Below, piece after piece: positions 1 through 64,000 of a DNA stretch of 64,000 bases. Both the position numbers and the translations under genes were made by a program. Position 1 is the stretch's first letter. Each line of letters starts with the position of its first letter. A model generated the notes under the pieces. It searched no databases. It saw only the letters and a program-made list of their open reading frames with translations, and was not told where the DNA came from. The DNA is from an uncultured Lachnospiraceae bacterium (GTDB lineage: Bacteria > Bacillota > Clostridia > Lachnospirales > Lachnospiraceae), in assembly GCA_951802115.1 (NCBI GenBank), contig CATOPL010000004.1, positions 62,001 through 126,000 on the forward strand, read 5' to 3'.

Positions 1-455
1 ATATTGGTCTGATCGGCAATCGATACAATGCTGCTCATGCACTGTTTAATCTTATCCACCGAAGTTTTTAACCCTTCAAAGGTATCCTCCATCTTGTCAA
101 AACAGCCTTCCACCTGTCTGGAATTGACCTGCAGCCACTCTACTTCCTTCTGCGCCTGAACCACAGATGCTGTAATCGCTTCTTTTACATCTTCAAATTG
201 TCTGGAAACCTCGCTGATGCTGGAAAAAGTCTCTTCAAACTCTTCCAGCTTCTGCTGAAAATTTTCTGCTTCATCCAAAACCCCATTAAAGGAACTTCCT
301 ACCAGACCCAGTTCCTGCAGCGACTGGACCTCTTTTTGAAGCAGATCCTTCTGATAGCCTTTCAATACGTTTGTCACATACAGTACCGGATACAGGCCTT
401 TTTCCTCCTGCGGCGTTCCGGACACCGTCCTCCGGTTCTTTCTCTGAAACAGCAC
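1..455 (-). CDS. Methyl-accepting chemotaxis-type receptor, 3'-truncated by window edge
   Basis: The first 151 residues of a gene that runs off the left edge; it is not in the ORF track because no stop is present. I start it at GTG 455, preceded by a GGGGGAGAGG Shine-Dalgarno site and 15 bases after the FIST stop codon. The visible part is charged and helical (LEEFEETFSSISEVSRQF) and has no membrane segment. It ends in IVSIADQTN, which matches the start of the conserved MCP signalling hairpin (I-x-x-IA-x-QTNLLALNA). The family passes ligand or metabolic signals to CheA/CheW. Lack of a transmembrane region in the first 150 residues suggests a soluble receptor. Tight coupling to the upstream FIST gene suggests that FIST supplies sensory input. 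MCP identity is fairly secure; ligand and output are unknown. Confidence 0.75.
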   Translation of the reverse strand, partial: MLFQRKNRRTVSGTPQEEKGLYPVLYVTNVLKGYQKDLLQKEVQSLQELGLVGSSFNGVLDEAENFQQKLEEFEETFSSISEVSRQFEDVKEAITASVVQAQKEVEWLQVNSRQVEGCFDKMEDTFEGLKTSVDKIKQCMSSIVSIADQTN

Positions 456-470
456 TTTCCCTCTCCCCCT

Positions 471-1526
471 TTACTCAAATACGACACAGGTCATGGACTG
501 ATTCACAAACCGGTTATTGTAATGTTCTCCATATCCCACAAATCCTGCATGGCTTCCCAGTGTCCGCATCTCTTTCAGATATTCTTCCATATAACGATGT
601 TCACTGAACAACTTGTACCGGAACAGACAGTTCACAGAAAATACAGCTGACAATCTGGGGAAATCTTTTCGGATAGTGCTGATCGTTTCTTTGACAATCG
701 CCCGATAGTCTCCGAGTTCCAAAAGGACCAGCACATCCGAATCATTGACCTGTCGGAAACAGGCCAGTGCATTTCCATCCACTTCCTTAATTGAAACAAT
801 ACAGACATCATCCCCATTCAGTTTTCCAAAAGGATTTTTAAAAGTCTGTGTGGAAATCTGCTGCTCACTCACATGGAGGATATTCTGATATACCTGTCTG
901 GCAGGCTGTCCATTCAATGCCCCCAGTATGTATTTTGCTTTATCTGTACCCGATGCGATAAAACGATGATCTCCCATCTGATGATAAATATTTTCTTTGT
1001 AGGTTTTCACCCTGCCACCCAGATTTTTAACCAGTGCATATGCCACTGCATCTTCATAGACCTTCCCGTTGGCAGATACTCTGCCGGCATCACCGGTCCC
1101 GCCCACCAGAGAGATATTCCTTTTATTCAGCGCTGAATGAATTGTCGTCAGAACACAGGCATCATTTCCGGAGCAAAAATCGATACACACAGTATCTTTA
1201 TTGGAACCGTCTACCTTTTTGATATCTTCTTCCATCCGACGGATATACTTAACCGGCATCACAGATACCTGTTCCAGCACATTGGCCGCTGCGCTGACAC
1301 CATCCAGATACGCAATGACACTGACGCCTTTCTCCACTACCCGGGTGTCATAACTCATCCCGATACAACCGATACTTGGTACACCAGGATAGAGAGCCTC
1401 CACTTCTTTTACATGCGTGTCAAACTGTCCATCATTGGAAAAGAGCATGATGAACTGGGGATGGCTAAGACCCTGCACTGCCTCTTTGATATTTCCATGA
1501 CGGCTGGTGCCAAAAAACTGCCTCAC
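471..1526 (-). CDS. FIST-domain signal transduction protein
   Basis: About 351 residues from GTG 1526, chosen because AAAGGAG lies 7 bases upstream; the ORF-track start at 1601 lacks a site. The N-terminal half (RQFFGTSRHGNIKEAV, then FIMLFSNDGQFDTHVKEVEALYPGVPSIGC) matches the FIST_N pattern. The second half (GRVKTYKENIYHQMG, VSIKEVDGNALACFRQVND, CLFRYKLFSEHRYMEEYL) matches FIST_C, which in known proteins ends with a Cys-Leu-x-R motif and a GGYGE-like stretch, here VGYGEHY. FIST domains are sensory input modules thought to bind small ligands such as amino acids; they have no enzymatic activity that I can infer. It precedes an MCP by 15 bases, so the two are probably co-transcribed and form a sensor-transducer pair. 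Confidence 0.82.
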   Translation of the reverse strand: MRQFFGTSRHGNIKEAVQGLSHPQFIMLFSNDGQFDTHVKEVEALYPGVPSIGCIGMSYDTRVVEKGVSVIAYLDGVSAAANVLEQVSVMPVKYIRRMEEDIKKVDGSNKDTVCIDFCSGNDACVLTTIHSALNKRNISLVGGTGDAGRVSANGKVYEDAVAYALVKNLGGRVKTYKENIYHQMGDHRFIASGTDKAKYILGALNGQPARQVYQNILHVSEQQISTQTFKNPFGKLNGDDVCIVSIKEVDGNALACFRQVNDSDVLVLLELGDYRAIVKETISTIRKDFPRLSAVFSVNCLFRYKLFSEHRYMEEYLKEMRTLGSHAGFVGYGEHYNNRFVNQSMTCVVFE

Positions 1527-1619
1527 TGCGCCACTCCTTTCTTTCGTGGTATTATTTTCTATATCGAATTGATTATACCGGAAAAATATGTATGTCGTCA
1601 ATAGCAGGAAGAAACAGAA

Positions 1620-2000
1620 TTATGATAACATTCCTCCCAGCATTCCTCCGCCCATACAAAGAAGAAAAGAAGTAATAAAACCGGCGGTACTGCTCTGCAG
1701 TTCCCGGTTCACTGCCAGGGACACCAGCATCATGATAAGAAAATACAAAAGTCCAAGAAGTACGCCCCACAAAAACTGCCTGCTCTTCATCATTTTTCCC
1801 GCAAGAAATCCTCCCGTAAAGCAAGACAAAATATAAGTAAGTATGATTCCGATCTGAACCTTTCCTTCATCTAACTGGAACCGGTACAAAAGTCCGGCAA
1901 TTAAAAGTAACAGCAGTCCGGTTACCAGATAGGAAACCAGAAGCGCTTTCATGATTCGGACTGCAGAACCTGTATAAGCATTCATATTCGGCTGTTTCAT
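1620..2000 (-). CDS. TIGR04086-type small membrane protein
   Basis: 126 residues with four predicted membrane segments: about residues 16-40 (ALLVSYLVTGLLLLLIAGLL), 48-68 (GIILTYILSCFTGGFLAG), 75-95 (FLWGVLLGLLYFLIMMLVSL) and 105-125 (AGFITSFLLCMGGGMLGGML). Size, the GGFLAGKMMKSR turn and the Gly-rich tail agree with the Firmicutes TIGR04086 family, whose function is unknown. The start at 2000 has GGGAG 8 bases upstream. It is divergent from the CorC-like gene and on the same strand as FIST but 93 bases away, so a shared transcript is possible but not shown. Confidence 0.75.
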   Translation of the reverse strand: MKQPNMNAYTGSAVRIMKALLVSYLVTGLLLLLIAGLLYRFQLDEGKVQIGIILTYILSCFTGGFLAGKMMKSRQFLWGVLLGLLYFLIMMLVSLAVNRELQSSTAGFITSFLLCMGGGMLGGMLS

Positions 2001-2231
2001 AATGAGACTCCCTTCTCTGTTCCTGTTTTTATTGTATTCATCTGCTGTTCATTTATGTCTGGGTATTGCATTTTCTCCTGAAATACCGTATACTTAATAA
2101 CTACCCAACAATGCAGAACATCTGCCGCTACAAAGATGCTTCTGCATGAAAACACATATAAAAGCAGCCTGAAGAAAGCCTGTCTGTCCGGGCAGGAACA
2201 AAGCTGCATAATTCAAAAGGAGTGAACTGTT

Positions 2232-3545
2232 TTGGATCCAAGTGACGCCATACAGGTGCTGGTACTTCTGGCCCTGATTGGTCTCTCCGCTTTTTTTTCA
2301 TCTGCGGAGACCGCACTGGTAACTGTTAACAAAATCCGGATCAGAAATCTGATCGAAGAGGGCAACCGGCGTGCGGTCACGCTCTCAAAAGTTATCGAAG
2401 ATCAGGGAAAAATGCTGAGTGCTATTTTAATCGGCAATAACATCGTAAATATTTCCGCCTCTTCTCTCTCAACTATAATGGTCACCCGATGGCTGTCCGG
2501 CACCGGTTTTGCAGCATTAGCGGCAGGTATCTCCACCGGTGTGCTGACACTGATTGTGCTTGTTTTCGGCGAGATCACACCAAAGACATGCGCAACTGTC
2601 CATTCTGAGAAGATCGCCCTTTCCTATGCTCCAATCATCTACTGCTGGATGACTGTTGCAACCCCTCTGATCTATATCATGAATAATTTCTCCATGGGGA
2701 TTCTTTTCCTCATGCGTGTGGATCCCAATGACAAATCTGAATCTTTTACAGAAGAGGAGATCCGTACCATCGTAGAAGTCAGCCATGAGGACGGGGTGAT
2801 TGAACCGGAAGAACGCAAAATGATCAACAATGTCTTTGATTTCGGAGATGCCACCGCCAAAGATGTCATGGTTCCCAAAGTAGACATGAGCTTTTTAAAT
2901 GTAACTGCGGGCTACAGCGACATGCTGGAACTCTACAAAGAGAACAAATATACGCGCTACCCGGTATATGAGGAAAGTACAGACAACGTCATCGGTATGA
3001 TCAATGTCAAGGATCTGCTTATTTATGAAGACAAAGAGCACTTTGATGCCCGCAACATTATGAGAGAGGTCCTCTATACGCACGAGCACAAAAAAACTTC
3101 CGACATTATGCTGGAGATGAAACAGAGTTCTACCAACCTTGCCATTGTGCTGGATGAATACGGAGTTACTTCCGGTATGGTAACCATGGAGGATCTTCTG
3201 GAAGAGATTATCGGAGACATCCGCGACGAATACGATGAAGATGAAGAGACACTTGTCACACAACTCTCGGAACGGGAATTCGTTGTTGCCGGAGCAATGA
3301 GTCTGGATGATCTGAACGAATATCTGGAACTGGATGAAAAAGGACTTCATCTGGAATCGGAGGATTATAATTCCATAGGCGGAATCATTATCGGACTTCT
3401 GGATCATCTTCCGGAAATCGGAGAGGAAACCATCACCGAAAACGGAATCCGTCTGATTGCGGATTCTGTGGAAAAAAACCGCATCAATGAAGTTCACATC
3501 ATTCTTCCGGAACCGGAAAAAGAAGAGCCCTCGGAAGATACCTGA
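2232..3545 (+). CDS. CNNM/CorC-type membrane protein (hemolysin-C family)
   Basis: 437 residues, TTG start with AAAAGGAG 9 bases upstream. Domains in order: DUF21/CNNM membrane domain, residues about 1-190 (four hydrophobic stretches, with FFSSAETALVTVNK and VFGEITPKTCAT, both hallmark motifs); a CBS pair, about 205-330 (MVPKVDMSFLNV, YTRYPVYEES, TSGMVTMEDLLEEIIGDI); and a CorC_HlyC C-terminal domain, about 345-425 (FVVAGAMSLDDLNEYL). Related proteins are implicated in magnesium/cobalt export or homeostasis, with the CBS pair sensing adenine nucleotides. 'Hemolysin' in old annotations is a naming artefact. It stands alone and ends at a likely terminator. Family confidence is high, transported ion uncertain. 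Confidence 0.88.
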   Translation: MDPSDAIQVLVLLALIGLSAFFSSAETALVTVNKIRIRNLIEEGNRRAVTLSKVIEDQGKMLSAILIGNNIVNISASSLSTIMVTRWLSGTGFAALAAGISTGVLTLIVLVFGEITPKTCATVHSEKIALSYAPIIYCWMTVATPLIYIMNNFSMGILFLMRVDPNDKSESFTEEEIRTIVEVSHEDGVIEPEERKMINNVFDFGDATAKDVMVPKVDMSFLNVTAGYSDMLELYKENKYTRYPVYEESTDNVIGMINVKDLLIYEDKEHFDARNIMREVLYTHEHKKTSDIMLEMKQSSTNLAIVLDEYGVTSGMVTMEDLLEEIIGDIRDEYDEDEETLVTQLSEREFVVAGAMSLDDLNEYLELDEKGLHLESEDYNSIGGIIIGLLDHLPEIGEETITENGIRLIADSVEKNRINEVHIILPEPEKEEPSEDT

Positions 3546-3576
3546 ACTGCTCTTCGAGCATTATAACAAATATTTT

Positions 3577-3610
3577 ACGGGAGCTGTCAAACACTGCAGC
3601 CCCCGTTTTA
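3577..3610 (+). terminator. Probable terminator after the CorC-type gene
   Basis: Stem CGGGAGCTG / CAGCCCCCG (one mismatch) with a 10-base loop, followed by TTTTAT. It lies 30 bases after the stop codon at 3545. Confidence 0.6.
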
Positions 3611-3611
3611 T

Positions 3612-3638
3612 GTATGATACCAGTAATATGTATCATAC
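3612..3638. promoter_or_regulatory. Paired palindromes, candidate operator for the dehydratase operon
   Basis: GTATGATAC at 3612-3620 and GTATCATAC at 3630-3638 form a perfect 9-bp inverted repeat around 9 bases. Each arm is also itself a GTAT-N-ATAC palindrome, so the element can be read as two copies of one dyad site, 18 bp centre to centre. No T-run follows, so it is not a terminator. It sits about 180 bp upstream of the first dehydratase gene. Such symmetric sites resemble those of GntR-type repressors, but the regulator is not in the window; regulation is inference. Confidence 0.45.
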
Positions 3639-3821
3639 GCCTGCCATGAACCGTTGTTTCTTTCAGTCAAACAATCAGAACTTCTCCCGCTTACGTGGCT
3701 CCCTCCTCATTATAAAGGATTGGCGCCTTACGATGAGTCTTAAAGAAATAATGGTCCATGGCGACTGTATATTGGCGGATTAATAAAATAACATTTTTAA
3801 TCATAAGGAGGACCCTGTCAG

Positions 3822-4298
3822 ATGGGACACATATTTAAATTCCACACAGATGTAGATACGGACCAGATCATTGCATCTCAGTATCTGCTCTTTCCAACCA
3901 TCGACGAGATGAAAGTACATACTTTTGAGTCTCTTGATCCCGATTTTGCTTCCAGAGTAAAGCCCGGGGATTTCGTGGTCGCCGCAGAAAATTTTGGCTG
4001 CGGTTCGTCCAGAGAACAGGCACCAAGTGTCTTAAAAGCACTGGGAGTCAAGGCTGTCATCGCCAAATCTTTCGCCCGGATCTTTTACCGCAACGCCATC
4101 AATATCGGACTTCCGGTCATTGTCTGCCGGGATCTCTACGACCATGTTTCCGATGAAGACGAGATGGAGCTGTCTCTCACAGACGGAATTGCCAAAGCAA
4201 ACGGACAGGAATATGTCTGTACAAAGCTCCCGGCTTATATGCAGAACATCCTGGATCAGGGCGGGCTGATCGCATCGCTGAATACGGAAGCAGAATAA
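3822..4298 (+). CDS. Aconitase-family dehydratase small subunit, first copy (LeuD-like)
   Basis: 158 residues with AAGGAGG about 10 bases upstream. It is the swivel domain of a two-subunit 3-isopropylmalate isomerase-like hydro-lyase. Key motifs: DVDTDQIIASQYL near the N-terminus, then NFGCGSSREQAP and AKSFARIFYRNAINIGLP. The GSSRE motif carries the Ser/Arg residues used for substrate carboxylate binding and catalysis in this superfamily. The residues after the DTDxI motif (YLLF) form the loop that sets substrate specificity in archaeal IPMI/homoaconitase paralogues. Length matches the clostridial/archaeal LeuD2 group (about 160), not the 200-residue proteobacterial LeuD. It heads a small-large-small-large operon with no leuA or leuB nearby, so the substrate is open. 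Confidence 0.8.
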   Translation: MGHIFKFHTDVDTDQIIASQYLLFPTIDEMKVHTFESLDPDFASRVKPGDFVVAAENFGCGSSREQAPSVLKALGVKAVIAKSFARIFYRNAINIGLPVIVCRDLYDHVSDEDEMELSLTDGIAKANGQEYVCTKLPAYMQNILDQGGLIASLNTEAE

Positions 4299-4330
4299 CA
4301 GACACAGGAGCAGACGAGGAGGACAGTTAT

Positions 4331-5587
4331 ATGGGAATGACAATCGCAGAAAAGATCATCGCCCGCGCCGCCGGCGTGGACAACGTAAAAGCCGGAGATA
4401 TTCATACAGTGGAAGTAGACCAGCTTCTGAGCAATGACGGCACGACTCATCTTACCATCGACATGTACAATAACCAGCTCAAACATCCACATATCGCCGA
4501 TGTAAAAAAACTTATATGGGTCGTGGACCACAATGTACCGGCAGACAGCCCCAAAACCGCCGCTTCCCAGAAAAAAATGCGGGATTTTGCCAGAGAACAC
4601 AATATTACGTTTTATGAAGGCCAGGGCGTCTGTCATCAGATTATGATGGAACATCATGTCTGTCCGGGAGAGCTGATCTTCGGCGCCGACAGCCACACCT
4701 GCGCCTACGGCGCTCTGGGAGCATTCGGAACCGGCGTAGGCTGCACAGACTATCTTTATGCCATGGTAACCGGCAAATCGTGGGTTCTCGTTCCGGAAAC
4801 CCTTCGTTTTCATCTGAACGGAAAACTTCCGGAAGGAGTCTACGCCCGTGATCTGATTCTGACCATTATCGGCATGATCGGAGCCAACGGCGCCAATTAC
4901 AAGGCTATGGAATTCACAGGAGAAGGGCTGAAGACTCTGACCATGAGCGACCGCATCTCTATCTGTAATCTGTGTGTGGAAGCGGGAGCCAAAACCGCCC
5001 TGATGGAAGTCGATGATATCGCCATGGAATATTTACATCAACACGGCAGAGAACCAAAAGCATGCTTTACCAGTGACAGTGACGCCGTTTTTGCCGCATC
5101 TTACGAGATTGATCTGTCCACAGTTGTACCGATTGTGGCAAAACCGCATTTTGTCGACAATGTATGTCCGGCAAAAGAAGCAGCCGGCATCCATATTGAC
5201 GAAGCTTTTCTGGGTTCCTGCAACAACGGACGTATTGAAGATCTCCGGGCAGGCGCAGCGCTCATCAAAGGAAGAAAAGTTCATCCGCTGGTCCGTTTTC
5301 TGGTCGTTCCGGCAAGCCAGGCTGTCTATCAGGAAGCACTGAAGGAAGGAATCCTGCAGACATTTATGGACGCCGGAGCCATCGTCATGAATCCCAACTG
5401 CAGCGTCTGCTGGGGAAGCTGCCAGGGTGTGATCGGAGAAGGCGAGACTCTGATCAGCACAGGAACCAGAAACTTTAAAGGACGCGCCGGGCATAAAGAT
5501 TCGTTCGTGTATCTGGCCAGCGCAGCAACGGTAACGGCGTCAGCCATCAAAGGAGAGATCACCGTCGCCGATATGCTTGATTGTTAA
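4331..5587 (+). CDS. Aconitase-family dehydratase large subunit, first copy (LeuC-like)
   Basis: 418 residues, GAGGAGG 8-9 bases upstream, 32 bases after the first small subunit. It binds the [4Fe-4S] cluster that abstracts water from a hydroxy-acid. Visible motifs: DHNVPADSPKTA, GVCHQIMMEHH, GADSHTCAYGALGAFGTGVG, the first cluster cysteine in FLGSCNNGRIEDL, and the CxxC pair in NPNCSVCWGSCQG, followed by GTRNFKGRAGH. These are the three expected cluster cysteines. The NNGR and CSVCWG variants differ from the second copy (TNGR, CGLCCG), so the two large subunits are old paralogues rather than a recent duplication. Probably pairs with the 3822-4298 product. Substrate could be isopropylmalate, citramalate/methylmalate or another branched malate. 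Confidence 0.82.
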   Translation: MGMTIAEKIIARAAGVDNVKAGDIHTVEVDQLLSNDGTTHLTIDMYNNQLKHPHIADVKKLIWVVDHNVPADSPKTAASQKKMRDFAREHNITFYEGQGVCHQIMMEHHVCPGELIFGADSHTCAYGALGAFGTGVGCTDYLYAMVTGKSWVLVPETLRFHLNGKLPEGVYARDLILTIIGMIGANGANYKAMEFTGEGLKTLTMSDRISICNLCVEAGAKTALMEVDDIAMEYLHQHGREPKACFTSDSDAVFAASYEIDLSTVVPIVAKPHFVDNVCPAKEAAGIHIDEAFLGSCNNGRIEDLRAGAALIKGRKVHPLVRFLVVPASQAVYQEALKEGILQTFMDAGAIVMNPNCSVCWGSCQGVIGEGETLISTGTRNFKGRAGHKDSFVYLASAATVTASAIKGEITVADMLDC

Positions 5588-5606
5588 GAAAGGGATTGTA
5601 AAATTT

Positions 5607-6104
5607 ATGAATGAGACATTTACCGGCAGGGTATGGACTCTGGGAGACGATATTGACACGGATATTATCATTCCTACAGAATACCTTGCATTAAAGACGG
5701 TACAGGACATGACGCCCTATGCATTTTCCCCGCTTCGCCCGGAACTGGCTGCCCGGATTCAGCCCGGAGACATCATTGTGGCGGGAAGAAATTTCGGTTG
5801 CGGTTCTTCAAGGGAACAGGCGCCGGAGATCATCAAAGCGCTTGGTATCAAATGTGTCGTCGCAAAGTCATTTGCACGTATTTTTTTCAGAAACGCTATC
5901 AATAATGGTTTGCTTTTGATTGAAAATGCGGACCTTCAGGATGCGGTATCCGAGGGCGACACCATAGAAGTACAGGTGAACAAAAAGATCATCTGCCGCG
6001 GAAACGATTATCCGATCGTATCTCTTCCGCAGAATCTGGTGGATATTATTGATGCAGGCGGACTGGTAAAAGCCATGCGTCGTCTGAACGGACTGGGGGA
6101 TTAA
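5607..6104 (+). CDS. Aconitase-family dehydratase small subunit, second copy (LeuD-like)
   Basis: 165 residues from ATG 5607, with AAGAAAGGG about 13 bases upstream and 19 bases after the previous stop; the ORF-track start at 5577 overlaps the preceding gene. It has the same fold and motifs as the first small subunit: DIDTDIIIPTEYLAL, NFGCGSSREQAP, AKSFARIFFRNAINNG. The specificity loop reads YLAL instead of YLLF, which suggests that the two enzymes accept different acids. It ends 3 bases before the second large subunit, so the two are translationally coupled. Confidence 0.82.
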   Translation: MNETFTGRVWTLGDDIDTDIIIPTEYLALKTVQDMTPYAFSPLRPELAARIQPGDIIVAGRNFGCGSSREQAPEIIKALGIKCVVAKSFARIFFRNAINNGLLLIENADLQDAVSEGDTIEVQVNKKIICRGNDYPIVSLPQNLVDIIDAGGLVKAMRRLNGLGD

Positions 6105-6107
6105 GCT

Positions 6108-7352
6108 ATGGGACAGACAATTATCGAAAAGATCGTAAGCCGCAACGTCGGACATGAAGTAAAACCGGGAGATATTGTAACCGTTCAGGTTGACCGGGTT
6201 ATGATTCATGACATCTTTATCCCTTTTGTGGCTGAAAAGTTCGAAGAAATGGGATTCAAAAAACTCTGGGATCCGGACAAGGTTGTGCTGATCTATGACC
6301 ATCTGGTTCCTGCAAGCCAGGTGGACGATACCAGACACTTTCGTATCGGCAACGAATTTGTAAAAAAGTACGGAATGAAAAATGTACATCGCAGCGATGG
6401 CATCTGTCACCAGCTTATGACAGAAGCTCTCTATGTAAAACCAGGAGATATTGTTTTCGGAACAGACAGCCACACGACTACCTACGGATGCGTAGGAGCA
6501 TTTTCCTCCGGAATCGGATATACCGAAATGGCAAGTATTCTTGGAACCGGAACTATGTGGATCAAAGTTCCGGAAACCATTAAAATTGTAATTGAAGGAG
6601 AGCTGCCTTCAAATGTCACCTCCAAGGATGTGATCCTGCGTCTGATCGGCGATCTGCGCGCAGACGGCGCAACCTATCAGGCGCTGGAATTCAGCGGAGA
6701 TACCGTAGAAAACATGAGTGTTGCCAGCCGTATGACCATGGCGAATATGGCGATTGAAGCGGGAGCAAAATGCGCTCTGTTTACACCGGATGAAAAAACA
6801 GCGGAATACTGTCAGATCCGTTTGACCGAAAAAGAACGCTCTCTGAGCGGCGACGAGGATGCTTCTTACGTCCGTACCATCCGTTATCACGCAGAAGAAC
6901 TGGTTCCGGTTCTTGCCTGTCCGTCCCAGGTAGACAATATTCATCCGGTCAGCGAATATGAAGGAATTTCCATTGACCAGGTATTTATCGGTTCCTGCAC
7001 AAATGGCCGACTGGAAGATCTGCAAAACGCCGCTGCTATTTTAAAAGGGAAAAAAGTTGCCCCGTTTGTAAAGCTGATTGTCACCCCGGCAAGCCGCAAG
7101 ATCTATCAGCAGGCATTGTCTGACGGCACCCTAGCAGTTCTGGCCGGCGCCGGCGCCATCATCACCCATCCTGGCTGCGGTCTCTGCTGCGGTCGTGCAG
7201 GCGGCATCCTTTCAGACGGAGAACGGGTAGTCGCCACTAATAACCGAAACTTTTTAGGGCGTATGGGAACTTCGAAAGTTGAAATCTTCCTTGCTTCCCC
7301 CGCCACTGCAGCCGCCTGCGCAGCCGCCGGAAAGATCGTTGTTCCGGACTGA
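6108..7352 (+). CDS. Aconitase-family dehydratase large subunit, second copy (LeuC-like)
   Basis: 414 residues. Cluster cysteines are visible in FIGSCTNGRLEDL and HPGCGLCCG, with DHLVPASQVDDT, GICHQLMTEAL, GTDSHTTTYGCVGAFSSGIG and NRNFLGRMG as further family motifs. CTNGR and CGLC are the canonical forms of the LeuC/homoaconitase group, so of the two copies this one is the better candidate for real 3-isopropylmalate dehydratase. Last gene of the operon, followed by a strong bidirectional terminator. Known relatives also include homoaconitase and 2,3-dimethylmalate dehydratase (DmdA), so the assignment stays at family level. Confidence 0.84.
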   Translation: MGQTIIEKIVSRNVGHEVKPGDIVTVQVDRVMIHDIFIPFVAEKFEEMGFKKLWDPDKVVLIYDHLVPASQVDDTRHFRIGNEFVKKYGMKNVHRSDGICHQLMTEALYVKPGDIVFGTDSHTTTYGCVGAFSSGIGYTEMASILGTGTMWIKVPETIKIVIEGELPSNVTSKDVILRLIGDLRADGATYQALEFSGDTVENMSVASRMTMANMAIEAGAKCALFTPDEKTAEYCQIRLTEKERSLSGDEDASYVRTIRYHAEELVPVLACPSQVDNIHPVSEYEGISIDQVFIGSCTNGRLEDLQNAAAILKGKKVAPFVKLIVTPASRKIYQQALSDGTLAVLAGAGAIITHPGCGLCCGRAGGILSDGERVVATNNRNFLGRMGTSKVEIFLASPATAAACAAAGKIVVPD

Positions 7353-7363
7353 CTAAACAAAAC

Positions 7364-7411
7364 ATTCTGCCTCTGTGATCCGCAGTGCTGTGCAGATCAC
7401 AGAGGCAGAAT
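7364..7411. terminator. Bidirectional terminator between convergent genes
   Basis: Perfect 17-bp stem ATTCTGCCTCTGTGATC with its complement and a 14-base loop. T-rich tracts occur on both sides (CATCTTTTCC on plus; GTTTTGTTT on minus). It separates the dehydratase operon from the convergent sigma-like gene. Confidence 0.85.
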
Positions 7412-7423
7412 CATCTTTTCCGG

Positions 7424-8179
7424 TCATGCATCTCTGTCCGCCATCTCAATATTCTCCCCGGCAACCCTCAGCAAGTCTTCAATCTCTTCCACTGGCATAT
7501 CCAGATAGAGCGACAGTTCTTCCGGCGTCACCTGTCTGCCCATATCTTCTGTCAGTTCCGTAATAGAATCTGCCAGACGATTCAGTTTTTCCGTAATCTG
7601 CTCTCCTGTGCTGTCGGAACCTGCCTGTTCATCCAGCGCCATACGAATCGCCTGACGGATTTCATGCTCCAGATGCACTTCCCATGACAATCCATCTTCC
7701 AGCAATCCAAGCGTGTCCACCCCGGTCATCAGTCCCAGATGGCCCTCCTGCACAAGATCCTGAATGCTCAGCCCCCTGTGCGCATATTCACCGGCAATCG
7801 GAAGAACCCGGTCCATGCAATGTTCTGCCAGAAGCCTTTTTGCCTGTCCGTCTCCATCAGACGCCTGAGCAATCAGTGCCGGTAATATGTGTTCCGATTG
7901 CTTTTCCGCCATTTGTACATCTTTTTTATACCTCTGCAGAAATGCTTTTTCCTCCTCCGTGTACGGCTGTTCCTCCAGAGGAACCGGCGGCAGCTCCACC
8001 CCTTCCACCTGGATCCTTTTGGACGCAAGATATGCGTATACCAGCTGATACTGCTCCTCGCTGAATCCCATATCCTGAAAAAATTCCTGCACCTCTTCTT
8101 TTCTCAGTTTTCTGTCCCTGTTCTCCGCGCTTGCGCCAAGTGCTGCCAAAGCGGTTCGAAATCTGGTCTGTTCATCCAT
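7424..8179 (-). CDS. Sigma-70-like protein lacking region 4
   Basis: 251 residues from ATG 8179 (AGGAG about 8 bases upstream). Residues about 105-150 (AEHCMDRVLPIAGEYAHRG, then LSIQDLVQEGHLGLM) match sigma-70 region 2.1-2.2, the core RNA polymerase-binding helix (LVVSIAKKY...GLSFLDLIQEGNIGLM). The place of regions 2.3-2.4 is short and altered (LEHEIRQAIRMALDE where sigma factors have WIRQAI-type sequence), so -10 melting residues are largely gone. Residues about 195-240 (LTEDMGRQVTPEELSLYLDM) match region 3. Then the protein ends: there is no region 4 and hence no -35 recognition helix. The first 100 residues are charged and helical. It could be a sigma-like polymerase-binding regulator or a degenerating sigma factor; I recognise no named family. 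Confidence 0.7.
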   Translation of the reverse strand: MDEQTRFRTALAALGASAENRDRKLRKEEVQEFFQDMGFSEEQYQLVYAYLASKRIQVEGVELPPVPLEEQPYTEEEKAFLQRYKKDVQMAEKQSEHILPALIAQASDGDGQAKRLLAEHCMDRVLPIAGEYAHRGLSIQDLVQEGHLGLMTGVDTLGLLEDGLSWEVHLEHEIRQAIRMALDEQAGSDSTGEQITEKLNRLADSITELTEDMGRQVTPEELSLYLDMPVEEIEDLLRVAGENIEMADRDA

Positions 8180-8413
8180 CCTGCAGTCTCCTGTTTCTCT
8201 TTTCTCTGATTCGGTGGAACCATCATACTCTATTCTGCAGAAAAAATCCAGTCCTTCCCGCTCTGTTTTTTTAATTCCCTGCTCATTGGGCGTACGAGGG
8301 ATCATTCCCTGTTTCTCCGATGCTGCAATCGTCCGTACAGCGCGAACCCTTCCGTTCCGTCACATGTATCTGTTCCATACATATACTGTTATAAAAAGCT
8401 TTCAGGAAATCAC

Positions 8414-9190
8414 ATGGTAAACAGAATCGTAATTGATGCCGGACACAATGGTCTGACCGATCCAGGCGCCGTCTTCAACGGCAGAAGGGAAAGCGACGAT
8501 ACACTGCGCCTGGCAAATGCTGTGGGAGAGATTCTCTCCCGAAACGGCTATGACGTAATCTATACCAGAACCGGAGATATCAGCCAGTCGGTTCTGCAGA
8601 AAGCAGAACTGGCAAATGATGCCGATGCCGATTTGTTCGTCTCCATCCACCGGAACATGGGAACCTATCCGGAACAGTATAACGGTGTACAGACTCTGGT
8701 CTATGACCGTTCCGGATTCAAAGTACCGATGGCCGAAAACATCAATCAAAATCTGGAAGGACTCGGCTTTCGAAATATCAATGTAGACGTACGCCCGGAT
8801 CTGGCAGTTCTGCGCCGCACAAAAATGCCGGCTCTGCTGGTAGAAGCCGGCTTTCTGGACAGCCAGGAAGACAACCGGCTTTTTGATTCCAGATTTTATG
8901 AAATCGCCCAGGCGATCGCTGACGGCATCATGGACACCCTGACCACAGAAGCTGCCGATCCGGAAGAGCCTGTAACCTTTGCATCGGTGCAGCCGCCTCT
9001 GCCCCCCATGCAGACTGCATCTTCCGTACCCTGGTCTGCATTTCGAACGGAAACGGCATCCACAGCTTCCACAGACAACCGGCCGCTCTACCGCGTACAG
9101 GTTGGCGCTTTTCACAATATGCAAAATGCCATCGAACTGGAGCAGGAGCTGAAACGTCTTGGATACAATACCTGGATTGTAACTGTATGA
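8414..9190 (+). CDS. N-acetylmuramoyl-L-alanine amidase with SPOR domain
   Basis: 258 residues with AGGAA 5 bases upstream. Residues about 1-178 form an Amidase_3 zinc domain: first His in VIDAGHNG, Glu in GRRESDDT, second His in FVSIHRN and catalytic Glu in LLVEAGFLD. After a Pro/Thr-rich linker (about 190-220) comes a SPOR domain (YRVQVGAFHNMQNAIELEQ), which binds denuded septal or spore peptidoglycan. The enzyme cuts the bond between MurNAc and the stem peptide. There is no signal peptide at the N-terminus, as in sporulation amidases of the CwlC type that act from the mother-cell cytoplasm, so a role in mother-cell lysis or the spore cortex is a reasonable inference. Confidence 0.88.
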   Translation: MVNRIVIDAGHNGLTDPGAVFNGRRESDDTLRLANAVGEILSRNGYDVIYTRTGDISQSVLQKAELANDADADLFVSIHRNMGTYPEQYNGVQTLVYDRSGFKVPMAENINQNLEGLGFRNINVDVRPDLAVLRRTKMPALLVEAGFLDSQEDNRLFDSRFYEIAQAIADGIMDTLTTEAADPEEPVTFASVQPPLPPMQTASSVPWSAFRTETASTASTDNRPLYRVQVGAFHNMQNAIELEQELKRLGYNTWIVTV

Positions 9191-9200
9191 CCGCATGAAC

Positions 9201-10517
9201 CTATCGGTTTCGCAGCCGGTCCAGCCGTTTTGCAATCTCCTTTTCATATCCTATATCTGTCGGATGATAAAAAGTTTTCCCTTCAATTTCATCCGGCAGA
9301 TATTGCTGTTTTACATAATGTTCCGGAAAATCATGAGCATAGAGATATCCGACTCCATGTCCCAGCTTTTCCGCTCCTTTGTAATGCTTGTCCTGCAGAT
9401 GAACCGGAATTGTAGTGGTGGTAGTCTTTACTGTATCCATCGCCAGAGAAATGGCATTGCAGGCAGCATTGCTCTTCGGTGCAGATGCTACATAGGATAC
9501 CGCATGAGAAAGAATGATCTGTGCCTCCGGCATCCCGATGCGCTCCACCGCCTGCGCTGCAGCTACCGCCACCAAAAGCGCCTGCGGATCTGCATTTCCC
9601 ACGTCTTCAGAAGCGCAGATCATAATTCTTCTGGCTATAAATCTGATATCTTCTCCTGCATACAGCATTTTTGCCAGATAAAATACAGCCGCATCCGGGT
9701 CTGAACCTCTCATGCTTTTAATAAATGCAGAAATTGTATCATAATGGTTGTCCCCGCCTTTATCATAACGCACTGTTTTTTTCTGGATACATTCGGATGC
9801 CGTATCCAGTGTAATGTGAATTTTTCCGTCTGCATCGCGTTCAGTTGTCAGGATTCCAAGCTCCAGTGCATTCAGCGCATTTCTCGCATCCCCTCCCGCA
9901 ATGTCAGCCAGAAACTCCAGTGCGTCTTCTTCAATCACCGCCTCATAGGCACCCATTCCTTTCTCCACATCCGTAAGCGCCCGTACGAGAAGTCTTTTGA
10001 TATCCTCTTTTTCCAGCGCCTTCAATTCGAAAATAACAGAGCGGGACAAAAGAGCTCCATTGACTTCAAAATAAGGATTTTCCGTCGTTGCCCCAATCAG
10101 GATTAAGGTGCCGTCTTCCACATAGGGCAACAGATAATCCTGTTGTCCCTTGTTAAAGCGATGAATCTCATCCACAAACAGTATCGTCCGTTTTCCATAC
10201 ATTCCCAGACTGTCTTTTGCCTGACGAACCACCTCTTCCATATCTTTTTTTCCGGCCACTGTCGCATTGATCTGCGTAAATTCCGCGCTGGTTGTGTTGG
10301 CAATCACCCTGGCGATCGTTGTCTTGCCGCTTCCCGGCGGTCCGTAAAAAATCACAGACCCCAGCTTGTCCGCACGAATCGCCCGGTACAAAAGTCTGTC
10401 TTTTCCCAGTATATGCTGCTGCCCTACAATCTCCTCCAGCTTCGCCGGCCGCATTCTGGAAGCCAGAGGCGCCTCAGATTTCATCGTGTTGTTTCTCATA
10501 AAATCAAATAAATCCAT
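9201..10517 (-). CDS. rarA: Replication-associated recombination protein A (AAA+ ATPase)
   Basis: 438 residues from ATG 10517 (GGGAG just upstream; MDLFDFMRN is the family's usual start). Walker A GPPGSGKTT, Walker B LFVDEIHRF, sensor-1 IGATTENPYFEVN and the C-terminal clamp-loader-like region with the terminal HPTDIGYE segment are all present. RarA/MgsA acts at stalled replication forks with SSB and the clamp-loader machinery. It lies convergent to the amidase gene with only 10 bases between stops, and 19 bases downstream of the deacetylase gene. Length and motifs are normal. Confidence 0.94.
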   Translation of the reverse strand: MDLFDFMRNNTMKSEAPLASRMRPAKLEEIVGQQHILGKDRLLYRAIRADKLGSVIFYGPPGSGKTTIARVIANTTSAEFTQINATVAGKKDMEEVVRQAKDSLGMYGKRTILFVDEIHRFNKGQQDYLLPYVEDGTLILIGATTENPYFEVNGALLSRSVIFELKALEKEDIKRLLVRALTDVEKGMGAYEAVIEEDALEFLADIAGGDARNALNALELGILTTERDADGKIHITLDTASECIQKKTVRYDKGGDNHYDTISAFIKSMRGSDPDAAVFYLAKMLYAGEDIRFIARRIMICASEDVGNADPQALLVAVAAAQAVERIGMPEAQIILSHAVSYVASAPKSNAACNAISLAMDTVKTTTTTIPVHLQDKHYKGAEKLGHGVGYLYAHDFPEHYVKQQYLPDEIEGKTFYHPTDIGYEKEIAKRLDRLRNR

Positions 10518-10536
10518 AATTTCTCCCATAAAACAG

Positions 10537-11274
10537 TTAATCAAACAGTACTTCATCCACTGTCACAAACTCGAAACCGTCCGCTTTCAGAAGACGAATG
10601 ATCCTTTCCGTAGCCTGTACAGTACTCTGATAACTGTCGTGCATTAATATTATATCATTTTCACCGGCATTTTTCACTACATGGTTTACAATCGAATCCA
10701 CATTTTTCGTAGTCCAGTCTTTGGTATCTATCGTCCACATAACCGGTATCAGGTCCAGACTGGATTCCAGCCCTTCATTCCATGTCCCGAAAGGCGGACG
10801 TACATATTCTGTTCCCGTTCCGGTCAGTTCCTCAATCAATTTGTTTGTTTCTTCAATTTCTTCGCACGCCTGTTCTTTGGACAGTCCGGTAATCTGTACA
10901 TGATGGAACGTATGATTGCCGATCAGATGCCCTTTTTCGGCAATTTCTCTTACAATCTTCTCCTGTCCTTCAATATTCTGTCCAAGAAGAAAAAAAGTGG
11001 CAGGAACCTCAGCTTCCTCCAGCACTTCCAACATTCGTTCTGTATAAACCGGGTGGGGACCGTCGTCAAATGTCAGGGCTATCTTCTTAATCTCCTGATC
11101 TTCTTTTTCCTCCGGACTTTCCATAGTATCCATTTCCTCATTCAGTTCCAGTGAGGACACCGGGTTTGTCTGCTCTTCTGTTTCTGCTTTCTGCGCAGTA
11201 TGATGAAGAATAACTCCACAGCCCAAAATGCACAAAACTCCCCACATCCACCATCGTTTTTTCCATTCCGGCAT
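10537..11274 (-). CDS. Polysaccharide deacetylase (NodB domain), membrane-anchored
   Basis: 245 residues from ATG 11274 (CGGAG 8 bases upstream; the ORF-track start at 11325 has none). A signal anchor at about 8-26 (WWMWGVLCILGCGVILHH) is followed by an acidic linker and a NodB domain (about 65-245). Catalytic motifs: TFDDGPHP (general base and metal Asp), NHTFHH (two metal His), RPPFGTWN, TIDTKDW and LMHDS. The enzyme removes acetyl groups from N-acetylated glycans, most likely peptidoglycan GlcNAc or MurNAc; the family member in spores (PdaA) makes muramic lactam. Substrate here is not decided. Confidence 0.87.
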   Translation of the reverse strand: MPEWKKRWWMWGVLCILGCGVILHHTAQKAETEEQTNPVSSLELNEEMDTMESPEEKEDQEIKKIALTFDDGPHPVYTERMLEVLEEAEVPATFFLLGQNIEGQEKIVREIAEKGHLIGNHTFHHVQITGLSKEQACEEIEETNKLIEELTGTGTEYVRPPFGTWNEGLESSLDLIPVMWTIDTKDWTTKNVDSIVNHVVKNAGENDIILMHDSYQSTVQATERIIRLLKADGFEFVTVDEVLFD

Positions 11275-11325
11275 ATTCGATCTCCGTAATCTGACTAGCT
11301 CAGTGCTGATATATTTCCTTAACAT

Positions 11326-11530
11326 ACTTTATGACCATCTGCTTGTTTCATATGACTGCTCTCATCGTCAACACCGTCTTCTTCCTCTGACTGCATAATT
11401 TCTTTTTGTTTTTTTCCAATTTTCTTTACGTTTTTTAGAATTCTTTTAGAACAGTTACACATTTTAGACATATTTCCCTGCTAATATAAGTATTGTAAAG
11501 AAGACATATCCGTATTTCATTCATAACACT
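11326..11530. other. AT-rich intergenic stretch without a gene
   Basis: Mostly poly-pyrimidine and AT-rich sequence upstream of the candidate RNA. Weak promoter-like pieces (TTAGAC, TAAGTA spaced by 17) are visible on plus. No ORF with a ribosome site was found; the ORF-track entry 11435..11644 lacks family resemblance. Confidence 0.4.
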
Positions 11531-11603
11531 TGGGGGGCCGTAAAAAGCCCTCCACTCCCTCGAAAGATTAAGGTTTTCACGGAAGTGAGAGCCTTTTCTT
11601 TTT
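11531..11603 (+). ncRNA. Candidate structured RNA or leader ending in an intrinsic terminator
   Basis: Between the deacetylase start and the hybrid kinase, the plus strand carries a 7-bp stem GGGGGGC (11532-11538) / GCCCTCC (11547-11553, one G-U). It is followed by AAGGTTTTCAC-GGAA-GTGAGAGCCTT (11570-11595), an 11-bp hairpin closed by a GNRA tetraloop, and then TTCTTTTT. The second hairpin is a textbook Rho-independent terminator, but no plus-strand gene ends here. A short transcript must therefore be terminated here, either a small RNA or an attenuated leader of the kinase gene about 100 bp downstream. It does not match a riboswitch class I can recall. No convincing -35/-10 pair was found upstream. 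Confidence 0.5.
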
Positions 11604-11655
11604 GGAATTACTCCTGTTTTTCTTCTTCTAAAATATAATGACAAACTAAATTCAT

Positions 11656-11664
11656 AATGTTATA
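11656..11664 (+). promoter_or_regulatory. Probable -10 element of the hybrid kinase gene
   Basis: GTTATAATAAATAATG just upstream of ORF-track start 11672 contains a perfect TATAAT. Transcription from it would begin near or after the track's ATG, which supports the downstream TTG start. I could not define a good -35. Confidence 0.4.
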
Positions 11665-11701
11665 ATAAATAATGTCAGAAAAAGTCAGGAGGGATATCAT
11701 T

Positions 11702-13837
11702 TTGGACAGACCACATAAAACAAACCACGGCTTAATCGAATATATGTTATCCCTATTAAATCTTCCTCCTCACTGCTCTGATTCTGACGATCATCCTCTT
11801 AGTCAAGTCAAAACCTCAGAGGCGTTCCCCCTCTCAGAATTTTCTTATACTCACACAGCACTTGAAGTGAAAGCTTTTATGGATCAGATGCCCGGCGGTT
11901 TTTTCATTTATCAGGCAGACGGAAAGGAAGAACTCCTCTATGCAAATAAAGCCATGCTCCGTATCTTCAACTGTGACACAATGGAAGAATTCCGGGAGCT
12001 GACCGGGAATTCTTTTCGTGGAATCGTACATCCGGACGATCTGGAAGAGGTAGAAAAAAGCATACAGGAACAGATCGCTCACAGTCAGCATGATCTGGAC
12101 TATGTAGAGTACCGGATCATACAAAAAGGCGGAACGATCCGCTGGATTGAAGACTACGGACACTTTATCCACAGCGAAACGGCAGGCGATATTTTTTATG
12201 TATTTGCAGGAGACGCCACAGAAAAGCGTCAGAGACAGGAAGCCGAACATCTGCAGCGCCTTGAAGTTATTGAAGGTCTCAGCATCAATTACGAGTCCAT
12301 CCTTTACATAAATCTGGACATAAACAAAGTACTGCCCTACCGGCTCAGCGGCAGAACCGAAAAGCAGTTCGGAAAAACCTTTCAGTTAAAAGAATATGAC
12401 TGGTTTGTTTCTGAATATGTGAAACTGTGGGTTTATGAAGAAGATCGCCCTCTCATGTTCCGGGCACTGAATCCTGATTACATCCGAAGCAAACTGGCAG
12501 ACTCCCGGACTTTCTATGTAAATTACCGGGTTTTAAAGGATGAAGAACTCCAGTATCTCCAGCTGCGGATTGTCGACGTCAGCAATGCAGGCCAGGCATC
12601 CCGAATTGTCCTTGGCTGCCGTCGGATTGACGAGGAGATTCAGCACGAGATTGAACAGAAGAAAATTTTTGAAGATGCATGGAACCATGCACGTCTGGCT
12701 AATATTACCAAGGACACTTTTCTTTCCAATATGTCTCATGACATGCGTACCCCGCTCAATGCCATCTCTGGCTACACAGCAGTTGCCAAAAATTATGTGA
12801 CGGATCCGGAGAAAATTCTGGATTATCTGGAAAAAATTGAATCCTCCAGCGAAAATCTTCTGCATATTATCAACGATATCCTGGAAATCTCACGGCTGGA
12901 ATCAGGCACCATCCAGATGGAAGAATCTGAATGCCGGATTTCTGATCTGGTCAAAGAAGTCCATGAGGCTCTCCTTCCCCGCGCCCGTTCAAAATCCATC
13001 ATCTTTTCCACGGATCTTTCCGGGATCGAGCACGATCATGCCTGCTGCGACTGTAAAAAACTGATTCAGATACTGTCTCACCTCGTCAGCAATGCCATTA
13101 AATATACAGAACAGGAAGGCCAGGTGCGTATAACGGTTACCGAGCGGCCCGAAACGGCCAGCGAATATTCTCTCTATTATTTTTCAGTAAAAGATAACGG
13201 GATCGGAATTGATGAAAAAAATCTGGAATGCATCTTTGAGCCCTTTGAACGAATCTCCAACACTACATTCTGCGGTGTTCCCGGCACAGGACTCGGGCTG
13301 ACCATCGCCAGATACCTTGCAGAGATGATGGGCGGACATCTTGAGGTACAGAGCGCTCTGGGCATCGGCAGCAGATTTACCGTCTCTCTTACGCTTCGGT
13401 CTCTGCATATTCTGCCGCCCGTCAGAAGTCAGGAAGCGCTGATTCAATATCTGAAAGGGAAAAAAATCCTGCTGGTCGACGACAACGAAATCAACCTGGA
13501 AGTAGAAGCCGCACTTTTAGAGGACTACGGATTTTCCGTGGATCTTGCATTTAATGGACGCGCAGCCGTTGATAAAATTGTCAATTCTGTTTCCGGAGAA
13601 TACGCTCTGATTCTCATGGATATCCAGATGCCGGTTATGAATGGACATGAAGCCACCAGAGCAATCCGCCGTCTCCCTGATCCGGCACTGGCGCAGATCC
13701 CGATCATCGCCCTATCGGCTAATTGTTTTGAAGAAGACCGCCAAAATTCTCTGAAAAGCGGTATGAATGCCCATATGGCAAAACCTTTCGATCCCGCAAA
13801 GTTTCTGGAACTGACTGCGGGCATCCTGCAGTTTTAA
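11702..13837 (+). CDS. Soluble PAS hybrid histidine kinase with C-terminal receiver
   Basis: 711 residues from TTG 11702, preceded by CAGGAGGG at 9 bases; the ORF-track ATG 11672 has no Shine-Dalgarno site and overlaps a TATAAT box. Order: a PAS_3-type sensor at about 60-170 (FFIYQADGKEELLYANKAML), a second PAS-like segment at about 180-310, HisKA with the phospho-His in SNMSHDMRTPLNAI (about 345), HATPase_c with NAIKYT (N box), DNGIGID (G1) and GTGLGLTIA (G2), then a receiver (about 590-711) with DDNEIN, LMDIQMPVMNG (phospho-Asp) and AKPFD. There is no membrane segment and no output domain, so it senses an internal signal and must pass phosphate or act through another partner. It is a single-gene unit. 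Confidence 0.9.
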   Translation: MDRPHKTNHGLIEYMLSLLNLPPHCSDSDDHPLSQVKTSEAFPLSEFSYTHTALEVKAFMDQMPGGFFIYQADGKEELLYANKAMLRIFNCDTMEEFRELTGNSFRGIVHPDDLEEVEKSIQEQIAHSQHDLDYVEYRIIQKGGTIRWIEDYGHFIHSETAGDIFYVFAGDATEKRQRQEAEHLQRLEVIEGLSINYESILYINLDINKVLPYRLSGRTEKQFGKTFQLKEYDWFVSEYVKLWVYEEDRPLMFRALNPDYIRSKLADSRTFYVNYRVLKDEELQYLQLRIVDVSNAGQASRIVLGCRRIDEEIQHEIEQKKIFEDAWNHARLANITKDTFLSNMSHDMRTPLNAISGYTAVAKNYVTDPEKILDYLEKIESSSENLLHIINDILEISRLESGTIQMEESECRISDLVKEVHEALLPRARSKSIIFSTDLSGIEHDHACCDCKKLIQILSHLVSNAIKYTEQEGQVRITVTERPETASEYSLYYFSVKDNGIGIDEKNLECIFEPFERISNTTFCGVPGTGLGLTIARYLAEMMGGHLEVQSALGIGSRFTVSLTLRSLHILPPVRSQEALIQYLKGKKILLVDDNEINLEVEAALLEDYGFSVDLAFNGRAAVDKIVNSVSGEYALILMDIQMPVMNGHEATRAIRRLPDPALAQIPIIALSANCFEEDRQNSLKSGMNAHMAKPFDPAKFLELTAGILQF

Positions 13838-13872
13838 AAACAGTCTCTCCCTAAGAACAGAAAGAGACCCGG
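13838..13872 (-). terminator. Terminator of the minus-strand small gene
   Basis: On minus, GTCTCTT...GAGAGAC forms a 6-bp stem with a 13-15 base loop, followed by TGTTTTTAA. It lies immediately after the 13877 stop and between convergent genes. Confidence 0.55.
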
Positions 13873-13876
13873 GCCG

Positions 13877-14185
13877 TCAGAACTGCCCAAATCTCTTCCT
13901 GTTCTCTTCTGTATATCCCACTGCCATATCTGGATTTTCTTTCTGAAGTTTCGCCAGCAGTTCTCTCGCTTCCTGCATACTTTCAAACTGAAAAATTTCT
14001 TTTTTCCCATTCCTTTCCAATACAATCACCCTGCCGATTTCTGCATGATAACTTCCGCAGCACATTTTCGCCGGCACATCTTCCTGCTGAAGATAGGCCC
14101 ATACCAGATCTGCAATCCGAAGTTCGCAGACCGTCAGGTATTTTCTGTATCTTACCTTTCCGTCTGCCACCGTTATCTTTGCCAT
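13877..14185 (-). CDS. Conserved-looking small protein of unknown function
   Basis: 102 residues, CAGGAGGAATCT directly before ATG. Soluble and rather basic; an N-terminal MAKITVADGKVRYRKYLTVCEL is followed by a predicted beta-rich core (RVIVLERNGKKEIFQF) and a C-terminal helix (EARELLAKLQKENPD). The strand pattern with a final helix recalls PH-like small proteins, but I do not recognise a family. CC in AKMCCGSYH might bind metal or form a disulfide. The strong ribosome site and coding-like sequence make a real gene likely. Confidence 0.65.
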   Translation of the reverse strand: MAKITVADGKVRYRKYLTVCELRIADLVWAYLQQEDVPAKMCCGSYHAEIGRVIVLERNGKKEIFQFESMQEARELLAKLQKENPDMAVGYTEENRKRFGQF

Positions 14186-14284
14186 AGATTCCTCCTGAAA
14201 GTTCTTTATTTACCTGCAATCCCCGGATTCTGACCGCACCGGAATGTTACCCCCCCCCTGTAGCATTGTTCCTGCAGATACTTT

Positions 14285-14512
14285 CTAAATCTCAGTGAAC
14301 GAATAACGCTGCAGGATTCCCGAAGCATTTACATGGTAGAGGATCGTACCGTCCGCCAGCTCTTCACGCTCCAGTTTAAGGTCATGATCCTTGTGTTTTC
14401 CCCGGATATATCTTTCCAGGTCTTCAATCATCACCTCTTCAAAAAATACATCCCGCATCTGATTATTGGCACATTCATTAAAAATCTCATGTACTACTTC
14501 ATATTCTTTCAT
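14285..14512 (-). CDS. Small acidic protein of unknown function beside the MoxR/VWA genes
   Basis: 75 residues, GAGGACAAG 5-8 bases before ATG. Soluble, acidic; helix-rich first half (YEVVHEIFNECANNQMRDVFFEEVMIEDLERYI), then a charged hinge (RGKHKDHDLKLERE) and a strand pair (GTILYHVNASGILQRYSF). It lies 31 bases downstream of the VWA gene on the same strand, so it is probably the last gene of that unit. Family not recognised. A G8 run (plus-strand C8) lies in the gap before the next gene. Confidence 0.65.
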   Translation of the reverse strand: MKEYEVVHEIFNECANNQMRDVFFEEVMIEDLERYIRGKHKDHDLKLEREELADGTILYHVNASGILQRYSFTEI

Positions 14513-14543
14513 CTTGTCCTCCTTTTTATTCCTGATGTGAATT

Positions 14544-16310
14544 TTACTGATCGTCCACCTGTTTTTTTAAATATCTGCCCACTATATGTGCAAACGTGGA
14601 AATATCTCTGATATATGCAAAATCCTTTCCGAAGATCCGTCTCTCCGCCATCAGATCTTTTTCCTCTCCCGCAAAAACTCCCAGAACCGCAATTCCCTGG
14701 CTTCTGAGTCTTCGCACCTCGGCCGCGGTATCTTTGACCGCATATTCTCCTGTATAAACAGCCGGATTTCTCACATTCGGCCGGTTAACCACCAGATCAT
14801 TGGGACGTCCGTCACTCAGCACAATCAATACTTTGTTTTCTTCCGGCCTGTTAAGGAGCCCGTCTGCTGCCGCCCGGAGCGCAAGCCCATCCCGGTTATT
14901 GGAAGAAGATGTGAATTCCATCAGCCTCCAGTCTGCTTCTCTGCCCTCTTCATACTCCCGAAATCTGCGCATGATCGTATGGTCCCAGAAGGTACAAAAA
15001 CTGAGCACCCGATGAGGGATTCCCGCTCTTGACAGTGCTGCGGACAGAATATATCCCTGCAGCGCCACCAGATGCTGTCGGCTCCGCTGGGAACCGCTGG
15101 CATCAATCAGTACATCTACCACAAAATCTGAACTGCGCCTCTGAATCTCCTTGACAAAAAGACGGGCGTCTTCGGATCTTCCCACTTTCCAGAGTCTTGC
15201 CGACAGAATTGTTCCGCAGGATGACAAATATCGTTCCTCTTCATTCTGTGCCTGCATGGAACGCTTCAGAATATCGCCCAACTCCTGAATATTGTGACGT
15301 GCCACACGCTGATTCTGGCGGTAAAAACGCTGATTCATTTCCCAGGTCCGTTTTGCCATCACATATGTGTTATTCTCTCTTACATAATTGTGTATAATGC
15401 CATCCGTAAAATACAGTCTGCAGTCCGCATGGACTCCCCGGCAAACCCTGCGGTCCAGCCTTTGGCGCTCCAGCTCATCCATATAAGATGTCCCAAAATG
15501 CAGTTCTATATAAGAATGCATTTTTTTCGCAGCTTCCTCTGTGACCAGAATCCGTCCGGCACGCGCTTTTCTGTCCTCCTCATCTTCCGGAAGCAAGCTA
15601 CTGTTCGCCTGACGAATCATCTCTTCCAGCGCAGATTCAGACGCAGCCTCGTCAAGAAAATCCTGCCAGTCAAATTTCTTCAAGTCTTCCGCTGACACTG
15701 CCAGAACTGTTTCCAGATCTCCGATCCGGGTTTCAAAATCCGGATCTACCAACCGGTTATAAAACATATCCACTTTCCGAATCACATCTATCGTCTGTTC
15801 TGCCCTTCTGATGGAAAAAAGCTCTTCAACCTGCTGCTGAATACGCTTTTCCGCCGAATATGTGCCGTCAATCCCTTCCTGAAGCATCGCAATTTTCATC
15901 CTGCCCGGCAGATTGCCGGGCTTTGACATACCCGGAAAATCCCTCTCCAGAATATCTTCAAACGCTTTTTTGCGCAATGAGGCCACGCCTCTGCGCTCAC
16001 GAATCACCTTTTCCGATATTGCCTGATCCACACACATCTGCGCCAGATTCGCAAGCGCAGCCTCATCCGCTCCCAGATACAGTTTTTTCACCAAATATAT
16101 CCCGAACTCGTCTTTTGAAAAATAACGGGCAAAAGCCCCCTGTTTGACGGCATCATAGAGCGATATATACTTGGAACGCTGAAAAGACCGGATATCCAGC
16201 TCCACATCCAGCTCATAATCTCCGCTTACAGCCCACAGAAGATTTCTCATACGGTTTTCGATCTCGTACTGATATTCCTCGGCTGCATATCCTTCCGACA
16301 GCTCCTGCAT
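14544..16310 (-). CDS. VWA-domain protein, partner of MoxR ATPase (NorD/CbbO-like)
   Basis: 588 residues if started at ATG 16310, whose A overlaps the MoxR stop (TAATG) with AGCAGG 7 bases upstream; the longer track start at 16334 has GAGGA with no spacing. N-terminal 380 residues are helical and charged. The C-terminal VWA domain (about 400-580) carries the MIDAS motif DASGSQRS, a TSSSNNRDG stretch and SDGRPND. Such VWA proteins bind a MoxR-type AAA+ ring and recruit a metal- or cofactor-containing client for activation or assembly (known cases: NorD for nitric-oxide reductase, CbbO for Rubisco). No client gene lies adjacent, so the target is unknown. Confidence 0.82.
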   Translation of the reverse strand: MQELSEGYAAEEYQYEIENRMRNLLWAVSGDYELDVELDIRSFQRSKYISLYDAVKQGAFARYFSKDEFGIYLVKKLYLGADEAALANLAQMCVDQAISEKVIRERRGVASLRKKAFEDILERDFPGMSKPGNLPGRMKIAMLQEGIDGTYSAEKRIQQQVEELFSIRRAEQTIDVIRKVDMFYNRLVDPDFETRIGDLETVLAVSAEDLKKFDWQDFLDEAASESALEEMIRQANSSLLPEDEEDRKARAGRILVTEEAAKKMHSYIELHFGTSYMDELERQRLDRRVCRGVHADCRLYFTDGIIHNYVRENNTYVMAKRTWEMNQRFYRQNQRVARHNIQELGDILKRSMQAQNEEERYLSSCGTILSARLWKVGRSEDARLFVKEIQRRSSDFVVDVLIDASGSQRSRQHLVALQGYILSAALSRAGIPHRVLSFCTFWDHTIMRRFREYEEGREADWRLMEFTSSSNNRDGLALRAAADGLLNRPEENKVLIVLSDGRPNDLVVNRPNVRNPAVYTGEYAVKDTAAEVRRLRSQGIAVLGVFAGEEKDLMAERRIFGKDFAYIRDISTFAHIVGRYLKKQVDDQ

Positions 16311-17227
16311 TAAAACACCTGCTCTTTCGTCCATTCCTCTGGTATCCTGGTCATGACCAGATCTGATACGATCTCTCGTTCAAAAATATCGAATGCTTTA
16401 TTTGTGACTCCCATCTGCACCGCCTGCCAGGGTCGAAGTCCGATTCTGACTGCTCCAAGAGCCGCCAGAAGCCCTCTCAGATCCATAGCCTTGGTGGAAA
16501 TCTCACCGTTTTGCGCTTTGATCTGCAGATCCAGAAACAGTCCGGAAAACGCCTGCAGAGCGTCTTTTTGAATTTCAGGATAATCATGTTTTATAATTCT
16601 GTGCAATGTTTTCTCCGAGAGCATCGGCATATCAATAACCAGAAAGCGGGAAACCAGCGCTTCATTCAGCTCTTTTGTACCCGCATATCCATAATTCATA
16701 GTCCCGATAAAACGGGCTGCCGGGTGCAGATTGATCTTTTCATAACCTGGAACATCAATGATTCTTCTGTGATCCAGCGTCGCATGAAGCACCGAAGCCG
16801 CATCGTTTTTCGCCATGTTGATTTCATCCAGAATACCAAAGCCCCCTTCTTCCGCACAGCGGTAAACACTGCCCTTCCGAAGCTGCACCTCATTGTCACG
16901 AAAGGTATCCGTTCCAATCAAAGAACTGCTGTCCGTATTGACATTAAAAGAAATATTATATACCGGCCGTTGAAAAATCCAGGCCAGATTTTCCGCCAGA
17001 ATGTTCTTTCCGGTCGCTTTTGCTCCGCTGAGCAGCAGATTGGAACCTTCCAGCAGAGCCGCAATCGCCATTTCCAGAATCTCTTTCCCGTAAAACGGAA
17101 TAGAAGGCTTCAGCACCCGGTCCTTCACCTTGTCCGTCAACGGATATTCCCGGCAAAACGCCTCTACTTTACAAATCAAAGTATGATCCACATTCTGTTC
17201 ATCTAAAAACTGTAACTTTTCCTCCAT
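16310..17227 (-). CDS. MoxR-family AAA+ ATPase with atypical Walker A
   Basis: 305 residues, GGAGGGG 5 bases upstream. The AAA+ core spans about 45-260: Walker A GAKATGKN, Walker B FGILDEINM, sensor 1 FIGTMNYGY, arginine-finger region LVSRFLVIDMP. The last residue of Walker A is Asn (codon AAC) where Ser/Thr normally coordinates the nucleotide Mg. The rest is conserved, so this is probably a subfamily trait rather than decay. It is translationally coupled to the downstream VWA gene. Works as a hexameric chaperone-like motor for an unknown client. Confidence 0.86.
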   Translation of the reverse strand: MEEKLQFLDEQNVDHTLICKVEAFCREYPLTDKVKDRVLKPSIPFYGKEILEMAIAALLEGSNLLLSGAKATGKNILAENLAWIFQRPVYNISFNVNTDSSSLIGTDTFRDNEVQLRKGSVYRCAEEGGFGILDEINMAKNDAASVLHATLDHRRIIDVPGYEKINLHPAARFIGTMNYGYAGTKELNEALVSRFLVIDMPMLSEKTLHRIIKHDYPEIQKDALQAFSGLFLDLQIKAQNGEISTKAMDLRGLLAALGAVRIGLRPWQAVQMGVTNKAFDIFEREIVSDLVMTRIPEEWTKEQVF

Positions 17228-17252
17228 TTTTATCCCCTCCGCAGCCGGTTTA

Positions 17253-18353
17253 TCAGTTCAGAAACTGTGCCAGCACATAGTTGCTTACATCAACACCTCT
17301 GTCTGTCAGACACAGCCTGCCTTTTTTTTCCTCTAAAAGCTGCTGTACCTGCAGCTTTTCTATCAACTCTTTGTAATACTCCCGATACATTCCCGGACTT
17401 ACGCCTTCTGTCTTGCGAAGCCCCAGGAAAAAGTACTCTTCTCTGACTGCCCGGCTGTCCAGCCGCTCCTCTGTTCCCTTCAGACTTCCCTTCAGATATT
17501 CTGAAAGCTCTGTCTGATTTGTATACCTGACGTTGTCCAGAAGTGAAGCGGCGCCAAGCCCGTATCCTCTGTAGTCCGTTCGCTCCCAGTACCCCAGATT
17601 ATGACGGCATTCATATCCCGGCCTGGCATAATTAGAGATTTCATAGCGTACATATCCGTCAGCACACAACCGATCCCGGATATCATAATACATCTGTCGT
17701 TCTTCATCCTCGGACGGCAGAAGCTCCGGATGCTCTCCATAACGCCCGTAAAAAGGCGTTCCCTCTTCTATCATCAGGCTGTATGCCGATATATGTTCCG
17801 GTAAAAGAGTCAACACCTGTTCCAGCGTCTTTCGCATATTCCCTGCCGTCTGCCCGGGCAGGGCGGACATCAGATCAATATTGATATTCTGAAATCCGGC
17901 CCCCCTTGCCATGGAATAGCTTTCAAGAAACTGCTCCCAGGTGTGAATCCTTCCCAGCAGCTTCAGTTCCCGGTCATCCGCCGACTGCAGCCCGAAGCTG
18001 ATACGGTTCACCCCGGCCTCATGATACTGCAAAAATTTTTCCCCGTCCGCAGTCTCCGGGTTTACTTCCACAGTAATCTCCGTATCGTTTAAAAACACAA
18101 ACTGCTGCCGTAATATTTCAACAATACGGCAAATCTGTTCTCCTTTCAGAATGCTGGGAGTACCGCCCCCGAAAAAAACGGTCTGCACATTATATTCGCC
18201 AGACAACTCCTCCGACCTGCGTATTTCTTCCAGAAGTTTTTCAACATAAGCCTCCTGCACTTCCCGCTCCGCCGGAGCAGACAGAAAATCGCAGTATGCG
18301 CACTTACGGATGCAAAAAGGAATATGGACATAGATTTCCAGCGGCTTTTTCAT
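17253..18353 (-). CDS. hemW: Radical SAM heme chaperone HemW (coproporphyrinogen oxidase-like)
   Basis: 366 residues from ATG 18353 (MKKPLEIYVHIPFC is the usual family start; the site before it is weak, and it lies 7 bases after the lepA stop). Radical SAM cluster motif CIRKCAYCDF (CxxxCxxC), then FFGGGTPS, EVNPET, RISFGLQS and the HemN_C region near the C-terminus. HemW family proteins bind heme and load it into target proteins; they lack the extra Cys and residues of true HemN, and the first motif here is CxxxCAYC as expected for HemW. Position after lepA is conserved across Firmicutes. Confidence 0.9.
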   Translation of the reverse strand: MKKPLEIYVHIPFCIRKCAYCDFLSAPAEREVQEAYVEKLLEEIRRSEELSGEYNVQTVFFGGGTPSILKGEQICRIVEILRQQFVFLNDTEITVEVNPETADGEKFLQYHEAGVNRISFGLQSADDRELKLLGRIHTWEQFLESYSMARGAGFQNINIDLMSALPGQTAGNMRKTLEQVLTLLPEHISAYSLMIEEGTPFYGRYGEHPELLPSEDEERQMYYDIRDRLCADGYVRYEISNYARPGYECRHNLGYWERTDYRGYGLGAASLLDNVRYTNQTELSEYLKGSLKGTEERLDSRAVREEYFFLGLRKTEGVSPGMYREYYKELIEKLQVQQLLEEKKGRLCLTDRGVDVSNYVLAQFLN

Positions 18354-18360
18354 ATTATCA

Positions 18361-20178
18361 CTATTTTTTATCATCCAGCTTCAGCACACTCATAAACGCC
18401 TTCTGCGGAATCTCTACATTTCCAATCTGCCGCATCCGTTTCTTGCCCTCTTTCTGCTTTTCCAAAAGCTTTCTCTTTCGGGTAATATCACCGCCATAGC
18501 ATTTTGCCAGTACGTCTTTTCTCATGGCTTTAACGGTTTCTCTGGCTATGATCTTGCCGCCGACTGCCGCCTGGATCGGAATCTCAAACAGGTGCCTGGG
18601 AATCTCATCCTTCAGTTTTTCACACATTTTCCTTCCTCTGTCGTAGGCTGAAGCGCCATGCACGATAAATGACAGTGCGTCTACTTCTTCCCGGTTGATC
18701 AGAATATCCAGCTTTACCAGTTCCGACTGCACATAACCTTTAAAATCGTAGTCAAACGAAGCATAACCTCTGGAACGGGATTTCAACGCGTCAAAAAAGT
18801 CATAAATAATCTCATTAAGCGGAAGGTCGTATTTTAACAGTGCACGGGTTTCTTCCATATATTCCATGCCCAGATAAATACCCCGACGCTCCTGGCAAAG
18901 CTCCATGATAGAACCGATAAACTCTGTTGTCACCATAATTTCCGCGCTGACAATCGGTTCTTCCATATATTCAATCTCCGACGGATCCGGCAGATTGGAC
19001 GGATTCGTCAGCTCGATCATCTCTCCGTTGGATTTGTGCACCCGATAAATAACTCCTGGCGCCGTTGTCACCAAGTCCAGATTGTATTCCCGTTCCAGCC
19101 GCTCCTGAATGATCTCCAGATGCAGAAGCCCCAGGAAACCGCAGCGAAATCCGAACCCCAGAGCAATCGACGTCTCCGGCTCAAACTGCAGCGCCGCGTC
19201 ATTGAGCTGAAGCTTCTCCAGAGCATCCCGCAGATCCGGGTATTTCGCTCCGTCTGCCGGATAGAGACCGCAGTACACCATAGACTGCACCTTCTTATAT
19301 CCGGGAAGAGGTTCTGTGCAGGGATTCGACCGGTCTGTCACCGTATCACCCACCCGTGTATCCTTTACATTTTTAATACTCCCGGTAATATACCCAACCA
19401 TACCAGCGCTTAATTCTTCGCAGGGAATAAACTGACCGGCTCCAAAATATCCGACTTCGACCACATCCGCTTCCGCTTTGGTAGCCATCATCTGAATCGG
19501 AGTCCCTTTCCTGACAGTTCCTTCTTTAATCCTGCAGAAAATGATAACTCCCTTATACGGATCATATACCGAATCAAATATCAGAGCCTGAAGAGGAGCA
19601 TCCGGACTTCCGCCCGGCGCCGGTATCCTTTTCACGATCTGTTCCAGAACCTCATCCACGTTCTGGCCGGTTTTCGCTGAGATCAGCGGCGCATCCTGGG
19701 CCTCGATTCCGATAACATCCTCGATTTCATCCATCACGCGCTGCGGCTCCGCACTTGGCAGATCAATTTTATTGATCACAGGCATCACATCCAGGTTGTG
19801 ATCCAGAGCCAGATATACGTTGGCCAGCGTCTGAGCCTCAATCCCCTGGGCGGCGTCCACCACGAGAATCGCCCCGTCGCACGCTGCAAGGCTCCTGGAT
19901 ACCTCATAATTAAAGTCTACATGTCCCGGTGTATCAATCAGATTAAAGATGTATTCTTCTCCGTCCTGTGCCCTGTACACAGTACGAACCGTCTGCGCCT
20001 TAATCGTAATCCCGCGCTCCCTCTCCAGATCCATATTGTCCAGTACCTGCGACTGCATCTCTCTGCTAGTAAGCAGACCGGTTTTCTCAATAATCCGGTC
20101 TGCCAGTGTGGATTTTCCATGATCGATATGCGCCACTATACAAAAATTGCGGATTTTACTTTGATCCACGAATGCCAT
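18361..20178 (-). CDS. lepA: Elongation factor 4 (ribosome back-translocase)
   Basis: 605 residues, exact family length. G-domain motifs: [40 protein letters not shown]4-specific C-terminal part includes [20 protein letters not shown] and [25 protein letters not shown], the signature end. It binds the 70S ribosome and acts on stalled elongation complexes. Part of the gpr-spoIIP-lepA-hemW run known from Bacillus and Clostridia. Confidence 0.97.
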
Positions 20179-20345
20179 CTTAAGTCCTCCATCTATTCAG
20201 TCTCTCCCGAAGTGAGGCCCGATTCCGTTCCTTCTGCTGTCAGGTTTTCTGAACAATCTTACGCTCACTTCTCAGTGCAGCAGCCTGCTTTTTCATCACT
20301 GCATCCCGCTGCCGGGTATTTACACTGTTCACTGGTTATAATATA

Positions 20346-21638
20346 TCATGGATCAAATACCTTATCAAGTATGTCTGAAAGGGGTTCCATCGTATTGAGC
20401 ATTTCCTGAAGCGTATTTGTCTGCGCCCCTGCTTCAATTAACAGAGCCTTATCCGACAGATGCAGATTATAGCGCAGACTCCTCAGATAGATATTTCTTG
20501 CCAGTCCCGGATAATACTGTTCGCTCATCAGCTTTAACTGCAAAGTCAGCGCCAGATTATTCTGTATGTAAGGATTATATAAATACTCGATGGGTCCGTT
20601 TTTTTTCGTCCGGCTCAGACCGTTAAAAAACATGAACCTTGCCATTGTTTTTCCATCAATCTCTGTGACCAGGCGTGTTCCTTCTGCCACCCCGTCCCGG
20701 TGCAGGTCAATCACCGACTGAATACTTTCATATTCTTCCAGTATTGCACTGATTTCCGCCTGGGCCTTGGTATATGCCTCGTTTCGATCCAATTTCCCAT
20801 CCACCAGATCATAAACGCTGGTCACATGCATCACGTCGTATCCTTTCTCCCTGAGAAGCTGCGCCAGATATTCTCCCACTCCAATAATCGTCGTCGAATT
20901 ATCTCCGGGAACCGAATCCACGAACCCCTCCTGCGAATGCGTATGATAAATCAGTATCTGCGGTCCCTCCACCTCTTTGTCAATGCTCATATCCATGGAC
21001 AAAAGCGTCTCCGCATTCAAATCTGCCGGTGAAATGGTGGTTGTTTTGTCCATCGTATAAAAGTTTTCAAATAAAAATTCAAAATCTGACAGCTCTTCCA
21101 TATTATATATGGTCCCCGCAGTTATGGCAGCAGGCTCTTCTTTCACCGGTTCTTCCTCTGTCTGTTCTGTTTCTTTCTGCTGTTCCTGCTCCTTTTCTGT
21201 CTGTTTCTCCAGAGCTTTTTCGTTTTCTGCCTGAGCCAGCGCTTCTACGTCATATTCTTCACCGTGTTCGTCCAGTTCGTTCTCGTCATGAACTCCACCG
21301 CTCACCAGCATTTCGTAAGTAGATGCATTTTCCATTCCTCCTGTCTGTTTTGCTCCATATTGCAGCCGATACAGAGGATGCATCTCCATCACTCGCTTTA
21401 TGTACCAGTCAGAGAAAGGAAGTATATCCTCCTCTGCATATTCCAGGAAAAGTCCAGGATACAGGCAGCGTGCAAATTCTCTTTGACATACACGCTGCAC
21501 AGACGCCTTTCCTTCATGAATCATGGCCTGCAGATCCCCCATCCAGAATCTTCTCCCACCGGTAAACACAATATAAAATCCTGCCATGAAAAAAATCATC
21601 CACAGTATCCAGTTCCAAAGTCGTGATAATCTCTCCAT
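20346..21638 (-). CDS. spoIIP: Stage II sporulation protein P
   Basis: 430 residues, GTGAGGA upstream. N-terminal membrane segment (about 8-27, WILWMIFFMAGFYIVFTGG), then a Glu/Gln-rich linker (KEQEQQKETEQTEEEPVKE region, about 140-170), then the SpoIIP amidase/endopeptidase domain: ILIYHTHSQEGFV (zinc His), GVGEYLAQLLREKG, VIDLHRDG (second His) and LIEAGAQTNT (Glu). SpoIIP is the septal peptidoglycan amidase of the DMP engulfment complex. It is 40 bases downstream of gpr, matching the Bacillus gpr-spoIIP order. Confidence 0.93.
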   Translation of the reverse strand: MERLSRLWNWILWMIFFMAGFYIVFTGGRRFWMGDLQAMIHEGKASVQRVCQREFARCLYPGLFLEYAEEDILPFSDWYIKRVMEMHPLYRLQYGAKQTGGMENASTYEMLVSGGVHDENELDEHGEEYDVEALAQAENEKALEKQTEKEQEQQKETEQTEEEPVKEEPAAITAGTIYNMEELSDFEFLFENFYTMDKTTTISPADLNAETLLSMDMSIDKEVEGPQILIYHTHSQEGFVDSVPGDNSTTIIGVGEYLAQLLREKGYDVMHVTSVYDLVDGKLDRNEAYTKAQAEISAILEEYESIQSVIDLHRDGVAEGTRLVTEIDGKTMARFMFFNGLSRTKKNGPIEYLYNPYIQNNLALTLQLKLMSEQYYPGLARNIYLRSLRYNLHLSDKALLIEAGAQTNTLQEMLNTMEPLSDILDKVFDP

Positions 21639-21678
21639 TTAATCCTCACCCATTTATTATATGGGAAAAGCATTCTTT

Positions 21679-22551
21679 CTATGCCTCGTTTGACACCTGA
21701 AATGCTATATTCAGCGCCTCCGAAAGCGTAAAGCTCAGCTGCTTGATTGTCTCGTCTATATTTTTCGGCGTCACAAACATCCCGTTCAGATGAGGAGGCA
21801 TCTGCTCGCAGTTTCCCTGCGCATCATAGATGATCGAGGCCGCCTCCACCACCGTCGGTACTCCGATGGCAATGACCGGAATTCCCAGACTTTCCTCTGT
21901 CAGACAGTTTCTGTGATTACCCACGCCGGACCCCGGCTGAATCCCTGTATCCGTAAGCTGAATCGTACGGCTCAGCCTCTTTGTGCTTCTTGCTGCCAGT
22001 GCGTCAATGACAATCAGAAGATCCGGTTTTGTCTGTTCCACAATTCCGCGTATGATCTCCGATGTCTCCATCCCTGTCTGAGCCATGACCCCGGGAACAA
22101 TTCCGCTGATCTGGCAGCATTTTTCCGTACCCATTACCTCTTTTCCATATTCTTTAATCAGATGTCTGGTAATTAAAAGATTGGAAACCGTCTTAGGTCC
22201 CAGTGCATCCGGAGTCACATCCCGATTACCAAGCCCTGCAACCAGAATCGAACGTTCCCTTTCTTCCCCCATCAGTTCTTTCAGATAACAGGCAAGCGTC
22301 TCGGATATTTCCCGATGATAGTCTTCATCCGGAGATGCCATTCCGGGAGCCTCCAGTGTCAGATAATTGCCCATGGGCTTTCCCATTTCCCGCGCCCCGC
22401 GTTCTGAAACAATCTGTACTCTTGTGAGGCGGATATCTTTAAACTCGTCGTAATCCTCCTCCACAATCACCCCATGAACTTCCTCTTCGCTGCCCTCAAA
22501 GCTTTCTCTTGCCTCCAGCGCCAGATCTGTCCGTACCCTCATCCGTTCCAT
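21679..22551 (-). CDS. gpr: Germination protease GPR (spore SASP endopeptidase)
   Basis: 290 residues from ATG 22551, where ACGAGGAG lies 9 bases upstream; the track start at 22599 has no site. MRVRTDLALEARES is typical of the mature N-terminus region. Conserved family parts: LVAGLGNRDVTPDALGPKT, GIVPGVMAQTGMET, VIDALAARS, TDTGIQPGSGVGN. It is an aspartic-type peptidase that degrades small acid-soluble spore proteins at germination; synthesised in the forespore as a zymogen. I could not find a clear sigma-F/G promoter. Confidence 0.94.
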   Translation of the reverse strand: MERMRVRTDLALEARESFEGSEEEVHGVIVEEDYDEFKDIRLTRVQIVSERGAREMGKPMGNYLTLEAPGMASPDEDYHREISETLACYLKELMGEERERSILVAGLGNRDVTPDALGPKTVSNLLITRHLIKEYGKEVMGTEKCCQISGIVPGVMAQTGMETSEIIRGIVEQTKPDLLIVIDALAARSTKRLSRTIQLTDTGIQPGSGVGNHRNCLTEESLGIPVIAIGVPTVVEAASIIYDAQGNCEQMPPHLNGMFVTPKNIDETIKQLSFTLSEALNIAFQVSNEA

Positions 22552-22720
22552 CTGTTCTTCACTCCTCGTAATATCGTTCGTCACGATTTGCATCTGCAAA
22601 CTGTAACTTCTGTGTCGTTACTGTTCTGATTCCGGCCGGCTAAGACAGCCCGTCCTGGAAAGCATACGTACAAACAGTAACATTGTTTATAATATTTCCG
22701 TAAAAATATAGATTTATGTA

Positions 22721-22749
22721 TTGACACCAGCCTTCCTTTCGACTAGAAT
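22721..22749 (+). promoter_or_regulatory. Sigma-A promoter of rpsT
   Basis: TTGACA (22721-22726), 17-base spacer, TAGAAT (22744-22749). It gives a leader of about 100 bases before rpsT. The rest of the 22552-22856 gap holds a 9-bp inverted repeat (GTTACTGTT 22617-22625 / AACAGTAAC 22673-22681) upstream of gpr and no gene. Confidence 0.85.
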
Positions 22750-22856
22750 ATATTCGTGTGTTTCCATGTAAAGCTATACCGTGTCTCGCTTTCATGAAGC
22801 ACGTCATATAAACATCATGAAATTGAATCACAGAAAATAAACCGGAGGTGCACAAA

Positions 22857-23120
22857 TTGGCTAATATCAAATCTGCTAAGAAAAGAATTCTGGTTACACA
22901 GACCAGAACCGCAAGAAACAAAGCAATCAAATCTGAAGTAAAGACAATGATCAAAAAGGTATACGCAGCCATTGATTCCAAAGATCAGGAGTCTGCAAAA
23001 GCTGCTCTGAAAGACGCCATCTCCACAATGGACAAGGCAACTTCCAAAGGCGTATATCATAAAAACACAACTTCCAGAAAAATTTCCCGTTTGCAGAAAG
23101 CTGTAAACGCCATGGCTTAA
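22857..23120 (+). CDS. rpsT: 30S ribosomal protein S20
   Basis: 87 residues from TTG 22857 with GGAGG 8 bases upstream; the ORF-track GTG at 22848 falls inside the ribosome site. Sequence LANIKSAKKRILVTQTRTARNK and SKGVYHKNTTSRKISRL are diagnostic of S20, a primary 16S-binding protein. UUG starts are common for rpsT and permit autoregulation in E. coli. It is divergent from gpr and convergent with holA, as in Bacillus. Confidence 0.96.
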   Translation: MANIKSAKKRILVTQTRTARNKAIKSEVKTMIKKVYAAIDSKDQESAKAALKDAISTMDKATSKGVYHKNTTSRKISRLQKAVNAMA

Positions 23121-23138
23121 AGCCTTTGATACATGTAT

Positions 23139-23174
23139 AAAACCGGCTGGTTCCGTCATTCCAGCCGGTTTTTT
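23139..23174 (+). terminator. rpsT terminator
   Basis: AACCGGCTGG / CCAGCCGGTT 10-bp stem, 10-base loop, then TTTT. Strong Rho-independent structure 20 bases after the stop. Confidence 0.9.
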
Positions 23175-23222
23175 ATATGATCTGCAAAAAATATTCTCTG
23201 ACTTTGCATCTGTTTACTGCGT

Positions 23223-24212
23223 TCACTCCGAAACCGGTGAACTGTATTTTACAATCAGCAGCTCCACGCTGAGCTGATCAGACAGACGGCCGGTTTTGAC
23301 TTTTTCCTCGGTATCCACGCAGTCTTCCACTGCCCTGCGAAGCTGTACCGACGTAAATTTTCTGCACTGCGCCATGTATTTTCCCATGGCAAAAGGCGGA
23401 ACGCCTGCCGCTTTTGCCATCTCTCCCCGCTCCATTCCCTGAGCAGACAGTTCTTTCAGCTGTAAAAGCTGATGAAACTGCCGGGTGATCAGATAAAGGA
23501 TCCTCATAGGAGGCTCTTTCATAGAAAGAAGATCCGCATATAAATTCAGCGCCCGCCTCTGGTCCTGTTCTGTAATCGCCTGTATCATATCAAAGATGCG
23601 GTTTTCTGTCCGTTCTGTACAGACTGCTTCTACGTCAGCCGTTGTGATCACGTCTTTCCCCTCTGTATAACACAGAAGCTTCTCCAGCTCATGGTCAATA
23701 TGTTCCATGTCCGCACCGGTACGCTCCAGAAATACATGCATGGTTTCTTCTGTAATACTTCTGCCTTCTTTTTTCAAAGTGCCCAATACCCACCGCGTCA
23801 GCGTACGTTCATCCTGGCGTTTAAATTCCACAACTCTTCCGGCTTTTTTAATCGCCTTATAAAGCCTGCCTCTTTTATCTATTTCTGCTTCTGTCAGGAT
23901 CAGAAAGGTGCTCGCCGGAATGTCCGCAAGATAGTCAGCCAGCTCCGGGCATGCATTTTTGGCAAATCCGCTGTCCTGAAGTTCTATGACTCTCCGCTCC
24001 GCAAAGAAAGGCATCGTCTCAGCCAGATCGATAATTTCCCTGGGATTGATATTTTTCCCCTCAAAAGACGCAGCATTCATCGTATCTTCCGGATCCAGCA
24101 AAGCGTCGCGCAGCCGTTTTCTGTACTGGTTCCGCAGATAAGTCTCCTCACCGGTCAGAAGATACACATTTTTAAATTTTCCGCTTTTTATATCTTCCAT
24201 CAACAATTTCAT
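23223..24212 (-). CDS. holA: DNA polymerase III delta subunit
   Basis: 329 residues. N-terminal YLLTGEETYLRNQYRKRL, the middle ERRVIELQDSGFAKN and C-terminal GRLSDQLSVELLIVKYS are typical of HolA, the clamp-loader subunit that opens the beta ring. It lies next to comEC as in most Firmicutes. GGAGAG precedes the ATG. Length is normal. Confidence 0.92.
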   Translation of the reverse strand: MKLLMEDIKSGKFKNVYLLTGEETYLRNQYRKRLRDALLDPEDTMNAASFEGKNINPREIIDLAETMPFFAERRVIELQDSGFAKNACPELADYLADIPASTFLILTEAEIDKRGRLYKAIKKAGRVVEFKRQDERTLTRWVLGTLKKEGRSITEETMHVFLERTGADMEHIDHELEKLLCYTEGKDVITTADVEAVCTERTENRIFDMIQAITEQDQRRALNLYADLLSMKEPPMRILYLITRQFHQLLQLKELSAQGMERGEMAKAAGVPPFAMGKYMAQCRKFTSVQLRRAVEDCVDTEEKVKTGRLSDQLSVELLIVKYSSPVSE

Positions 24213-24269
24213 AACGTCTTTCTCTCCATTCCATCCCTGCTGCCGTTTTAATATTCTATCACGAACCCC

Positions 24270-26492
24270 TCATGGAAGCAAGTCAAGCTTTTTCATCCCT
24301 TTTATACGTACGCGCTTCCCGTCAGTCCATACCCGGACGGCTCCGCAGTCCTTCGTGACGCAGACTTTGCTTCCGACGTCTCTTAGTCTGTCAAGCGTCT
24401 CTTTTCCCGGATGTCCGTATCGATTCGTGGAACTGCAGGATATCAGGCTGACCGCCGGACGCAGCTGCGCAAGAAACCGTTCTGCAGAGGAATGCTTCGA
24501 ACCATGATGGGCCGTTTTCAGAATCTCTATTTCTTTCAGTATGCCAGTGGATACAAGCTTTTCCTCCGTCTTCTTTCCGATATCTCCGGTAAAAAGCATC
24601 TGAAATTCCTGATATTCAGCCATCAGAACCAGCGACAGATCGTTTCTGTCTTCCGACGCTGTTTTTTTATCCGGCCAGAGGCAGGAAAGAGAAAAATCAG
24701 CTTCTGTCAGACGATCGCCGGCTCCCATATACAGAACCGGAATTCCTGCCTCCAAAAAAACTTTCTCCGCCTCCTCATAAGCTTCGTCTTTTACTGCCAG
24801 CCTGGGAAGCACTACATGACCGATTCGCAGACCGGCGCTGCTTCTGCTTTCCTCCGCCAGTTCCAAAAGTCCGTTGATATGGTCCTGATCCATATGAGAA
24901 ACAAATATGTAGTCCAGCGTCCGTATACCTGACCATTGAAGAAAGGGCAGAATTCGATATTTTCCTACATTTTTCACATTGGAACTTCCGCCGTCATACA
25001 GACAGGCTGATCCGGACGGTGTCCGAAAAAATATAGAATCCCCCTGTCCTACATCCAGCATGCAAATCTCCAGTCCATGGGAGATACGCAGACATAAAAG
25101 ACATGCACACAGCATCAAAGGACCCAGCCCGGCAGCCAGAATTTTTCTTCGAGGACAGAACTTTTCTTTTTCTCTCCAGTATTTTTTTCTTCGTTTTTCT
25201 CTGTATAAAAGCAATAGTCCTGCTGACAAAACTCCATAGTAAAACAATAGTTTCCAGACAGGCGGACAGCCGACAGTCAGGACTGAACCCGGCAAAGCCA
25301 GGCAGCTTCGTCCCGCCCACTCATACAGTTTAAGGATCAGGCGGCAGGGAACCGCACACACAGCGGCGGCCGGAAGGCAAAACAGTCCGGTAATGCCGCA
25401 TACAAATCCGCATATCATCAAAACGCTCATCAGAGGAACTGCCAGCAAGTTTAAAATCGTGGAATATAACGGATATTCATAAAAAAAGACGAGCAGAAGA
25501 GGAAACGTCATGAGCAGGACGGACAGACTGACTGACAGGGCCTGACATATCCGTCCCTGTTTCTCTTTATACAATTTCCAGACCGGAAGAAACAGTGCGA
25601 TCGCAGTGACTGCGCCATAAGATAAAAGAAACGCGCTCTGCTTTACACAGATCGGATTTGTACACATAAGAATCAATGCGGAAATGCCAATTCCTGTCAG
25701 CATATCATAGGTACGTCCGATCAGTTCCGCCAGAATTGCCATACCGCACATCAGCACTGCTCTTACGGTAGATATAGAAGCTCCTGTCATCCAGCAGTAT
25801 GCAAACAGGAATGCTGCCACAGGTATCCCTGATCCCGCGCAGGAACCGGTTATCCTCCGCAAAAGACGATACAGTCCCATCCCTGCCAGAGAAATATGAA
25901 GTCCTGATATTGCCAACAGGTGAGAGATGCCGTTTTTCTGATACAGTTCTTTCAGTTCTCTGTCCAGTTCCTCTTTTCTGCCCAACACCATCGCCTGCAT
26001 CAGCCCACTGTCCTGTTCATCCAGGACTTTTTTATACACCTCGCCGATTTGTTTTTGCAGATCCAGAAGTCTCTGCCGCACAGGGGAAGCGCAAACCGCC
26101 AGAACTTTTGCATGTTCTGCATAAAATGTATAGGAGATTCCTTTTCCCTGATAATATAGCCTGCTGTTAAATTGTCCCGGATTAGTTGCTTCTTCGATTG
26201 GATAAATAGTTCCCGAAAGGGATAGATATGTTCCTGCCTGATATCCACAGGATTTTTTCAGATACACAAGAATCTGTCCGGTTTCAAAATCAAATCCATT
26301 TCCCTCCACCTGACAGTCTGTCAAATAAATCTGTATTTTATCATCTTTTTCCATCTGCCGGCTTACCTTCCCGATAACCTGCGCCTCGCATTTCTCTGCC
26401 ATTTTAAGGGGTTCATAAAAGAACCCCGCCGGCAGCAGACTCAGGATCAGGAATACCAGCAAAGCCAGACACGCCATCGGCCGCTGTTTCAT
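24270..26492 (-). CDS. comEC: DNA uptake channel ComEC/Rec2
   Basis: 740 residues. Signal/TM1 at the N-terminus, an OB-like DUF4131 segment (about 35-120, VIGKVSRQMEKDDKIQIYLTD), the ComEC competence membrane domain (about 160-450; NGISHLLAISGLHISLAGMGLY, GASISTVRAVLM), and a C-terminal metallo-beta-lactamase-like domain (about 475-740) with MLDVGQGDSIF, HMDQDHINGL (HxDxDH) and TAHHGSKHSS. It forms the inner channel for transforming single-stranded DNA, with the MBL domain a likely nuclease for the other strand. Overlaps the gerM stop by ATGA. Full length suggests natural competence machinery is at least partly intact. Confidence 0.93.
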   Translation of the reverse strand: MKQRPMACLALLVFLILSLLPAGFFYEPLKMAEKCEAQVIGKVSRQMEKDDKIQIYLTDCQVEGNGFDFETGQILVYLKKSCGYQAGTYLSLSGTIYPIEEATNPGQFNSRLYYQGKGISYTFYAEHAKVLAVCASPVRQRLLDLQKQIGEVYKKVLDEQDSGLMQAMVLGRKEELDRELKELYQKNGISHLLAISGLHISLAGMGLYRLLRRITGSCAGSGIPVAAFLFAYCWMTGASISTVRAVLMCGMAILAELIGRTYDMLTGIGISALILMCTNPICVKQSAFLLSYGAVTAIALFLPVWKLYKEKQGRICQALSVSLSVLLMTFPLLLVFFYEYPLYSTILNLLAVPLMSVLMICGFVCGITGLFCLPAAAVCAVPCRLILKLYEWAGRSCLALPGSVLTVGCPPVWKLLFYYGVLSAGLLLLYREKRRKKYWREKEKFCPRRKILAAGLGPLMLCACLLCLRISHGLEICMLDVGQGDSIFFRTPSGSACLYDGGSSNVKNVGKYRILPFLQWSGIRTLDYIFVSHMDQDHINGLLELAEESRSSAGLRIGHVVLPRLAVKDEAYEEAEKVFLEAGIPVLYMGAGDRLTEADFSLSCLWPDKKTASEDRNDLSLVLMAEYQEFQMLFTGDIGKKTEEKLVSTGILKEIEILKTAHHGSKHSSAERFLAQLRPAVSLISCSSTNRYGHPGKETLDRLRDVGSKVCVTKDCGAVRVWTDGKRVRIKGMKKLDLLP

Positions 26493-27403
26493 TCAATTAA
26501 GTCCTCATTTCTTTCAAATATCGTATCAAAATTAATGCTTTCCCGAAAGATCCGGTCCGTCTCTCCGTCGATGCTGATCTGTACTTTCTGCGCATCCGTA
26601 TTCTTTATCAGCGAATTGACAATCGAGTAAATCGGAATGCTCTCTGTCACATTGTATCCTGTTTCCAGAAACCCCGCGTCCAGATTGACATAACAGATTC
26701 CGTCCCTGACCGATACACTGACCAAGCGGGTATTCACCGGGATTGTCGGATATGCACCTTCATAAGGCGGACCGGCGATCAACCGCTCTACAATCAGTTT
26801 TTCCAAAGATATATTACTGTTGTATTCCATCGGCACACGCTGCGTAACCAGTTTGTCTCCCGCCTCATTTGTATAATACAGTGTCAGATCTGCCGTCCGG
26901 TAAGCATTGATCTCCTCCCCGGCATTTTCTATGAACTGTTCCTCATTCATCAGCCCCACTGCCTTCCCTTTCAAATCCATAAGAGGCTGATCTACAACAC
27001 GAAATCCGATGTAATCAATTTCCGGAATCTGACACAAGGTTCTCACCAGAGCTGCACGACACAGAACTTCATAAACCTTGAGCATATCCAGGTACTCGAC
27101 AGAAAAGTTCAGATAAAGCTGATTGTGCTCAATCTCATAGCTTTCGATCCGCACATTCTCCGGAAGCGGCGGCTTATAACTTCCATTCTCCGGATTTTCA
27201 CGCAGAAGCCCCAGCATCTCGCTCAACAGTCCTTCTGTATTTTCCGCCTGCAGTTCCCTGTATTCATAATCAAGCCGGGTCTCCTCCTGGTTTATATACC
27301 AGATGCGATATCCGCTCTCTTCCACCTCACTCTGTCTGCCGCATCCTGCCGCAAACAGACAGAATAATCCTCCAAGGAGAAAAAAAATCATCCATTTTCT
27401 CAT
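26489..27403 (-). CDS. GerMN-domain lipoprotein
   Basis: 304 residues. Lipobox LFAAGC after a hydrophobic signal (cleavage before Cys 21). Two GerMN repeats: about 70-165 (NGSYKPPLPENVRIESYEIEHNQ is the middle of the first) and about 185-295 (LIAGPPYEGAYPTIPVNTRL, then GICYVNLDAGFLE). GerM domains occur in spore germination/engulfment proteins and in lipoproteins tied to envelope two-component systems. It sits directly behind a WalRK-like pair and overlaps comEC by 4 bases, so all are probably one transcript. Confidence 0.85.
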   Translation of the reverse strand: MRKWMIFFLLGGLFCLFAAGCGRQSEVEESGYRIWYINQEETRLDYEYRELQAENTEGLLSEMLGLLRENPENGSYKPPLPENVRIESYEIEHNQLYLNFSVEYLDMLKVYEVLCRAALVRTLCQIPEIDYIGFRVVDQPLMDLKGKAVGLMNEEQFIENAGEEINAYRTADLTLYYTNEAGDKLVTQRVPMEYNSNISLEKLIVERLIAGPPYEGAYPTIPVNTRLVSVSVRDGICYVNLDAGFLETGYNVTESIPIYSIVNSLIKNTDAQKVQISIDGETDRIFRESINFDTIFERNEDLIE

Positions 27404-27565
27404 CTTTTTTCCTTCTGATCAAAATTTTTCATCCGCCCCGAAATATACGCTTGTAGCCATAAAGGTTTTGCAGGAATATATATTCTTCAATCCTTTTGAA
27501 CCTCTGCAGACAGACGATGTCCTTTTTATAAAACTGATAAATTTTCAGACGCACATCAAAGCGTC

Positions 27566-29014
27566 TCAAATAATATAGCGAAGCGGAATTCTTACGGTAA
27601 AAGTAGTGCCCTGACCCGTCTCACTCTGTACACGGATTGCCCCTCTGTGTGCCACGACCGCGCTTTTCGTAATCGCAAGCCCAAGTCCTGTGCCGCCAAT
27701 CTCACGGGAATGGGACTTATCCACCCGGTAAAACCTTTCAAATATATAATCCAGCGACTCCTGAGGAATCCCCATACCGGAATCACTGACCTTTACATAA
27801 AAAAACTTATGATCTGCATCCAGGCTGACCCTGACCCAACCGTTCTCGCGATTGTATTTGATTGCATTTTCCACCAGATTTGAAAAAGCCAGCGACAGTC
27901 TGGTCGTATCAATCTCCGCACTTACCTTGCGATTGCTTTCAAACACGACCTCTATGTTCGCCAGTTCTGCAATCGGGCGCAGACGCTTCAAAATCAGTTC
28001 CAGAAACTCATTGACATTCGTAACCGTCACATTCAGTTCCGTCACCTTGCGATCCGTTTTTACCAATGTCAGCAGATCGGAGATGATCGTATTTTCCCGG
28101 TCGATTTCTTCTGCTATATCCTGCATAAATTCCTGATACAGTTCCACGGGCGCACCCTCCTGCACAAGCAGAGAATCTGCCAGCACTTTCATGGAAGCAA
28201 GCGGCGTCTTCAGTTCATGGGAGACGTTTGAGACGAATTCCTGTCTGGATTCCTCCATCAGACGAAGTTTGGTCAGAAGGCTGTTGAATGTATTGGAAAT
28301 ATTCTCCGTCTCCGTACAATCGTGAATATCCAGATCTCCGTCCAGCGCCCCTTCTACCAGATCACCGATAAATTTATTCATATAGCGCAATGGTTTTACC
28401 AGCCATCCGGACAGGAAAACTGCCAGTGCCAGCACGCAGAGACTCCCTGCCACCAGCCAGATCTCCATAAAATTCCGCAGACTGTCGCGTCTGGCGTTCA
28501 GACTGTCTGTCGACGCACTGGCCAGAATCACCCCAATCACAGCTTTGTCTTCCGAACTGCTCATGATAGGAACTGTCATCTCGATAAACCGGCCGCTGAC
28601 ATAATGGCTCGTACTTTCACCTTTGAAGCATTTGATCACTTCTTCCGCCAGCATGGTACGGCCTTCTTCCAGCGCATATGTATCCACCATAATCTGAAAA
28701 TTACGGTCAATAATAAGAAGTCTTCCATCATACAGCGTGGCAAGCTGTGTAAGTTCGCCTGTGAGCGTCTCATTGCTCGGATCATCCAGATAATTAGCGC
28801 TTCCAAGCTGTGAAGCAAGAATCTGGCACTGATTATTCACATCATTTCCCAGCCTGGTAAGCGACTGCTCTGTATATGCAGATAAAAAGACCGACGAAAG
28901 AATCAGTGCCGGAACCGTTCCGATCAAAAAAAGAATCACCAGAATGCGAAAATTAAGACTTTTAAAAAATTTACCGTTCAGAAAAAAATTTTCCGCCACA
29001 TTCAGTTTAAGCAT
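27566..29014 (-). CDS. Membrane sensor histidine kinase (WalK/PhoR-like)
   Basis: 482 residues. TM1 at about 24-46 and TM2 at about 187-208 bracket a 140-residue extracellular sensor (LLIIDRNFQIMVDTYALE suggests a PAS/Cache-like fold). Then HAMP (about 208-262), HisKA with SNVSHELKTPLASM, HATPase_c with NLVENAIKYN, DSGMGIP and GGTGLGLAI. ATGCTTAA overlap with the upstream response regulator gene shows coupling. The signal is unknown; similarity to cell-wall kinases is by general layout only. Confidence 0.9.
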   Translation of the reverse strand: MLKLNVAENFFLNGKFFKSLNFRILVILFLIGTVPALILSSVFLSAYTEQSLTRLGNDVNNQCQILASQLGSANYLDDPSNETLTGELTQLATLYDGRLLIIDRNFQIMVDTYALEEGRTMLAEEVIKCFKGESTSHYVSGRFIEMTVPIMSSSEDKAVIGVILASASTDSLNARRDSLRNFMEIWLVAGSLCVLALAVFLSGWLVKPLRYMNKFIGDLVEGALDGDLDIHDCTETENISNTFNSLLTKLRLMEESRQEFVSNVSHELKTPLASMKVLADSLLVQEGAPVELYQEFMQDIAEEIDRENTIISDLLTLVKTDRKVTELNVTVTNVNEFLELILKRLRPIAELANIEVVFESNRKVSAEIDTTRLSLAFSNLVENAIKYNRENGWVRVSLDADHKFFYVKVSDSGMGIPQESLDYIFERFYRVDKSHSREIGGTGLGLAITKSAVVAHRGAIRVQSETGQGTTFTVRIPLRYII

Positions 29015-29696
29015 TGAAATAATACCCTACTCCCCACTTGGTATGTACATACTTCGGTTCGCTTGGTTTCTGCTCAATTTTTTCGCGAAGCCTCCGGATA
29101 TGCACATCCACCGTACGCACATCGCCTGGATAATCATATCCCCAAACTGCATTGAGAAGATGATCCCGGCTGTATACCTTATTCGGGTTCAGCGCCATAA
29201 GCTCCAGAAGATCAAATTCCTTGGCCGTCAGATTGATCTCTCTTCCGGCTATATTCAGTCTGCGGCTCTCACAGTCCAGATGAAACTCTCCTTTGTCAAC
29301 GACCCTGCGCTTCTCTTTTTCCGGCGCCTTTTTTCTGGTACGGCGCATAATAGCTTTGATTCTGGCCTTTACTTCCAGAATATTAAACGGTTTCGTTATA
29401 TAATCATCCGCACCGTAATCCAGGCCCAGAATCTTATCCATATCATCGCCTTTTGCAGTCAGCATGACCACCGGAACACTGGAAAATTCTCTAAGCTGCT
29501 GACATACTTCAAAACCTGTCAGTTTCGGAAGCATTACATCCAGGAGAACAATGTCATACTCATTGTCTTTGATCATTTCCAGCGCTTCTTCTCCATCATA
29601 GGCACAGTCCACCTCCATACCGTCCTGCTCAAGACTGAACCGGATTCCTTTAACGATCAGCTTCTCATCGTCCACTACCAATACTTTCTGTCCCAT
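29007..29696 (-). CDS. OmpR-family response regulator
   Basis: 229 residues from ATG 29696 (GAGGTGG just upstream; the track's extra codons are from a TTG). Receiver about 1-120: acidic pair VVDDEK, phospho-Asp in LLDVMLPKLTG, Thr in MLTAKGDD, Lys in ITKPFN. Winged-helix output about 135-229 (LTAKEFDLLELMALNPNKV, VDVHIRRLREKIE, VGYYF). Partner of the kinase overlapping its 3' end. Downstream of comEA by 8 bases. Confidence 0.93.
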   Translation of the reverse strand: MGQKVLVVDDEKLIVKGIRFSLEQDGMEVDCAYDGEEALEMIKDNEYDIVLLDVMLPKLTGFEVCQQLREFSSVPVVMLTAKGDDMDKILGLDYGADDYITKPFNILEVKARIKAIMRRTRKKAPEKEKRRVVDKGEFHLDCESRRLNIAGREINLTAKEFDLLELMALNPNKVYSRDHLLNAVWGYDYPGDVRTVDVHIRRLREKIEQKPSEPKYVHTKWGVGYYFNA

Positions 29697-29704
29697 TTCC
29701 CACC

Positions 29705-30217
29705 TCAATCAACTGCTATCTGATTTTGTATTTTAGAAAAAATGCCTTCCTTAATGCCCGGAACCAGCATAATATCTTCTTCTTTTGTAAATAAGCCGTT
29801 CTGTGTGCGATACTCAATGATCGCTTTCGCCCGGGTTTCTCCAATGCCGTTCAAAGTCATAAGTTCTTCCGCGCCTGCAGAATTGATGTTGATTTTTCCG
29901 TCGGATCCCGCCGTTTCATTTGCAAAGAGTCCGGACTCCTGTTCTTTCTTTCCTCCGGCCTGCTCCAAATCCAACCTGTCTTTCTGACCGTTTCGCTGCT
30001 CAGAAGTCTCTGTCTGTTCCTGCGTTCCCTGCCAAACAGACCTGTTCTCTTTGATTTCTTCCGTCTCATCCGAATTTTCTTCTTCGCAGAAAAATGTCAG
30101 TTCTTCCTTTCCTCTAAGCTGCAGGCCACAGAAAGAAGTGCTGCATCCGGCCAGACACAAAAGAATGCCTGCACAGGCCAGATATACTACTGTCCGCCAT
30201 GTTCTTTGATACTTCAT
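29705..30217 (-). CDS. ComEA-type helix-hairpin-helix DNA-binding protein
   Basis: 170 residues from ATG 30217 (AAAGGAAG 8 bases upstream). Hydrophobic N-terminus ending in LLCLAGC, which reads as a lipobox and so suggests a lipoprotein rather than the transmembrane anchor of Bacillus ComEA. A charged Glu/Gln linker (about 55-105) precedes two HhH motifs at about 108-170 (INSAGAEELMTLNGIGETRAKAIIEYR, then IMLVPGIKEG). It binds incoming double-stranded DNA for transformation. Linked to comEC through the two-component genes. Confidence 0.87.
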   Translation of the reverse strand: MKYQRTWRTVVYLACAGILLCLAGCSTSFCGLQLRGKEELTFFCEEENSDETEEIKENRSVWQGTQEQTETSEQRNGQKDRLDLEQAGGKKEQESGLFANETAGSDGKININSAGAEELMTLNGIGETRAKAIIEYRTQNGLFTKEEDIMLVPGIKEGIFSKIQNQIAVD

Positions 30218-30297
30218 ATTCTTCTTCCTTTCGGAAGAAAAGTCATCCATGCCTGTTTTCATTGTAACGGACTTGTATCAGAAACACAAGAAAAATC

Positions 30298-30732
30298 TTA
30301 ACTTTCCCACTCAAATAATATTACGCCTGCCACTGCTACCAAAAGCCCTGCCAGCTTCCGGACAGAAAAGTCTCCCTTTTCTACTCCGAACAGGCCAAGC
30401 AGCTCCACTCCCCACGAGACGGAAAGCTGGGCAATCACGATCAGCATAGTTGATTTTGCCGGACCCAGAACAGACATACTCTGAATCACCGTATAGGTGA
30501 TAAACGCGCCGAAAACTCCGCCCAGCAGTACATATTTGGGATTTATTTTCAGCAGTGCGGAAAAACTGCTTCTGTCAGACACTGCCCATACGGCAAGACA
30601 GGTCAGCAGTGCAGAAAACTGTACCCAGGACGCCGATACCCACATACTGCTCTGCTTGGTCACTTCCGTATTAAAAACACCCTGAAGGCTCATCAGCGCA
30701 CCTGATATCAATGCAATAAAAATTCCAGTCAT
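30298..30732 (-). CDS. DMT-superfamily (YdcZ/DUF606-type) membrane protein
   Basis: 144 residues with five hydrophobic helices and almost no loops: GIFIALISGALMSLQGVFNT at the start, WVQFSALLTCLAVWAV, YVLLGGVFGAFITYTVIQSM, TMLIVIAQLSVSWGVELLGL, and LAGLLVAVAGVILF at the end. Layout and the GAxMSLQGVFN motif match YdcZ half-size transporters, which usually work as pairs or dimers. No second copy adjacent. Substrate unknown. Confidence 0.8.
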   Translation of the reverse strand: MTGIFIALISGALMSLQGVFNTEVTKQSSMWVSASWVQFSALLTCLAVWAVSDRSSFSALLKINPKYVLLGGVFGAFITYTVIQSMSVLGPAKSTMLIVIAQLSVSWGVELLGLFGVEKGDFSVRKLAGLLVAVAGVILFEWES

Positions 30733-30817
30733 AGGGACCCCTCCTTTTTTTCAAGTGTGTCCATATAACCGGAATTCTATACTTTTTGAACTACTAATGT
30801 TCAATAAGGTATACTTT

Positions 30818-32194
30818 TTAATTCAACTGTGTTTCCAGAAGTTCTTTAAAACCAGTCATTCTTTCTCCCGCATCCGCTCCGCGCCAGATATCTGCCAGGA
30901 CTACCTCAAGCTGCAGCCACATATTGGACAGTTCCATGATTTTCGGAACTTCTGCAGCCGCCTCATATGCTTCATATACGGTCATATATTGATCGGCATT
31001 TTCCCCGTCCGGGGACGTCTGGGACTGCCCCAAAAGACGATCATACAGAGACTGATAACCCCAAATTCCCTCTTTTTCTTCCGGTTCTGATGATCCGAGA
31101 AGATTTTTACAGGCTGTCAGTTTCTTTGCCTCCTCATAAAGTCTGTCCGCCCGCTCCTGCGTCAGATATCTCGCACAGGCTTCTGCAGCTTTTACATTGG
31201 AAGAATATGGATTCACCACCACACTGTTTGTTACTGACAATCCCCTGGAACTGAGCGTATCTGTCAGCGGCGGAAGCTGGATCACCTGATAAAAAGGATC
31301 AAAATGAGCACCTTCCTCCTCTTCATATTCCGGTATCTCGCCTGCCGCAACTGCCCGGTCCAGCTCCGCCAGCATGGGCACATTGACAATGGTAAATACC
31401 GATTTCCCGTCAATAAATTCCTGAATTACTTCTTCTGAAGTTACTGTATCGGCATCTATGGCAAAAAATCCGTTCAGACTCTGGTAATAATTCATACAGC
31501 TGATAATCTGCTCCAGGTCCATGGAAACCATCTGCTTATCGTCCCCTTCTGGCCCGCCCAGATTCGTATATGCTCCCAGGAACATATAATTATTGATTAC
31601 ATCCGCCACATTCCATTTAAAAATATGTTCTACTTTTTCAGTCAGTGCATCCGCTTCAAAATTTTCCGCATAAGCCAGAATCCCTTCTATACTTTGAGGA
31701 ACCTCCTCCGGTTTTACATAATACCGGTTATACAGCATAAAACAGGTCTCAATGAAAAAAGGCCTTGCCACTACATTTCCGTCATAAGTAACCGCCTGCA
31801 CAGCCTTTTCAGAATAAATATCCGACAGCCCGGTATCCTTTACCGGCACGGCCAGTCCGGCCAGAACAGCTTTTTCAAGAAGCGCGCTGGAGGCAACATA
31901 CAAATCCGGTCCCTGCATTTCTTCCGCCACAGATTTATCGCTGATATGTTCAATATAATCCACTTCAGAAACCAGCTCTGCACGTACTTCCACCTGATAT
32001 CTGGATGCCGTCTCTGCCGCAGCCGCCTCCATATAGTCCTGAATATCCGGATCTGTATACCAGATCAGAAGCGGACGTTCCACAATGATCTCTTCTTCCT
32101 CAGGCTTTTCTTTCAGCCCCATATGCACCAGCTCCGCTGCCAGCAGAAGCACGATCAGCACTGCGACGATTCTCTGGTATTTTATTGTCATCAT
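30818..32194 (-). CDS. Orphan extracellular solute-binding protein, no lipobox
   Basis: 458 residues; ATG 32194 and the next ATG 32191 are both possible behind AAAGGAAC. An N-terminal hydrophobic segment (IVAVLIVLLLAAELVHM) lacks a Cys lipobox and a clear signal-peptidase site, so the protein may stay anchored by it. The rest is a periplasmic-binding fold: LLIWYTDPDIQDYMEAAAAE at the start, PDLYVASSALLEKAVLAGLAVPV, PFFIETCFMLYNRYYVK, SVTNSVVVNPYSSN. This resembles group 1 sugar-binding proteins. No ABC permease or ATPase lies nearby, so it may serve a sensor or a permease coded elsewhere. 78 bases separate it from argD. Confidence 0.72.
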   Translation of the reverse strand: MMTIKYQRIVAVLIVLLLAAELVHMGLKEKPEEEEIIVERPLLIWYTDPDIQDYMEAAAAETASRYQVEVRAELVSEVDYIEHISDKSVAEEMQGPDLYVASSALLEKAVLAGLAVPVKDTGLSDIYSEKAVQAVTYDGNVVARPFFIETCFMLYNRYYVKPEEVPQSIEGILAYAENFEADALTEKVEHIFKWNVADVINNYMFLGAYTNLGGPEGDDKQMVSMDLEQIISCMNYYQSLNGFFAIDADTVTSEEVIQEFIDGKSVFTIVNVPMLAELDRAVAAGEIPEYEEEEGAHFDPFYQVIQLPPLTDTLSSRGLSVTNSVVVNPYSSNVKAAEACARYLTQERADRLYEEAKKLTACKNLLGSSEPEEKEGIWGYQSLYDRLLGQSQTSPDGENADQYMTVYEAYEAAAEVPKIMELSNMWLQLEVVLADIWRGADAGERMTGFKELLETQLN

Positions 32195-32272
32195 GTTCCT
32201 TTCTGTCTTTTAAATCACTGTCCTGCTGCACAGTCGCACCGCAGAACAGCTTTGTCCCATACAATCAGTGTA

Positions 32273-33457
32273 TCAAAACGACGCTTCCAGTCTCTTCACC
32301 ATATCGTCTACATCTTCCCTGGTGATCACCAGCGGCGGGGTAAAACGGAGTACATTGCTGCCCGCCGTAATTACGACCAGACCGTTTTCAAGAGCGCGGT
32401 TCACAATCTCGCCTACCGGTCGGCCGGTCACTTCCAGCCCCTGCAGCATACCTTTTCCACGGCGCTCTTTCAGAAAATCATATTTTCCTGCCAGTTCATC
32501 CAGCTTTTCTGTCAGATACGCACCAACGGTGCGTACATGCTCCACAATCTGCTCTTTTTCGTAAAGATCAAATACTTTGCTGACAGCCGCGCAGACAAAA
32601 GGATTGCCGCCGTAAGTCGTACCATGATCTCCCGCCTTCAAAGAGCTTTCCGCCGCCTTCTTTCCAAGCACAAAAGCTCCCACCGGAACTCCGCATCCAA
32701 TCGCTTTGGCACAGGTCATAATGTCCGGTTCCACACCATATTCCTGCCATGCGAACATATATCCGGTCCGGCCCATACCGCACTGAATCTCATCCAGAAT
32801 CAGCAGAATATCGCGCTCCTCACACAACGCTTTCACTCCGCGCAGAAATTCCTCCGTAGCAGCATAGATACCGCCTTCTCCCTGAACTGTCTCCAGGATA
32901 ACGGCACAGGTTTTATCTGTTATCTGTGCCTTTACACTTTCCAGATCATTGTAGTCTGCAAACCGGACACCCGGCAGCAGCGGGCGAAACGGAATCTGAT
33001 ATTTCTCATTCCCGGTGACTGACAGAGCACCCAGACTTCTTCCGTGAAAAGAATGGTTCATGGCAATGATTTCATGATCCGCTTCTCCATCTTTTTCATA
33101 CGCATACTTCCTGGCCGCTTTTAAAGCGCCTTCGATCGCTTCTGTCCCGCTGTTTGTAAAAAACACTTTGGACATGCCGCTGGCTTTTATAACCTTTTCT
33201 GCCGCTTCCATCATCGGCTTCGTATAAAAAAGGTTGGAAACATGCGTCAGCTTATCAATCTGCTCCTTTAATGTCTGCGTATATTCTTTATGATTGTATC
33301 CAAGCGACTGTACGGCAATTCCGGCTGCAAAATCCAGATATTTTTTTCCGTCCACATCATACAGGTGCACACCCTCTCCGTGGTCAAAGACTATCGGGAA
33401 TCGATTATAGGTGTGTAAAATAGCCTCCTCAGCCTTCTCAATATATGGATTACTCAT
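32273..33457 (-). CDS. argD: Acetylornithine aminotransferase
   Basis: 394 residues from ATG 33457, which overlaps the argB stop (ATGAGTAA). Class-III PLP aminotransferase: [32 protein letters not shown] (Asp for the pyridine N), [15 protein letters not shown] (PLP Lys) and HGTTYGGNP. Converts N-acetylglutamate semialdehyde to N-acetylornithine in arginine synthesis. Last arg gene of the minus-strand run. Confidence 0.94.
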
Positions 33458-34346
33458 GATAAAATTTCTCCTCCGTATCTCCCAGAATTGCCGTACCGAT
33501 GCCTTTGTTGGAAAACACTTCCAAAAGAATACTGTGCATGATCCTTCCGTCCATAATATGAACTCTGGATACCCCCGCTTCGATGGCATCAATACAGTTG
33601 CCAAGCTTCGGCAGCATCCCTCCGCCGATCGTCCCGCTTTCCAGAAGTTCTCTCGCTTCGCTGATGGTAATCTCCGAAATCAAAGAATCCTTGTCATCAA
33701 AATCCCGGTAAACACCTTCAATATCTGTTAAAAATGCCAGTTTCTCCGCCTTCACCGCTCTGGCAATGGCACACGCCGCATCATCTGCATTGATATTATA
33801 GGTTTCAAATTTTTCATCCAGTCCTACCGGACAGACAATCGGCAGAAAATCTTTTTCCAGAAGATCGTACAGAATCTTCGGATTGACTTCTGTAATCTCT
33901 CCCACATACCCCAGGTCTTCTCCATCTGCGTATTTCTTTTCCACTTTCAGAAGACCGCCGTCTTTGCCGCTGATGCCTACTGCCTTGACACCCAGTTCCT
34001 GCACCATGGTTACAAGTCCTTTGTTTACTCTGCCCAGTACCATCTCGGCTATCTCCATCGTATCTGCATCTGTCACCCGAAGCCCGTTCACAAAACGCGG
34101 CTCCATACCTGTTTTCTGGACCCACTTGCTGATCTCCCTGCCGCCTCCGTGTACGATAATCGGTTTAAAGCCGACCAGCTTTAAAAGCGTCACGTCACTG
34201 ATCACGCTTTTTTTCAGAGTCTCATCCACCATCGCGCTGCCTCCGTATTTTACCACGATGATCTTACGGTTAAAACGCTGGATATATGGAAGCGCCTCCA
34301 CCAGGACGGCTGCTTTCTCCAGATATTTCTCTGTGTCTTCTCTCAT
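33450..34346 (-). CDS. argB: Acetylglutamate kinase
   Basis: 298 residues, AGGAG 3-4 bases before the [17 protein letters not shown] and [13 protein letters not shown] form the phosphate and substrate sites, [13 protein letters not shown] and [15 protein letters not shown] the nucleotide end. Phosphorylates N-acetylglutamate; in bacteria with a cyclic pathway it is the usual target of arginine feedback, and the N-terminal helix typical of arginine-sensitive forms ([16 protein letters not shown]) is present. Overlaps argD by 8 bases. Confidence 0.95.
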
Positions 34347-34721
34347 AATCTCCTGCTCCTCATCTGCTGCTGTGCCTTTTATTTTACACAGCCGTCATTT
34401 TTCAGCTTCTTTATGCTCCACAGCTCCTCTGCCTGCCTGTGTTTCCAATAATCTTACTACCCTCAGTGGATGAGGGTACTGATGATACAGTCCACTTTAA
34501 AGCGTGCCTGAAAATCACTTTCCAGTATCTCTGCGTCGCACTTTGCAGGAAATTTGACCCTGATGAACAACGCGCAGAGGGCTGCGCGTATCATAAATCC
34601 GAACCAAATATACTGCAAAGCAGGACACACAGACGGCAGGAAAGAATTTTCAGACACGCTCTGGAATACTGAATAGCAAATGTTCGCTGTAGTTCCGCCA
34701 GAACCGTCCTGCGTTCAGAAA
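34347..34721. other. 375-bp gap inside the arg run, no gene seen
   Basis: It separates argB from rubrerythrin. The only structure I see is an 8-bp inverted repeat, TACCCTCA (34458-34465) / TGAGGGTA (34471-34478), without a T-run, and the 18-base sequence TTTTCAGACACGCTCTGG at 34647-34664, which recurs after argG. The ORF-track entries 34439 (plus) and 34463 (minus) have no ribosome site or family look. A separate argB promoter is likely but not identified. Confidence 0.4.
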
Positions 34722-35258
34722 TCAGTAGTTTTCCGCACTGATCTCAAAGTAACTCTGTGGATGGTTACAGGTCGGACATACCTCCGGCGCCTCAGCGCCC
34801 ACCACAATGTGGCCGCAGTTACGGCATTCCCATACTTTCACTTCGCTTTTTGCAAAAACCTGTGCCGTCTCGATGTTATTCAGAAGCGCACGATATCTCT
34901 CTTCATGATGCTTTTCAATAGCCGCTACCAGAAGGAACTTTTTCGCCAGCTCCGGAAAGCCTTCGCTCTCCGCAGTTTTCGCAAATTCTTCATACATATC
35001 CGTCCATTCAAAATTCTCGCCGTCAGCCGCTGCTGCCAGATTCGCTTTTGTATCGCCGATCCCGCTCAGCTCTTTAAGCCACATTTTCGCATGTTCTTTT
35101 TCATTGTCGGCTGTTTTTAAAAATAAAGAAGAAATCTGCTCATATCCTTCTTTTTTAGCCACAGAAGCAAAATATGTATATTTGTTTCTCGCCTGCGATT
35201 CACCGGCAAATGCCGCCTCAAGATTTTTTTCTGTCTGTGTTCCTGCATATTTACTCAT
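34722..35258 (-). CDS. rbr: Rubrerythrin
   Basis: 178 residues, AAAGGAG upstream. Ferritin-like diiron domain about 1-140 with ExxH pairs ([44 protein letters not shown]), then a rubredoxin-like iron site with two CxxC pairs ([12 protein letters not shown] and [14 protein letters not shown]). Reduces hydrogen peroxide in anaerobes. It has its own promoter and a dyad leader and interrupts the arg gene run, so it is an independent unit. Confidence 0.95.
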
Positions 35259-35289
35259 GCTCTGTCTCTCCTTTTTTCTCTTTCACATC

Positions 35290-35328
35290 TATCCTGACAG
35301 CCCCCTCAGTGACAGTTCTGTCAGGATA
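35290..35328 (-). promoter_or_regulatory. Nested inverted repeats in the rbr leader
   Basis: TATCCTGACAG (35290-35300) and CTGTCAGGATA (35318-35328) are a perfect 11-bp inverted repeat. An extra TGACAG copy at 35310-35315 can instead pair with CTGTCA at 35318-35323. So the 3' arm (in plus orientation) has two exclusive partners. On the minus strand the element begins about 8 bases after the expected transcription start and ends about 30 bases before the ATG. It could be a repressor operator or an RNA switch; no T-run, so not a simple terminator. Confidence 0.5.
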
Positions 35329-35342
35329 CACTGCTGTCTCCA

Positions 35343-35371
35343 AGTATAACAGAGATTCTTCTGCAATTCAA
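35343..35371 (-). promoter_or_regulatory. Sigma-A promoter of rubrerythrin
   Basis: On minus: TTGAAT (35371-35366), 17-base spacer, TATACT (35348-35343). Confidence 0.75.
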
Positions 35372-35530
35372 TGGAATCAGCATATCAATGTCAAAACGAT
35401 CCAGCAATTTCTCCTGCCTATCATACAGATATCAATGCACAGATCCGGAATATCGCAGGTAAAGCGGCCCACTCGCAGATCGTCCAGTGTAAATATTTCC
35501 CGAAGTCTGGCGATATACGCAATCTGATGA

Positions 35531-36754
35531 TCAGCTCCGATAGTCTGCGTTAATGTTGACATATTCATGGGTCAGATCACATCCCCAGGCGGTGGCGGAT
35601 GCCTGCCCCATCTTTACATCCGCGATCGCCGTCACATGCTCTTCTGACAAAATTTTAGTCGCCAGTTCCTCGCTGTATCCGGTCGACACTCCATTTTCAA
35701 TAATTTTCAGTTTCCCTGCCGGACTCTCAAAATACAGATCTACTTTTTCCGGATCAAACTGCACACCGGAATATCCCATGGCGCACAAAATCCGTCCCCA
35801 GTTGGCATCATGTCCGTATATTGCCGCTTTCGTCAGGCTGGAGGTAATGACCGATTTACTCAGCGTCACCGCCTGCTCTTTACTTTCTGCTCCGATTATT
35901 TTTACCTCGAACAGACAGGTAGCTCCTTCCCCGTCCCCCGCGATCTTCTTTGCCAGCTCTGTATTGACATAATTCAGCGCTGCTTTAAAAGCTGCATAAT
36001 TCTCATCTTCTTTTGCAATCAGCGGATTTTCCGCCATACCATTGGCAAGCAGCAGCACGGTATCATTGGTTGACGTGTCTCCGTCCACAGAAACCATATT
36101 ATAGGTATCTTTAATGTCCTCACTCAGCGCCTTCTGCAGCATTTCCTTCGTGATAGCCGCGTCCGTGGTCACAAATCCCAGCATTGTACACATATTGGGA
36201 TGAATCATGCCGGACCCTTTGCACATACCGCCCACCGTAACGGTTCTGCCGCCGATCTCCACCTGTACCGCTGCGTATTTGGGTTTCGTATCCGTAGTCA
36301 TGATCGCCTTTGCCGCTTCCAGCCCGGCTTCTTCCGTATCTCTCCGGTTTTCAGTCAAAAGAGCCACCCCATCCCGGATTTTCTCTATGGGAAGCTGCAT
36401 CCCGATGACGCCCGTGGACGCCACCAGTACCGAAGACACCGGAATCCGAAGCAGCCGCTCTACAGCCTGAGCTGTCTGCTCACAATATCCATATCCTTGT
36501 GTCCCTGTACAGGCATTGGCAATACCGGAGTTAACGACCACCGCATGCACTTTTGTAGATTTTTTCACAATCTCCTGATCCCATCTGACCGGCGCCGCCT
36601 TGACCACATTGGTAGTAAATGTTCCCGCCGCCACACACGGAGTCTGGCTGTAGATCAGCGCCATATCCTTCCTGTCCTTGTATTTGATCTGCGCTGCTGC
36701 TGCCGCCGCTTCAAATCCCTTTGCTGCTGTCACTCCGCCGCTTATGATTTTCAT
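35531..36754 (-). CDS. argJ: Bifunctional ornithine acetyltransferase / N-acetylglutamate synthase
   Basis: 407 residues, AGGAGG upstream. The self-cleavage site is NMCTMLGF: Thr is the N-terminal nucleophile of the beta chain, with Cys in place of the usual Ala before it. Other family parts: VASTGVIGMQLP, KGSGMIHPNM, VDGDTSTNDT, HDANWGRI. Transfers acetyl from acetylornithine to glutamate, giving the cyclic pathway. Whether it can also use acetyl-CoA cannot be read from sequence. A GNAT enzyme lies just upstream and may supply that step. Confidence 0.95.
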   Translation of the reverse strand: MKIISGGVTAAKGFEAAAAAAQIKYKDRKDMALIYSQTPCVAAGTFTTNVVKAAPVRWDQEIVKKSTKVHAVVVNSGIANACTGTQGYGYCEQTAQAVERLLRIPVSSVLVASTGVIGMQLPIEKIRDGVALLTENRRDTEEAGLEAAKAIMTTDTKPKYAAVQVEIGGRTVTVGGMCKGSGMIHPNMCTMLGFVTTDAAITKEMLQKALSEDIKDTYNMVSVDGDTSTNDTVLLLANGMAENPLIAKEDENYAAFKAALNYVNTELAKKIAGDGEGATCLFEVKIIGAESKEQAVTLSKSVITSSLTKAAIYGHDANWGRILCAMGYSGVQFDPEKVDLYFESPAGKLKIIENGVSTGYSEELATKILSEEHVTAIADVKMGQASATAWGCDLTHEYVNINADYRS

Positions 36755-36790
36755 CTTCTATCCTCCTGCTTAAAATGCTTTGGTTTCACA

Positions 36791-37246
36791 CTAATCAACA
36801 TCCTCAATAAATGCCGTAATATTCGCTTCATTCAGTGTAAAATCATAATAATTCAGATCCTGTCGTTTTGTCCATCCCATCTTATTCCAGAATGCGTTTC
36901 CAATATCATTTTTCGTAAATGCAATCAGACTGACTTTATTGATTTCTTGCGCTCTCAAAGCTTCCATGCAGGCAACCACCATTGCCTTTCCCACACCCTG
37001 ACGCCGGTGGCTTTTACGCACACAGACATGATACAGACATCCCCGTCTCCCGTCATGACCACAGAGTATGGCGCCGATCAGAATATCTCCCTCCCAGGCT
37101 GTCATACTGGTTGTCGGATTCCGTTTCAGAAAACGTGCAATCCCATCTCTGGAATCATCCATGCTCCGGATGCCAAAGCCTCTGATCGTCCTCCAGAGAC
37201 CATACACTTTATCATAATCCTTAATTGTCATAACCCGAATATCCAT
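36791..37246 (-). CDS. GNAT acetyltransferase within the arg operon
   Basis: 151 residues; AGGAG lies 13 bases upstream, a little far. GNAT fold with the acetyl-CoA loop in VRKSHRRQGVGKAMVVACM (RxxGxG/A) and the closing NAFWNKMGW. It lies between argC and argJ on one strand, 36 bases from argJ. Short GNAT proteins in this position could be an N-acetylglutamate synthase that primes the cycle, but sequence alone does not show the amino-group acceptor; it may equally acetylate something unrelated. Confidence 0.78.
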   Translation of the reverse strand: MDIRVMTIKDYDKVYGLWRTIRGFGIRSMDDSRDGIARFLKRNPTTSMTAWEGDILIGAILCGHDGRRGCLYHVCVRKSHRRQGVGKAMVVACMEALRAQEINKVSLIAFTKNDIGNAFWNKMGWTKRQDLNYYDFTLNEANITAFIEDVD

Positions 37247-37345
37247 GATCCGTGTCTCACTCCTAACTGTTCACTGTTTTTCTGCCGTTATCGTGCACCG
37301 GTTGAGATCGGATATTCTTCCAGCCGTTGCACCCTGTGAGGACCT

Positions 37346-38386
37346 TTATGGAAACACCGGCGCCATCTGCAGTCCCTGCGTCTCATTAAGCCCAAACATC
37401 AGATTCATATTCTGCACCGCCTGTCCGGCCGCACCTTTCACCAGGTTATCCATGGCTCCCATCATAATAATCCGCCTGGTCCTCTGATCGATCTTAAAAT
37501 TCACGTCCACAAAATTACTGCCTTCCACCCAACGGGTCTGAGGGCACACGTCCTTTTTCAGCACACGGACAAAATATTCCTTTTCATAGTAACGGTCATA
37601 AACCGCTTTCACTTCTTCATAAGAAACATCTTTTTTCAAAGAAGCATATGCCGTCACCAGAATTCCCCGCTGCATAGGCACCAGATGAGGCGTAAAACTG
37701 ATAAGCACCGGCTTTCCTGCCGCTCTGCCAAGCTGTTCTTCAATCTCCGGCGTATGACGATGGCCGGCCACTCCGTACGCCTTGATATTCTCATTGACTT
37801 CACAGAACAGATTGTCTACCTTTGCGCCCCGTCCAGCGCCGGATGTCCCGGATTTGGCGTCGATAATGATCGTATCCGGATCAATCAGCCCTTCTTTGAC
37901 CAGAGGATAGACGGACAGAAAACTGCAGGTCGGATAGCATCCGGGATTGGCAATCAGCCTTGCTCTTTTTACTTGCTCCCGGTTAAGCTCGCACAACCCG
38001 TATACCGCTTCCTCTATATACTGCGGCGACTTATGCCGGATCCCATACCATTTTTCATAGACTGCCACATCTTTGATTCGAAAATCGGCACTCAGATCTA
38101 TAATTTTTACCTTATGCAATATATTATCATTTACAAGGGAAGCGCACAGACCCTGAGGCGTGGCTGTGAAAATTACGTCTACCTGCTCCGCCATTGCTTC
38201 CATATTATCATCCAGACAGATGTCCTCCACCAGCTGAAACATATTCTGATAAATATCCGCATACTTCTGATCAACATAGCTTCTGGAACCATACCATACA
38301 ATCTTTGCTTCTTTATGTCCTAAAAGCAATCTCACCAGCTCTGCACCGGCATATCCTGTCGCCCCGACAATTCCCACTCTGATCAT
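37346..38386 (-). CDS. argC: N-acetyl-gamma-glutamyl-phosphate reductase
   Basis: 346 residues from ATG 38386 (GAGGTG 7 bases upstream; MIRVGIVGATGYAGAEL is the normal start). NADP site GIVGATGYAG, catalytic Cys in IANPGCYPTC, and RHTPEIEEQL near the active-site His. Reduces acetylglutamyl phosphate to the semialdehyde. First gene of the minus arg operon and under the ArgR-type operator at 38527-38562. Confidence 0.95.
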   Translation of the reverse strand: MIRVGIVGATGYAGAELVRLLLGHKEAKIVWYGSRSYVDQKYADIYQNMFQLVEDICLDDNMEAMAEQVDVIFTATPQGLCASLVNDNILHKVKIIDLSADFRIKDVAVYEKWYGIRHKSPQYIEEAVYGLCELNREQVKRARLIANPGCYPTCSFLSVYPLVKEGLIDPDTIIIDAKSGTSGAGRGAKVDNLFCEVNENIKAYGVAGHRHTPEIEEQLGRAAGKPVLISFTPHLVPMQRGILVTAYASLKKDVSYEEVKAVYDRYYEKEYFVRVLKKDVCPQTRWVEGSNFVDVNFKIDQRTRRIIMMGAMDNLVKGAAGQAVQNMNLMFGLNETQGLQMAPVFP

Positions 38387-38526
38387 CTTTTTCACCTCAT
38401 TCTCTTTCCAAAAATACTGCTCACTATCATATAATAAAACCTGCACCCATGCAAGTGCTTTTCCCTGAAGCCCGAATGTCTGTTGTGCCGCCCCTCAGGA
38501 ATAATTCCAGAAACTTTTTGAATTGA

Positions 38527-38562
38527 TTGCATAATTATACGTTATTTATTAAATTTATGCAA
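38527..38562 (-). promoter_or_regulatory. argC promoter overlapped by ArgR-type boxes
   Basis: On minus: -35 TTGCAT (38562-38557), 17-base spacer, -10 TATAAT (38539-38534). The -10 lies inside TGCATAATTATACG (38528-38541), a near match to the Firmicutes ARG box palindrome (TGTATAATTATACA form). A second half-site, TTATGCA at 38555-38561, covers the -35. The two centres are about 20 bp apart, the spacing used by ArgR/AhrC hexamers. TTGCATAA/TTATGCAA also read as an 8-bp inverted repeat. Repression by arginine-bound ArgR is a strong inference. Confidence 0.72.
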
Positions 38563-38604
38563 GTATTTTTTATAAAATCCATTGAAATATGTATATTTTT
38601 TCAC

Positions 38605-38633
38605 TTGCATTCTGTGTAAACTTGTTGTATAGT
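38605..38633 (+). promoter_or_regulatory. argG promoter
   Basis: TTGCAT (38605-38610), 17-base spacer, TATAGT (38628-38633), divergent from the argC promoter. It lies about 65 bp from the ArgR-type boxes, so both sides could respond to the same regulator. Confidence 0.75.
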
Positions 38634-38683
38634 AATATGCAGTTAAAAACAGACGATTATCATTGATTCAGAGGAGAATACGT

Positions 38684-39907
38684 ATGAAAGAAAAAGTAAT
38701 TCTGGCTTATTCCGGCGGTCTGGACACGACTGCCATCATCCCGTGGTTAAAGGAACATTTTGATTATGAAGTCATCTGCTGCTGCATCGACTGCGGGCAG
38801 GGAAACGAGCTGGACGGGCTGGAAGAGCGTTCCCGACTGTCCGGTGCAGCAAAACTCTATATTGAAGATATTGTAGACGAATTTTCAGAAGAATATATCA
38901 TGCCCTGCGTTCAGGCAGGCGCCGTCTACGAGAACAAATATCTGCTTGGAACTTCCATGGCACGACCGGTCATCGCCAAAAGACTGGTGGAAATTGCAAG
39001 AAAAGAAGGAGCTTCTGCAATCTGCCACGGCGCGACCGGAAAAGGCAATGATCAGATCCGTTTTGAACTCTCTATCAAAGCGCTCGCCCCGGATCTGAAA
39101 ATTATCGCTCCCTGGCGGATGACCGATGTCTGGACCATGCAGTCCCGGGAGGATGAAATTGAATACTGCAGGCAGCACGGAATCAACCTCCCGTTCGATC
39201 ACAGTCACAGCTACAGCCGCGACCGGAATCTGTGGCATATCAGCCACGAGGGACTTGAGCTGGAGGACCCGGCAAATGAGCCTAACTACGATCATATGCT
39301 GGTTCTGGGTGTCACTCCGGAAAAAGCTCCTGACGAAGGGGAATACGTGACCATGACTTTCGAAAAAGGCGTACCAACCTCTGTCAACGGCGAGAAAATG
39401 AAAGTTGCCGACGTCATCCGCAAATTAAACGAACTGGGCGGAAAACACGGAATCGGTATTGTGGACATCGTGGAAAACCGCGTCGTAGGCATGAAATCCC
39501 GCGGCGTCTACGAAACCCCTGGTGGAACAATCCTGATGGAAGCACACGATCAGCTCGAAGAACTGGTTCTTGACCGCGCCACTATGGAAGCAAAAAAAGA
39601 TATGGGTAATAAAATGGCCCAGATTGTATATGAAGGTAAATGGTTCACACCGCTGCGCGAAGCCGTACAGGCATTCGTAACCAGCACACAGGAATATGTA
39701 ACCGGAGAAGTAAAATTCAAACTGTATAAAGGCAATATCATCAAGGCCGGCACCACTTCCCCGTACAGCCTGTACAGTGAATCTCTGGCCTCCTTTACCA
39801 CCGGAGACCTGTACGATCACCACGATGCCAGCGGATTCATCACTCTGTTCGGACTGCCCTTAAAAGTCCGCGCCATGAAGATGGCTGAATCCCAGGAAAA
39901 AAACTGA
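38684..39907 (+). CDS. argG: Argininosuccinate synthase
   Basis: 407 residues from ATG 38684 (GAGGAG 7 bases upstream). LAYSGGLDTTAIIPWL is the PP-loop for ATP; GTSMARPVIAKRLV, GATGKGNDQIRFE, HSYSRDRNLWH and GRAxxSPYSLYS-like SPYSLYSESLASF are family motifs. Joins citrulline and aspartate. Divergent from argCJ(B)D; argH and argF are not in the window. Confidence 0.96.
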   Translation: MKEKVILAYSGGLDTTAIIPWLKEHFDYEVICCCIDCGQGNELDGLEERSRLSGAAKLYIEDIVDEFSEEYIMPCVQAGAVYENKYLLGTSMARPVIAKRLVEIARKEGASAICHGATGKGNDQIRFELSIKALAPDLKIIAPWRMTDVWTMQSREDEIEYCRQHGINLPFDHSHSYSRDRNLWHISHEGLELEDPANEPNYDHMLVLGVTPEKAPDEGEYVTMTFEKGVPTSVNGEKMKVADVIRKLNELGGKHGIGIVDIVENRVVGMKSRGVYETPGGTILMEAHDQLEELVLDRATMEAKKDMGNKMAQIVYEGKWFTPLREAVQAFVTSTQEYVTGEVKFKLYKGNIIKAGTTSPYSLYSESLASFTTGDLYDHHDASGFITLFGLPLKVRAMKMAESQEKN

Positions 39908-40107
39908 CTGCTTTTTCAGACACGCTCTGGCAGCGATTCTTCAATCTTCTAAAATAATGGTGGAAATCTTTCAGAATTATGTTATAATGTCGACAGGCAT
40001 GATACCGGCAACCATCCGCTCTTGAGAAAATATTTTCAGAAGCCTCTGCTTTCTGAAAAGCGGGACATGCATACGGATACAGGAGCGAAAAAGGAGATAT
40101 CGAATAT

Positions 40108-40350
40108 ATGAGTCAGGAAAAAGTAAACCGTTACAAAGAGCAGAAAAAAAACCGTAAAGCGATTCAGGCCCGAAAAAAAAGAAATGCACTGATCACCAGA
40201 GTGTGTGCATCTCTGATCGCGCTGGCGCTGGTGGCATGGCTTGGATATTCCGTTGCAGATTCCTATACGAAAAAGCAGAACAGCGGACCCGTAACAGCGG
40301 ATATTACTGCCCTGGATGATTACATCACATCATTGAATACGGAAGAATAA
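40108..40350 (+). CDS. Small single-span membrane protein, function unknown
   Basis: 80 residues, AAAGGAGATATCGAAT before the ATG. A very basic cytoplasmic N-terminus (KVNRYKEQKKNRKAIQARKKR) leads into one transmembrane helix (about 32-50, VCASLIALALVAWLGYSVA) and a short extracellular tail ending DDYITSLNTEE. Orientation N-in by the positive-inside rule. A TATAAT at about 39982 and a strong terminator at 40355 frame it as its own transcript. Similar small proteins occur in Lachnospiraceae; no function is known to me. Confidence 0.75.
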   Translation: MSQEKVNRYKEQKKNRKAIQARKKRNALITRVCASLIALALVAWLGYSVADSYTKKQNSGPVTADITALDDYITSLNTEE

Positions 40351-40354
40351 CAAT

Positions 40355-40408
40355 AAAGGTGTTGTAAAACGCGGACTGGCTTTTTGGTTCCGCATTTACA
40401 ACACCTTT
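40355..40408. terminator. Bidirectional terminator between convergent genes
   Basis: AAAGGTGTTGTAAA / TTTACAACACCTTT 14-bp stem, extended by CGCGGA / TCCGCA. Runs of A and T at both ends allow use on both strands. Confidence 0.85.
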
Positions 40409-40442
40409 TACAGTCTTTCATATATCTCTTTCTGACCAGTTT

Positions 40443-41282
40443 TTATATCACCATAATAATACCGCCCTGAGAAGCGTACAGCGTACTGACACCGTTGGTC
40501 TCCGTGATGATAATATCTTTTACCTTCAGAAGCTTCTTCACTTCTTCTTTTACATATTCCGCCCGCTCCCGATTGTTGCAGTGAACGATTCCCAGCACCT
40601 TGTCAGCCGGATCTTTTACCTCCGCCACCATCGTTTCCACCATACTGCGCAGCGCCTTTTGTATTCCTCTCGCCTGTCCAAGCTGGATGATCACACCCTG
40701 ATCGGTTGCACCCATAACCGGCTTGATATTCAGCGCTGAGGCAAGAAACGCTTTTACTGCGCTGAGACGGCCGTTTTTCCTCAGGTTATCCAGAGATTCA
40801 AGCACAAAATACGTATGCAGCTCCAGAATAAACTGTTCCACAGTCTCAACGACCGTTTCAAAATCCATACCTTCCTCTTCACACTCCTGTATTTTCTGCG
40901 CAATCCTCGTCTCTCCGATAGATGCCGAACAGGAATTAAACACATGAACCTTCCCTTCCGGATGCTCCTCCAGATACAGTTTCCGACCCAGCTCGGCGCT
41001 GTTGTAAGAACCGCTCAGTTCAGCCGACAGCGTAACCGCATACAGATGAGCCGCCCCACAGTCGTATGCTTCCCGATACGCCTCCGGTGAAGGGCAGCTG
41101 GATTTTGGGCAGTTGGGACTGGCCTGCATCTTCTTTAGAAAATCCAGTCTGTCAAACGTCTCATCATCTACAAACTCTTCTCCGTCAATGTCCAGGCGAA
41201 GCGCCACATGTACAAAATGCGGATCCCGCTCCATCTTCTCTGTAAACTCCCCACAACTGTCCACTACAACCCTGTAACTCAT
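40443..41282 (-). CDS. DegV-family fatty-acid-binding protein
   Basis: 279 residues from ATG 41282 (MSYRVVVDSCG); AGGAG is only 2 bases away and the alternative ATG 41294 also has a poor site, so the start is uncertain. DegV fold: PNCPKSSCPSPEAYREA, VTLSAELSGSYNSAELG, VFNSCSASIGETRIA. The family binds a fatty acid between two domains and hands it to a fatty-acid kinase (FakA), which is not in this window. Confidence 0.88.
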   Translation of the reverse strand: MSYRVVVDSCGEFTEKMERDPHFVHVALRLDIDGEEFVDDETFDRLDFLKKMQASPNCPKSSCPSPEAYREAYDCGAAHLYAVTLSAELSGSYNSAELGRKLYLEEHPEGKVHVFNSCSASIGETRIAQKIQECEEEGMDFETVVETVEQFILELHTYFVLESLDNLRKNGRLSAVKAFLASALNIKPVMGATDQGVIIQLGQARGIQKALRSMVETMVAEVKDPADKVLGIVHCNNRERAEYVKEEVKKLLKVKDIIITETNGVSTLYASQGGIIMVI

Positions 41283-41614
41283 ATCTCCTACCATCCCTGT
41301 CTATGATCTCTCTATAAGCTGTTCATCTGTTTGAAACTTCTGCGGCACACATCGGATTCCGGCCACTCTCAGAATCCGCTTCACATCCGAAGCAAAGCCC
41401 GCGCAGGACTTTCGAACACCTTACAAATATACTTTATCACGCATCTTCCTGTATTCGTGACATAGTTTTTATTACCACATTATCTTATCACAATACTGCA
41501 GGATATGCAAGGGCTCATACGCTTATAATCCTGTTCCCAGAACATTACATTGTCGTCACTGTCCAGTCCAGTATCGTTCCACACACGCACTGCGAGAATG
41601 CGAGAGAATGTGAC
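41283..41614. other. 332-bp gap, no gene seen
   Basis: Separates the M18 stop from the DegV start on the same strand. AT-rich section about 41430-41500 (minus strand TTGTGATAAGATAATG) may hold the degV promoter, but I could not define both boxes with normal spacing. No ORF with a ribosome site was found. Confidence 0.4.
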
Positions 41615-42913
41615 TCAGGAGAACGTGTAATATGCCCGGATCAAATCTGTCAATGCAGACTCGTCCTCTGCCCCCATCAATTCTCTTGCTGAATGCATGG
41701 CGAGAACCGGAACTCCCACATCTACGGCCGGAACCGGAAGCATGGCGGTGGCAACTGCACCCAATGTCCCTCCTGATGTTCCATCTGACCGGTTAAAATA
41801 CTTTGTATATGGAATGTTTTCTTTCATACAGATTTGCTGGACCGCTGCAATCGCTCTGCTGTCGGTCACATACGTCTGTGCACAGGCTTCTTTGATACAA
41901 AGCCCCCGATTTAAAGGACACAGATTCGTCAGATCCATTTTCTCCGGATAATTGGGATGAAATGCATGACCTACATCCACAGACAGAAGCATGCTGTCCT
42001 GAAGCGCGCCCAGAAACTCCAGCCGCTCTTTTCCCAGACCGGCAGAAATTTTTTCCAGCACCATATTCAGAAGCAGAGAACCTGCCCCCTGTTTCGTCCT
42101 GCTCCCGATCTCTTCATGGTCAAAAAACGCCGCCACATTAACGCCGGCATCTCTCCTGCCGCCCAAAATTCCGGAAACAATGGCCTGTACGCCGGACAGG
42201 TTATCAATCCTGGGCGCCGACAAATATGGTCCTTTTTTCCCGGTTCCTATATATTCCGGCATATCCCGGTTATAAACTCCCAGCTCATAGTCAAGAATCT
42301 CCTCTTCCTCTACCCCCAGCTCTTCTGACAACAGCCTTCTGAAATAATTTTCCGTCATTTCTTCTCCGGTGATTCCCACAATCGGCAGCATCTCTTTCTG
42401 CCTGTTCAATTCTACCCCCTTGTTAACTTCCCGGTTCAGATGAATTGCCAGATTGGGAATCACAAACAGAGGACGTTTAAAATCAATCAGCCTTGTCAAT
42501 GGATGAAAGATGTCCCCGCTTTGCAGAGAAACTCTGCCTGCTGCGGACAGCGGACGGTCCAGCCATGTATTCAGAACAGCTCCTCCATATACTTCTACAT
42601 TCAGCTGTGCATAGCCATTCCGGATCAGTTCCGGCTTCTGCTTTAAGCGCAGTCCCGGAAAATCCGTATGGGCCGCTGCAATCCGAAAGTCTCCCGTCCC
42701 CGCTTGTTCCCCAATCGAAAATGCGATCAATGCGGACTCATATGCTATTGTATAATAACGGCCGCCGCATTTAAGATTCCAGGGTTCTTTCAGAAGAAGC
42801 AGCTGATAACCTGCGTTCCGGAACTGACGTTCCACATTTGCAACCACATGATATGGAGAAGTTCCCTCTTTGATCAGTTCCGTCAGTTGTTCCATTACCC
42901 CGTTTTCTGTCAT
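41615..42913 (-). CDS. M18-family aminopeptidase
   Basis: 432 residues, AAAGG upstream. Dinuclear zinc peptidase of the aspartyl/DNPEP-like M18 family: AAHTDFPGLRLKQK (zinc His and Asp), FFDHEEIGSRTKQGAGS (Glu pair), SVDVGHAFHPNYPEK, NRSDGTSGGTLG, and the terminal AMHSARELMGAED (zinc His). Removes N-terminal, often acidic, residues from peptides in the cytoplasm. Normal length, single gene. Confidence 0.93.
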   Translation of the reverse strand: MTENGVMEQLTELIKEGTSPYHVVANVERQFRNAGYQLLLLKEPWNLKCGGRYYTIAYESALIAFSIGEQAGTGDFRIAAAHTDFPGLRLKQKPELIRNGYAQLNVEVYGGAVLNTWLDRPLSAAGRVSLQSGDIFHPLTRLIDFKRPLFVIPNLAIHLNREVNKGVELNRQKEMLPIVGITGEEMTENYFRRLLSEELGVEEEEILDYELGVYNRDMPEYIGTGKKGPYLSAPRIDNLSGVQAIVSGILGGRRDAGVNVAAFFDHEEIGSRTKQGAGSLLLNMVLEKISAGLGKERLEFLGALQDSMLLSVDVGHAFHPNYPEKMDLTNLCPLNRGLCIKEACAQTYVTDSRAIAAVQQICMKENIPYTKYFNRSDGTSGGTLGAVATAMLPVPAVDVGVPVLAMHSARELMGAEDESALTDLIRAYYTFS

Positions 42914-43170
42914 ATTTCTGTATCCTTTCTATTTGACTTTTATACAGATCCTTCCTGTATAGACTGTACCGCAGTATCCATCAAAATATATGTGCTGTCA
43001 TTTTCTGAATATTTTAAAAACAGTATAGCAAAGTATTCCATTTTCTTCTATAATAAAACCAGCAAAAATGAGTCGTCCGGTACAAACACCCTCACCGCCC
43101 GTCCAAAAACAGCAGATGCCTGCTGCAAACAACTCCACTGGCATCATCAATGTTTAAAGGAGAACCCGAT

Positions 43171-43668
43171 ATGATCGCACTGCAAATCGCGGATATTAAA
43201 TCTTTTATGAAAAAGTTACTGCTTACGGATTCTTTCGACCGCTTTCTTCTTTTAGACGGCGCCGTCACCACTTTTAACACCTTCCATATAGACGGAAACC
43301 TTCAAAAATCTTATTATACCCGGGAAGAGCAGGAACTACTCGCAAAACGCAGCCTGTCTTTCTGGGGCGAAGTCCGTCCTTTCTGTCTGGAACTGATCAA
43401 AGGAAAACGTACTCCTTTGTCCTTCCGCTTTACCTTTCAGCTCTCCGCATCCAATACGGAAAAGCTGCTTGATCAGACCGGGATCACCATTTTACCGGAA
43501 CAAATCCGGGGACTCCTGATAAATATCAGATACGACGGTCATATCCTTTCCTGCACCACCGGCACATCCCTTGCAGTCTTTACCATGGATAAAAAACTGG
43601 ACCATGCTTGGGATGACATGGTCCAGAAATATTTCCGCCAGCAGGAAATTCCTTTTGAAACGGTATGA
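43171..43668 (+). CDS. DUF5721-like conserved protein
   Basis: 165 residues from ATG 43171 with AAAGGAG 8 bases upstream; the track start at 43150 lies before that site. MIALQIADIKSFMKKLL at the start, SFDRFLLLDGAVTTFNTFHIDG and YYTREEQE are the parts I recall from the Lachnospiraceae DUF5721 family. Soluble, no metal or catalytic motif visible. Convergent with htpG, with 3 bases between the stops. Function unknown. Confidence 0.75.
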   Translation: MIALQIADIKSFMKKLLLTDSFDRFLLLDGAVTTFNTFHIDGNLQKSYYTREEQELLAKRSLSFWGEVRPFCLELIKGKRTPLSFRFTFQLSASNTEKLLDQTGITILPEQIRGLLINIRYDGHILSCTTGTSLAVFTMDKKLDHAWDDMVQKYFRQQEIPFETV

Positions 43669-43671
43669 TTT

Positions 43672-45780
43672 TTACTTTGTAAGCAGCATCATGATCTCAT
43701 TGCTTCTGGTAACGAATCTGGTCATCGCTTCCGGTGCCAGCGGCTGATGGCTGATCATCGCCAGATCATAAAGCTGTTCGCAGATCATATTCGCATTTTC
43801 ATTTTCCGGATGCTCGAACAGATATTGCACCAGAGCATTGTTGGCATTCAGGATCAGAGTGGTGGAGGCGCCAAATGCATTTGGATCCATACCGTACATA
43901 TTATACATCTTCATCATCTCCTGCATCCTGCGGTTTTCCTCTGAAAGCGTGATTATGGAAGAAACTTTCTCATTCTTCAGCTTTTCCACCTTAACTTCAA
44001 GCTTCTCATTCTTCAGCGCCTTGCGGAATAAATCTGTCAGAGCATCTGTCTGCGCCTTGAGTTCTTCCTCGGAAGTCTCTTCCTTCATGGAATCTGTCAC
44101 ATCCGCATCGATACGCTGGAACTTCACTGTCTCATTTTTAGCCTCCAGATGACTGATAAACGGATTGTCAATGTTGTGTTTCAAGACAACTGCATTCATT
44201 CCCTGCTCACGGAACATATTGATGTACTGACTCTGCTGTATCTCATCGGTCACATAATAAATCGTCGTCTTCGGCTCTTCCTTTTCTTCGTCAATCGTCT
44301 CGCCGTCTGCGGTTTCCACCGTCTGCTCCGGCTTTTCTTCCGCTGCATCGGCGTCTTCCGGTTTCGGCTCTTCGCCTTCTGCCGCGTTGTCTCCTTTGTC
44401 CTTTGGCTCCAGATATTCTTTCATCGTCGTATAGTTACTGTCGATATCTTTAAAAAGAACATAGTCCATCATGCGTTCACAGAACTTTTCGTCTTTGATA
44501 CAGCCGAATTTTATAAACGGATTAATATCATCCCAGTATTTCTCATAGTTTTCACGGTCGGTTTTGCACATACCGCTCAGCTTGTCTGCCACCTTCTTGG
44601 TAATGTAGTCAGAAATCTTCTTCACAAAACCGTCATTTTGCAGAGCGCTTCTGGATACGTTCAGCGGAAGATCCGGACAGTCGATGACACCTTTTAACAG
44701 AAGCAGAAATTCCGGAATAACCTCCTTAATATTATCTGCAATAAACACCTGATTATTGTAGAGCTTAATCGTTCCTTCAATGGACTCATACTCCATGTTG
44801 ATTTTCGGAAAATAGAGGATTCCCTTCAGGTTAAACGGATAGTCCATATTCAGATGAATCCAGAACAATGGCTCTTTATAATCCATAAAGACCTTACGGT
44901 AGAATTCTTTGTACTCTTCTTCTGTACACTCATTTGGATGTTTGGTCCAGAGAGGCTGGGTATCGCTTAAGGATACTGGGCGCTTGTTGATCTTTACTTT
45001 ATCCCTGGCCGGAGAAATCTCTTTTGTCTCCTTGGTACCGTCCTCATTCTCAATCTCTTCTGTCTTGGCCTCCTCATGAATGCGCTCTACAACCACGTCT
45101 TCCTCTGTCAGCTCACTCTCATCAATCGTTTCATATTCCTGCTCCGCATTCTCCTTTGCCAGGAAAATTTCCACCGGCATGAAGGAACAATATTTGGAAA
45201 TCACTTCCCGCGCACGATACTCATTGGCAAACTCCAGGCTTTCCTCATTCAGGAACAGCGTAATCTCCGTACCTACCTCTGTTCTGGAACCTGCCGCCAT
45301 GGAAAATTCTGTTCCGCCGTCGCATTCCCAGTGCACTGCCTCTGCATCTTCTTTGTAGGAAAGCGTATCGATATGCACTTCATCCGCTACCATAAACGCC
45401 GAATAGAAGCCCAGACCGAAATGCCCGATAATCTGATCTTCATTCGTCTTATCCTTATACTGCGCCAGAAAATCCGTAGCTCCGGAAAAAGCAATCTGAT
45501 TGATATACTCTTCCACTTCCTCCGCTGTCATACCAAGACCATTATCAATAAATTTCAAGGTTTTCTCATCCGGATTCACCAGGATCTGTACCTGCGGTTT
45601 GTATTTGTCAGGAAGCGTATATTCTCCCATCATATCCAGCTTTTTTAACTTGGTGATCGCATCGCATCCGTTGGAAACCAGCTCTCGGAAGAAAATATCG
45701 TGGTCGGAATAGAGCCATTTTTTAATAATCGGAAAAATATTGTCGCTGTTGATCGAAAGATTACCATGTTTCTCGTTCAT
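43672..45780 (-). CDS. htpG: Hsp90-family chaperone HtpG with two charged insertions
   Basis: 702 residues from ATG 45780, against about 625-640 for typical HtpG. The GHKL ATPase domain is complete: IFFRELVSNGCDAI, DNGLGMTAEEV, GHFGLGFYSAFMV. Two insertions explain the length. One is a linker between N and middle domains (about 215-265, EEAKTEEIENEDGTKETKE). The other, about 50 residues and strongly acidic (about 500-555, EGEEPKPEDADAAEEKPEQ), lies just before the IYYVTDE strand. Unlike E. coli HtpG, the first resembles the charged linker of eukaryotic Hsp90. Transcribed from a consensus promoter with a CIRCE element upstream. Confidence 0.94.
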   Translation of the reverse strand: MNEKHGNLSINSDNIFPIIKKWLYSDHDIFFRELVSNGCDAITKLKKLDMMGEYTLPDKYKPQVQILVNPDEKTLKFIDNGLGMTAEEVEEYINQIAFSGATDFLAQYKDKTNEDQIIGHFGLGFYSAFMVADEVHIDTLSYKEDAEAVHWECDGGTEFSMAAGSRTEVGTEITLFLNEESLEFANEYRAREVISKYCSFMPVEIFLAKENAEQEYETIDESELTEEDVVVERIHEEAKTEEIENEDGTKETKEISPARDKVKINKRPVSLSDTQPLWTKHPNECTEEEYKEFYRKVFMDYKEPLFWIHLNMDYPFNLKGILYFPKINMEYESIEGTIKLYNNQVFIADNIKEVIPEFLLLLKGVIDCPDLPLNVSRSALQNDGFVKKISDYITKKVADKLSGMCKTDRENYEKYWDDINPFIKFGCIKDEKFCERMMDYVLFKDIDSNYTTMKEYLEPKDKGDNAAEGEEPKPEDADAAEEKPEQTVETADGETIDEEKEEPKTTIYYVTDEIQQSQYINMFREQGMNAVVLKHNIDNPFISHLEAKNETVKFQRIDADVTDSMKEETSEEELKAQTDALTDLFRKALKNEKLEVKVEKLKNEKVSSIITLSEENRRMQEMMKMYNMYGMDPNAFGASTTLILNANNALVQYLFEHPENENANMICEQLYDLAMISHQPLAPEAMTRFVTRSNEIMMLLTK

Positions 45781-45865
45781 ATTTCCACTGCCTTTCTTTG
45801 TCTGATATAGTGTCAGCAGTCCCGGCCATATGTTTTCCGGTCCTTTACTGCAACGATTTAATAGT

Positions 45866-45894
45866 AATATAATCCCACCGGCTCCAAAAGTCAA
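45866..45894 (-). promoter_or_regulatory. Sigma-A promoter of htpG
   Basis: On minus: TTGACT (45894-45889), 17-base spacer, TATATT (45871-45866). Start of transcription would be about 85 bases before the ATG. Confidence 0.85.
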
Positions 45895-45901
45895 GACATT
45901 T

Positions 45902-45928
45902 TTAGCACTCAATCTTTGTGAGTGCTAA
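45902..45928. promoter_or_regulatory. CIRCE element (HrcA operator) at htpG
   Basis: TTAGCACTC-N9-GAGTGCTAA, a perfect match to the CIRCE consensus. It lies 7 bases upstream of the htpG -35 box, not downstream or across the promoter as is usual. HrcA, a heat-sensitive repressor, is expected to bind. Confidence 0.93.
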
Positions 45929-45978
45929 TAGTTTTTCCCTTAAATTTTAAACAAATTCCAAAACACCTGGTCCATTTG

Positions 45979-46007
45979 TTGATTTCGCCCATATCCTGTG
46001 TTACAAT
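45979..46007 (+). promoter_or_regulatory. Promoter of the cytidylate-kinase-like gene
   Basis: TTGATT (45979-45984), 17-base spacer, TACAAT (46002-46007). About 50 bp from CIRCE on the other strand. Confidence 0.75.
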
Positions 46008-46047
46008 AATACTCGACTTATAATATTTCCACAAAGGGGTGGTGTAT

Positions 46048-46677
46048 ATGGCAAAAAAATTTACGATTACATTAGGACGTGAGTGCGGTGCAGGCGCAAC
46101 GCTGATCGCACAGACATTATCTGCAGACCTGGGTATCCCGTATTACGACAAGGATATCTTCCGCATGGTCTCCGACAGAAGCGGCGTACTGGAAGAATTT
46201 TTTCATGTGAACAACGAACGGCCCGGCAACAATCTTCTGTACAAAATCATCAAGGAACTGAACCCAAGAGACCAGAAACCTTCCCTGGGAAAAGATATTG
46301 TCTCTCCGGACAATCTGTTCCGTTTCCAGTCCGAGCTGATCCGCGAGCTTGCAGAAAATGAAACCTGTATGATTATCGGACGCTGTTCTGATTACATTCT
46401 GAGGGATCATGACAACGTTGTAAAAGTATTTGTATGCGGAGATTCCGAGAGCAAGATCCACCGGATGATGAATACGTTCTCACTGGAACGCAATACCGCC
46501 ATTGACCGTATCAAAGATACCGATAAGCAGCGCCGCAAGTATTATAATTATTATACAGGCAAGACCTGGGATGTGGCAGCCAATTACGATCTCTGTCTGA
46601 ACACCGGCAATATGTCGATTGAAGAAGGCGCCGAAATCATCAAGTGTTATCTGAAACAGAAAAACTATATAGACTGA
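46048..46677 (+). CDS. Cytidylate-kinase-like protein
   Basis: 209 residues from ATG 46048, GGGGTGG about 6 bases upstream. P-loop region TLGRECGAGATLIAQTLS, then GIPYYDKDIFRMV, CMIIGRCSDYIL and DTDKQRRKYYNYYTGKTW (lid and NMP-binding parts). This is the 'cytidylate kinase-like family' common in Clostridia, which differs from housekeeping Cmk; its true substrate is unproven. Monocistronic between its own promoter and a hairpin. Confidence 0.85.
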   Translation: MAKKFTITLGRECGAGATLIAQTLSADLGIPYYDKDIFRMVSDRSGVLEEFFHVNNERPGNNLLYKIIKELNPRDQKPSLGKDIVSPDNLFRFQSELIRELAENETCMIIGRCSDYILRDHDNVVKVFVCGDSESKIHRMMNTFSLERNTAIDRIKDTDKQRRKYYNYYTGKTWDVAANYDLCLNTGNMSIEEGAEIIKCYLKQKNYID

Positions 46678-46725
46678 TCACGGCGCAGGATGCAGTTGTG
46701 TACAAACAGCACGGTCGCGAAATCA

Positions 46726-46768
46726 ATCCTGCCTGTTTACTCAGCAACGCTGTGTAAACAGGCAGGAT
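46726..46768. terminator. Large hairpin between convergent genes
   Basis: ATCCTGCCTGTTTAC (46726-46740) and its exact complement (46754-46768), 13-base loop. It lacks a proper T-run on either strand, so efficiency as an intrinsic terminator is uncertain, but position between convergent genes fits. Confidence 0.55.
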
Positions 46769-46793
46769 CATACATTATACAGTCTCAGAACAA

Positions 46794-47279
46794 TTACTGC
46801 AGATCCAGTTTCATATAAATGCTGCCCTTCATCGGACTGTCATTATATCTGGAAATCTCATAAAACCCCAGGCGTTTATACATCCTGACTGCATCATTCA
46901 AAAAAGGCAGTGTATCCAGAAGCATGTGCCGATAACCGATCTCCTTTGCATCTTCCACAACCCGCCTTACAAGCCGGCTTCCGATCTGCCTGCCTCTGTA
47001 CGCAGGCCGTACATACAGACGCTTCATCTCACAGTTTTCACTGTCTATTTTTCGAAGTCCAATACACCCGGCAGGAGAGTCTTCCTGACAGGCCAGATAG
47101 AGCCTCCCTTCCGGCGGGCCGTACTTTAACCCCAAATTTTTAATTTCTTTTTCATAATTCTGTATTTGCAGATATTGCCAAATGGCAGGATCTCCTTTGG
47201 CCAGCATATCCGTATATTCTGAAAACAGCATACCAATCTCCTCATGGCGATCATATGCAGGCAATATATTTATATCCAT
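46794..47279 (-). CDS. GNAT-family N-acetyltransferase
   Basis: 161 residues from ATG 47279 (GAGGG 6 bases upstream; the track start overlaps glpK). Acetyl-CoA loop VRPAYRGRQIGSRLVRRV (RGxxxGxxL) and closing VRMYKRLGFYE. It follows glpK on the same strand. Substrate unknown; LDTLPFLNDAVRMYKRLGF resembles small amino-acid or protein acetylases. Confidence 0.85.
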   Translation of the reverse strand: MDINILPAYDRHEEIGMLFSEYTDMLAKGDPAIWQYLQIQNYEKEIKNLGLKYGPPEGRLYLACQEDSPAGCIGLRKIDSENCEMKRLYVRPAYRGRQIGSRLVRRVVEDAKEIGYRHMLLDTLPFLNDAVRMYKRLGFYEISRYNDSPMKGSIYMKLDLQ

Positions 47280-47334
47280 TTTATCCCTCTTTCCTAAAAG
47301 CAGCCTTTGTACATACTCTGCAAAAATGAAACAT

Positions 47335-48867
<1,533 letters not shown>

Positions 48868-48928
48868 TTAAGCGCCTCTGTATTGACCTCTGATCGACGC
48901 TTTTCAGACAGCTGATATTCGATACACG

Positions 48929-48952
48929 AAAAAGAGTCCGGCGAGCCGGACT
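48929..48952 (-). terminator. Second terminator downstream of the tRNA-Leu pair
   Basis: AGTCCGGC-GA-GCCGGACT with a T-run on minus. It stands between the tRNA unit and glpK and would block read-through. Confidence 0.75.
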
Positions 48953-49001
48953 ACCGAGCCATAGCATGTTCATATCACAGAATACATTTCTACACGAAAC
49001 A

Positions 49002-49028
49002 AAAAAACCCGGAAGCCATACTTCCGGG
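49002..49028 (-). terminator. Terminator of the tRNA-Leu(CAG)/(UAA) transcript
   Basis: On minus: CCCGGAAG-TATGG-CTTCCGGG then seven T. 10 bases after the first tRNA 3' end. Confidence 0.9.
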
Positions 49029-49037
49029 AATCAGCAA

Positions 49038-49122
49038 TGCGGAAGAAGGGACTTGAACCCTCACGAGCGTAGCGCTCACAAGAACCTGAATCTTGCTCGT
49101 CTGCCAATTCCGACACTTCCGC
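49038..49122 (-). tRNA. tRNA-Leu (anticodon CAG), copy 1
   Basis: 85 bases including the A73 discriminator; class II tRNA with a long variable arm (GTGAGCGCTACGCTCGTG region). Acceptor GCGGAAG pairs with CTTCCGC; anticodon loop TTCAGGT gives CAG. T-loop GGTTCAAGTCC present. The CCA end is not encoded. Identical in sequence to the copy at 49617. Confidence 0.95.
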
Positions 49123-49163
49123 AAACCGTATGAATTTTTTTAACAGAGCCCATACTCTCTGTA

Positions 49164-49247
49164 TGCGGAAGATGGGACTTGAACCCACACGACCTAACGG
49201 TCACAAGATCCTTAGTCTTGCTCGTCTGCCAATTCCGACACTTCCGC
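49164..49247 (-). tRNA. tRNA-Leu (anticodon UAA)
   Basis: 84 bases. Same acceptor and D-arm as its neighbours; anticodon loop CTAAGGA gives TAA; variable arm GTGACCGTTAGGTCGTG. CCA not encoded. 41 bases upstream (in transcription) of tRNA-Leu(CAG) copy 1, so both share one transcript. Confidence 0.95.
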
Positions 49248-49282
49248 GAACCGCTGAATCACTAAGCGACTCAACGATAGAT

Positions 49283-49311
49283 ATTATAGCACGTGATATT
49301 ACTCCCGTCAA
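49283..49311 (-). promoter_or_regulatory. Promoter of the tRNA-Leu(UAA)-Leu(CAG) pair
   Basis: On minus: TTGACG (49311-49306), 17-base spacer, TATAAT (49288-49283). Confidence 0.88.
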
Positions 49312-49565
49312 TACTATTTTTCAAAATTTTGTAGAAAAATTGACAGTTTTGTTGCCGGCCACAATTCTGTACATAATTTGAAGCTATTTTATTATATTAT
49401 TTCTGAGTGTGTTTGAACATTGCTTTCCGTCAGATGTGCGTCAGTCTGCGGGAAATTGATTCCGAATGAGGCAGGCATAACGGATATGTTGGCCGAATAA
49501 GGGACAACTATACCGCAAAATACCGCGTGCAGATGATAGAAATAAATACGCAAATACTCTTTAAA
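49312..49565. other. Spacer between tRNA transcripts, no gene seen
   Basis: Together with its flanks this makes a 369-bp stretch (49248-49616) without a coding gene. Besides the tRNA promoter on its left and a terminator on its right, I see AT-rich sequence only. ORF 49392..49757 on minus runs through tRNA copy 2 and is an artefact. Confidence 0.5.
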
Positions 49566-49611
49566 AAGAAAAAACGCGAAGCATAAAACCTCACCGGGCC
49601 TGCTTCGCGTC
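49566..49611 (-). terminator. Terminator of tRNA-Leu(CAG) copy 2
   Basis: On minus: ACGCGAAGCA / TGCTTCGCGT 10-bp stem with a 17-base loop, then TTTTTC. 6 bases after the tRNA 3' end. Confidence 0.88.
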
Positions 49612-49616
49612 TGCAG

Positions 49617-49701
49617 TGCGGAAGAAGGGACTTGAACCCTCACGAGCGTAGCGCTCACAAGAACCTGAATCTTGCTCGTCTGCCAATTCCGACACTTCCG
49701 C
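49617..49701 (-). tRNA. tRNA-Leu (anticodon CAG), copy 2
   Basis: 85 bases, the same as copy 1 at every position I compared. CCA not encoded. It has its own promoter (49729-49757) and terminator. Confidence 0.95.
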
Positions 49702-49728
49702 ATCTCAAATATAACTATCACAAACGTT

Positions 49729-49757
49729 ATAATACAACAACTTGACAAAAAAGTCAA
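49729..49757 (-). promoter_or_regulatory. Promoter of tRNA-Leu(CAG) copy 2
   Basis: On minus: TTGACT (49757-49752), 17-base spacer, TATTAT (49734-49729). Its -35 lies 4 bases from the -35 of the divergent HTH gene. Confidence 0.75.
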
Positions 49758-49770
49758 ATATTTTTACAAT
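49742..49770 (+). promoter_or_regulatory. Promoter of the HTH regulator gene
   Basis: TTGACA (49742-49747), 17-base spacer, TACAAT (49765-49770). The spacer contains the opposing -35 of the tRNA promoter, so both cannot be occupied at once. Confidence 0.8.
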
Positions 49771-49862
49771 GTATCTTAAAAAATGCTCTCCGCAGGTTCT
49801 AATTATGACCTGTTTTAAAGTATTATTTAATAATAGAACCCAGTCTGAAAGGAAGGTCAAAA

Positions 49863-50183
49863 ATGGATTATCATGCATTAGGAAAAAGAATTCGGGAAGA
49901 ACGTCTAAGGCTGAATCTGACCCAGGAAAAGTTAGCGGAAGAGGTCGGAGTATCCACCGCCTATATCGGTCAGATTGAGAGAGGAGAGCGTAGTCTGACC
50001 TTGGACAAGCTTGTGAAGGTCGTAAATCGTCTTGGCGTTACTATCGACTTTCTGCTTGCTGATTATGTCGTAGCAACAGACGACACCAGCATGAATCTGT
50101 TGATCCAGCTTATGCACGATCGTACAACCGAAGAGAAGGCACTGGCGATTAATTTGCTGAAAGTTCTTTTCGCAAGCAAATAG
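49863..50183 (+). CDS. HTH (XRE-family) transcriptional regulator
   Basis: 106 residues, GAAAGGAAGG upstream. HTH_3 domain about 5-62: LGKRIREERLRLNLTQEKLAEEVGVS and TAYIGQIERGERSLTLDKL are the two DNA-binding helices. A short C-terminal helical part (MNLLIQLMHDRTTEEKAL) may dimerise or sense. Chromosomal rather than phage-like surroundings; target unknown, possibly its own promoter, which overlaps that of a tRNA. Confidence 0.9.
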   Translation: MDYHALGKRIREERLRLNLTQEKLAEEVGVSTAYIGQIERGERSLTLDKLVKVVNRLGVTIDFLLADYVVATDDTSMNLLIQLMHDRTTEEKALAINLLKVLFASK

Positions 50184-50194
50184 GTCATTTGCAA

Positions 50195-50233
50195 AAAGGG
50201 GTTGTCGGAAAAATTTGCCGGCAGCCCCTTTTG
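50195..50233. terminator. Bidirectional terminator between HTH and prepilin peptidase genes
   Basis: AAAAGGGGTTGTCGG pairs with CCGGCAGCCCCTTTT (15 bp with G-U pairs); T-run on plus and on minus. Confidence 0.88.
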
Positions 50234-50250
50234 CTGCTTGCAGAATATTT

Positions 50251-50961
50251 TCAGCAAGGCGCTGACAGATACCAGCCTGCCGCCTCATCTCCCCAGAAAA
50301 GCGCCGCCGCAAGACCGAGGGCAAGAAACGGGCCCAGGGCAACTGTGTCTTTGCGGCCAAGCTTTTTACACATCATCATCAGGACGCAGTAAACGCCTCC
50401 TGTCGTCAGGCCCGCGAACATTGCAAAAATGATCGCCCGCCATCCCAGAAAAAATCCGCTGAAAGCCATCAGTTTAATATCTCCGCTTCCAAACGCTCCG
50501 ACAGTCAGAACCGCTATCAGCAGCATGGGCAGAGACGCCGCAACCATACCCGAAAGCCGGTCCTGCACCCCATGTTCCGGAAAAATCCACAGAGCTGCAA
50601 CTCCCAGCAACAGGATCCATACGTGAAAATGATTGTAAATAGTTTTCGAATCCCAGTCTGTCCATGCTACAATGGTCAGAATTCCCAGATAGAAAAACGA
50701 TACCAGTCCTTTTAAAGACAGGATTCCCGTACTTTGACAGCCAAAAAAGAACATACAGACAATATACATCACACCACCTGTGCATTCCATTCCTAAACGA
50801 CGCCAGGATCTGACCGTCCCACATTCAACACAGGCGCCGCTTTCTTCGACCATACATTTCTCCTGGGACAACCTCCAGGACATCCTGTCCAGAAAACCGA
50901 ATATCCAGGCACCCGCCAGAAACTGAAGCAGGCATATACTTCCTTTCAGTACAACAGTCAC
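50251..50961 (-). CDS. Type IV prepilin peptidase (A24)
   Basis: 236 residues from GTG 50961, preceded by GGAGG at 10 bases; the track's TTG 51015 lacks a site. About seven membrane segments. Catalytic aspartates: WTDWDSKTI and FGSGDIKLM (GxGD). The cytoplasmic zinc-loop region has one CxxC (ACVECGTVRSW) but the second pair of cysteines seen in many PilD/ComC proteins is absent. Cleaves leader peptides of prepilin-like proteins, for example competence pseudopilins, which fits the comEA/comEC genes at 24-30 kb although no pilin gene lies nearby. Confidence 0.85.
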   Translation of the reverse strand: MTVVLKGSICLLQFLAGAWIFGFLDRMSWRLSQEKCMVEESGACVECGTVRSWRRLGMECTGGVMYIVCMFFFGCQSTGILSLKGLVSFFYLGILTIVAWTDWDSKTIYNHFHVWILLLGVAALWIFPEHGVQDRLSGMVAASLPMLLIAVLTVGAFGSGDIKLMAFSGFFLGWRAIIFAMFAGLTTGGVYCVLMMMCKKLGRKDTVALGPFLALGLAAALFWGDEAAGWYLSAPC

Positions 50962-51040
50962 AAATGCATTTCCTCCCGAACATGAGGTCTGAATGCCCTC
51001 TTTAAACAAAGCCAACTGTTTTAAAAAAACTGAGCCGACA

Positions 51041-51979
51041 TTAAAAATATACCAGCTCCTCTTCTGGTTTTACCGCCTTTTTTATATTGGTAGAATGGAG
51101 CACGATTCCTTCTTCGCCGTTATATTCCGGACGCTTTTCGACCTGCGCTTTTGCCGTCACCGTAATCCATTGCCGCTGTTTTAAGCGGTCTATATACGCA
51201 GAACTGCAGAGAAACCCGATAAAAGCCGTATCATCTGCACAACACGTCATAGCCATACGGCCCGGCACAAAATATCCCTCTGGCAGATGCTTTCCATTAT
51301 AAACCATGGCTGTAAACTGCAGAAGCTTCCCATCATATTTCTCCGGATGATCCATGGCGTCAATATACCAGATTCCATAGTCCGCATCCGCAATCTCAAT
51401 CACATCTGCTTCCAGATCAAACGGCAGCTCCTCCTCAAATTCCAGCATGGCGCCGTCTTCTTTCTCAAAAACCACCTGCGCCTTCGGATTCACAGCGCGC
51501 ATATTCCTTTTATAAGTAGCAGCCGGAATATCGTCACTGCTCCGATTGAAAATGATCAAATCTGAATCCTTTGCCATTTCCATAAAAAGCGACTTCATGT
51601 TTTTAAGATACACATCAAAGGTAGACGCATCCACCACGGTAATCACCTGCGCCACAAACCACCCTTTTGGCATGTACATATCGCGCAGAAAATCCATCCC
51701 CCACATACAGTTGTATTCCAGAACAATCTGTGTGGGCTTGTATTTTTTCTGGCATTCTGCAAGAAACATTTCGTTAAACTCACTTTTGTCTTCCAGCATT
51801 ACCAGAGTGGCATTGGCCTGTTTTAATATTTCTTCATCATATTCTTCGATTCCTTCTTCGCAGGCAAGCACCAGATTGCGCTCTCCGCCGGAAAAATATT
51901 CGTCTGCAAGAGTTTCCAGTGCAAATCTGGTTTTACCGCCCTCCAGAAATCCATGAATCACAAATACAGGAATTTTCAT
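51041..51979 (-). CDS. Degenerate G3E GTPase fused to a YcgQ C-terminal-like domain
   Basis: 312 residues. N-terminal part (about 1-195) has the G3E/CobW layout: Walker A GFLEGGKTRF, VVDASTFDVY, and a base-recognition strand LIIFNRSSDD. The conserved ExSGxG Walker B segment is replaced by LEYNCMWGMDF, and the GCxCC metal-binding motif is missing. C-terminal part (about 210-312; DGKLLQFTAMVYNGKHLPEG, MAMTCCADDTAFIGFLC, QWITVTAKAQVEKRPEY) resembles the C-terminal domain of YcgQ/DUF1980 (TIGR03943), including its CC motif. In Bacillus, YciC-type GTPases and YcgQR are zinc-linked genes. It lies 34 bases downstream of an intact His-rich G3E GTPase, so a role in zinc or other metal delivery is inferred. 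Confidence 0.72.
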   Translation of the reverse strand: MKIPVFVIHGFLEGGKTRFALETLADEYFSGGERNLVLACEEGIEEYDEEILKQANATLVMLEDKSEFNEMFLAECQKKYKPTQIVLEYNCMWGMDFLRDMYMPKGWFVAQVITVVDASTFDVYLKNMKSLFMEMAKDSDLIIFNRSSDDIPAATYKRNMRAVNPKAQVVFEKEDGAMLEFEEELPFDLEADVIEIADADYGIWYIDAMDHPEKYDGKLLQFTAMVYNGKHLPEGYFVPGRMAMTCCADDTAFIGFLCSSAYIDRLKQRQWITVTAKAQVEKRPEYNGEEGIVLHSTNIKKAVKPEEELVYF

Positions 51980-52013
51980 AATCAGCTTCTCCTATCTTAC
52001 TGCCATTGCACCC

Positions 52014-53075
52014 TCAAAGCTCAAAAAGCTTTGTCAGCTCTTCTTCACTCAGATGAGAACCGATCACACAGAGACGTCCGGTATAATCCGCCTCTCCATG
52101 ACGCACTTCATATTCTTCCGGTACCATGTCAAAGTGCAGCCATCCTCCGTCTGTACAGGGGACGATGCCTTTGGCACGCAGAATAATCCCGCAATCGTCG
52201 TCATTTGAAAGCTTTTCCAGTATTTCACAAAGTTTCTCCTCACTGTATTTATGCGGTGTCTCCTGTCCCCAGCTTGTAAATACTTCATCTGCATGATGAT
52301 GGTGATGGTCATGACAGCCGCAGTCTTCTCCATGCACATGGCAGTGTTCATGCTCTCCATGCGCATGATGCTCATGACTGTGTTCCTCATGGTCGTGATG
52401 ATTATGATCATGCCTGTGATCATGGCATCCACAGTCCCCGTCATGCACATGCGCTTCCAGTTCTTCTTTCATCAGCAAGTCCTGATGCTGCATCGCTGCC
52501 AGAATCTGCTCTCCTTTTAATTCCTCCCAGGGAGTCGTAATAATCGTCGCCGTCCCGTTTTTCTCCCTCAGCATCTTCACGCAGGCTTCCAGCTTTTCTT
52601 CTGTCATCTTCTGTGTGCGGCTGATCACAATCGTCCCTGCATGCTCCACCTGATTATTAAAAAATTCCCCAAAGTTTTTCATATACATCCGACATTTCTG
52701 TCCGTCCACCACCGTCACCGAACTGTTCAGCTCCACCGGTTCATGCGCAGCCACACCCTGTACCGCTTTCGTTACATCCGACAGTTTCCCCACACCTGAC
52801 GGTTCAATCAAAATACGGTCCGGAGCGTAAGTTTCGATCACTTCCTTGAGCGCGCTTCCAAAATCTCCCACCAGAGAACAGCAGATACAGCCCGAATTCA
52901 TCTCTGTGATCTGAATACCCGCTTCCTTTAAAAATCCACCGTCGATACCAATCTCTCCGAATTCATTTTCAATCAGGACAATCTTTTCTCCTGCAAACGC
53001 TTCCTTTAACATTTTTTTGATCAACGTGGTCTTTCCGGCTCCCAGAAAACCGGAAACAATTTCAATTTTCGTCAT
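52014..53075 (-). CDS. G3E-family GTPase with His-rich metal-binding insert (CobW/ZNG1-like)
   Basis: 353 residues. Motifs in order: Walker A GFLGAGKTT, ENEFGEIGIDG, metal site SGCICCSL (CxCC), EPSGVGKLSD, VVDGQ, then an exceptionally His/Asp/Cys-rich stretch at about 205-270 (HDHRHDHNHHDHEEHSHEHH and more), and a C-terminal CobW_C domain (about 275-353). Such proteins bind zinc or cobalt and use GTP to insert it into client enzymes. The His tail stores or buffers metal. Zinc is the most likely ion from family precedent. Probably co-transcribed with the downstream fused GTPase. I saw no Zur-type operator upstream. Confidence 0.88.
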   Translation of the reverse strand: MTKIEIVSGFLGAGKTTLIKKMLKEAFAGEKIVLIENEFGEIGIDGGFLKEAGIQITEMNSGCICCSLVGDFGSALKEVIETYAPDRILIEPSGVGKLSDVTKAVQGVAAHEPVELNSSVTVVDGQKCRMYMKNFGEFFNNQVEHAGTIVISRTQKMTEEKLEACVKMLREKNGTATIITTPWEELKGEQILAAMQHQDLLMKEELEAHVHDGDCGCHDHRHDHNHHDHEEHSHEHHAHGEHEHCHVHGEDCGCHDHHHHHADEVFTSWGQETPHKYSEEKLCEILEKLSNDDDCGIILRAKGIVPCTDGGWLHFDMVPEEYEVRHGEADYTGRLCVIGSHLSEEELTKLFEL

Positions 53076-53116
53076 ATTCTGCTCCTTTTCTGTATCCCGC
53101 TAAATCGTATCTCTGT

Positions 53117-53167
53117 AAAACGAAGCCCTCGGAAACCTGCCTGTCCAAGCAGTCCTCCCAAGGGCTT
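53117..53167 (-). terminator. Terminator of the infC-rpmI-rplT operon
   Basis: On minus: GCCCTTGG / CCGAGGGC stem followed by TTCGTTTT. Confidence 0.75.
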
Positions 53168-53184
53168 TTGTGCAACATAGTCTT

Positions 53185-53544
53185 TTATTGATTCAGTGCA
53201 TTTTTTGCAGTCTCTGCCAGTGCAGTAAAGGACGCTGCATCATTTACCGCCATATCTGCCAGAATTTTCCTGTTCATCTCCACGCCTGCAGTCTTCAGTC
53301 CATACATAAATCTGCTGTAGGAAAGTCCGTTCATACGTGCCGCCGCATTGATACGTGCAATCCAGAGCTGTCTGAACTGACGTTTTCTCTGCTTGCGTCC
53401 GGCATAAGCGCTGGTCAGCGCTCTCATCACGGACTGTTTTGCGATTCTGTACTGCTTGCTTCTTGCTCCTCTGTAGCCCTTTGCAAGCTTTAATACTCTA
53501 TTATGTCTCTTTTTAGCGTTTAAGCCGCCTTTCACTCTTGCCAT
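53185..53544 (-). CDS. rplT: 50S ribosomal protein L20
   Basis: 119 residues, AGGAGG upstream. [23 protein letters not shown] and [18 protein letters not shown] are diagnostic. Early 23S-binding protein; in Firmicutes it also represses its own operon by binding the leader RNA, which fits the leader at 54385-54536. Confidence 0.97.
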
Positions 53545-53571
53545 TTTTCTTCCTCCTTAACTGCCAAAATC

Positions 53572-53769
53572 TTATAAATAAGGTAAAATCTTCTTCATGT
53601 TTTTTACATTGGTCGCATCCGTAATCGTGGATTTTCTGAGATTCCTTTTTCTCTTCTGAGATTTTTTCGTTAAGATATGGCTCTTATAAGCTTTCATTCT
53701 TTTTAACTGTCCGGTTCCGGTCTTTTTAAAACGTTTTGCAGCTGCTCTGCTTGTCTTTACCTTTGGCAT
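53572..53769 (-). CDS. rpmI: 50S ribosomal protein L35
   Basis: 65 residues; [20 protein letters not shown] and the basic [17 protein letters not shown] middle are characteristic. 27 bases before rplT. AGGAGG precedes its ATG. Confidence 0.97.
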
Positions 53770-53874
53770 ATGTTGATTCCTCCTGTAAACATATTCTATA
53801 TTGCCCAGATCACAGACCTGGCATAACTTACCGGTCTCTGTAAGAGACCCGCCCTTTACAGCTTTTTAGATAAG

Positions 53875-54384
53875 TTAATTACGCTTTTCACTGAAAAACA
53901 TGGTCATGCTGCGGCCTTCCATCTTCGGCGCTCTGTCGATAACCGCGATGTCTGCCAGCTTTTCGGCAAACACATCCAGGATCCGTTTACTACTCTGCAC
54001 ATGCGCCATTTCACGTCCACGAAAACGCAGGGTAACTTTCACCTTGTCACCCTTCTGAATGAACTTTCTTGCCGCATTGACCTTCGTATTCAGATCGTTG
54101 TCATCAATATTCGGAGACAGACGAACTTCTTTGATTTCGATGGTTTTCTGCTTCTTTCTTGCTTCTTTCTCTTTTCTTGCCAGCTCATAACGGTATTTGC
54201 CGTAATCAATGATCTTACATACCGGCGGCTTGGCAGTAGGAGCAATCTTTACAAGATCCAGCTCAGCCTCCCTCGCCATTTTCATTGCCTCACTGGCAGA
54301 CATAATGCCCAACTGCTCTCCATCCCGACCGATCAGGCGGATCTCCCGATCTCTGATCTGCTCGTTAATCATTAATTCGCTAAT
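53875..54384 (-). CDS. infC: Translation initiation factor IF-3, AUU start
   Basis: 169 residues beginning at ATT 54384, placed 7 bases after GGAGGTG; the track's start at 54441 lies inside the leader terminator. The protein then reads (M)SELMINEQIRDREIRLIGRDGEQLGIM, the normal IF-3 N-terminus; KYRYELARKEKEARKKQ and FRGREMAHVQ are further landmarks. The AUU start is the known self-control device of IF-3, which rejects non-canonical starts when abundant. Confidence 0.95.
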   Translation of the reverse strand: MSELMINEQIRDREIRLIGRDGEQLGIMSASEAMKMAREAELDLVKIAPTAKPPVCKIIDYGKYRYELARKEKEARKKQKTIEIKEVRLSPNIDDNDLNTKVNAARKFIQKGDKVKVTLRFRGREMAHVQSSKRILDVFAEKLADIAVIDRAPKMEGRSMTMFFSEKRN

Positions 54385-54536
54385 AACTGTACACCTCCGC
54401 GCATAAAAAAGTGGATAGAAAACTATCCACTTAACATACAAAAGAAATATGCTGACGCATACTGCTTTACCGTATTAACCCAGGTCACTTCCTGTGCCAA
54501 GGTGAGAGTGGATACTCTTCTTTCATTTCATAACCT
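54385..54536 (-). promoter_or_regulatory. L20-type attenuating leader of infC-rpmI-rplT
   Basis: About 150-base leader. Its 3' end is an intrinsic terminator: AAGTGGATAG-TTTT-CTATCCACTT then six T (54404-54432), ending 10 bases before the infC ribosome site. An upstream TATCCACT (minus strand at 54514-54507) is an exact complement of the terminator's first arm and can form an anti-terminator. This is the logic of Firmicutes L20 leaders, where L20 binding favours termination. Confidence 0.82.
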
Positions 54537-54541
54537 TAAAT

Positions 54542-54570
54542 ACCATAACACAGGAAATGTCCGGTGTCAA
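54542..54570 (-). promoter_or_regulatory. Promoter of the infC operon
   Basis: On minus: TTGACA (54570-54565), 17-base spacer, TATGGT (54547-54542). Confidence 0.85.
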
Positions 54571-54578
54571 CTGTTTTT

Positions 54579-54752
54579 TCAAACAAAACGATTGGTTTTT
54601 TCATCGTATTCATAATCAATGCTGCGAAGTTTCTCTACCAGTTCTTCTGTCTCTATCCCCTTATCCCTGCAAAAACATGCAAGGTCAGGATAGAAATCAC
54701 GAAGCTGGGTATTTACATAACTTAACAGCATGACCGGATCTTTTGGTATCAT
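54579..54752 (-). CDS. DUF4250-family small protein
   Basis: 57 residues, too short for the ORF track: starts MIPKDPVMLLSYVNTQLRDF, ends IDYEYDEKTNRFV. This closely matches the DUF4250 family of Clostridia (MIPKDPxMLLSxVNxxLRD...DY.YD...NQF). Its ATG is 10 bases after the clpB stop, with AAAGGTGA overlapping that stop, so it is co-translated with clpB. The infC promoter lies right behind it. Function unknown. Confidence 0.88.
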   Translation of the reverse strand: MIPKDPVMLLSYVNTQLRDFYPDLACFCRDKGIETEELVEKLRSIDYEYDEKTNRFV

Positions 54753-54762
54753 ATTTATCGCA

Positions 54763-57345
54763 TCACCTTTCCCGGATCACAAGTCCGTCATCATTCCGCT
54801 CCACCACCATTGTGCTTCCCGCATGTACCTGACCGGACAGCATATATCTGGCCGCCATCGTTTCCACATATTTCTGAAGATAGCGCTTCAGCGGGCGGGC
54901 TCCGTACACAGGATCATAACCGTTCTCCACAATATATGCTTTCGCTTCATCCGTCAGCTTCAGCGTCAGTTCCTTTTCCGCCAGTCTGCGGTTCAGATCT
55001 GCAAGCAGAAGATCCACAATATGTCCGATATTGTCTTTGGTCAGCGGTTTAAACAGAATCGTCTCGTCCAGACGGTTTAAAAACTCCGGGCGGAAATGAT
55101 TCCGCAGGTCATCCATAACCAGCTTTTCACTCTCCGGACGAATCTCTCCTTTTTCGTCAATACCTTCCAGAAGATAAGAAGACCCGATGTTGGATGTCAT
55201 GATCAGAATCGTGTTTTTGAAATCCACAGTCCGGCCCTGAGAGTCAGTGATCCGTCCGTCGTCCAGTACCTGCAGGAGCACATTAAATACGTCCGGATGA
55301 GCCTTTTCCACTTCGTCAAAAAGCACAACCGAATACGGATGTCTGCGGACCGCTTCCGTCAGCTGACCTCCTTCCTCGTATCCCACATATCCGGGAGGCG
55401 CTCCGATCAGCCTGGAGACCGAATATTTCTCCATATATTCGCTCATATCAATCCGGACCATATTCTGTTCATCGTCGAACAGACTTGCCGCCAGCGTCTT
55501 TGCCAGTTCTGTTTTTCCTACTCCGGTGGGGCCAAGAAACAGAAAAGAACCAATCGGCTTCCCCGGATCTTTAATCCCCGCCTTGGAACGGATAATGGCA
55601 TCCGATACCTTCCGCACTCCTTCATCCTGACCGATCACGCGTTTGTGAAGCTCCTCGTCCAGATGCAGCGTCTTATTCCGCTCGCTCTCCGTCAGCTTCG
55701 ACACCGGAATACCGGTCCAGCGGGAAATAATCCGTGCGATCTCCTCATCCGTCACACTCTCATGGACAAGGGACAGATCCTGTTTCTTTACTTTCTCTTC
55801 CTCCTCTGAAAGCTGCTTGTGAAGCTGGGGCAGCTGCCCATACTGCAGCTGGGCAGCTTTTTCCAGATCATATCCCTGCTGCGCGGCCTGGATCTGTTTA
55901 TTCACAGATTCAATCTCTTCCCGAATCCTGCTCAGACGCTCTACGGAACGCTTTTCATCATCCCATTGTGCCTTCTTATTATTAAATTCATCCCGAAGCT
56001 CCGCCAGTTCTTTCTGAAGAGATTCCAGACGGTCCCGACTCAGACGGTCTGTTTCTTTTTTCAGCGCCGCTTCTTCAATCTCCAGCTGCAGCACTTTACG
56101 GCGCAGCTCGTCCAGTTCGGTGGGCATGGAGTCCAGCTCGGTTTTGATCAGTGCACATGCCTCGTCCACCAGATCGATTGCCTTGTCCGGAAGAAACCGT
56201 TCTGAAATATAGCGATGCGACAATGCCGCCGCCGATACCAGAGCAGAGTCCGTAATCTTCACCCCATGAAACACCTCATAGCGCTCTTTCAGGCCTCGCA
56301 GAATCGAAATCGTATCCTCCACCGTCGGCTCATCCACCAGCACCTGCTGGAAACGCCTCTCCAGCGCCGCATCCTTTTCAATATACTGCCGGTATTCATC
56401 CAGCGTTGTAGCGCCGATACAGTGCAGTTCTCCCCGGGCCAGCAGCGGTTTCAGCATATTGCCTGCATCCATGGCTCCGTCGGTTTTGCCGGCCCCCACA
56501 ATCAGATGCAGCTCATCAATAAACAGTATAATGCGCCCTTCGCTTTTACGCACTTCCTCCAGCACCGCTTTCAGCCGTTCTTCAAACTCGCCTCGATACT
56601 TGGCGCCCGCTACCAAAGCTCCCATATCCAGCGCAAAAACTTTCTTTTCTTTTAATCCTTCCGGCACATCTCCGCGGACAATCCGCTGTGCAAGCCCTTC
56701 TACAACCGCCGTCTTACCGACGCCGGGTTCTCCGATCAGCACCGGATTGTTCTTTGTCTTACGCGACAGAATCCGGATTACATTGCGGATCTCCGCGTCT
56801 CTGCCGATAACCGGATCCAGTTTCTGCTCTCTGGCCCGTTCTACCAGATCGTATCCGTATTTGTTCAACGTATCATAAGTTGCTTCCGGGTTATCGCTGG
56901 TTACCCGCTGATTTCCCCGGACCGTGGACAGCGCCTGTAAAAACCGGTCTCTTGTAATCCCGTTTTCTTTAAAAAGTGTTTTCAGCGATGGACTTGGATA
57001 ATCCAGAAGCGACAGAAACAGATGTTCTACAGAAACATATTCGTCTCCCATTCGCTTCGCTTCCTCTTCTGCACTGATCAATACCCGGTTCAGGTACTGC
57101 CCGACATAGGGTTTCCCCCCAGAAACTTTCACTCTTTTATTCAGAGACTCTTCCACTCTCTCTTTAAACAAACTGATGTCTATGTCCATTTTTGTAATCA
57201 GTCTGGAGATCAGGCTCTCGTCCTGAGTCAGAAGACTGTACAGCAGATGTTCCTGCTCAATTTCCTGGTTCCCGTATTCCAGAGCAGTTTTCTCCAGATC
57301 ATTCACTGCCTGAACAGATTTCTGCGTAAATTTCTGAAAATTCAT
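54763..57345 (-). CDS. clpB: ClpB disaggregase
   Basis: 860 residues, normal length. Clp_N repeats at the start (about 1-145), first AAA+ with [13 protein letters not shown] and [17 protein letters not shown], a coiled-coil M-domain (about 400-525, [20 protein letters not shown]), second AAA+ with [12 protein letters not shown] and [15 protein letters not shown], and the C-terminal D2-small domain. Threads aggregated proteins through its hexameric pore with DnaK. Under a CIRCE-overlapped promoter. Confidence 0.97.
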
Positions 57346-57428
57346 ATGCCCTCCTTATATTTGCGTATCCGCCGGATACTGTGAAAACTTCCGGTCGGAT
57401 GTTCTCCGGTTTTATTTGTTCTACAATG

Positions 57429-57457
57429 ACTATAACACTAATTGTTAGCACTGTCAA
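57429..57457 (-). promoter_or_regulatory. Sigma-A promoter of clpB
   Basis: On minus: TTGACA (57457-57452), 17-base spacer, TATAGT (57434-57429). The -35 lies inside CIRCE. Confidence 0.88.
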
Positions 57458-57471
57458 GAGTCGAGTGCTAA
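57445..57471. promoter_or_regulatory. CIRCE element (HrcA operator) at clpB
   Basis: TTAGCACTG-N9-GAGTGCTAA: 17 of 18 arm positions match CIRCE, the one change being in the left arm next to the spacer. It covers the -35 box, so repression by HrcA is expected. Confidence 0.88.
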
Positions 57472-57512
57472 TTTTATTTGATTTTTGCATGATTAACCGT
57501 AATCAATAATAA

Positions 57513-57541
57513 CAAAAAGGCCCCGCCGCAGACCGACGGGG
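57513..57541 (-). terminator. Terminator of the lipoprotein/hybrid kinase operon
   Basis: On minus: CCCCGTCG-GTCTG-CGGCGGGG then CCTTTTT. 17 bases after the kinase stop. Confidence 0.85.
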
Positions 57542-57557
57542 TTTCTTAAATTTCTGT

Positions 57558-60221
57558 TTAATATTCCTGTTCAGACTGTGTTTCCAGCACTGCTCTGACG
57601 GTCTGTTCCAGCACCGCCATATCAATAGGCTTGGCCACATGAGCGTTCATCCCGGCTTCCAGTGCATCCCTGATATCCTCCGCAAAAGCATTTGCCGTCA
57701 TGGCGATAATAGGGATCGTCAGAGCCAGCGGATGTCCCAGATCGCGGATCGTCCTTGTTGCCTCATAGCCGTTCATCACCGGCATCTGCACATCCATCAG
57801 GATCAGGTCGTACTGTCCATGAACGGATTTTTCAAAAGCTTCCACCGCCAGCCGGCCATTTTCACAGATTTCACAGGACGCTCCCGACATATCCAGCAGT
57901 TCTCCAAGTATCTCCGCGTTGATCTCATTGTCTTCCGCCACAAGAATATGCATTCCCTCCAGCACACTCTGTTCATTGTCTGTTTTTGCTTCCTGTTCAT
58001 CGCCCCGTATCACATCCATCTTCTGCCGAAAACTGGTAAGAAAAAAAGGCTTGGACAAAAAGGCATCCACACCCGCGGCCTTTGCCTGCTCTTCAATTTC
58101 CGGCCAGTCGTAACTGGTCAGCACAAGAATCGGTACAGATTCCGACGCCTCCTTGCGGATACGTCTGGCTGTCTCCACACCGTCCATTCCCGGCATTTTC
58201 CAGTCCAGAAGAACCACATGATAGGGCTGTCCTTCTTCTTCTGACTGCTTCACCAGTTCCACTGCCTTTTCACCTTCCAGCACATAGTCCACCTGCACGC
58301 CGGTCCCTTCCATAGTCAGCTGAATATTCTGACAGATTACTTCCTCGTCATCCACAGTCAGCAGTCTGGTAATTCCTTTTTTCTGCCAGAAATCCTGATC
58401 CACTGCCTGATCGCTGATCTGCAGTTCCAGATCCACAGTAAACGTTGACCCTTTTCCTTTCTCGCTTTCCACCTGAATCTTTCCGCCCATCAGATCCAGC
58501 AGATTCTTGGTAATGGCCATTCCCAGGCCCGTTCCCTGAATCTTATTGGTCACGCTGTCCTCTTCTCTGGTGAATACCTGGAATATCTTCTTCACATATT
58601 CACGGCTCATGCCATATCCGTTATCCTGCACAATAAACCGGAAATGCGCCAGCTTCCTGGCGTGCTGCTTCAGCTCCTGGATTGTAAACGTAACGCAGCC
58701 GCCCTCCGGTGTATATTTAACCGCGTTGGACAGCAGGTTCAGCAGAATCTGGTTCAACCGCAGTTTATCCATCACCACCTGCTCATGCTTCAGGCCGCTG
58801 TTCAGAACTTCAAATACATGACCTTTTGCTTTCATCTGTGGACGAATAATGGAATCGATATTTTCAATCAGATCCACCATACTCTCATCTGACAGATTCA
58901 ATACTGTTTTGCCGGCCTCAATCTTGCTGATATCCAGAATATCATTGATCAGGCCCAGCAGATGCTGACTGGAAGAAGTAATCTTACGGGTATATTCTCT
59001 TACTTTGTCCGGCCTGTCCGCATCTCTTGCCAGAAGGGCGGCAAACCCCACGACAGCGTTCATCGGCGTACGGATATCGTGGCTCATATTGGACAGGAAA
59101 GAGCTCTTGGCTCTGTTTGCTTCTTCCGCAATCCGAAAAGCCTGTTCCGCTGTTTCCTTTGATCGGGCAAGCAGCGCATTGGACTCTTCCAGTTTTGCGT
59201 TCAACTCCTCCTGCCGTCGCAGATTTTCCTGTTCCTGACGATACAGCCGGATACTGCTTTGCTGTCTCACAATCGATATCACAACCAGCATCAACATAAA
59301 CAGAAGACTCATCAACAGAAATAAAAGCATCCGGATTACAGCTCCCACCATTTTCACAGTTCCGGAAGCCACATAATCTGCCGGGATCAAAAAGAGCAGC
59401 AGCGTATCATATTCTGCCAGAGAAGTAAGACAGTAAAAATATTCAATTCCGTTGTATGTAAAATTGGTACTGATAATATTGTTCTCTTTTAACGCTCCCC
59501 GAATATCGGGATACGCCTGCCCTTCCATCTCTTCCAGTACTTTCAGAACATTATAGGACTGAATCGTATTGTCTTCTGAAATATCATCATGCATCCGCGT
59601 TCCATTACTTTTCAGGATATAAGTTTCATTCTGACTCCCATAGGCGGCGCTGTCATAATACTCCGCCAGTGTATAGACATCTTTCAGAAGAAGCACATGT
59701 GTAAAGCAGGTATCCGGCTCTTCTCTGATCACAAGCGGAACGTCCAGCTTCTGCACAAAAGCCCAATAGCTGCTTTCATAAATTTGAGAATCTGTGATAA
59801 AAGTATACCGCTTTTCTCCGCCGGAGATGCGGTCGATGTCGGACCATACTCCGTGTTTTCCTTCTGCATCATAACAGTTCCCCTGACGGTCAAGAAGAAC
59901 AAGTCTTGAACTGTAATTCTCTATCTCCAGAAGACTTTCCAGTTCTTTAACAAATCCGACGCCTTCCTCCGCCGTGTCAAACTCCTGCTGCTTCAGCACA
60001 TTGACCGCAGCAGTCAGATAATTCCAGTGAGAATCCAGCACATTATCCAGATTTACCCGCACCTGAGATGTGATTTCGTTTAACTGTGTCGTACGCTCTT
60101 CAAAAATCCGTGCCCGCAGATATTCTGTAAAATAAATACCGCCCACCATCAGAAACAGAAGCAGGCTGACTGCCAGTACTGCCGGAAACACCTTATGATA
60201 TTTTTTCCTTTCCGTCTTCAT
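57558..60221 (-). CDS. Membrane hybrid histidine kinase with two receivers
   Basis: 887 residues, AAAGGAGACTGT before ATG. TM1 about 11-31; extracellular region about 32-290 with Cache-like features (SRLVLLDRQGNCYDAEG, TYILKSNGTRM); TM2 about 300-327; coiled coil 330-375; HisKA with SNMSHDIRTPMNAVVGF; HATPase_c with NLLSNAVKYTP, DNGYGMS and GTGLGMAIT. Receiver 1, about 625-745 (TVDDEEVIC, LLDWKMPGMDG, LSKPFF). Receiver 2, about 763-882 (VAEDNEIN, LMDVQMPVMNG, AKPIDM). No output or Hpt domain. Last gene of a three-gene unit after two ligand-binding lipoproteins, 47 bases downstream of the second, which suggests that they feed this sensor. Confidence 0.9.
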   Translation of the reverse strand: MKTERKKYHKVFPAVLAVSLLLFLMVGGIYFTEYLRARIFEERTTQLNEITSQVRVNLDNVLDSHWNYLTAAVNVLKQQEFDTAEEGVGFVKELESLLEIENYSSRLVLLDRQGNCYDAEGKHGVWSDIDRISGGEKRYTFITDSQIYESSYWAFVQKLDVPLVIREEPDTCFTHVLLLKDVYTLAEYYDSAAYGSQNETYILKSNGTRMHDDISEDNTIQSYNVLKVLEEMEGQAYPDIRGALKENNIISTNFTYNGIEYFYCLTSLAEYDTLLLFLIPADYVASGTVKMVGAVIRMLLFLLMSLLFMLMLVVISIVRQQSSIRLYRQEQENLRRQEELNAKLEESNALLARSKETAEQAFRIAEEANRAKSSFLSNMSHDIRTPMNAVVGFAALLARDADRPDKVREYTRKITSSSQHLLGLINDILDISKIEAGKTVLNLSDESMVDLIENIDSIIRPQMKAKGHVFEVLNSGLKHEQVVMDKLRLNQILLNLLSNAVKYTPEGGCVTFTIQELKQHARKLAHFRFIVQDNGYGMSREYVKKIFQVFTREEDSVTNKIQGTGLGMAITKNLLDLMGGKIQVESEKGKGSTFTVDLELQISDQAVDQDFWQKKGITRLLTVDDEEVICQNIQLTMEGTGVQVDYVLEGEKAVELVKQSEEEGQPYHVVLLDWKMPGMDGVETARRIRKEASESVPILVLTSYDWPEIEEQAKAAGVDAFLSKPFFLTSFRQKMDVIRGDEQEAKTDNEQSVLEGMHILVAEDNEINAEILGELLDMSGASCEICENGRLAVEAFEKSVHGQYDLILMDVQMPVMNGYEATRTIRDLGHPLALTIPIIAMTANAFAEDIRDALEAGMNAHVAKPIDMAVLEQTVRAVLETQSEQEY

Positions 60222-60268
60222 ACAGTCTCCTTTCTATCCTGAGTTCCGCATTCGCCCTCATTACCAAA

Positions 60269-62122
60269 TCAGTCTGCTTCGCGGCGCAGCGTAATATAAG
60301 GCGTCGGTGCAGCAAGCTGTTTTCCTGTCAGCAGACGATCTGTGATGATCTGTTTGTATGTATTTTCCGACCGGGTATACTCTGTAACTCCGACCGACGC
60401 CAGAACTTCTTTTTGCATCATCCACTCATTACCCAGCACCGCTACTGAATATATATCATCCAAGGCCAGTTCTTCTCCTCCCATGGTCAGTTTTTCCAAC
60501 ATATAACCGTTGTCCGTTTTTCTGACCTCCATCTCAAAACCGCTGGATACATAAAGAGACGAATCATTAATGACAGAGCCCCTCTTTCCGGATGCCGCAA
60601 AGACCTGGTTTAAATAATCTGTAAGCTGCCTGCCGGTCATCTCGCACAGCAAAATCTCTACAGCTTCTCCCATGGTCAGATATCTCAGCTCCTCTTCCGT
60701 ATAATCACCAGACAAAATATCACCAGAAACATTGATCGACTGGCCGGTCAGAAACTGCGTGCCCAGCTCCTCCCGCAGGGAATTCATAACTGCAGATGCT
60801 GCCGGACTGCCGCCCTCAGGCTCAAACCGATAAGAGTAGCCCGTATCAATATGCGCAGCAAAAGACGGTCCTTCGTCATCTTCTTTCATCGCCTCATTAA
60901 AGGCGTCAAACGCAGCTTCAGCGTCCGGATATTCTCCCAGAATCATTCCCCGGACCACCCGTCTGGAGGCAGAAAACATATCAGCAGAAGCCAGCCGAAT
61001 ATACAGCCGGTTATTGTCAATATACGGCTGCATCCGTTCCAGTATAGACGAGCATTCCAGTTTCACATCTTTATTATATGCGATCATATCCTGTCCGGTA
61101 GCGATATGCTCCAGTCCTTCCTGCCCCAGCATGGCGCTCATGATATCAAGAATCAGCTTTTCCCTTTTTGGACTTTCCTCCGCCTTAACATTAGCAGCAA
61201 TCTGAAAGGCCGGATAACTCAGATACCAGCTGTCCTCCTTTGTCTCCCCGCAATACGGAATCATCACTGCTTTTTCTTCCACATTATACCGGACGGCCTC
61301 TGCACTGGTACCACGGATCATGGCTGTCTCATTCTCCTGAAATCCGTAATAAGTATCCGCAATACTGCTTTCCAGATCTGACGCTCCAATCCCGGCAAGA
61401 TCAATGAATTCCTGCATCCGTTCAAAAACCGGCAGCCACACTTCCCTGCTCAGCTGATTGGTCTGTCCGCTCTCATACTGCTGCCTCCATTCCCTGCCTT
61501 CCTGGGATGTCAGACTCTGCACCGAAAGTCCCTGAAGAATTTCCATACAGGTATAGTCCGCCGCAAAATCAGAACGAAAAGGCCTTATTCCCGCTTCTTT
61601 CAAGGCAACACAGACTTCTGTAAATTCCTGATAGTCTGTCGGAATATCCAGCTTGTGCTCTTCCAGCAGCGCCTGGTTCACAAGTATGCTGTCGATCTCC
61701 GCGCAAGCAGGAAGCCAGTTCATCGTGCCATCGCTGTAAGTATAGCTGCGCAGATAAGATTGATGAAACGTACCTGCCAGTTCTGTATCACTCAGATCCA
61801 TCAAAGAGTCTTTAAAGGAGGCCACATCTCCCAGAGAAAAACGCCGAACGGTCAGAATGTCAGGCAGCGCTTTCCTTTCTGCCCGAAAACGATAATAATC
61901 CGTGGAATTTGTGATAACATAAAACTCAAAATCCACTTCCGGAAAGGTTTTCTGTAAATACTGCCCATAATTTTCCGTCAGCTGATCGCTCCAGAAAGCG
62001 ACCGTAACCGTTTCTTTTTTCTCTGCTGTCCCTGAACCGACCGTCTTCTTGCCGCATCCGTTCAGTCCCGCAATCAAAATCAAACCGGCAAGCAAGAACA
62101 CCGGACATTTTTTCTTCTGCAT
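60269..62122 (-). CDS. Lipoprotein: solute-binding domain fused to 5'-nucleotidase C-terminal-like domain (A)
   Basis: 617 residues. Signal peptide with lipobox GLNGC. Residues about 35-400 form an ABC-type substrate-binding domain (VTVAFWSDQLTENYGQYLQK, PDILTVRRFSLGDVASFKD, MNWLPACAEIDSILVNQALL, MIPYCGETKEDSWYLSYPAF). Residues about 425-600 read like the C-terminal domain of UshA-type 5'-nucleotidases (TMGEAVEILLCEMTGRQLTDYLNQV corresponds to the xLPFGNxLVxxxLTGxQL motif; LYVSSGFEMEV; DDIYSVAVLGNEWM). The metallophosphatase domain is absent, so no catalysis is expected; the module may bind a nucleotide or other ligand. No permease genes lie nearby. 45 bases after gene B. Confidence 0.72.
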   Translation of the reverse strand: MQKKKCPVFLLAGLILIAGLNGCGKKTVGSGTAEKKETVTVAFWSDQLTENYGQYLQKTFPEVDFEFYVITNSTDYYRFRAERKALPDILTVRRFSLGDVASFKDSLMDLSDTELAGTFHQSYLRSYTYSDGTMNWLPACAEIDSILVNQALLEEHKLDIPTDYQEFTEVCVALKEAGIRPFRSDFAADYTCMEILQGLSVQSLTSQEGREWRQQYESGQTNQLSREVWLPVFERMQEFIDLAGIGASDLESSIADTYYGFQENETAMIRGTSAEAVRYNVEEKAVMIPYCGETKEDSWYLSYPAFQIAANVKAEESPKREKLILDIMSAMLGQEGLEHIATGQDMIAYNKDVKLECSSILERMQPYIDNNRLYIRLASADMFSASRRVVRGMILGEYPDAEAAFDAFNEAMKEDDEGPSFAAHIDTGYSYRFEPEGGSPAASAVMNSLREELGTQFLTGQSINVSGDILSGDYTEEELRYLTMGEAVEILLCEMTGRQLTDYLNQVFAASGKRGSVINDSSLYVSSGFEMEVRKTDNGYMLEKLTMGGEELALDDIYSVAVLGNEWMMQKEVLASVGVTEYTRSENTYKQIITDRLLTGKQLAAPTPYITLRREAD

Positions 62123-62167
62123 GATAGCCTGTTCCCCCTTTATCCTGTTATGTTGCTCTCTTTTCTA

Positions 62168-63958
62168 TTATTTCCAGGGATTGCCGTTTGCAGAAACAGA
62201 CTTCTGCTCTTCCAGCCAGGTATGCAGAAAACTGCGCAAAGAGCCCTGACATACCTGAGCAGAATATTTTTCTGCTGTCTCTTCCGTATATCCCTGCATG
62301 AGAAACGCTACCTGATAAACCACATCGTCCTTAAGCTCCATATCTCCCTTTGTTATCAGCAGATATGGAAACGGATTTCCATCCCCTGCCACATCAAAGC
62401 CAGCCCCTGCAAGTTCCTTTGCCTCTGCCCCGGTCATCGTCATGACCACATATTCTCCGTCATAAGAAGGCATAATCATACTTACAACATCTGTGTTGAT
62501 TTTGCCTTTATACAGCTTTCCGGTAATTCCCTGTCTTAATTCCACAGCGCCTTCATGAAAACCACCCAGAGGAATCATGACCGCATCTGTCCCGGCTGCG
62601 CTTCCCAGCGCCTTGCCAACCAGCTTCCCGGTTTCTTCCAGACTAAAATCCTCCGTACTTTCACAAAAATCAAGTTCTCCTGAGCTGCGCAGATAACTCT
62701 GCTGCAGTTCATCCATCCGGACAATACACTGCGAACCGTCCACTCCATTCTCTCTGCGGAACCATTCTTTATAGACCTGTCCGATATCCGCCAGGATATG
62801 CTCCCATCCGGCATAAGTCATCTGAAACGCCCGCCCGTCCCGAAGCGCCTGCTGCGCGTCATAGATCATGGAATCCTCCATGACATCAATACTTCTGACA
62901 GGACTCATGACACACGGCGTCGTTTCATCAATGAACGTAGCCTGACCTTCCGGCGAATACATCAGCGACAAGAGTTTGACGGCATTTTCCAGCTTTTTTT
63001 CATTGCCCGGTTCCGTCAGGCGGCTGCTGATTCCGAAATAAAAAGTCGGACTGTACATATAGATATTTTTACTTCCGTCTTCACTGATAAATGGCATCAG
63101 ACCAAGTTCATCGCCGGTATCCGGAAGCTCTGTAATGTTCACAGTCTGTACTGCAGTGCAGAATACAGACTTTCTCTGTCCAAGATAATCAAGGATCAGA
63201 TCAGGATTATTTCTGTCCTCCGGATCCGTCTCGAACATTCCAATATCCATATACCGTTTTACATAATCCATGGTGTGTTCCCACATTCCCTCCGCAAGAA
63301 CGTCACCTGACAGGAAATCTCTCTCCCACTCAACCCCTTCGGGCGTTGTAAGCCAGTCGGTCTTGGCCAGATTGAAAACAGTGGAAAACGGACCGCCTGT
63401 AAGCTGTGTACCCAGCACACCAGGTATCAGCCCCTGCTCCCGGATCTCCCCGCACAGCGTCTCCAGTTCGGCAAAATCAGAGGGAATTTCCCATCCGTTT
63501 TCCTCCATCAGCGTTTTATTATAGTAAATACCATACATCGAATAACTGGTGGGAAGAAGATAAATCCCACCGTCGACAGAGACCTGATCGAGAACAGAAA
63601 CCGGAAAATCATTGATAAAATCATAACCGGACAAATCTGCCAGTCGCTCCTTTGCCAATTCTTCATCCAGGATCTGTGAAGTAATAAAAATATCCGGAAT
63701 ATCATCCGCACGCATCTGCGCCCAGCTGTAACCGGTAATGTTTCCTCCTGTATAAGAGATAAATTCCAGTTCCATTTCCGGATATGTATCATTTAACAAT
63801 TCAAGAAATTTTTCATATCTGCCATAGCTTCCCCAGGTCCCCCAGGTCAGAGCATCGCTGTTTTGTTCTGCACCTGCTCCGTCAGGAGCACACGCCTGCA
63901 GCAATATGGCGGCAGCAACAGACAGCAACAGAACTTTTTGTTTCAATCCTGCATACAT
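62168..63958 (-). CDS. Lipoprotein: solute-binding domain fused to 5'-nucleotidase C-terminal-like domain (B)
   Basis: 596 residues from ATG 63958, with GAGAGGAG upstream; the track's ATG 63979 lies within that site. Lipobox LLQAC. Solute-binding domain about 28-410 (LTWGTWGSYGRYEKFLELLN, DIPDIFITSQILDEELAKER, LLPTSYSMYGIYYNKTLM, SSRLTEPGNEKKLENAVKLL). C-terminal about 445-575 again resembles the 5'-nucleotidase C domain: GTDAVMIPLGGFHEGAVE (like ADxxxxNxGGIR), YKGKINTDVVSMIMPSYDGE, VVMTMTGAEAKELAGAGFDV, DDVVYQVAFLMQGY. Same architecture as A but clearly diverged. First visible gene of the unit; the promoter may be beyond or at the window edge. Confidence 0.7.
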   Translation of the reverse strand: MYAGLKQKVLLLSVAAAILLQACAPDGAGAEQNSDALTWGTWGSYGRYEKFLELLNDTYPEMELEFISYTGGNITGYSWAQMRADDIPDIFITSQILDEELAKERLADLSGYDFINDFPVSVLDQVSVDGGIYLLPTSYSMYGIYYNKTLMEENGWEIPSDFAELETLCGEIREQGLIPGVLGTQLTGGPFSTVFNLAKTDWLTTPEGVEWERDFLSGDVLAEGMWEHTMDYVKRYMDIGMFETDPEDRNNPDLILDYLGQRKSVFCTAVQTVNITELPDTGDELGLMPFISEDGSKNIYMYSPTFYFGISSRLTEPGNEKKLENAVKLLSLMYSPEGQATFIDETTPCVMSPVRSIDVMEDSMIYDAQQALRDGRAFQMTYAGWEHILADIGQVYKEWFRRENGVDGSQCIVRMDELQQSYLRSSGELDFCESTEDFSLEETGKLVGKALGSAAGTDAVMIPLGGFHEGAVELRQGITGKLYKGKINTDVVSMIMPSYDGEYVVMTMTGAEAKELAGAGFDVAGDGNPFPYLLITKGDMELKDDVVYQVAFLMQGYTEETAEKYSAQVCQGSLRSFLHTWLEEQKSVSANGNPWK

Positions 63959-64000
63959 AAAGGCCTTTTCTCCTCTCATTTTTTACCTTATTGTATGTAT

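Follow-up and report, generated by a model that had tools for sequence, protein, structure and literature searches.

A COG0523-type GTPase and its constant pseudo-G3E partner in Clostridia, a probable docking component in a bacterial zinc system about which little is known

Zinc chaperones of the COG0523 type have been studied in depth (PMC2770081, PMC13339975), and how they obtain or pass on their zinc is an open question. The proteins YcgR and YcgQ, named ScfAB in group A Streptococcus and SMU.746-747 in S. mutans, have no known substrate (PMC5584981). They are conserved membrane proteins of Gram-positive bacteria with infection, acid-tolerance and biofilm phenotypes. The series of gene fusions described here joins the first question to that of the YcgR/YcgQ substrate, adds a third constant component and makes a testable prediction, namely that the chaperone is docked at the transporter. 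The folds and the chaperone class are already known; new are the constant partner and the link between chaperone and transporter. In the open literature, where most subscription papers are missing, we found no G3E relative fused to DUF1980_C or YcgR. Likewise, the open literature, with the few subscription papers it covers, yielded no papers on DUF1980 or TIGR03943 and none on their fusion to CobW, and the main text of Haas et al. 2009 makes no mention of ycgR, a permease or a fusion.

We analysed a stretch of 64,000 nucleotides (the window) from an uncultured Lachnospiraceae bacterium, in which an earlier note had singled out a pair of genes encoding 353 and 312 residues. Both reading frames were confirmed at the positions given there. 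They lie on the minus strand, the GTPase gene first and the fusion gene second, with a gap of 34 nt. We use the name 'Deg' for the cobW-type domain without CxCC that forms the N-terminal part of the second protein. The locus contains the following features:

52014..53075, minus strand: COG0523-type G3E GTPase, 353 aa, with CxCC and CobW_C (Pfam cobW E 4.5e-39, CobW_C E 2e-7)
52293..52451, minus strand: His/Asp/Cys-rich insert of the GTPase, residues 209-261, 24 His by residue count
52878..52889, minus strand: CICC metal motif of the GTPase, residues 63-66 (CxCC invariant in 33/33 aligned G3E domains)
52611..52622, minus strand: SRTQ of the GTPase in place of NKxD, residues 152-155 (alignment with relatives)
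51041..51979, minus strand: fusion protein, 312 aa, pseudo-G3E (Deg) plus DUF1980_C (Pfam; 50/50 scanned homologues match both families)
51470..51970, minus strand: Deg domain, residues 4-170, without CxCC (Pfam, alignment, fold search)
51047..51439, minus strand: DUF1980_C, residues 181-311, predicted OB-like fold (Pfam; model and fold search)
51230..51244, minus strand: CCADD, candidate metal site of DUF1980_C, residues 246-250 (conservation in homologues)
51032..51058, minus strand: terminator-like hairpin ending the fusion gene and setting apart the downstream prepilin-peptidase-like gene

The neighbours of the pair are rplT and the prepilin-peptidase-like gene, and no zinc genes are found near it. 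The latter neighbour, a type IV leader peptidase gene (PF01478, 50251-51015), follows directly on the same strand beyond the terminator-like hairpin. Between rplT and the GTPase gene, at 53076-53184, there is a GC-rich long-loop hairpin (AAGCCCTTGGG...CCGAGGGCTTCGTTTT) that probably terminates transcription of the ribosomal-protein operon. The related loci L114-L193 have recurrent neighbours of their own, named by eye: a 255-aa YlmH-like protein (16 loci), an Mfd-like protein (14) and peptidyl-tRNA hydrolase (13). These are probably chromosomal context only.

A search of 391 Clostridia genomes gave matches in 149 of them, about 76 of which carry the full-length fusion (hand count from the listing). 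Four gene layouts were observed. Layout A, the form found in the window, consists of the G3E gene and Deg::DUF1980_C and is free of a permease. Layout B comprises the G3E gene, a fusion of Deg with the permease YcgR (cobW and PF03773 within one 541-aa protein) and YcgQ. In layout C, Deg is a separate protein of about 210 aa next to G3E, YcgR and YcgQ, and layout D has only YcgR and YcgQ. The earlier note had staked its reading on the joint conservation of the two genes, and they are indeed adjacent in 75 of the 80 named layout-A loci; four of the remaining five begin at a contig end, and at L164 the fusion has no adjoining G3E. The note had also presented the fusion as linking two parts associated by gene neighbourhood. 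The fusion and its relation to YcgQ stand, and the picture is wider, as Deg is also found fused to YcgR or as a separate protein.

None of the 80 named layout-A loci has an adjoining YcgR permease gene, and the window's genome contains no true YcgR. Its sole ArsP_1 permease was considered as a hidden YcgR and rejected: it adjoins an ArsR-like gene and matches YcgR weakly. Strong YcgR matches occur in only 2 of 80 genomes of the window's family, and the two frames concerned are about 530 aa long, the size of Deg::YcgR. Outside Clostridia, matches in 299 genomes drawn from the phylum covered DUF1980_C only; Deg therefore appears to be confined to Clostridia.

The 353-aa protein is, judging from its sequence, a probable zinc-delivery GTPase. 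With the COG0523 zinc metallochaperones (YciC/ZagA, ZigA, YjiA, ZNG1) it shares the P-loop (Walker A GFLGAGKT at 9-16), CxCC, ExSGxG (EPSGVG, the ExSG Walker-B-like motif, starting at residue 91), CobW_C and a His-rich insert, and in a profile search its closest solved structure is YjiA (E 5.3e-29). It differs from them in having a constant pseudo-G3E partner gene and in its base-recognition motif, which reads SRTQ rather than NKxD, TKxD or SKxD. Thus, of the full set of G3E motifs that had been claimed for it, the P-loop, CICC and EPSGVG are present but NKxD is not; the long His/Asp/Cys-rich insert is there as described. The S-R-T of SRTQ is invariant among 10 aligned GTPase homologues, and SRT or SRS was found in 73 of 75 named relatives, which means that SR is conserved in the subfamily while the last position varies.

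Pfam matches residues 4-170 of the 312-aa protein to cobW (E 3.8e-7). This Deg domain has Walker A at 10-17, CEEG from residue 40, EYNC at 88-91 and, where NKxD would be expected, NR at 145-146. We aligned 54 Deg domains from three gene layouts. Without exception, they keep the P-loop GxxxxGK(T/S), E-x-G in switch I and a Walker-B-like E-x-N, and all 54 have a deletion of the GCxCC loop, as the earlier note had seen for Walker A and CxCC in the window's copy. Its statement that the ExSGxG segment is lost holds for the serine, which is Asn in 54/54, but the glutamate is kept and the glycine after ExN is retained in 53; the window's own EYNCMW carries a rare G91-to-C change. In a maximum-likelihood tree the Deg domains as a whole separate from the 33 G3E domains (100/97), although these include another COG0523 clade, one with motifs of the NKxD type. 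The word 'degenerate', used earlier for the partner, is thus better replaced: on the alignment and the tree, Deg forms a branch of its own within the G3E fold, under constraint and spread across Clostridia, and is not a decayed copy.

On motif conservation and adjacency we reject a decayed pseudogene or a chance neighbour. As for a G3E copy still in decay and fused by chance, the N-terminal domain's low score against cobW and, in the window's copy, the replacement of G91 by C might point that way, but motifs invariant in 54 domains, the full-length fusion in about 76/391 Clostridia genomes and an open frame without a stop make it extremely improbable.

The structure model of the 312-aa protein has a pLDDT of 89.7. 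A fold search with it placed HypB, UreG and YjiA nearest to Deg (Z 12.6-14.2) and a profile comparison with YjiA gave E 6.1e-7; a search for solved homologues from the single sequence returned none. HypB and UreG, nickel chaperone GTPases whose fold Deg shares (Z 12.4-14.2), function as nucleotide-dependent dimers. They differ from Deg in serving nickel enzymes, in lacking DUF1980_C and in possessing metal motifs that are missing in Deg. The SRP GTPases Ffh and FtsY are also fold neighbours (Z 11-12.5) and form an unlike pair, one half of which is docked at a membrane machine; they target proteins rather than metals, and the comparison concerns only the way they work. The CobW-related selenoprotein NF041053 gave a weak profile match to both proteins of the pair, far under the cut-off for each.

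The C-terminal part of the 312-aa protein had been likened to that of YcgQ, and residues 181-311 do match DUF1980_C (PF21537, E 1.2e-20, 74 bits against a cut-off of 25.9). Of the two profiles proposed for checking this, PF21537 thus scores above its cut-off; TIGR03943 (E 2.5e-20) reaches 72.8 bits, below its cut-off of 88.8, and aligns at C-terminal model positions 101-220 only. All 50 fusion homologues in alignment A3 match both cobW and DUF1980_C. None of the 50 has a predicted membrane segment, and the N-terminal DUF1980 membrane domain is absent. Since TIGR03943 stays below its cut-off and the 50 fusions are free of membrane segments, the 312-aa protein is not a YcgQ. It shares with YcgR/YcgQ (ScfA/ScfB, SMU.746/SMU.747, TIGR03943) the C-terminal domain of YcgQ and the CCxxD motif, and layouts B and C combine this G3E and this Deg domain with complete YcgR/YcgQ pairs; it differs in its lack of membrane segments, its score under the TIGR03943 cut-off and a genome without YcgR. 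A candidate second DUF1980_C in the window's genome (C9) was dismissed at 11 bits, far under the cut-off.

C246, C247 and D250 are invariant among the 50 fusion homologues, the surrounding GRxxMxCCxxD is almost invariant, and CCxxD occurs in 28 of 29 separate YcgQ proteins. Modelled alone, DUF1980_C has a pLDDT of 91 and resembles OB folds, the best Z of 9.0 (Ten1, MCM N-terminal domain) being slightly above background. Applied to 25 YcgQ proteins with 3 predicted segments, the positive-inside rule predicts an extracellular C-terminal domain (p 0.006). This prediction concerns the YcgQ of L023 and L074-L101 and is the opposite of the domain's place in the window's fusion, as DUF1980_C in layout A must be cytosolic. 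Either the topology call for YcgQ is wrong or the domain changed compartment upon fusion. Predicted outside in one protein and necessarily inside in the other, it may do different jobs in the two.

In the tree, the DegQ (Deg::DUF1980_C) fusions form a single clade (99/91) nested among Deg::YcgR (a 38-row branch, 97/79). The A-type GTPases are likewise nested within the B-type ones (100/98), and the Deg and G3E trees branch alike. Layout A apparently arose once, from layout B. In the simplest history that these trees would allow, Deg was coupled to the permease first, and the window's form later lost the permease and kept the soluble domain of YcgQ.

One may ask whether the two proteins work together at all. 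As two independent chaperones, Deg::DUF1980_C would be a lone carrier with a CCxxD of its own, and adjacency would reflect shared expression. The invariance of CCxxD would suit such a carrier, as would the fusions without an adjoining G3E (L164 and the L099 paralogue described below), but near-universal adjacency and the alike branching of the Deg and G3E trees leave it quite improbable.

Regulatory pseudo-GTPases usually have lost the metal loop and kept the nucleotide pocket. Deg shows the same combination, and its GTPase partner is constant, which is why Deg::DUF1980_C may be such a subunit: it would sense free zinc via CCxxD and switch the GTPase in a GAP- or GEF-like manner while carrying no metal to a client. 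Against this, Deg in layout B is fused to the permease, which points to docking at the transport step. We consider the regulatory role unlikely, though the strongest of the competing readings; the earlier note had offered regulation and client delivery side by side, and we infer that docking or client delivery fits the 312-aa protein better.

The loss of the permease in layout A is accompanied by a change in the GTPase. The median number of His residues is 42 in layout A (n=47), 5 in layout B (n=18) and 2 in layout C (n=6), and the lowest two layout-A counts (L098 and L104) belong to G3Es from a different clade. The correlation sits on one branch of the tree, so it counts as about one event. 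It is in keeping with a His-rich store that takes the place of the lost transporter.

The zinc connection proposed in the earlier note finds its evidence in relatives, not beside the window's pair. ZnuB, ZnuA or Fur-family genes occur near 11 of 19 layout-B loci, from 5 GTDB families, and 12 of 97 layout-A loci have genes for ZnuABC, the Fur family or ZIP-like proteins close by; ten representative neighbours were verified by Pfam (ABC-3, ZnuA, FUR, Zip). In layout B, L092 reads znuC-znuB-fur-G3E-Deg::YcgR-YcgQ, L106 znuB-fur-G3E-Deg::YcgR-YcgQ and L100 znuA-znuC-znuB-G3E-Deg::YcgR-YcgQ-G3E. In layout A, L147 and L149 read G3E-Deg::DUF1980_C-(sfsA-like)-znuC-znuB-(lipoprotein)-fur, and L147 also contains the start of znuA. 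Zinc-type neighbours in 5 of 11 layout-B families correspond to p of about 1e-5 at an assumed background of 3% per neighbourhood, a generous estimate of ours, for which the window's genome supplied the counts (1 ABC-3 gene, 2 Fur, 0 ZIP). In B. anthracis, Zur binds upstream of the ArsP_1 permease BAS1632, which has been likened to SMU_747c (PMC6336718). The BAS1632 probe came from the same primer pair and intergenic fragment as that of yciC (PMC6336718), so the binding lies on the intergenic region shared by yciC and the permease.

Zur sites in relatives had also been suggested as a check. Upstream of 162 G3E genes, consensus sites for Zur, Fur, PerR and AdcR were at or near the shuffled level, the Zur consensus being that of Bacillus, from which the Clostridia motif may differ. 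A short Fur pattern with 3 mismatches showed a small excess in the same regions (21 vs 11.5).

It is worth stressing that Fur-family is not the same as Zur, and that Fur-family and ABC-3/ZnuA neighbours, not being specific to zinc, can also serve manganese or iron. The module might then serve another metal or metal complex (manganese, iron, cobalt or nickel), in uptake or efflux. The ArsP_1 permease family includes arsenic exporters, and the flat Zur-box count, taken with the Bacillus consensus, would agree with such a role. On the other side are the ZIP and His-rich ZnuA neighbours, the His-rich inserts of the GTPases and Zur binding at a related permease (PMC6336718). We regard another metal as unlikely, slightly more so than the regulatory role, and the link between the G3E/Deg module and zinc as supported.

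The reading we prefer, with a probability of roughly one half, is that the two genes encode a single module for allocating a metal, zinc being the most likely one, and that Deg docks the GTPase at the site of hand-over. That the genes form one module is supported by their near-universal adjacency, the Deg-YcgR fusion, the separate Deg in the same gene sets and the alike-branching trees. Deg probably serves as the docking component in this zinc system, about which little is known in bacteria. G3E and Deg would be the unlike halves of a GTPase dimer of the HypB/UreG or SRP type, in which Deg would stay in place as the docked half. Where the permease is present (layouts B and C), Deg would bring the chaperone to the transporter, and metal would pass between YcgR/YcgQ and the GTPase. 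In layout A, it would bring the chaperone to the CCxxD of the OB-like domain, where zinc could be transferred within the cell to or from that site, and the His-rich insert of the GTPase could act as a zinc reservoir.

A more specific and more tentative proposal is that Clostridia possess a nucleotide-controlled zinc permease run by an asymmetric G3E:pseudo-G3E pair, the pseudo-half lying within YcgR, which would hand zinc between transporter and chaperone. One lineage would later have dropped the permease and taken the soluble domain of YcgQ into the cytosol, giving a soluble relay for zinc with a His-rich reservoir. The window's form would be a natural soluble version of the complex, and its purification and structure determination should be less difficult.

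Several loci contain further Deg proteins. At L099:4868-5803, a Deg::DUF1980_C paralogue without a G3E stands among DUF1667-like, isochorismatase-like and HMGL-like proteins. Second Deg::DUF1980_C paralogues are found at L098:3167-5227 and L104:3574-5669 together with G3Es of another COG0523 clade, which have NKTD or SKCD and only 3-4 His. A G3E of that clade is also the additional one at L100:3262-4365, where it follows YcgQ. Partners of the Deg type may thus have exchanged their GTPases.
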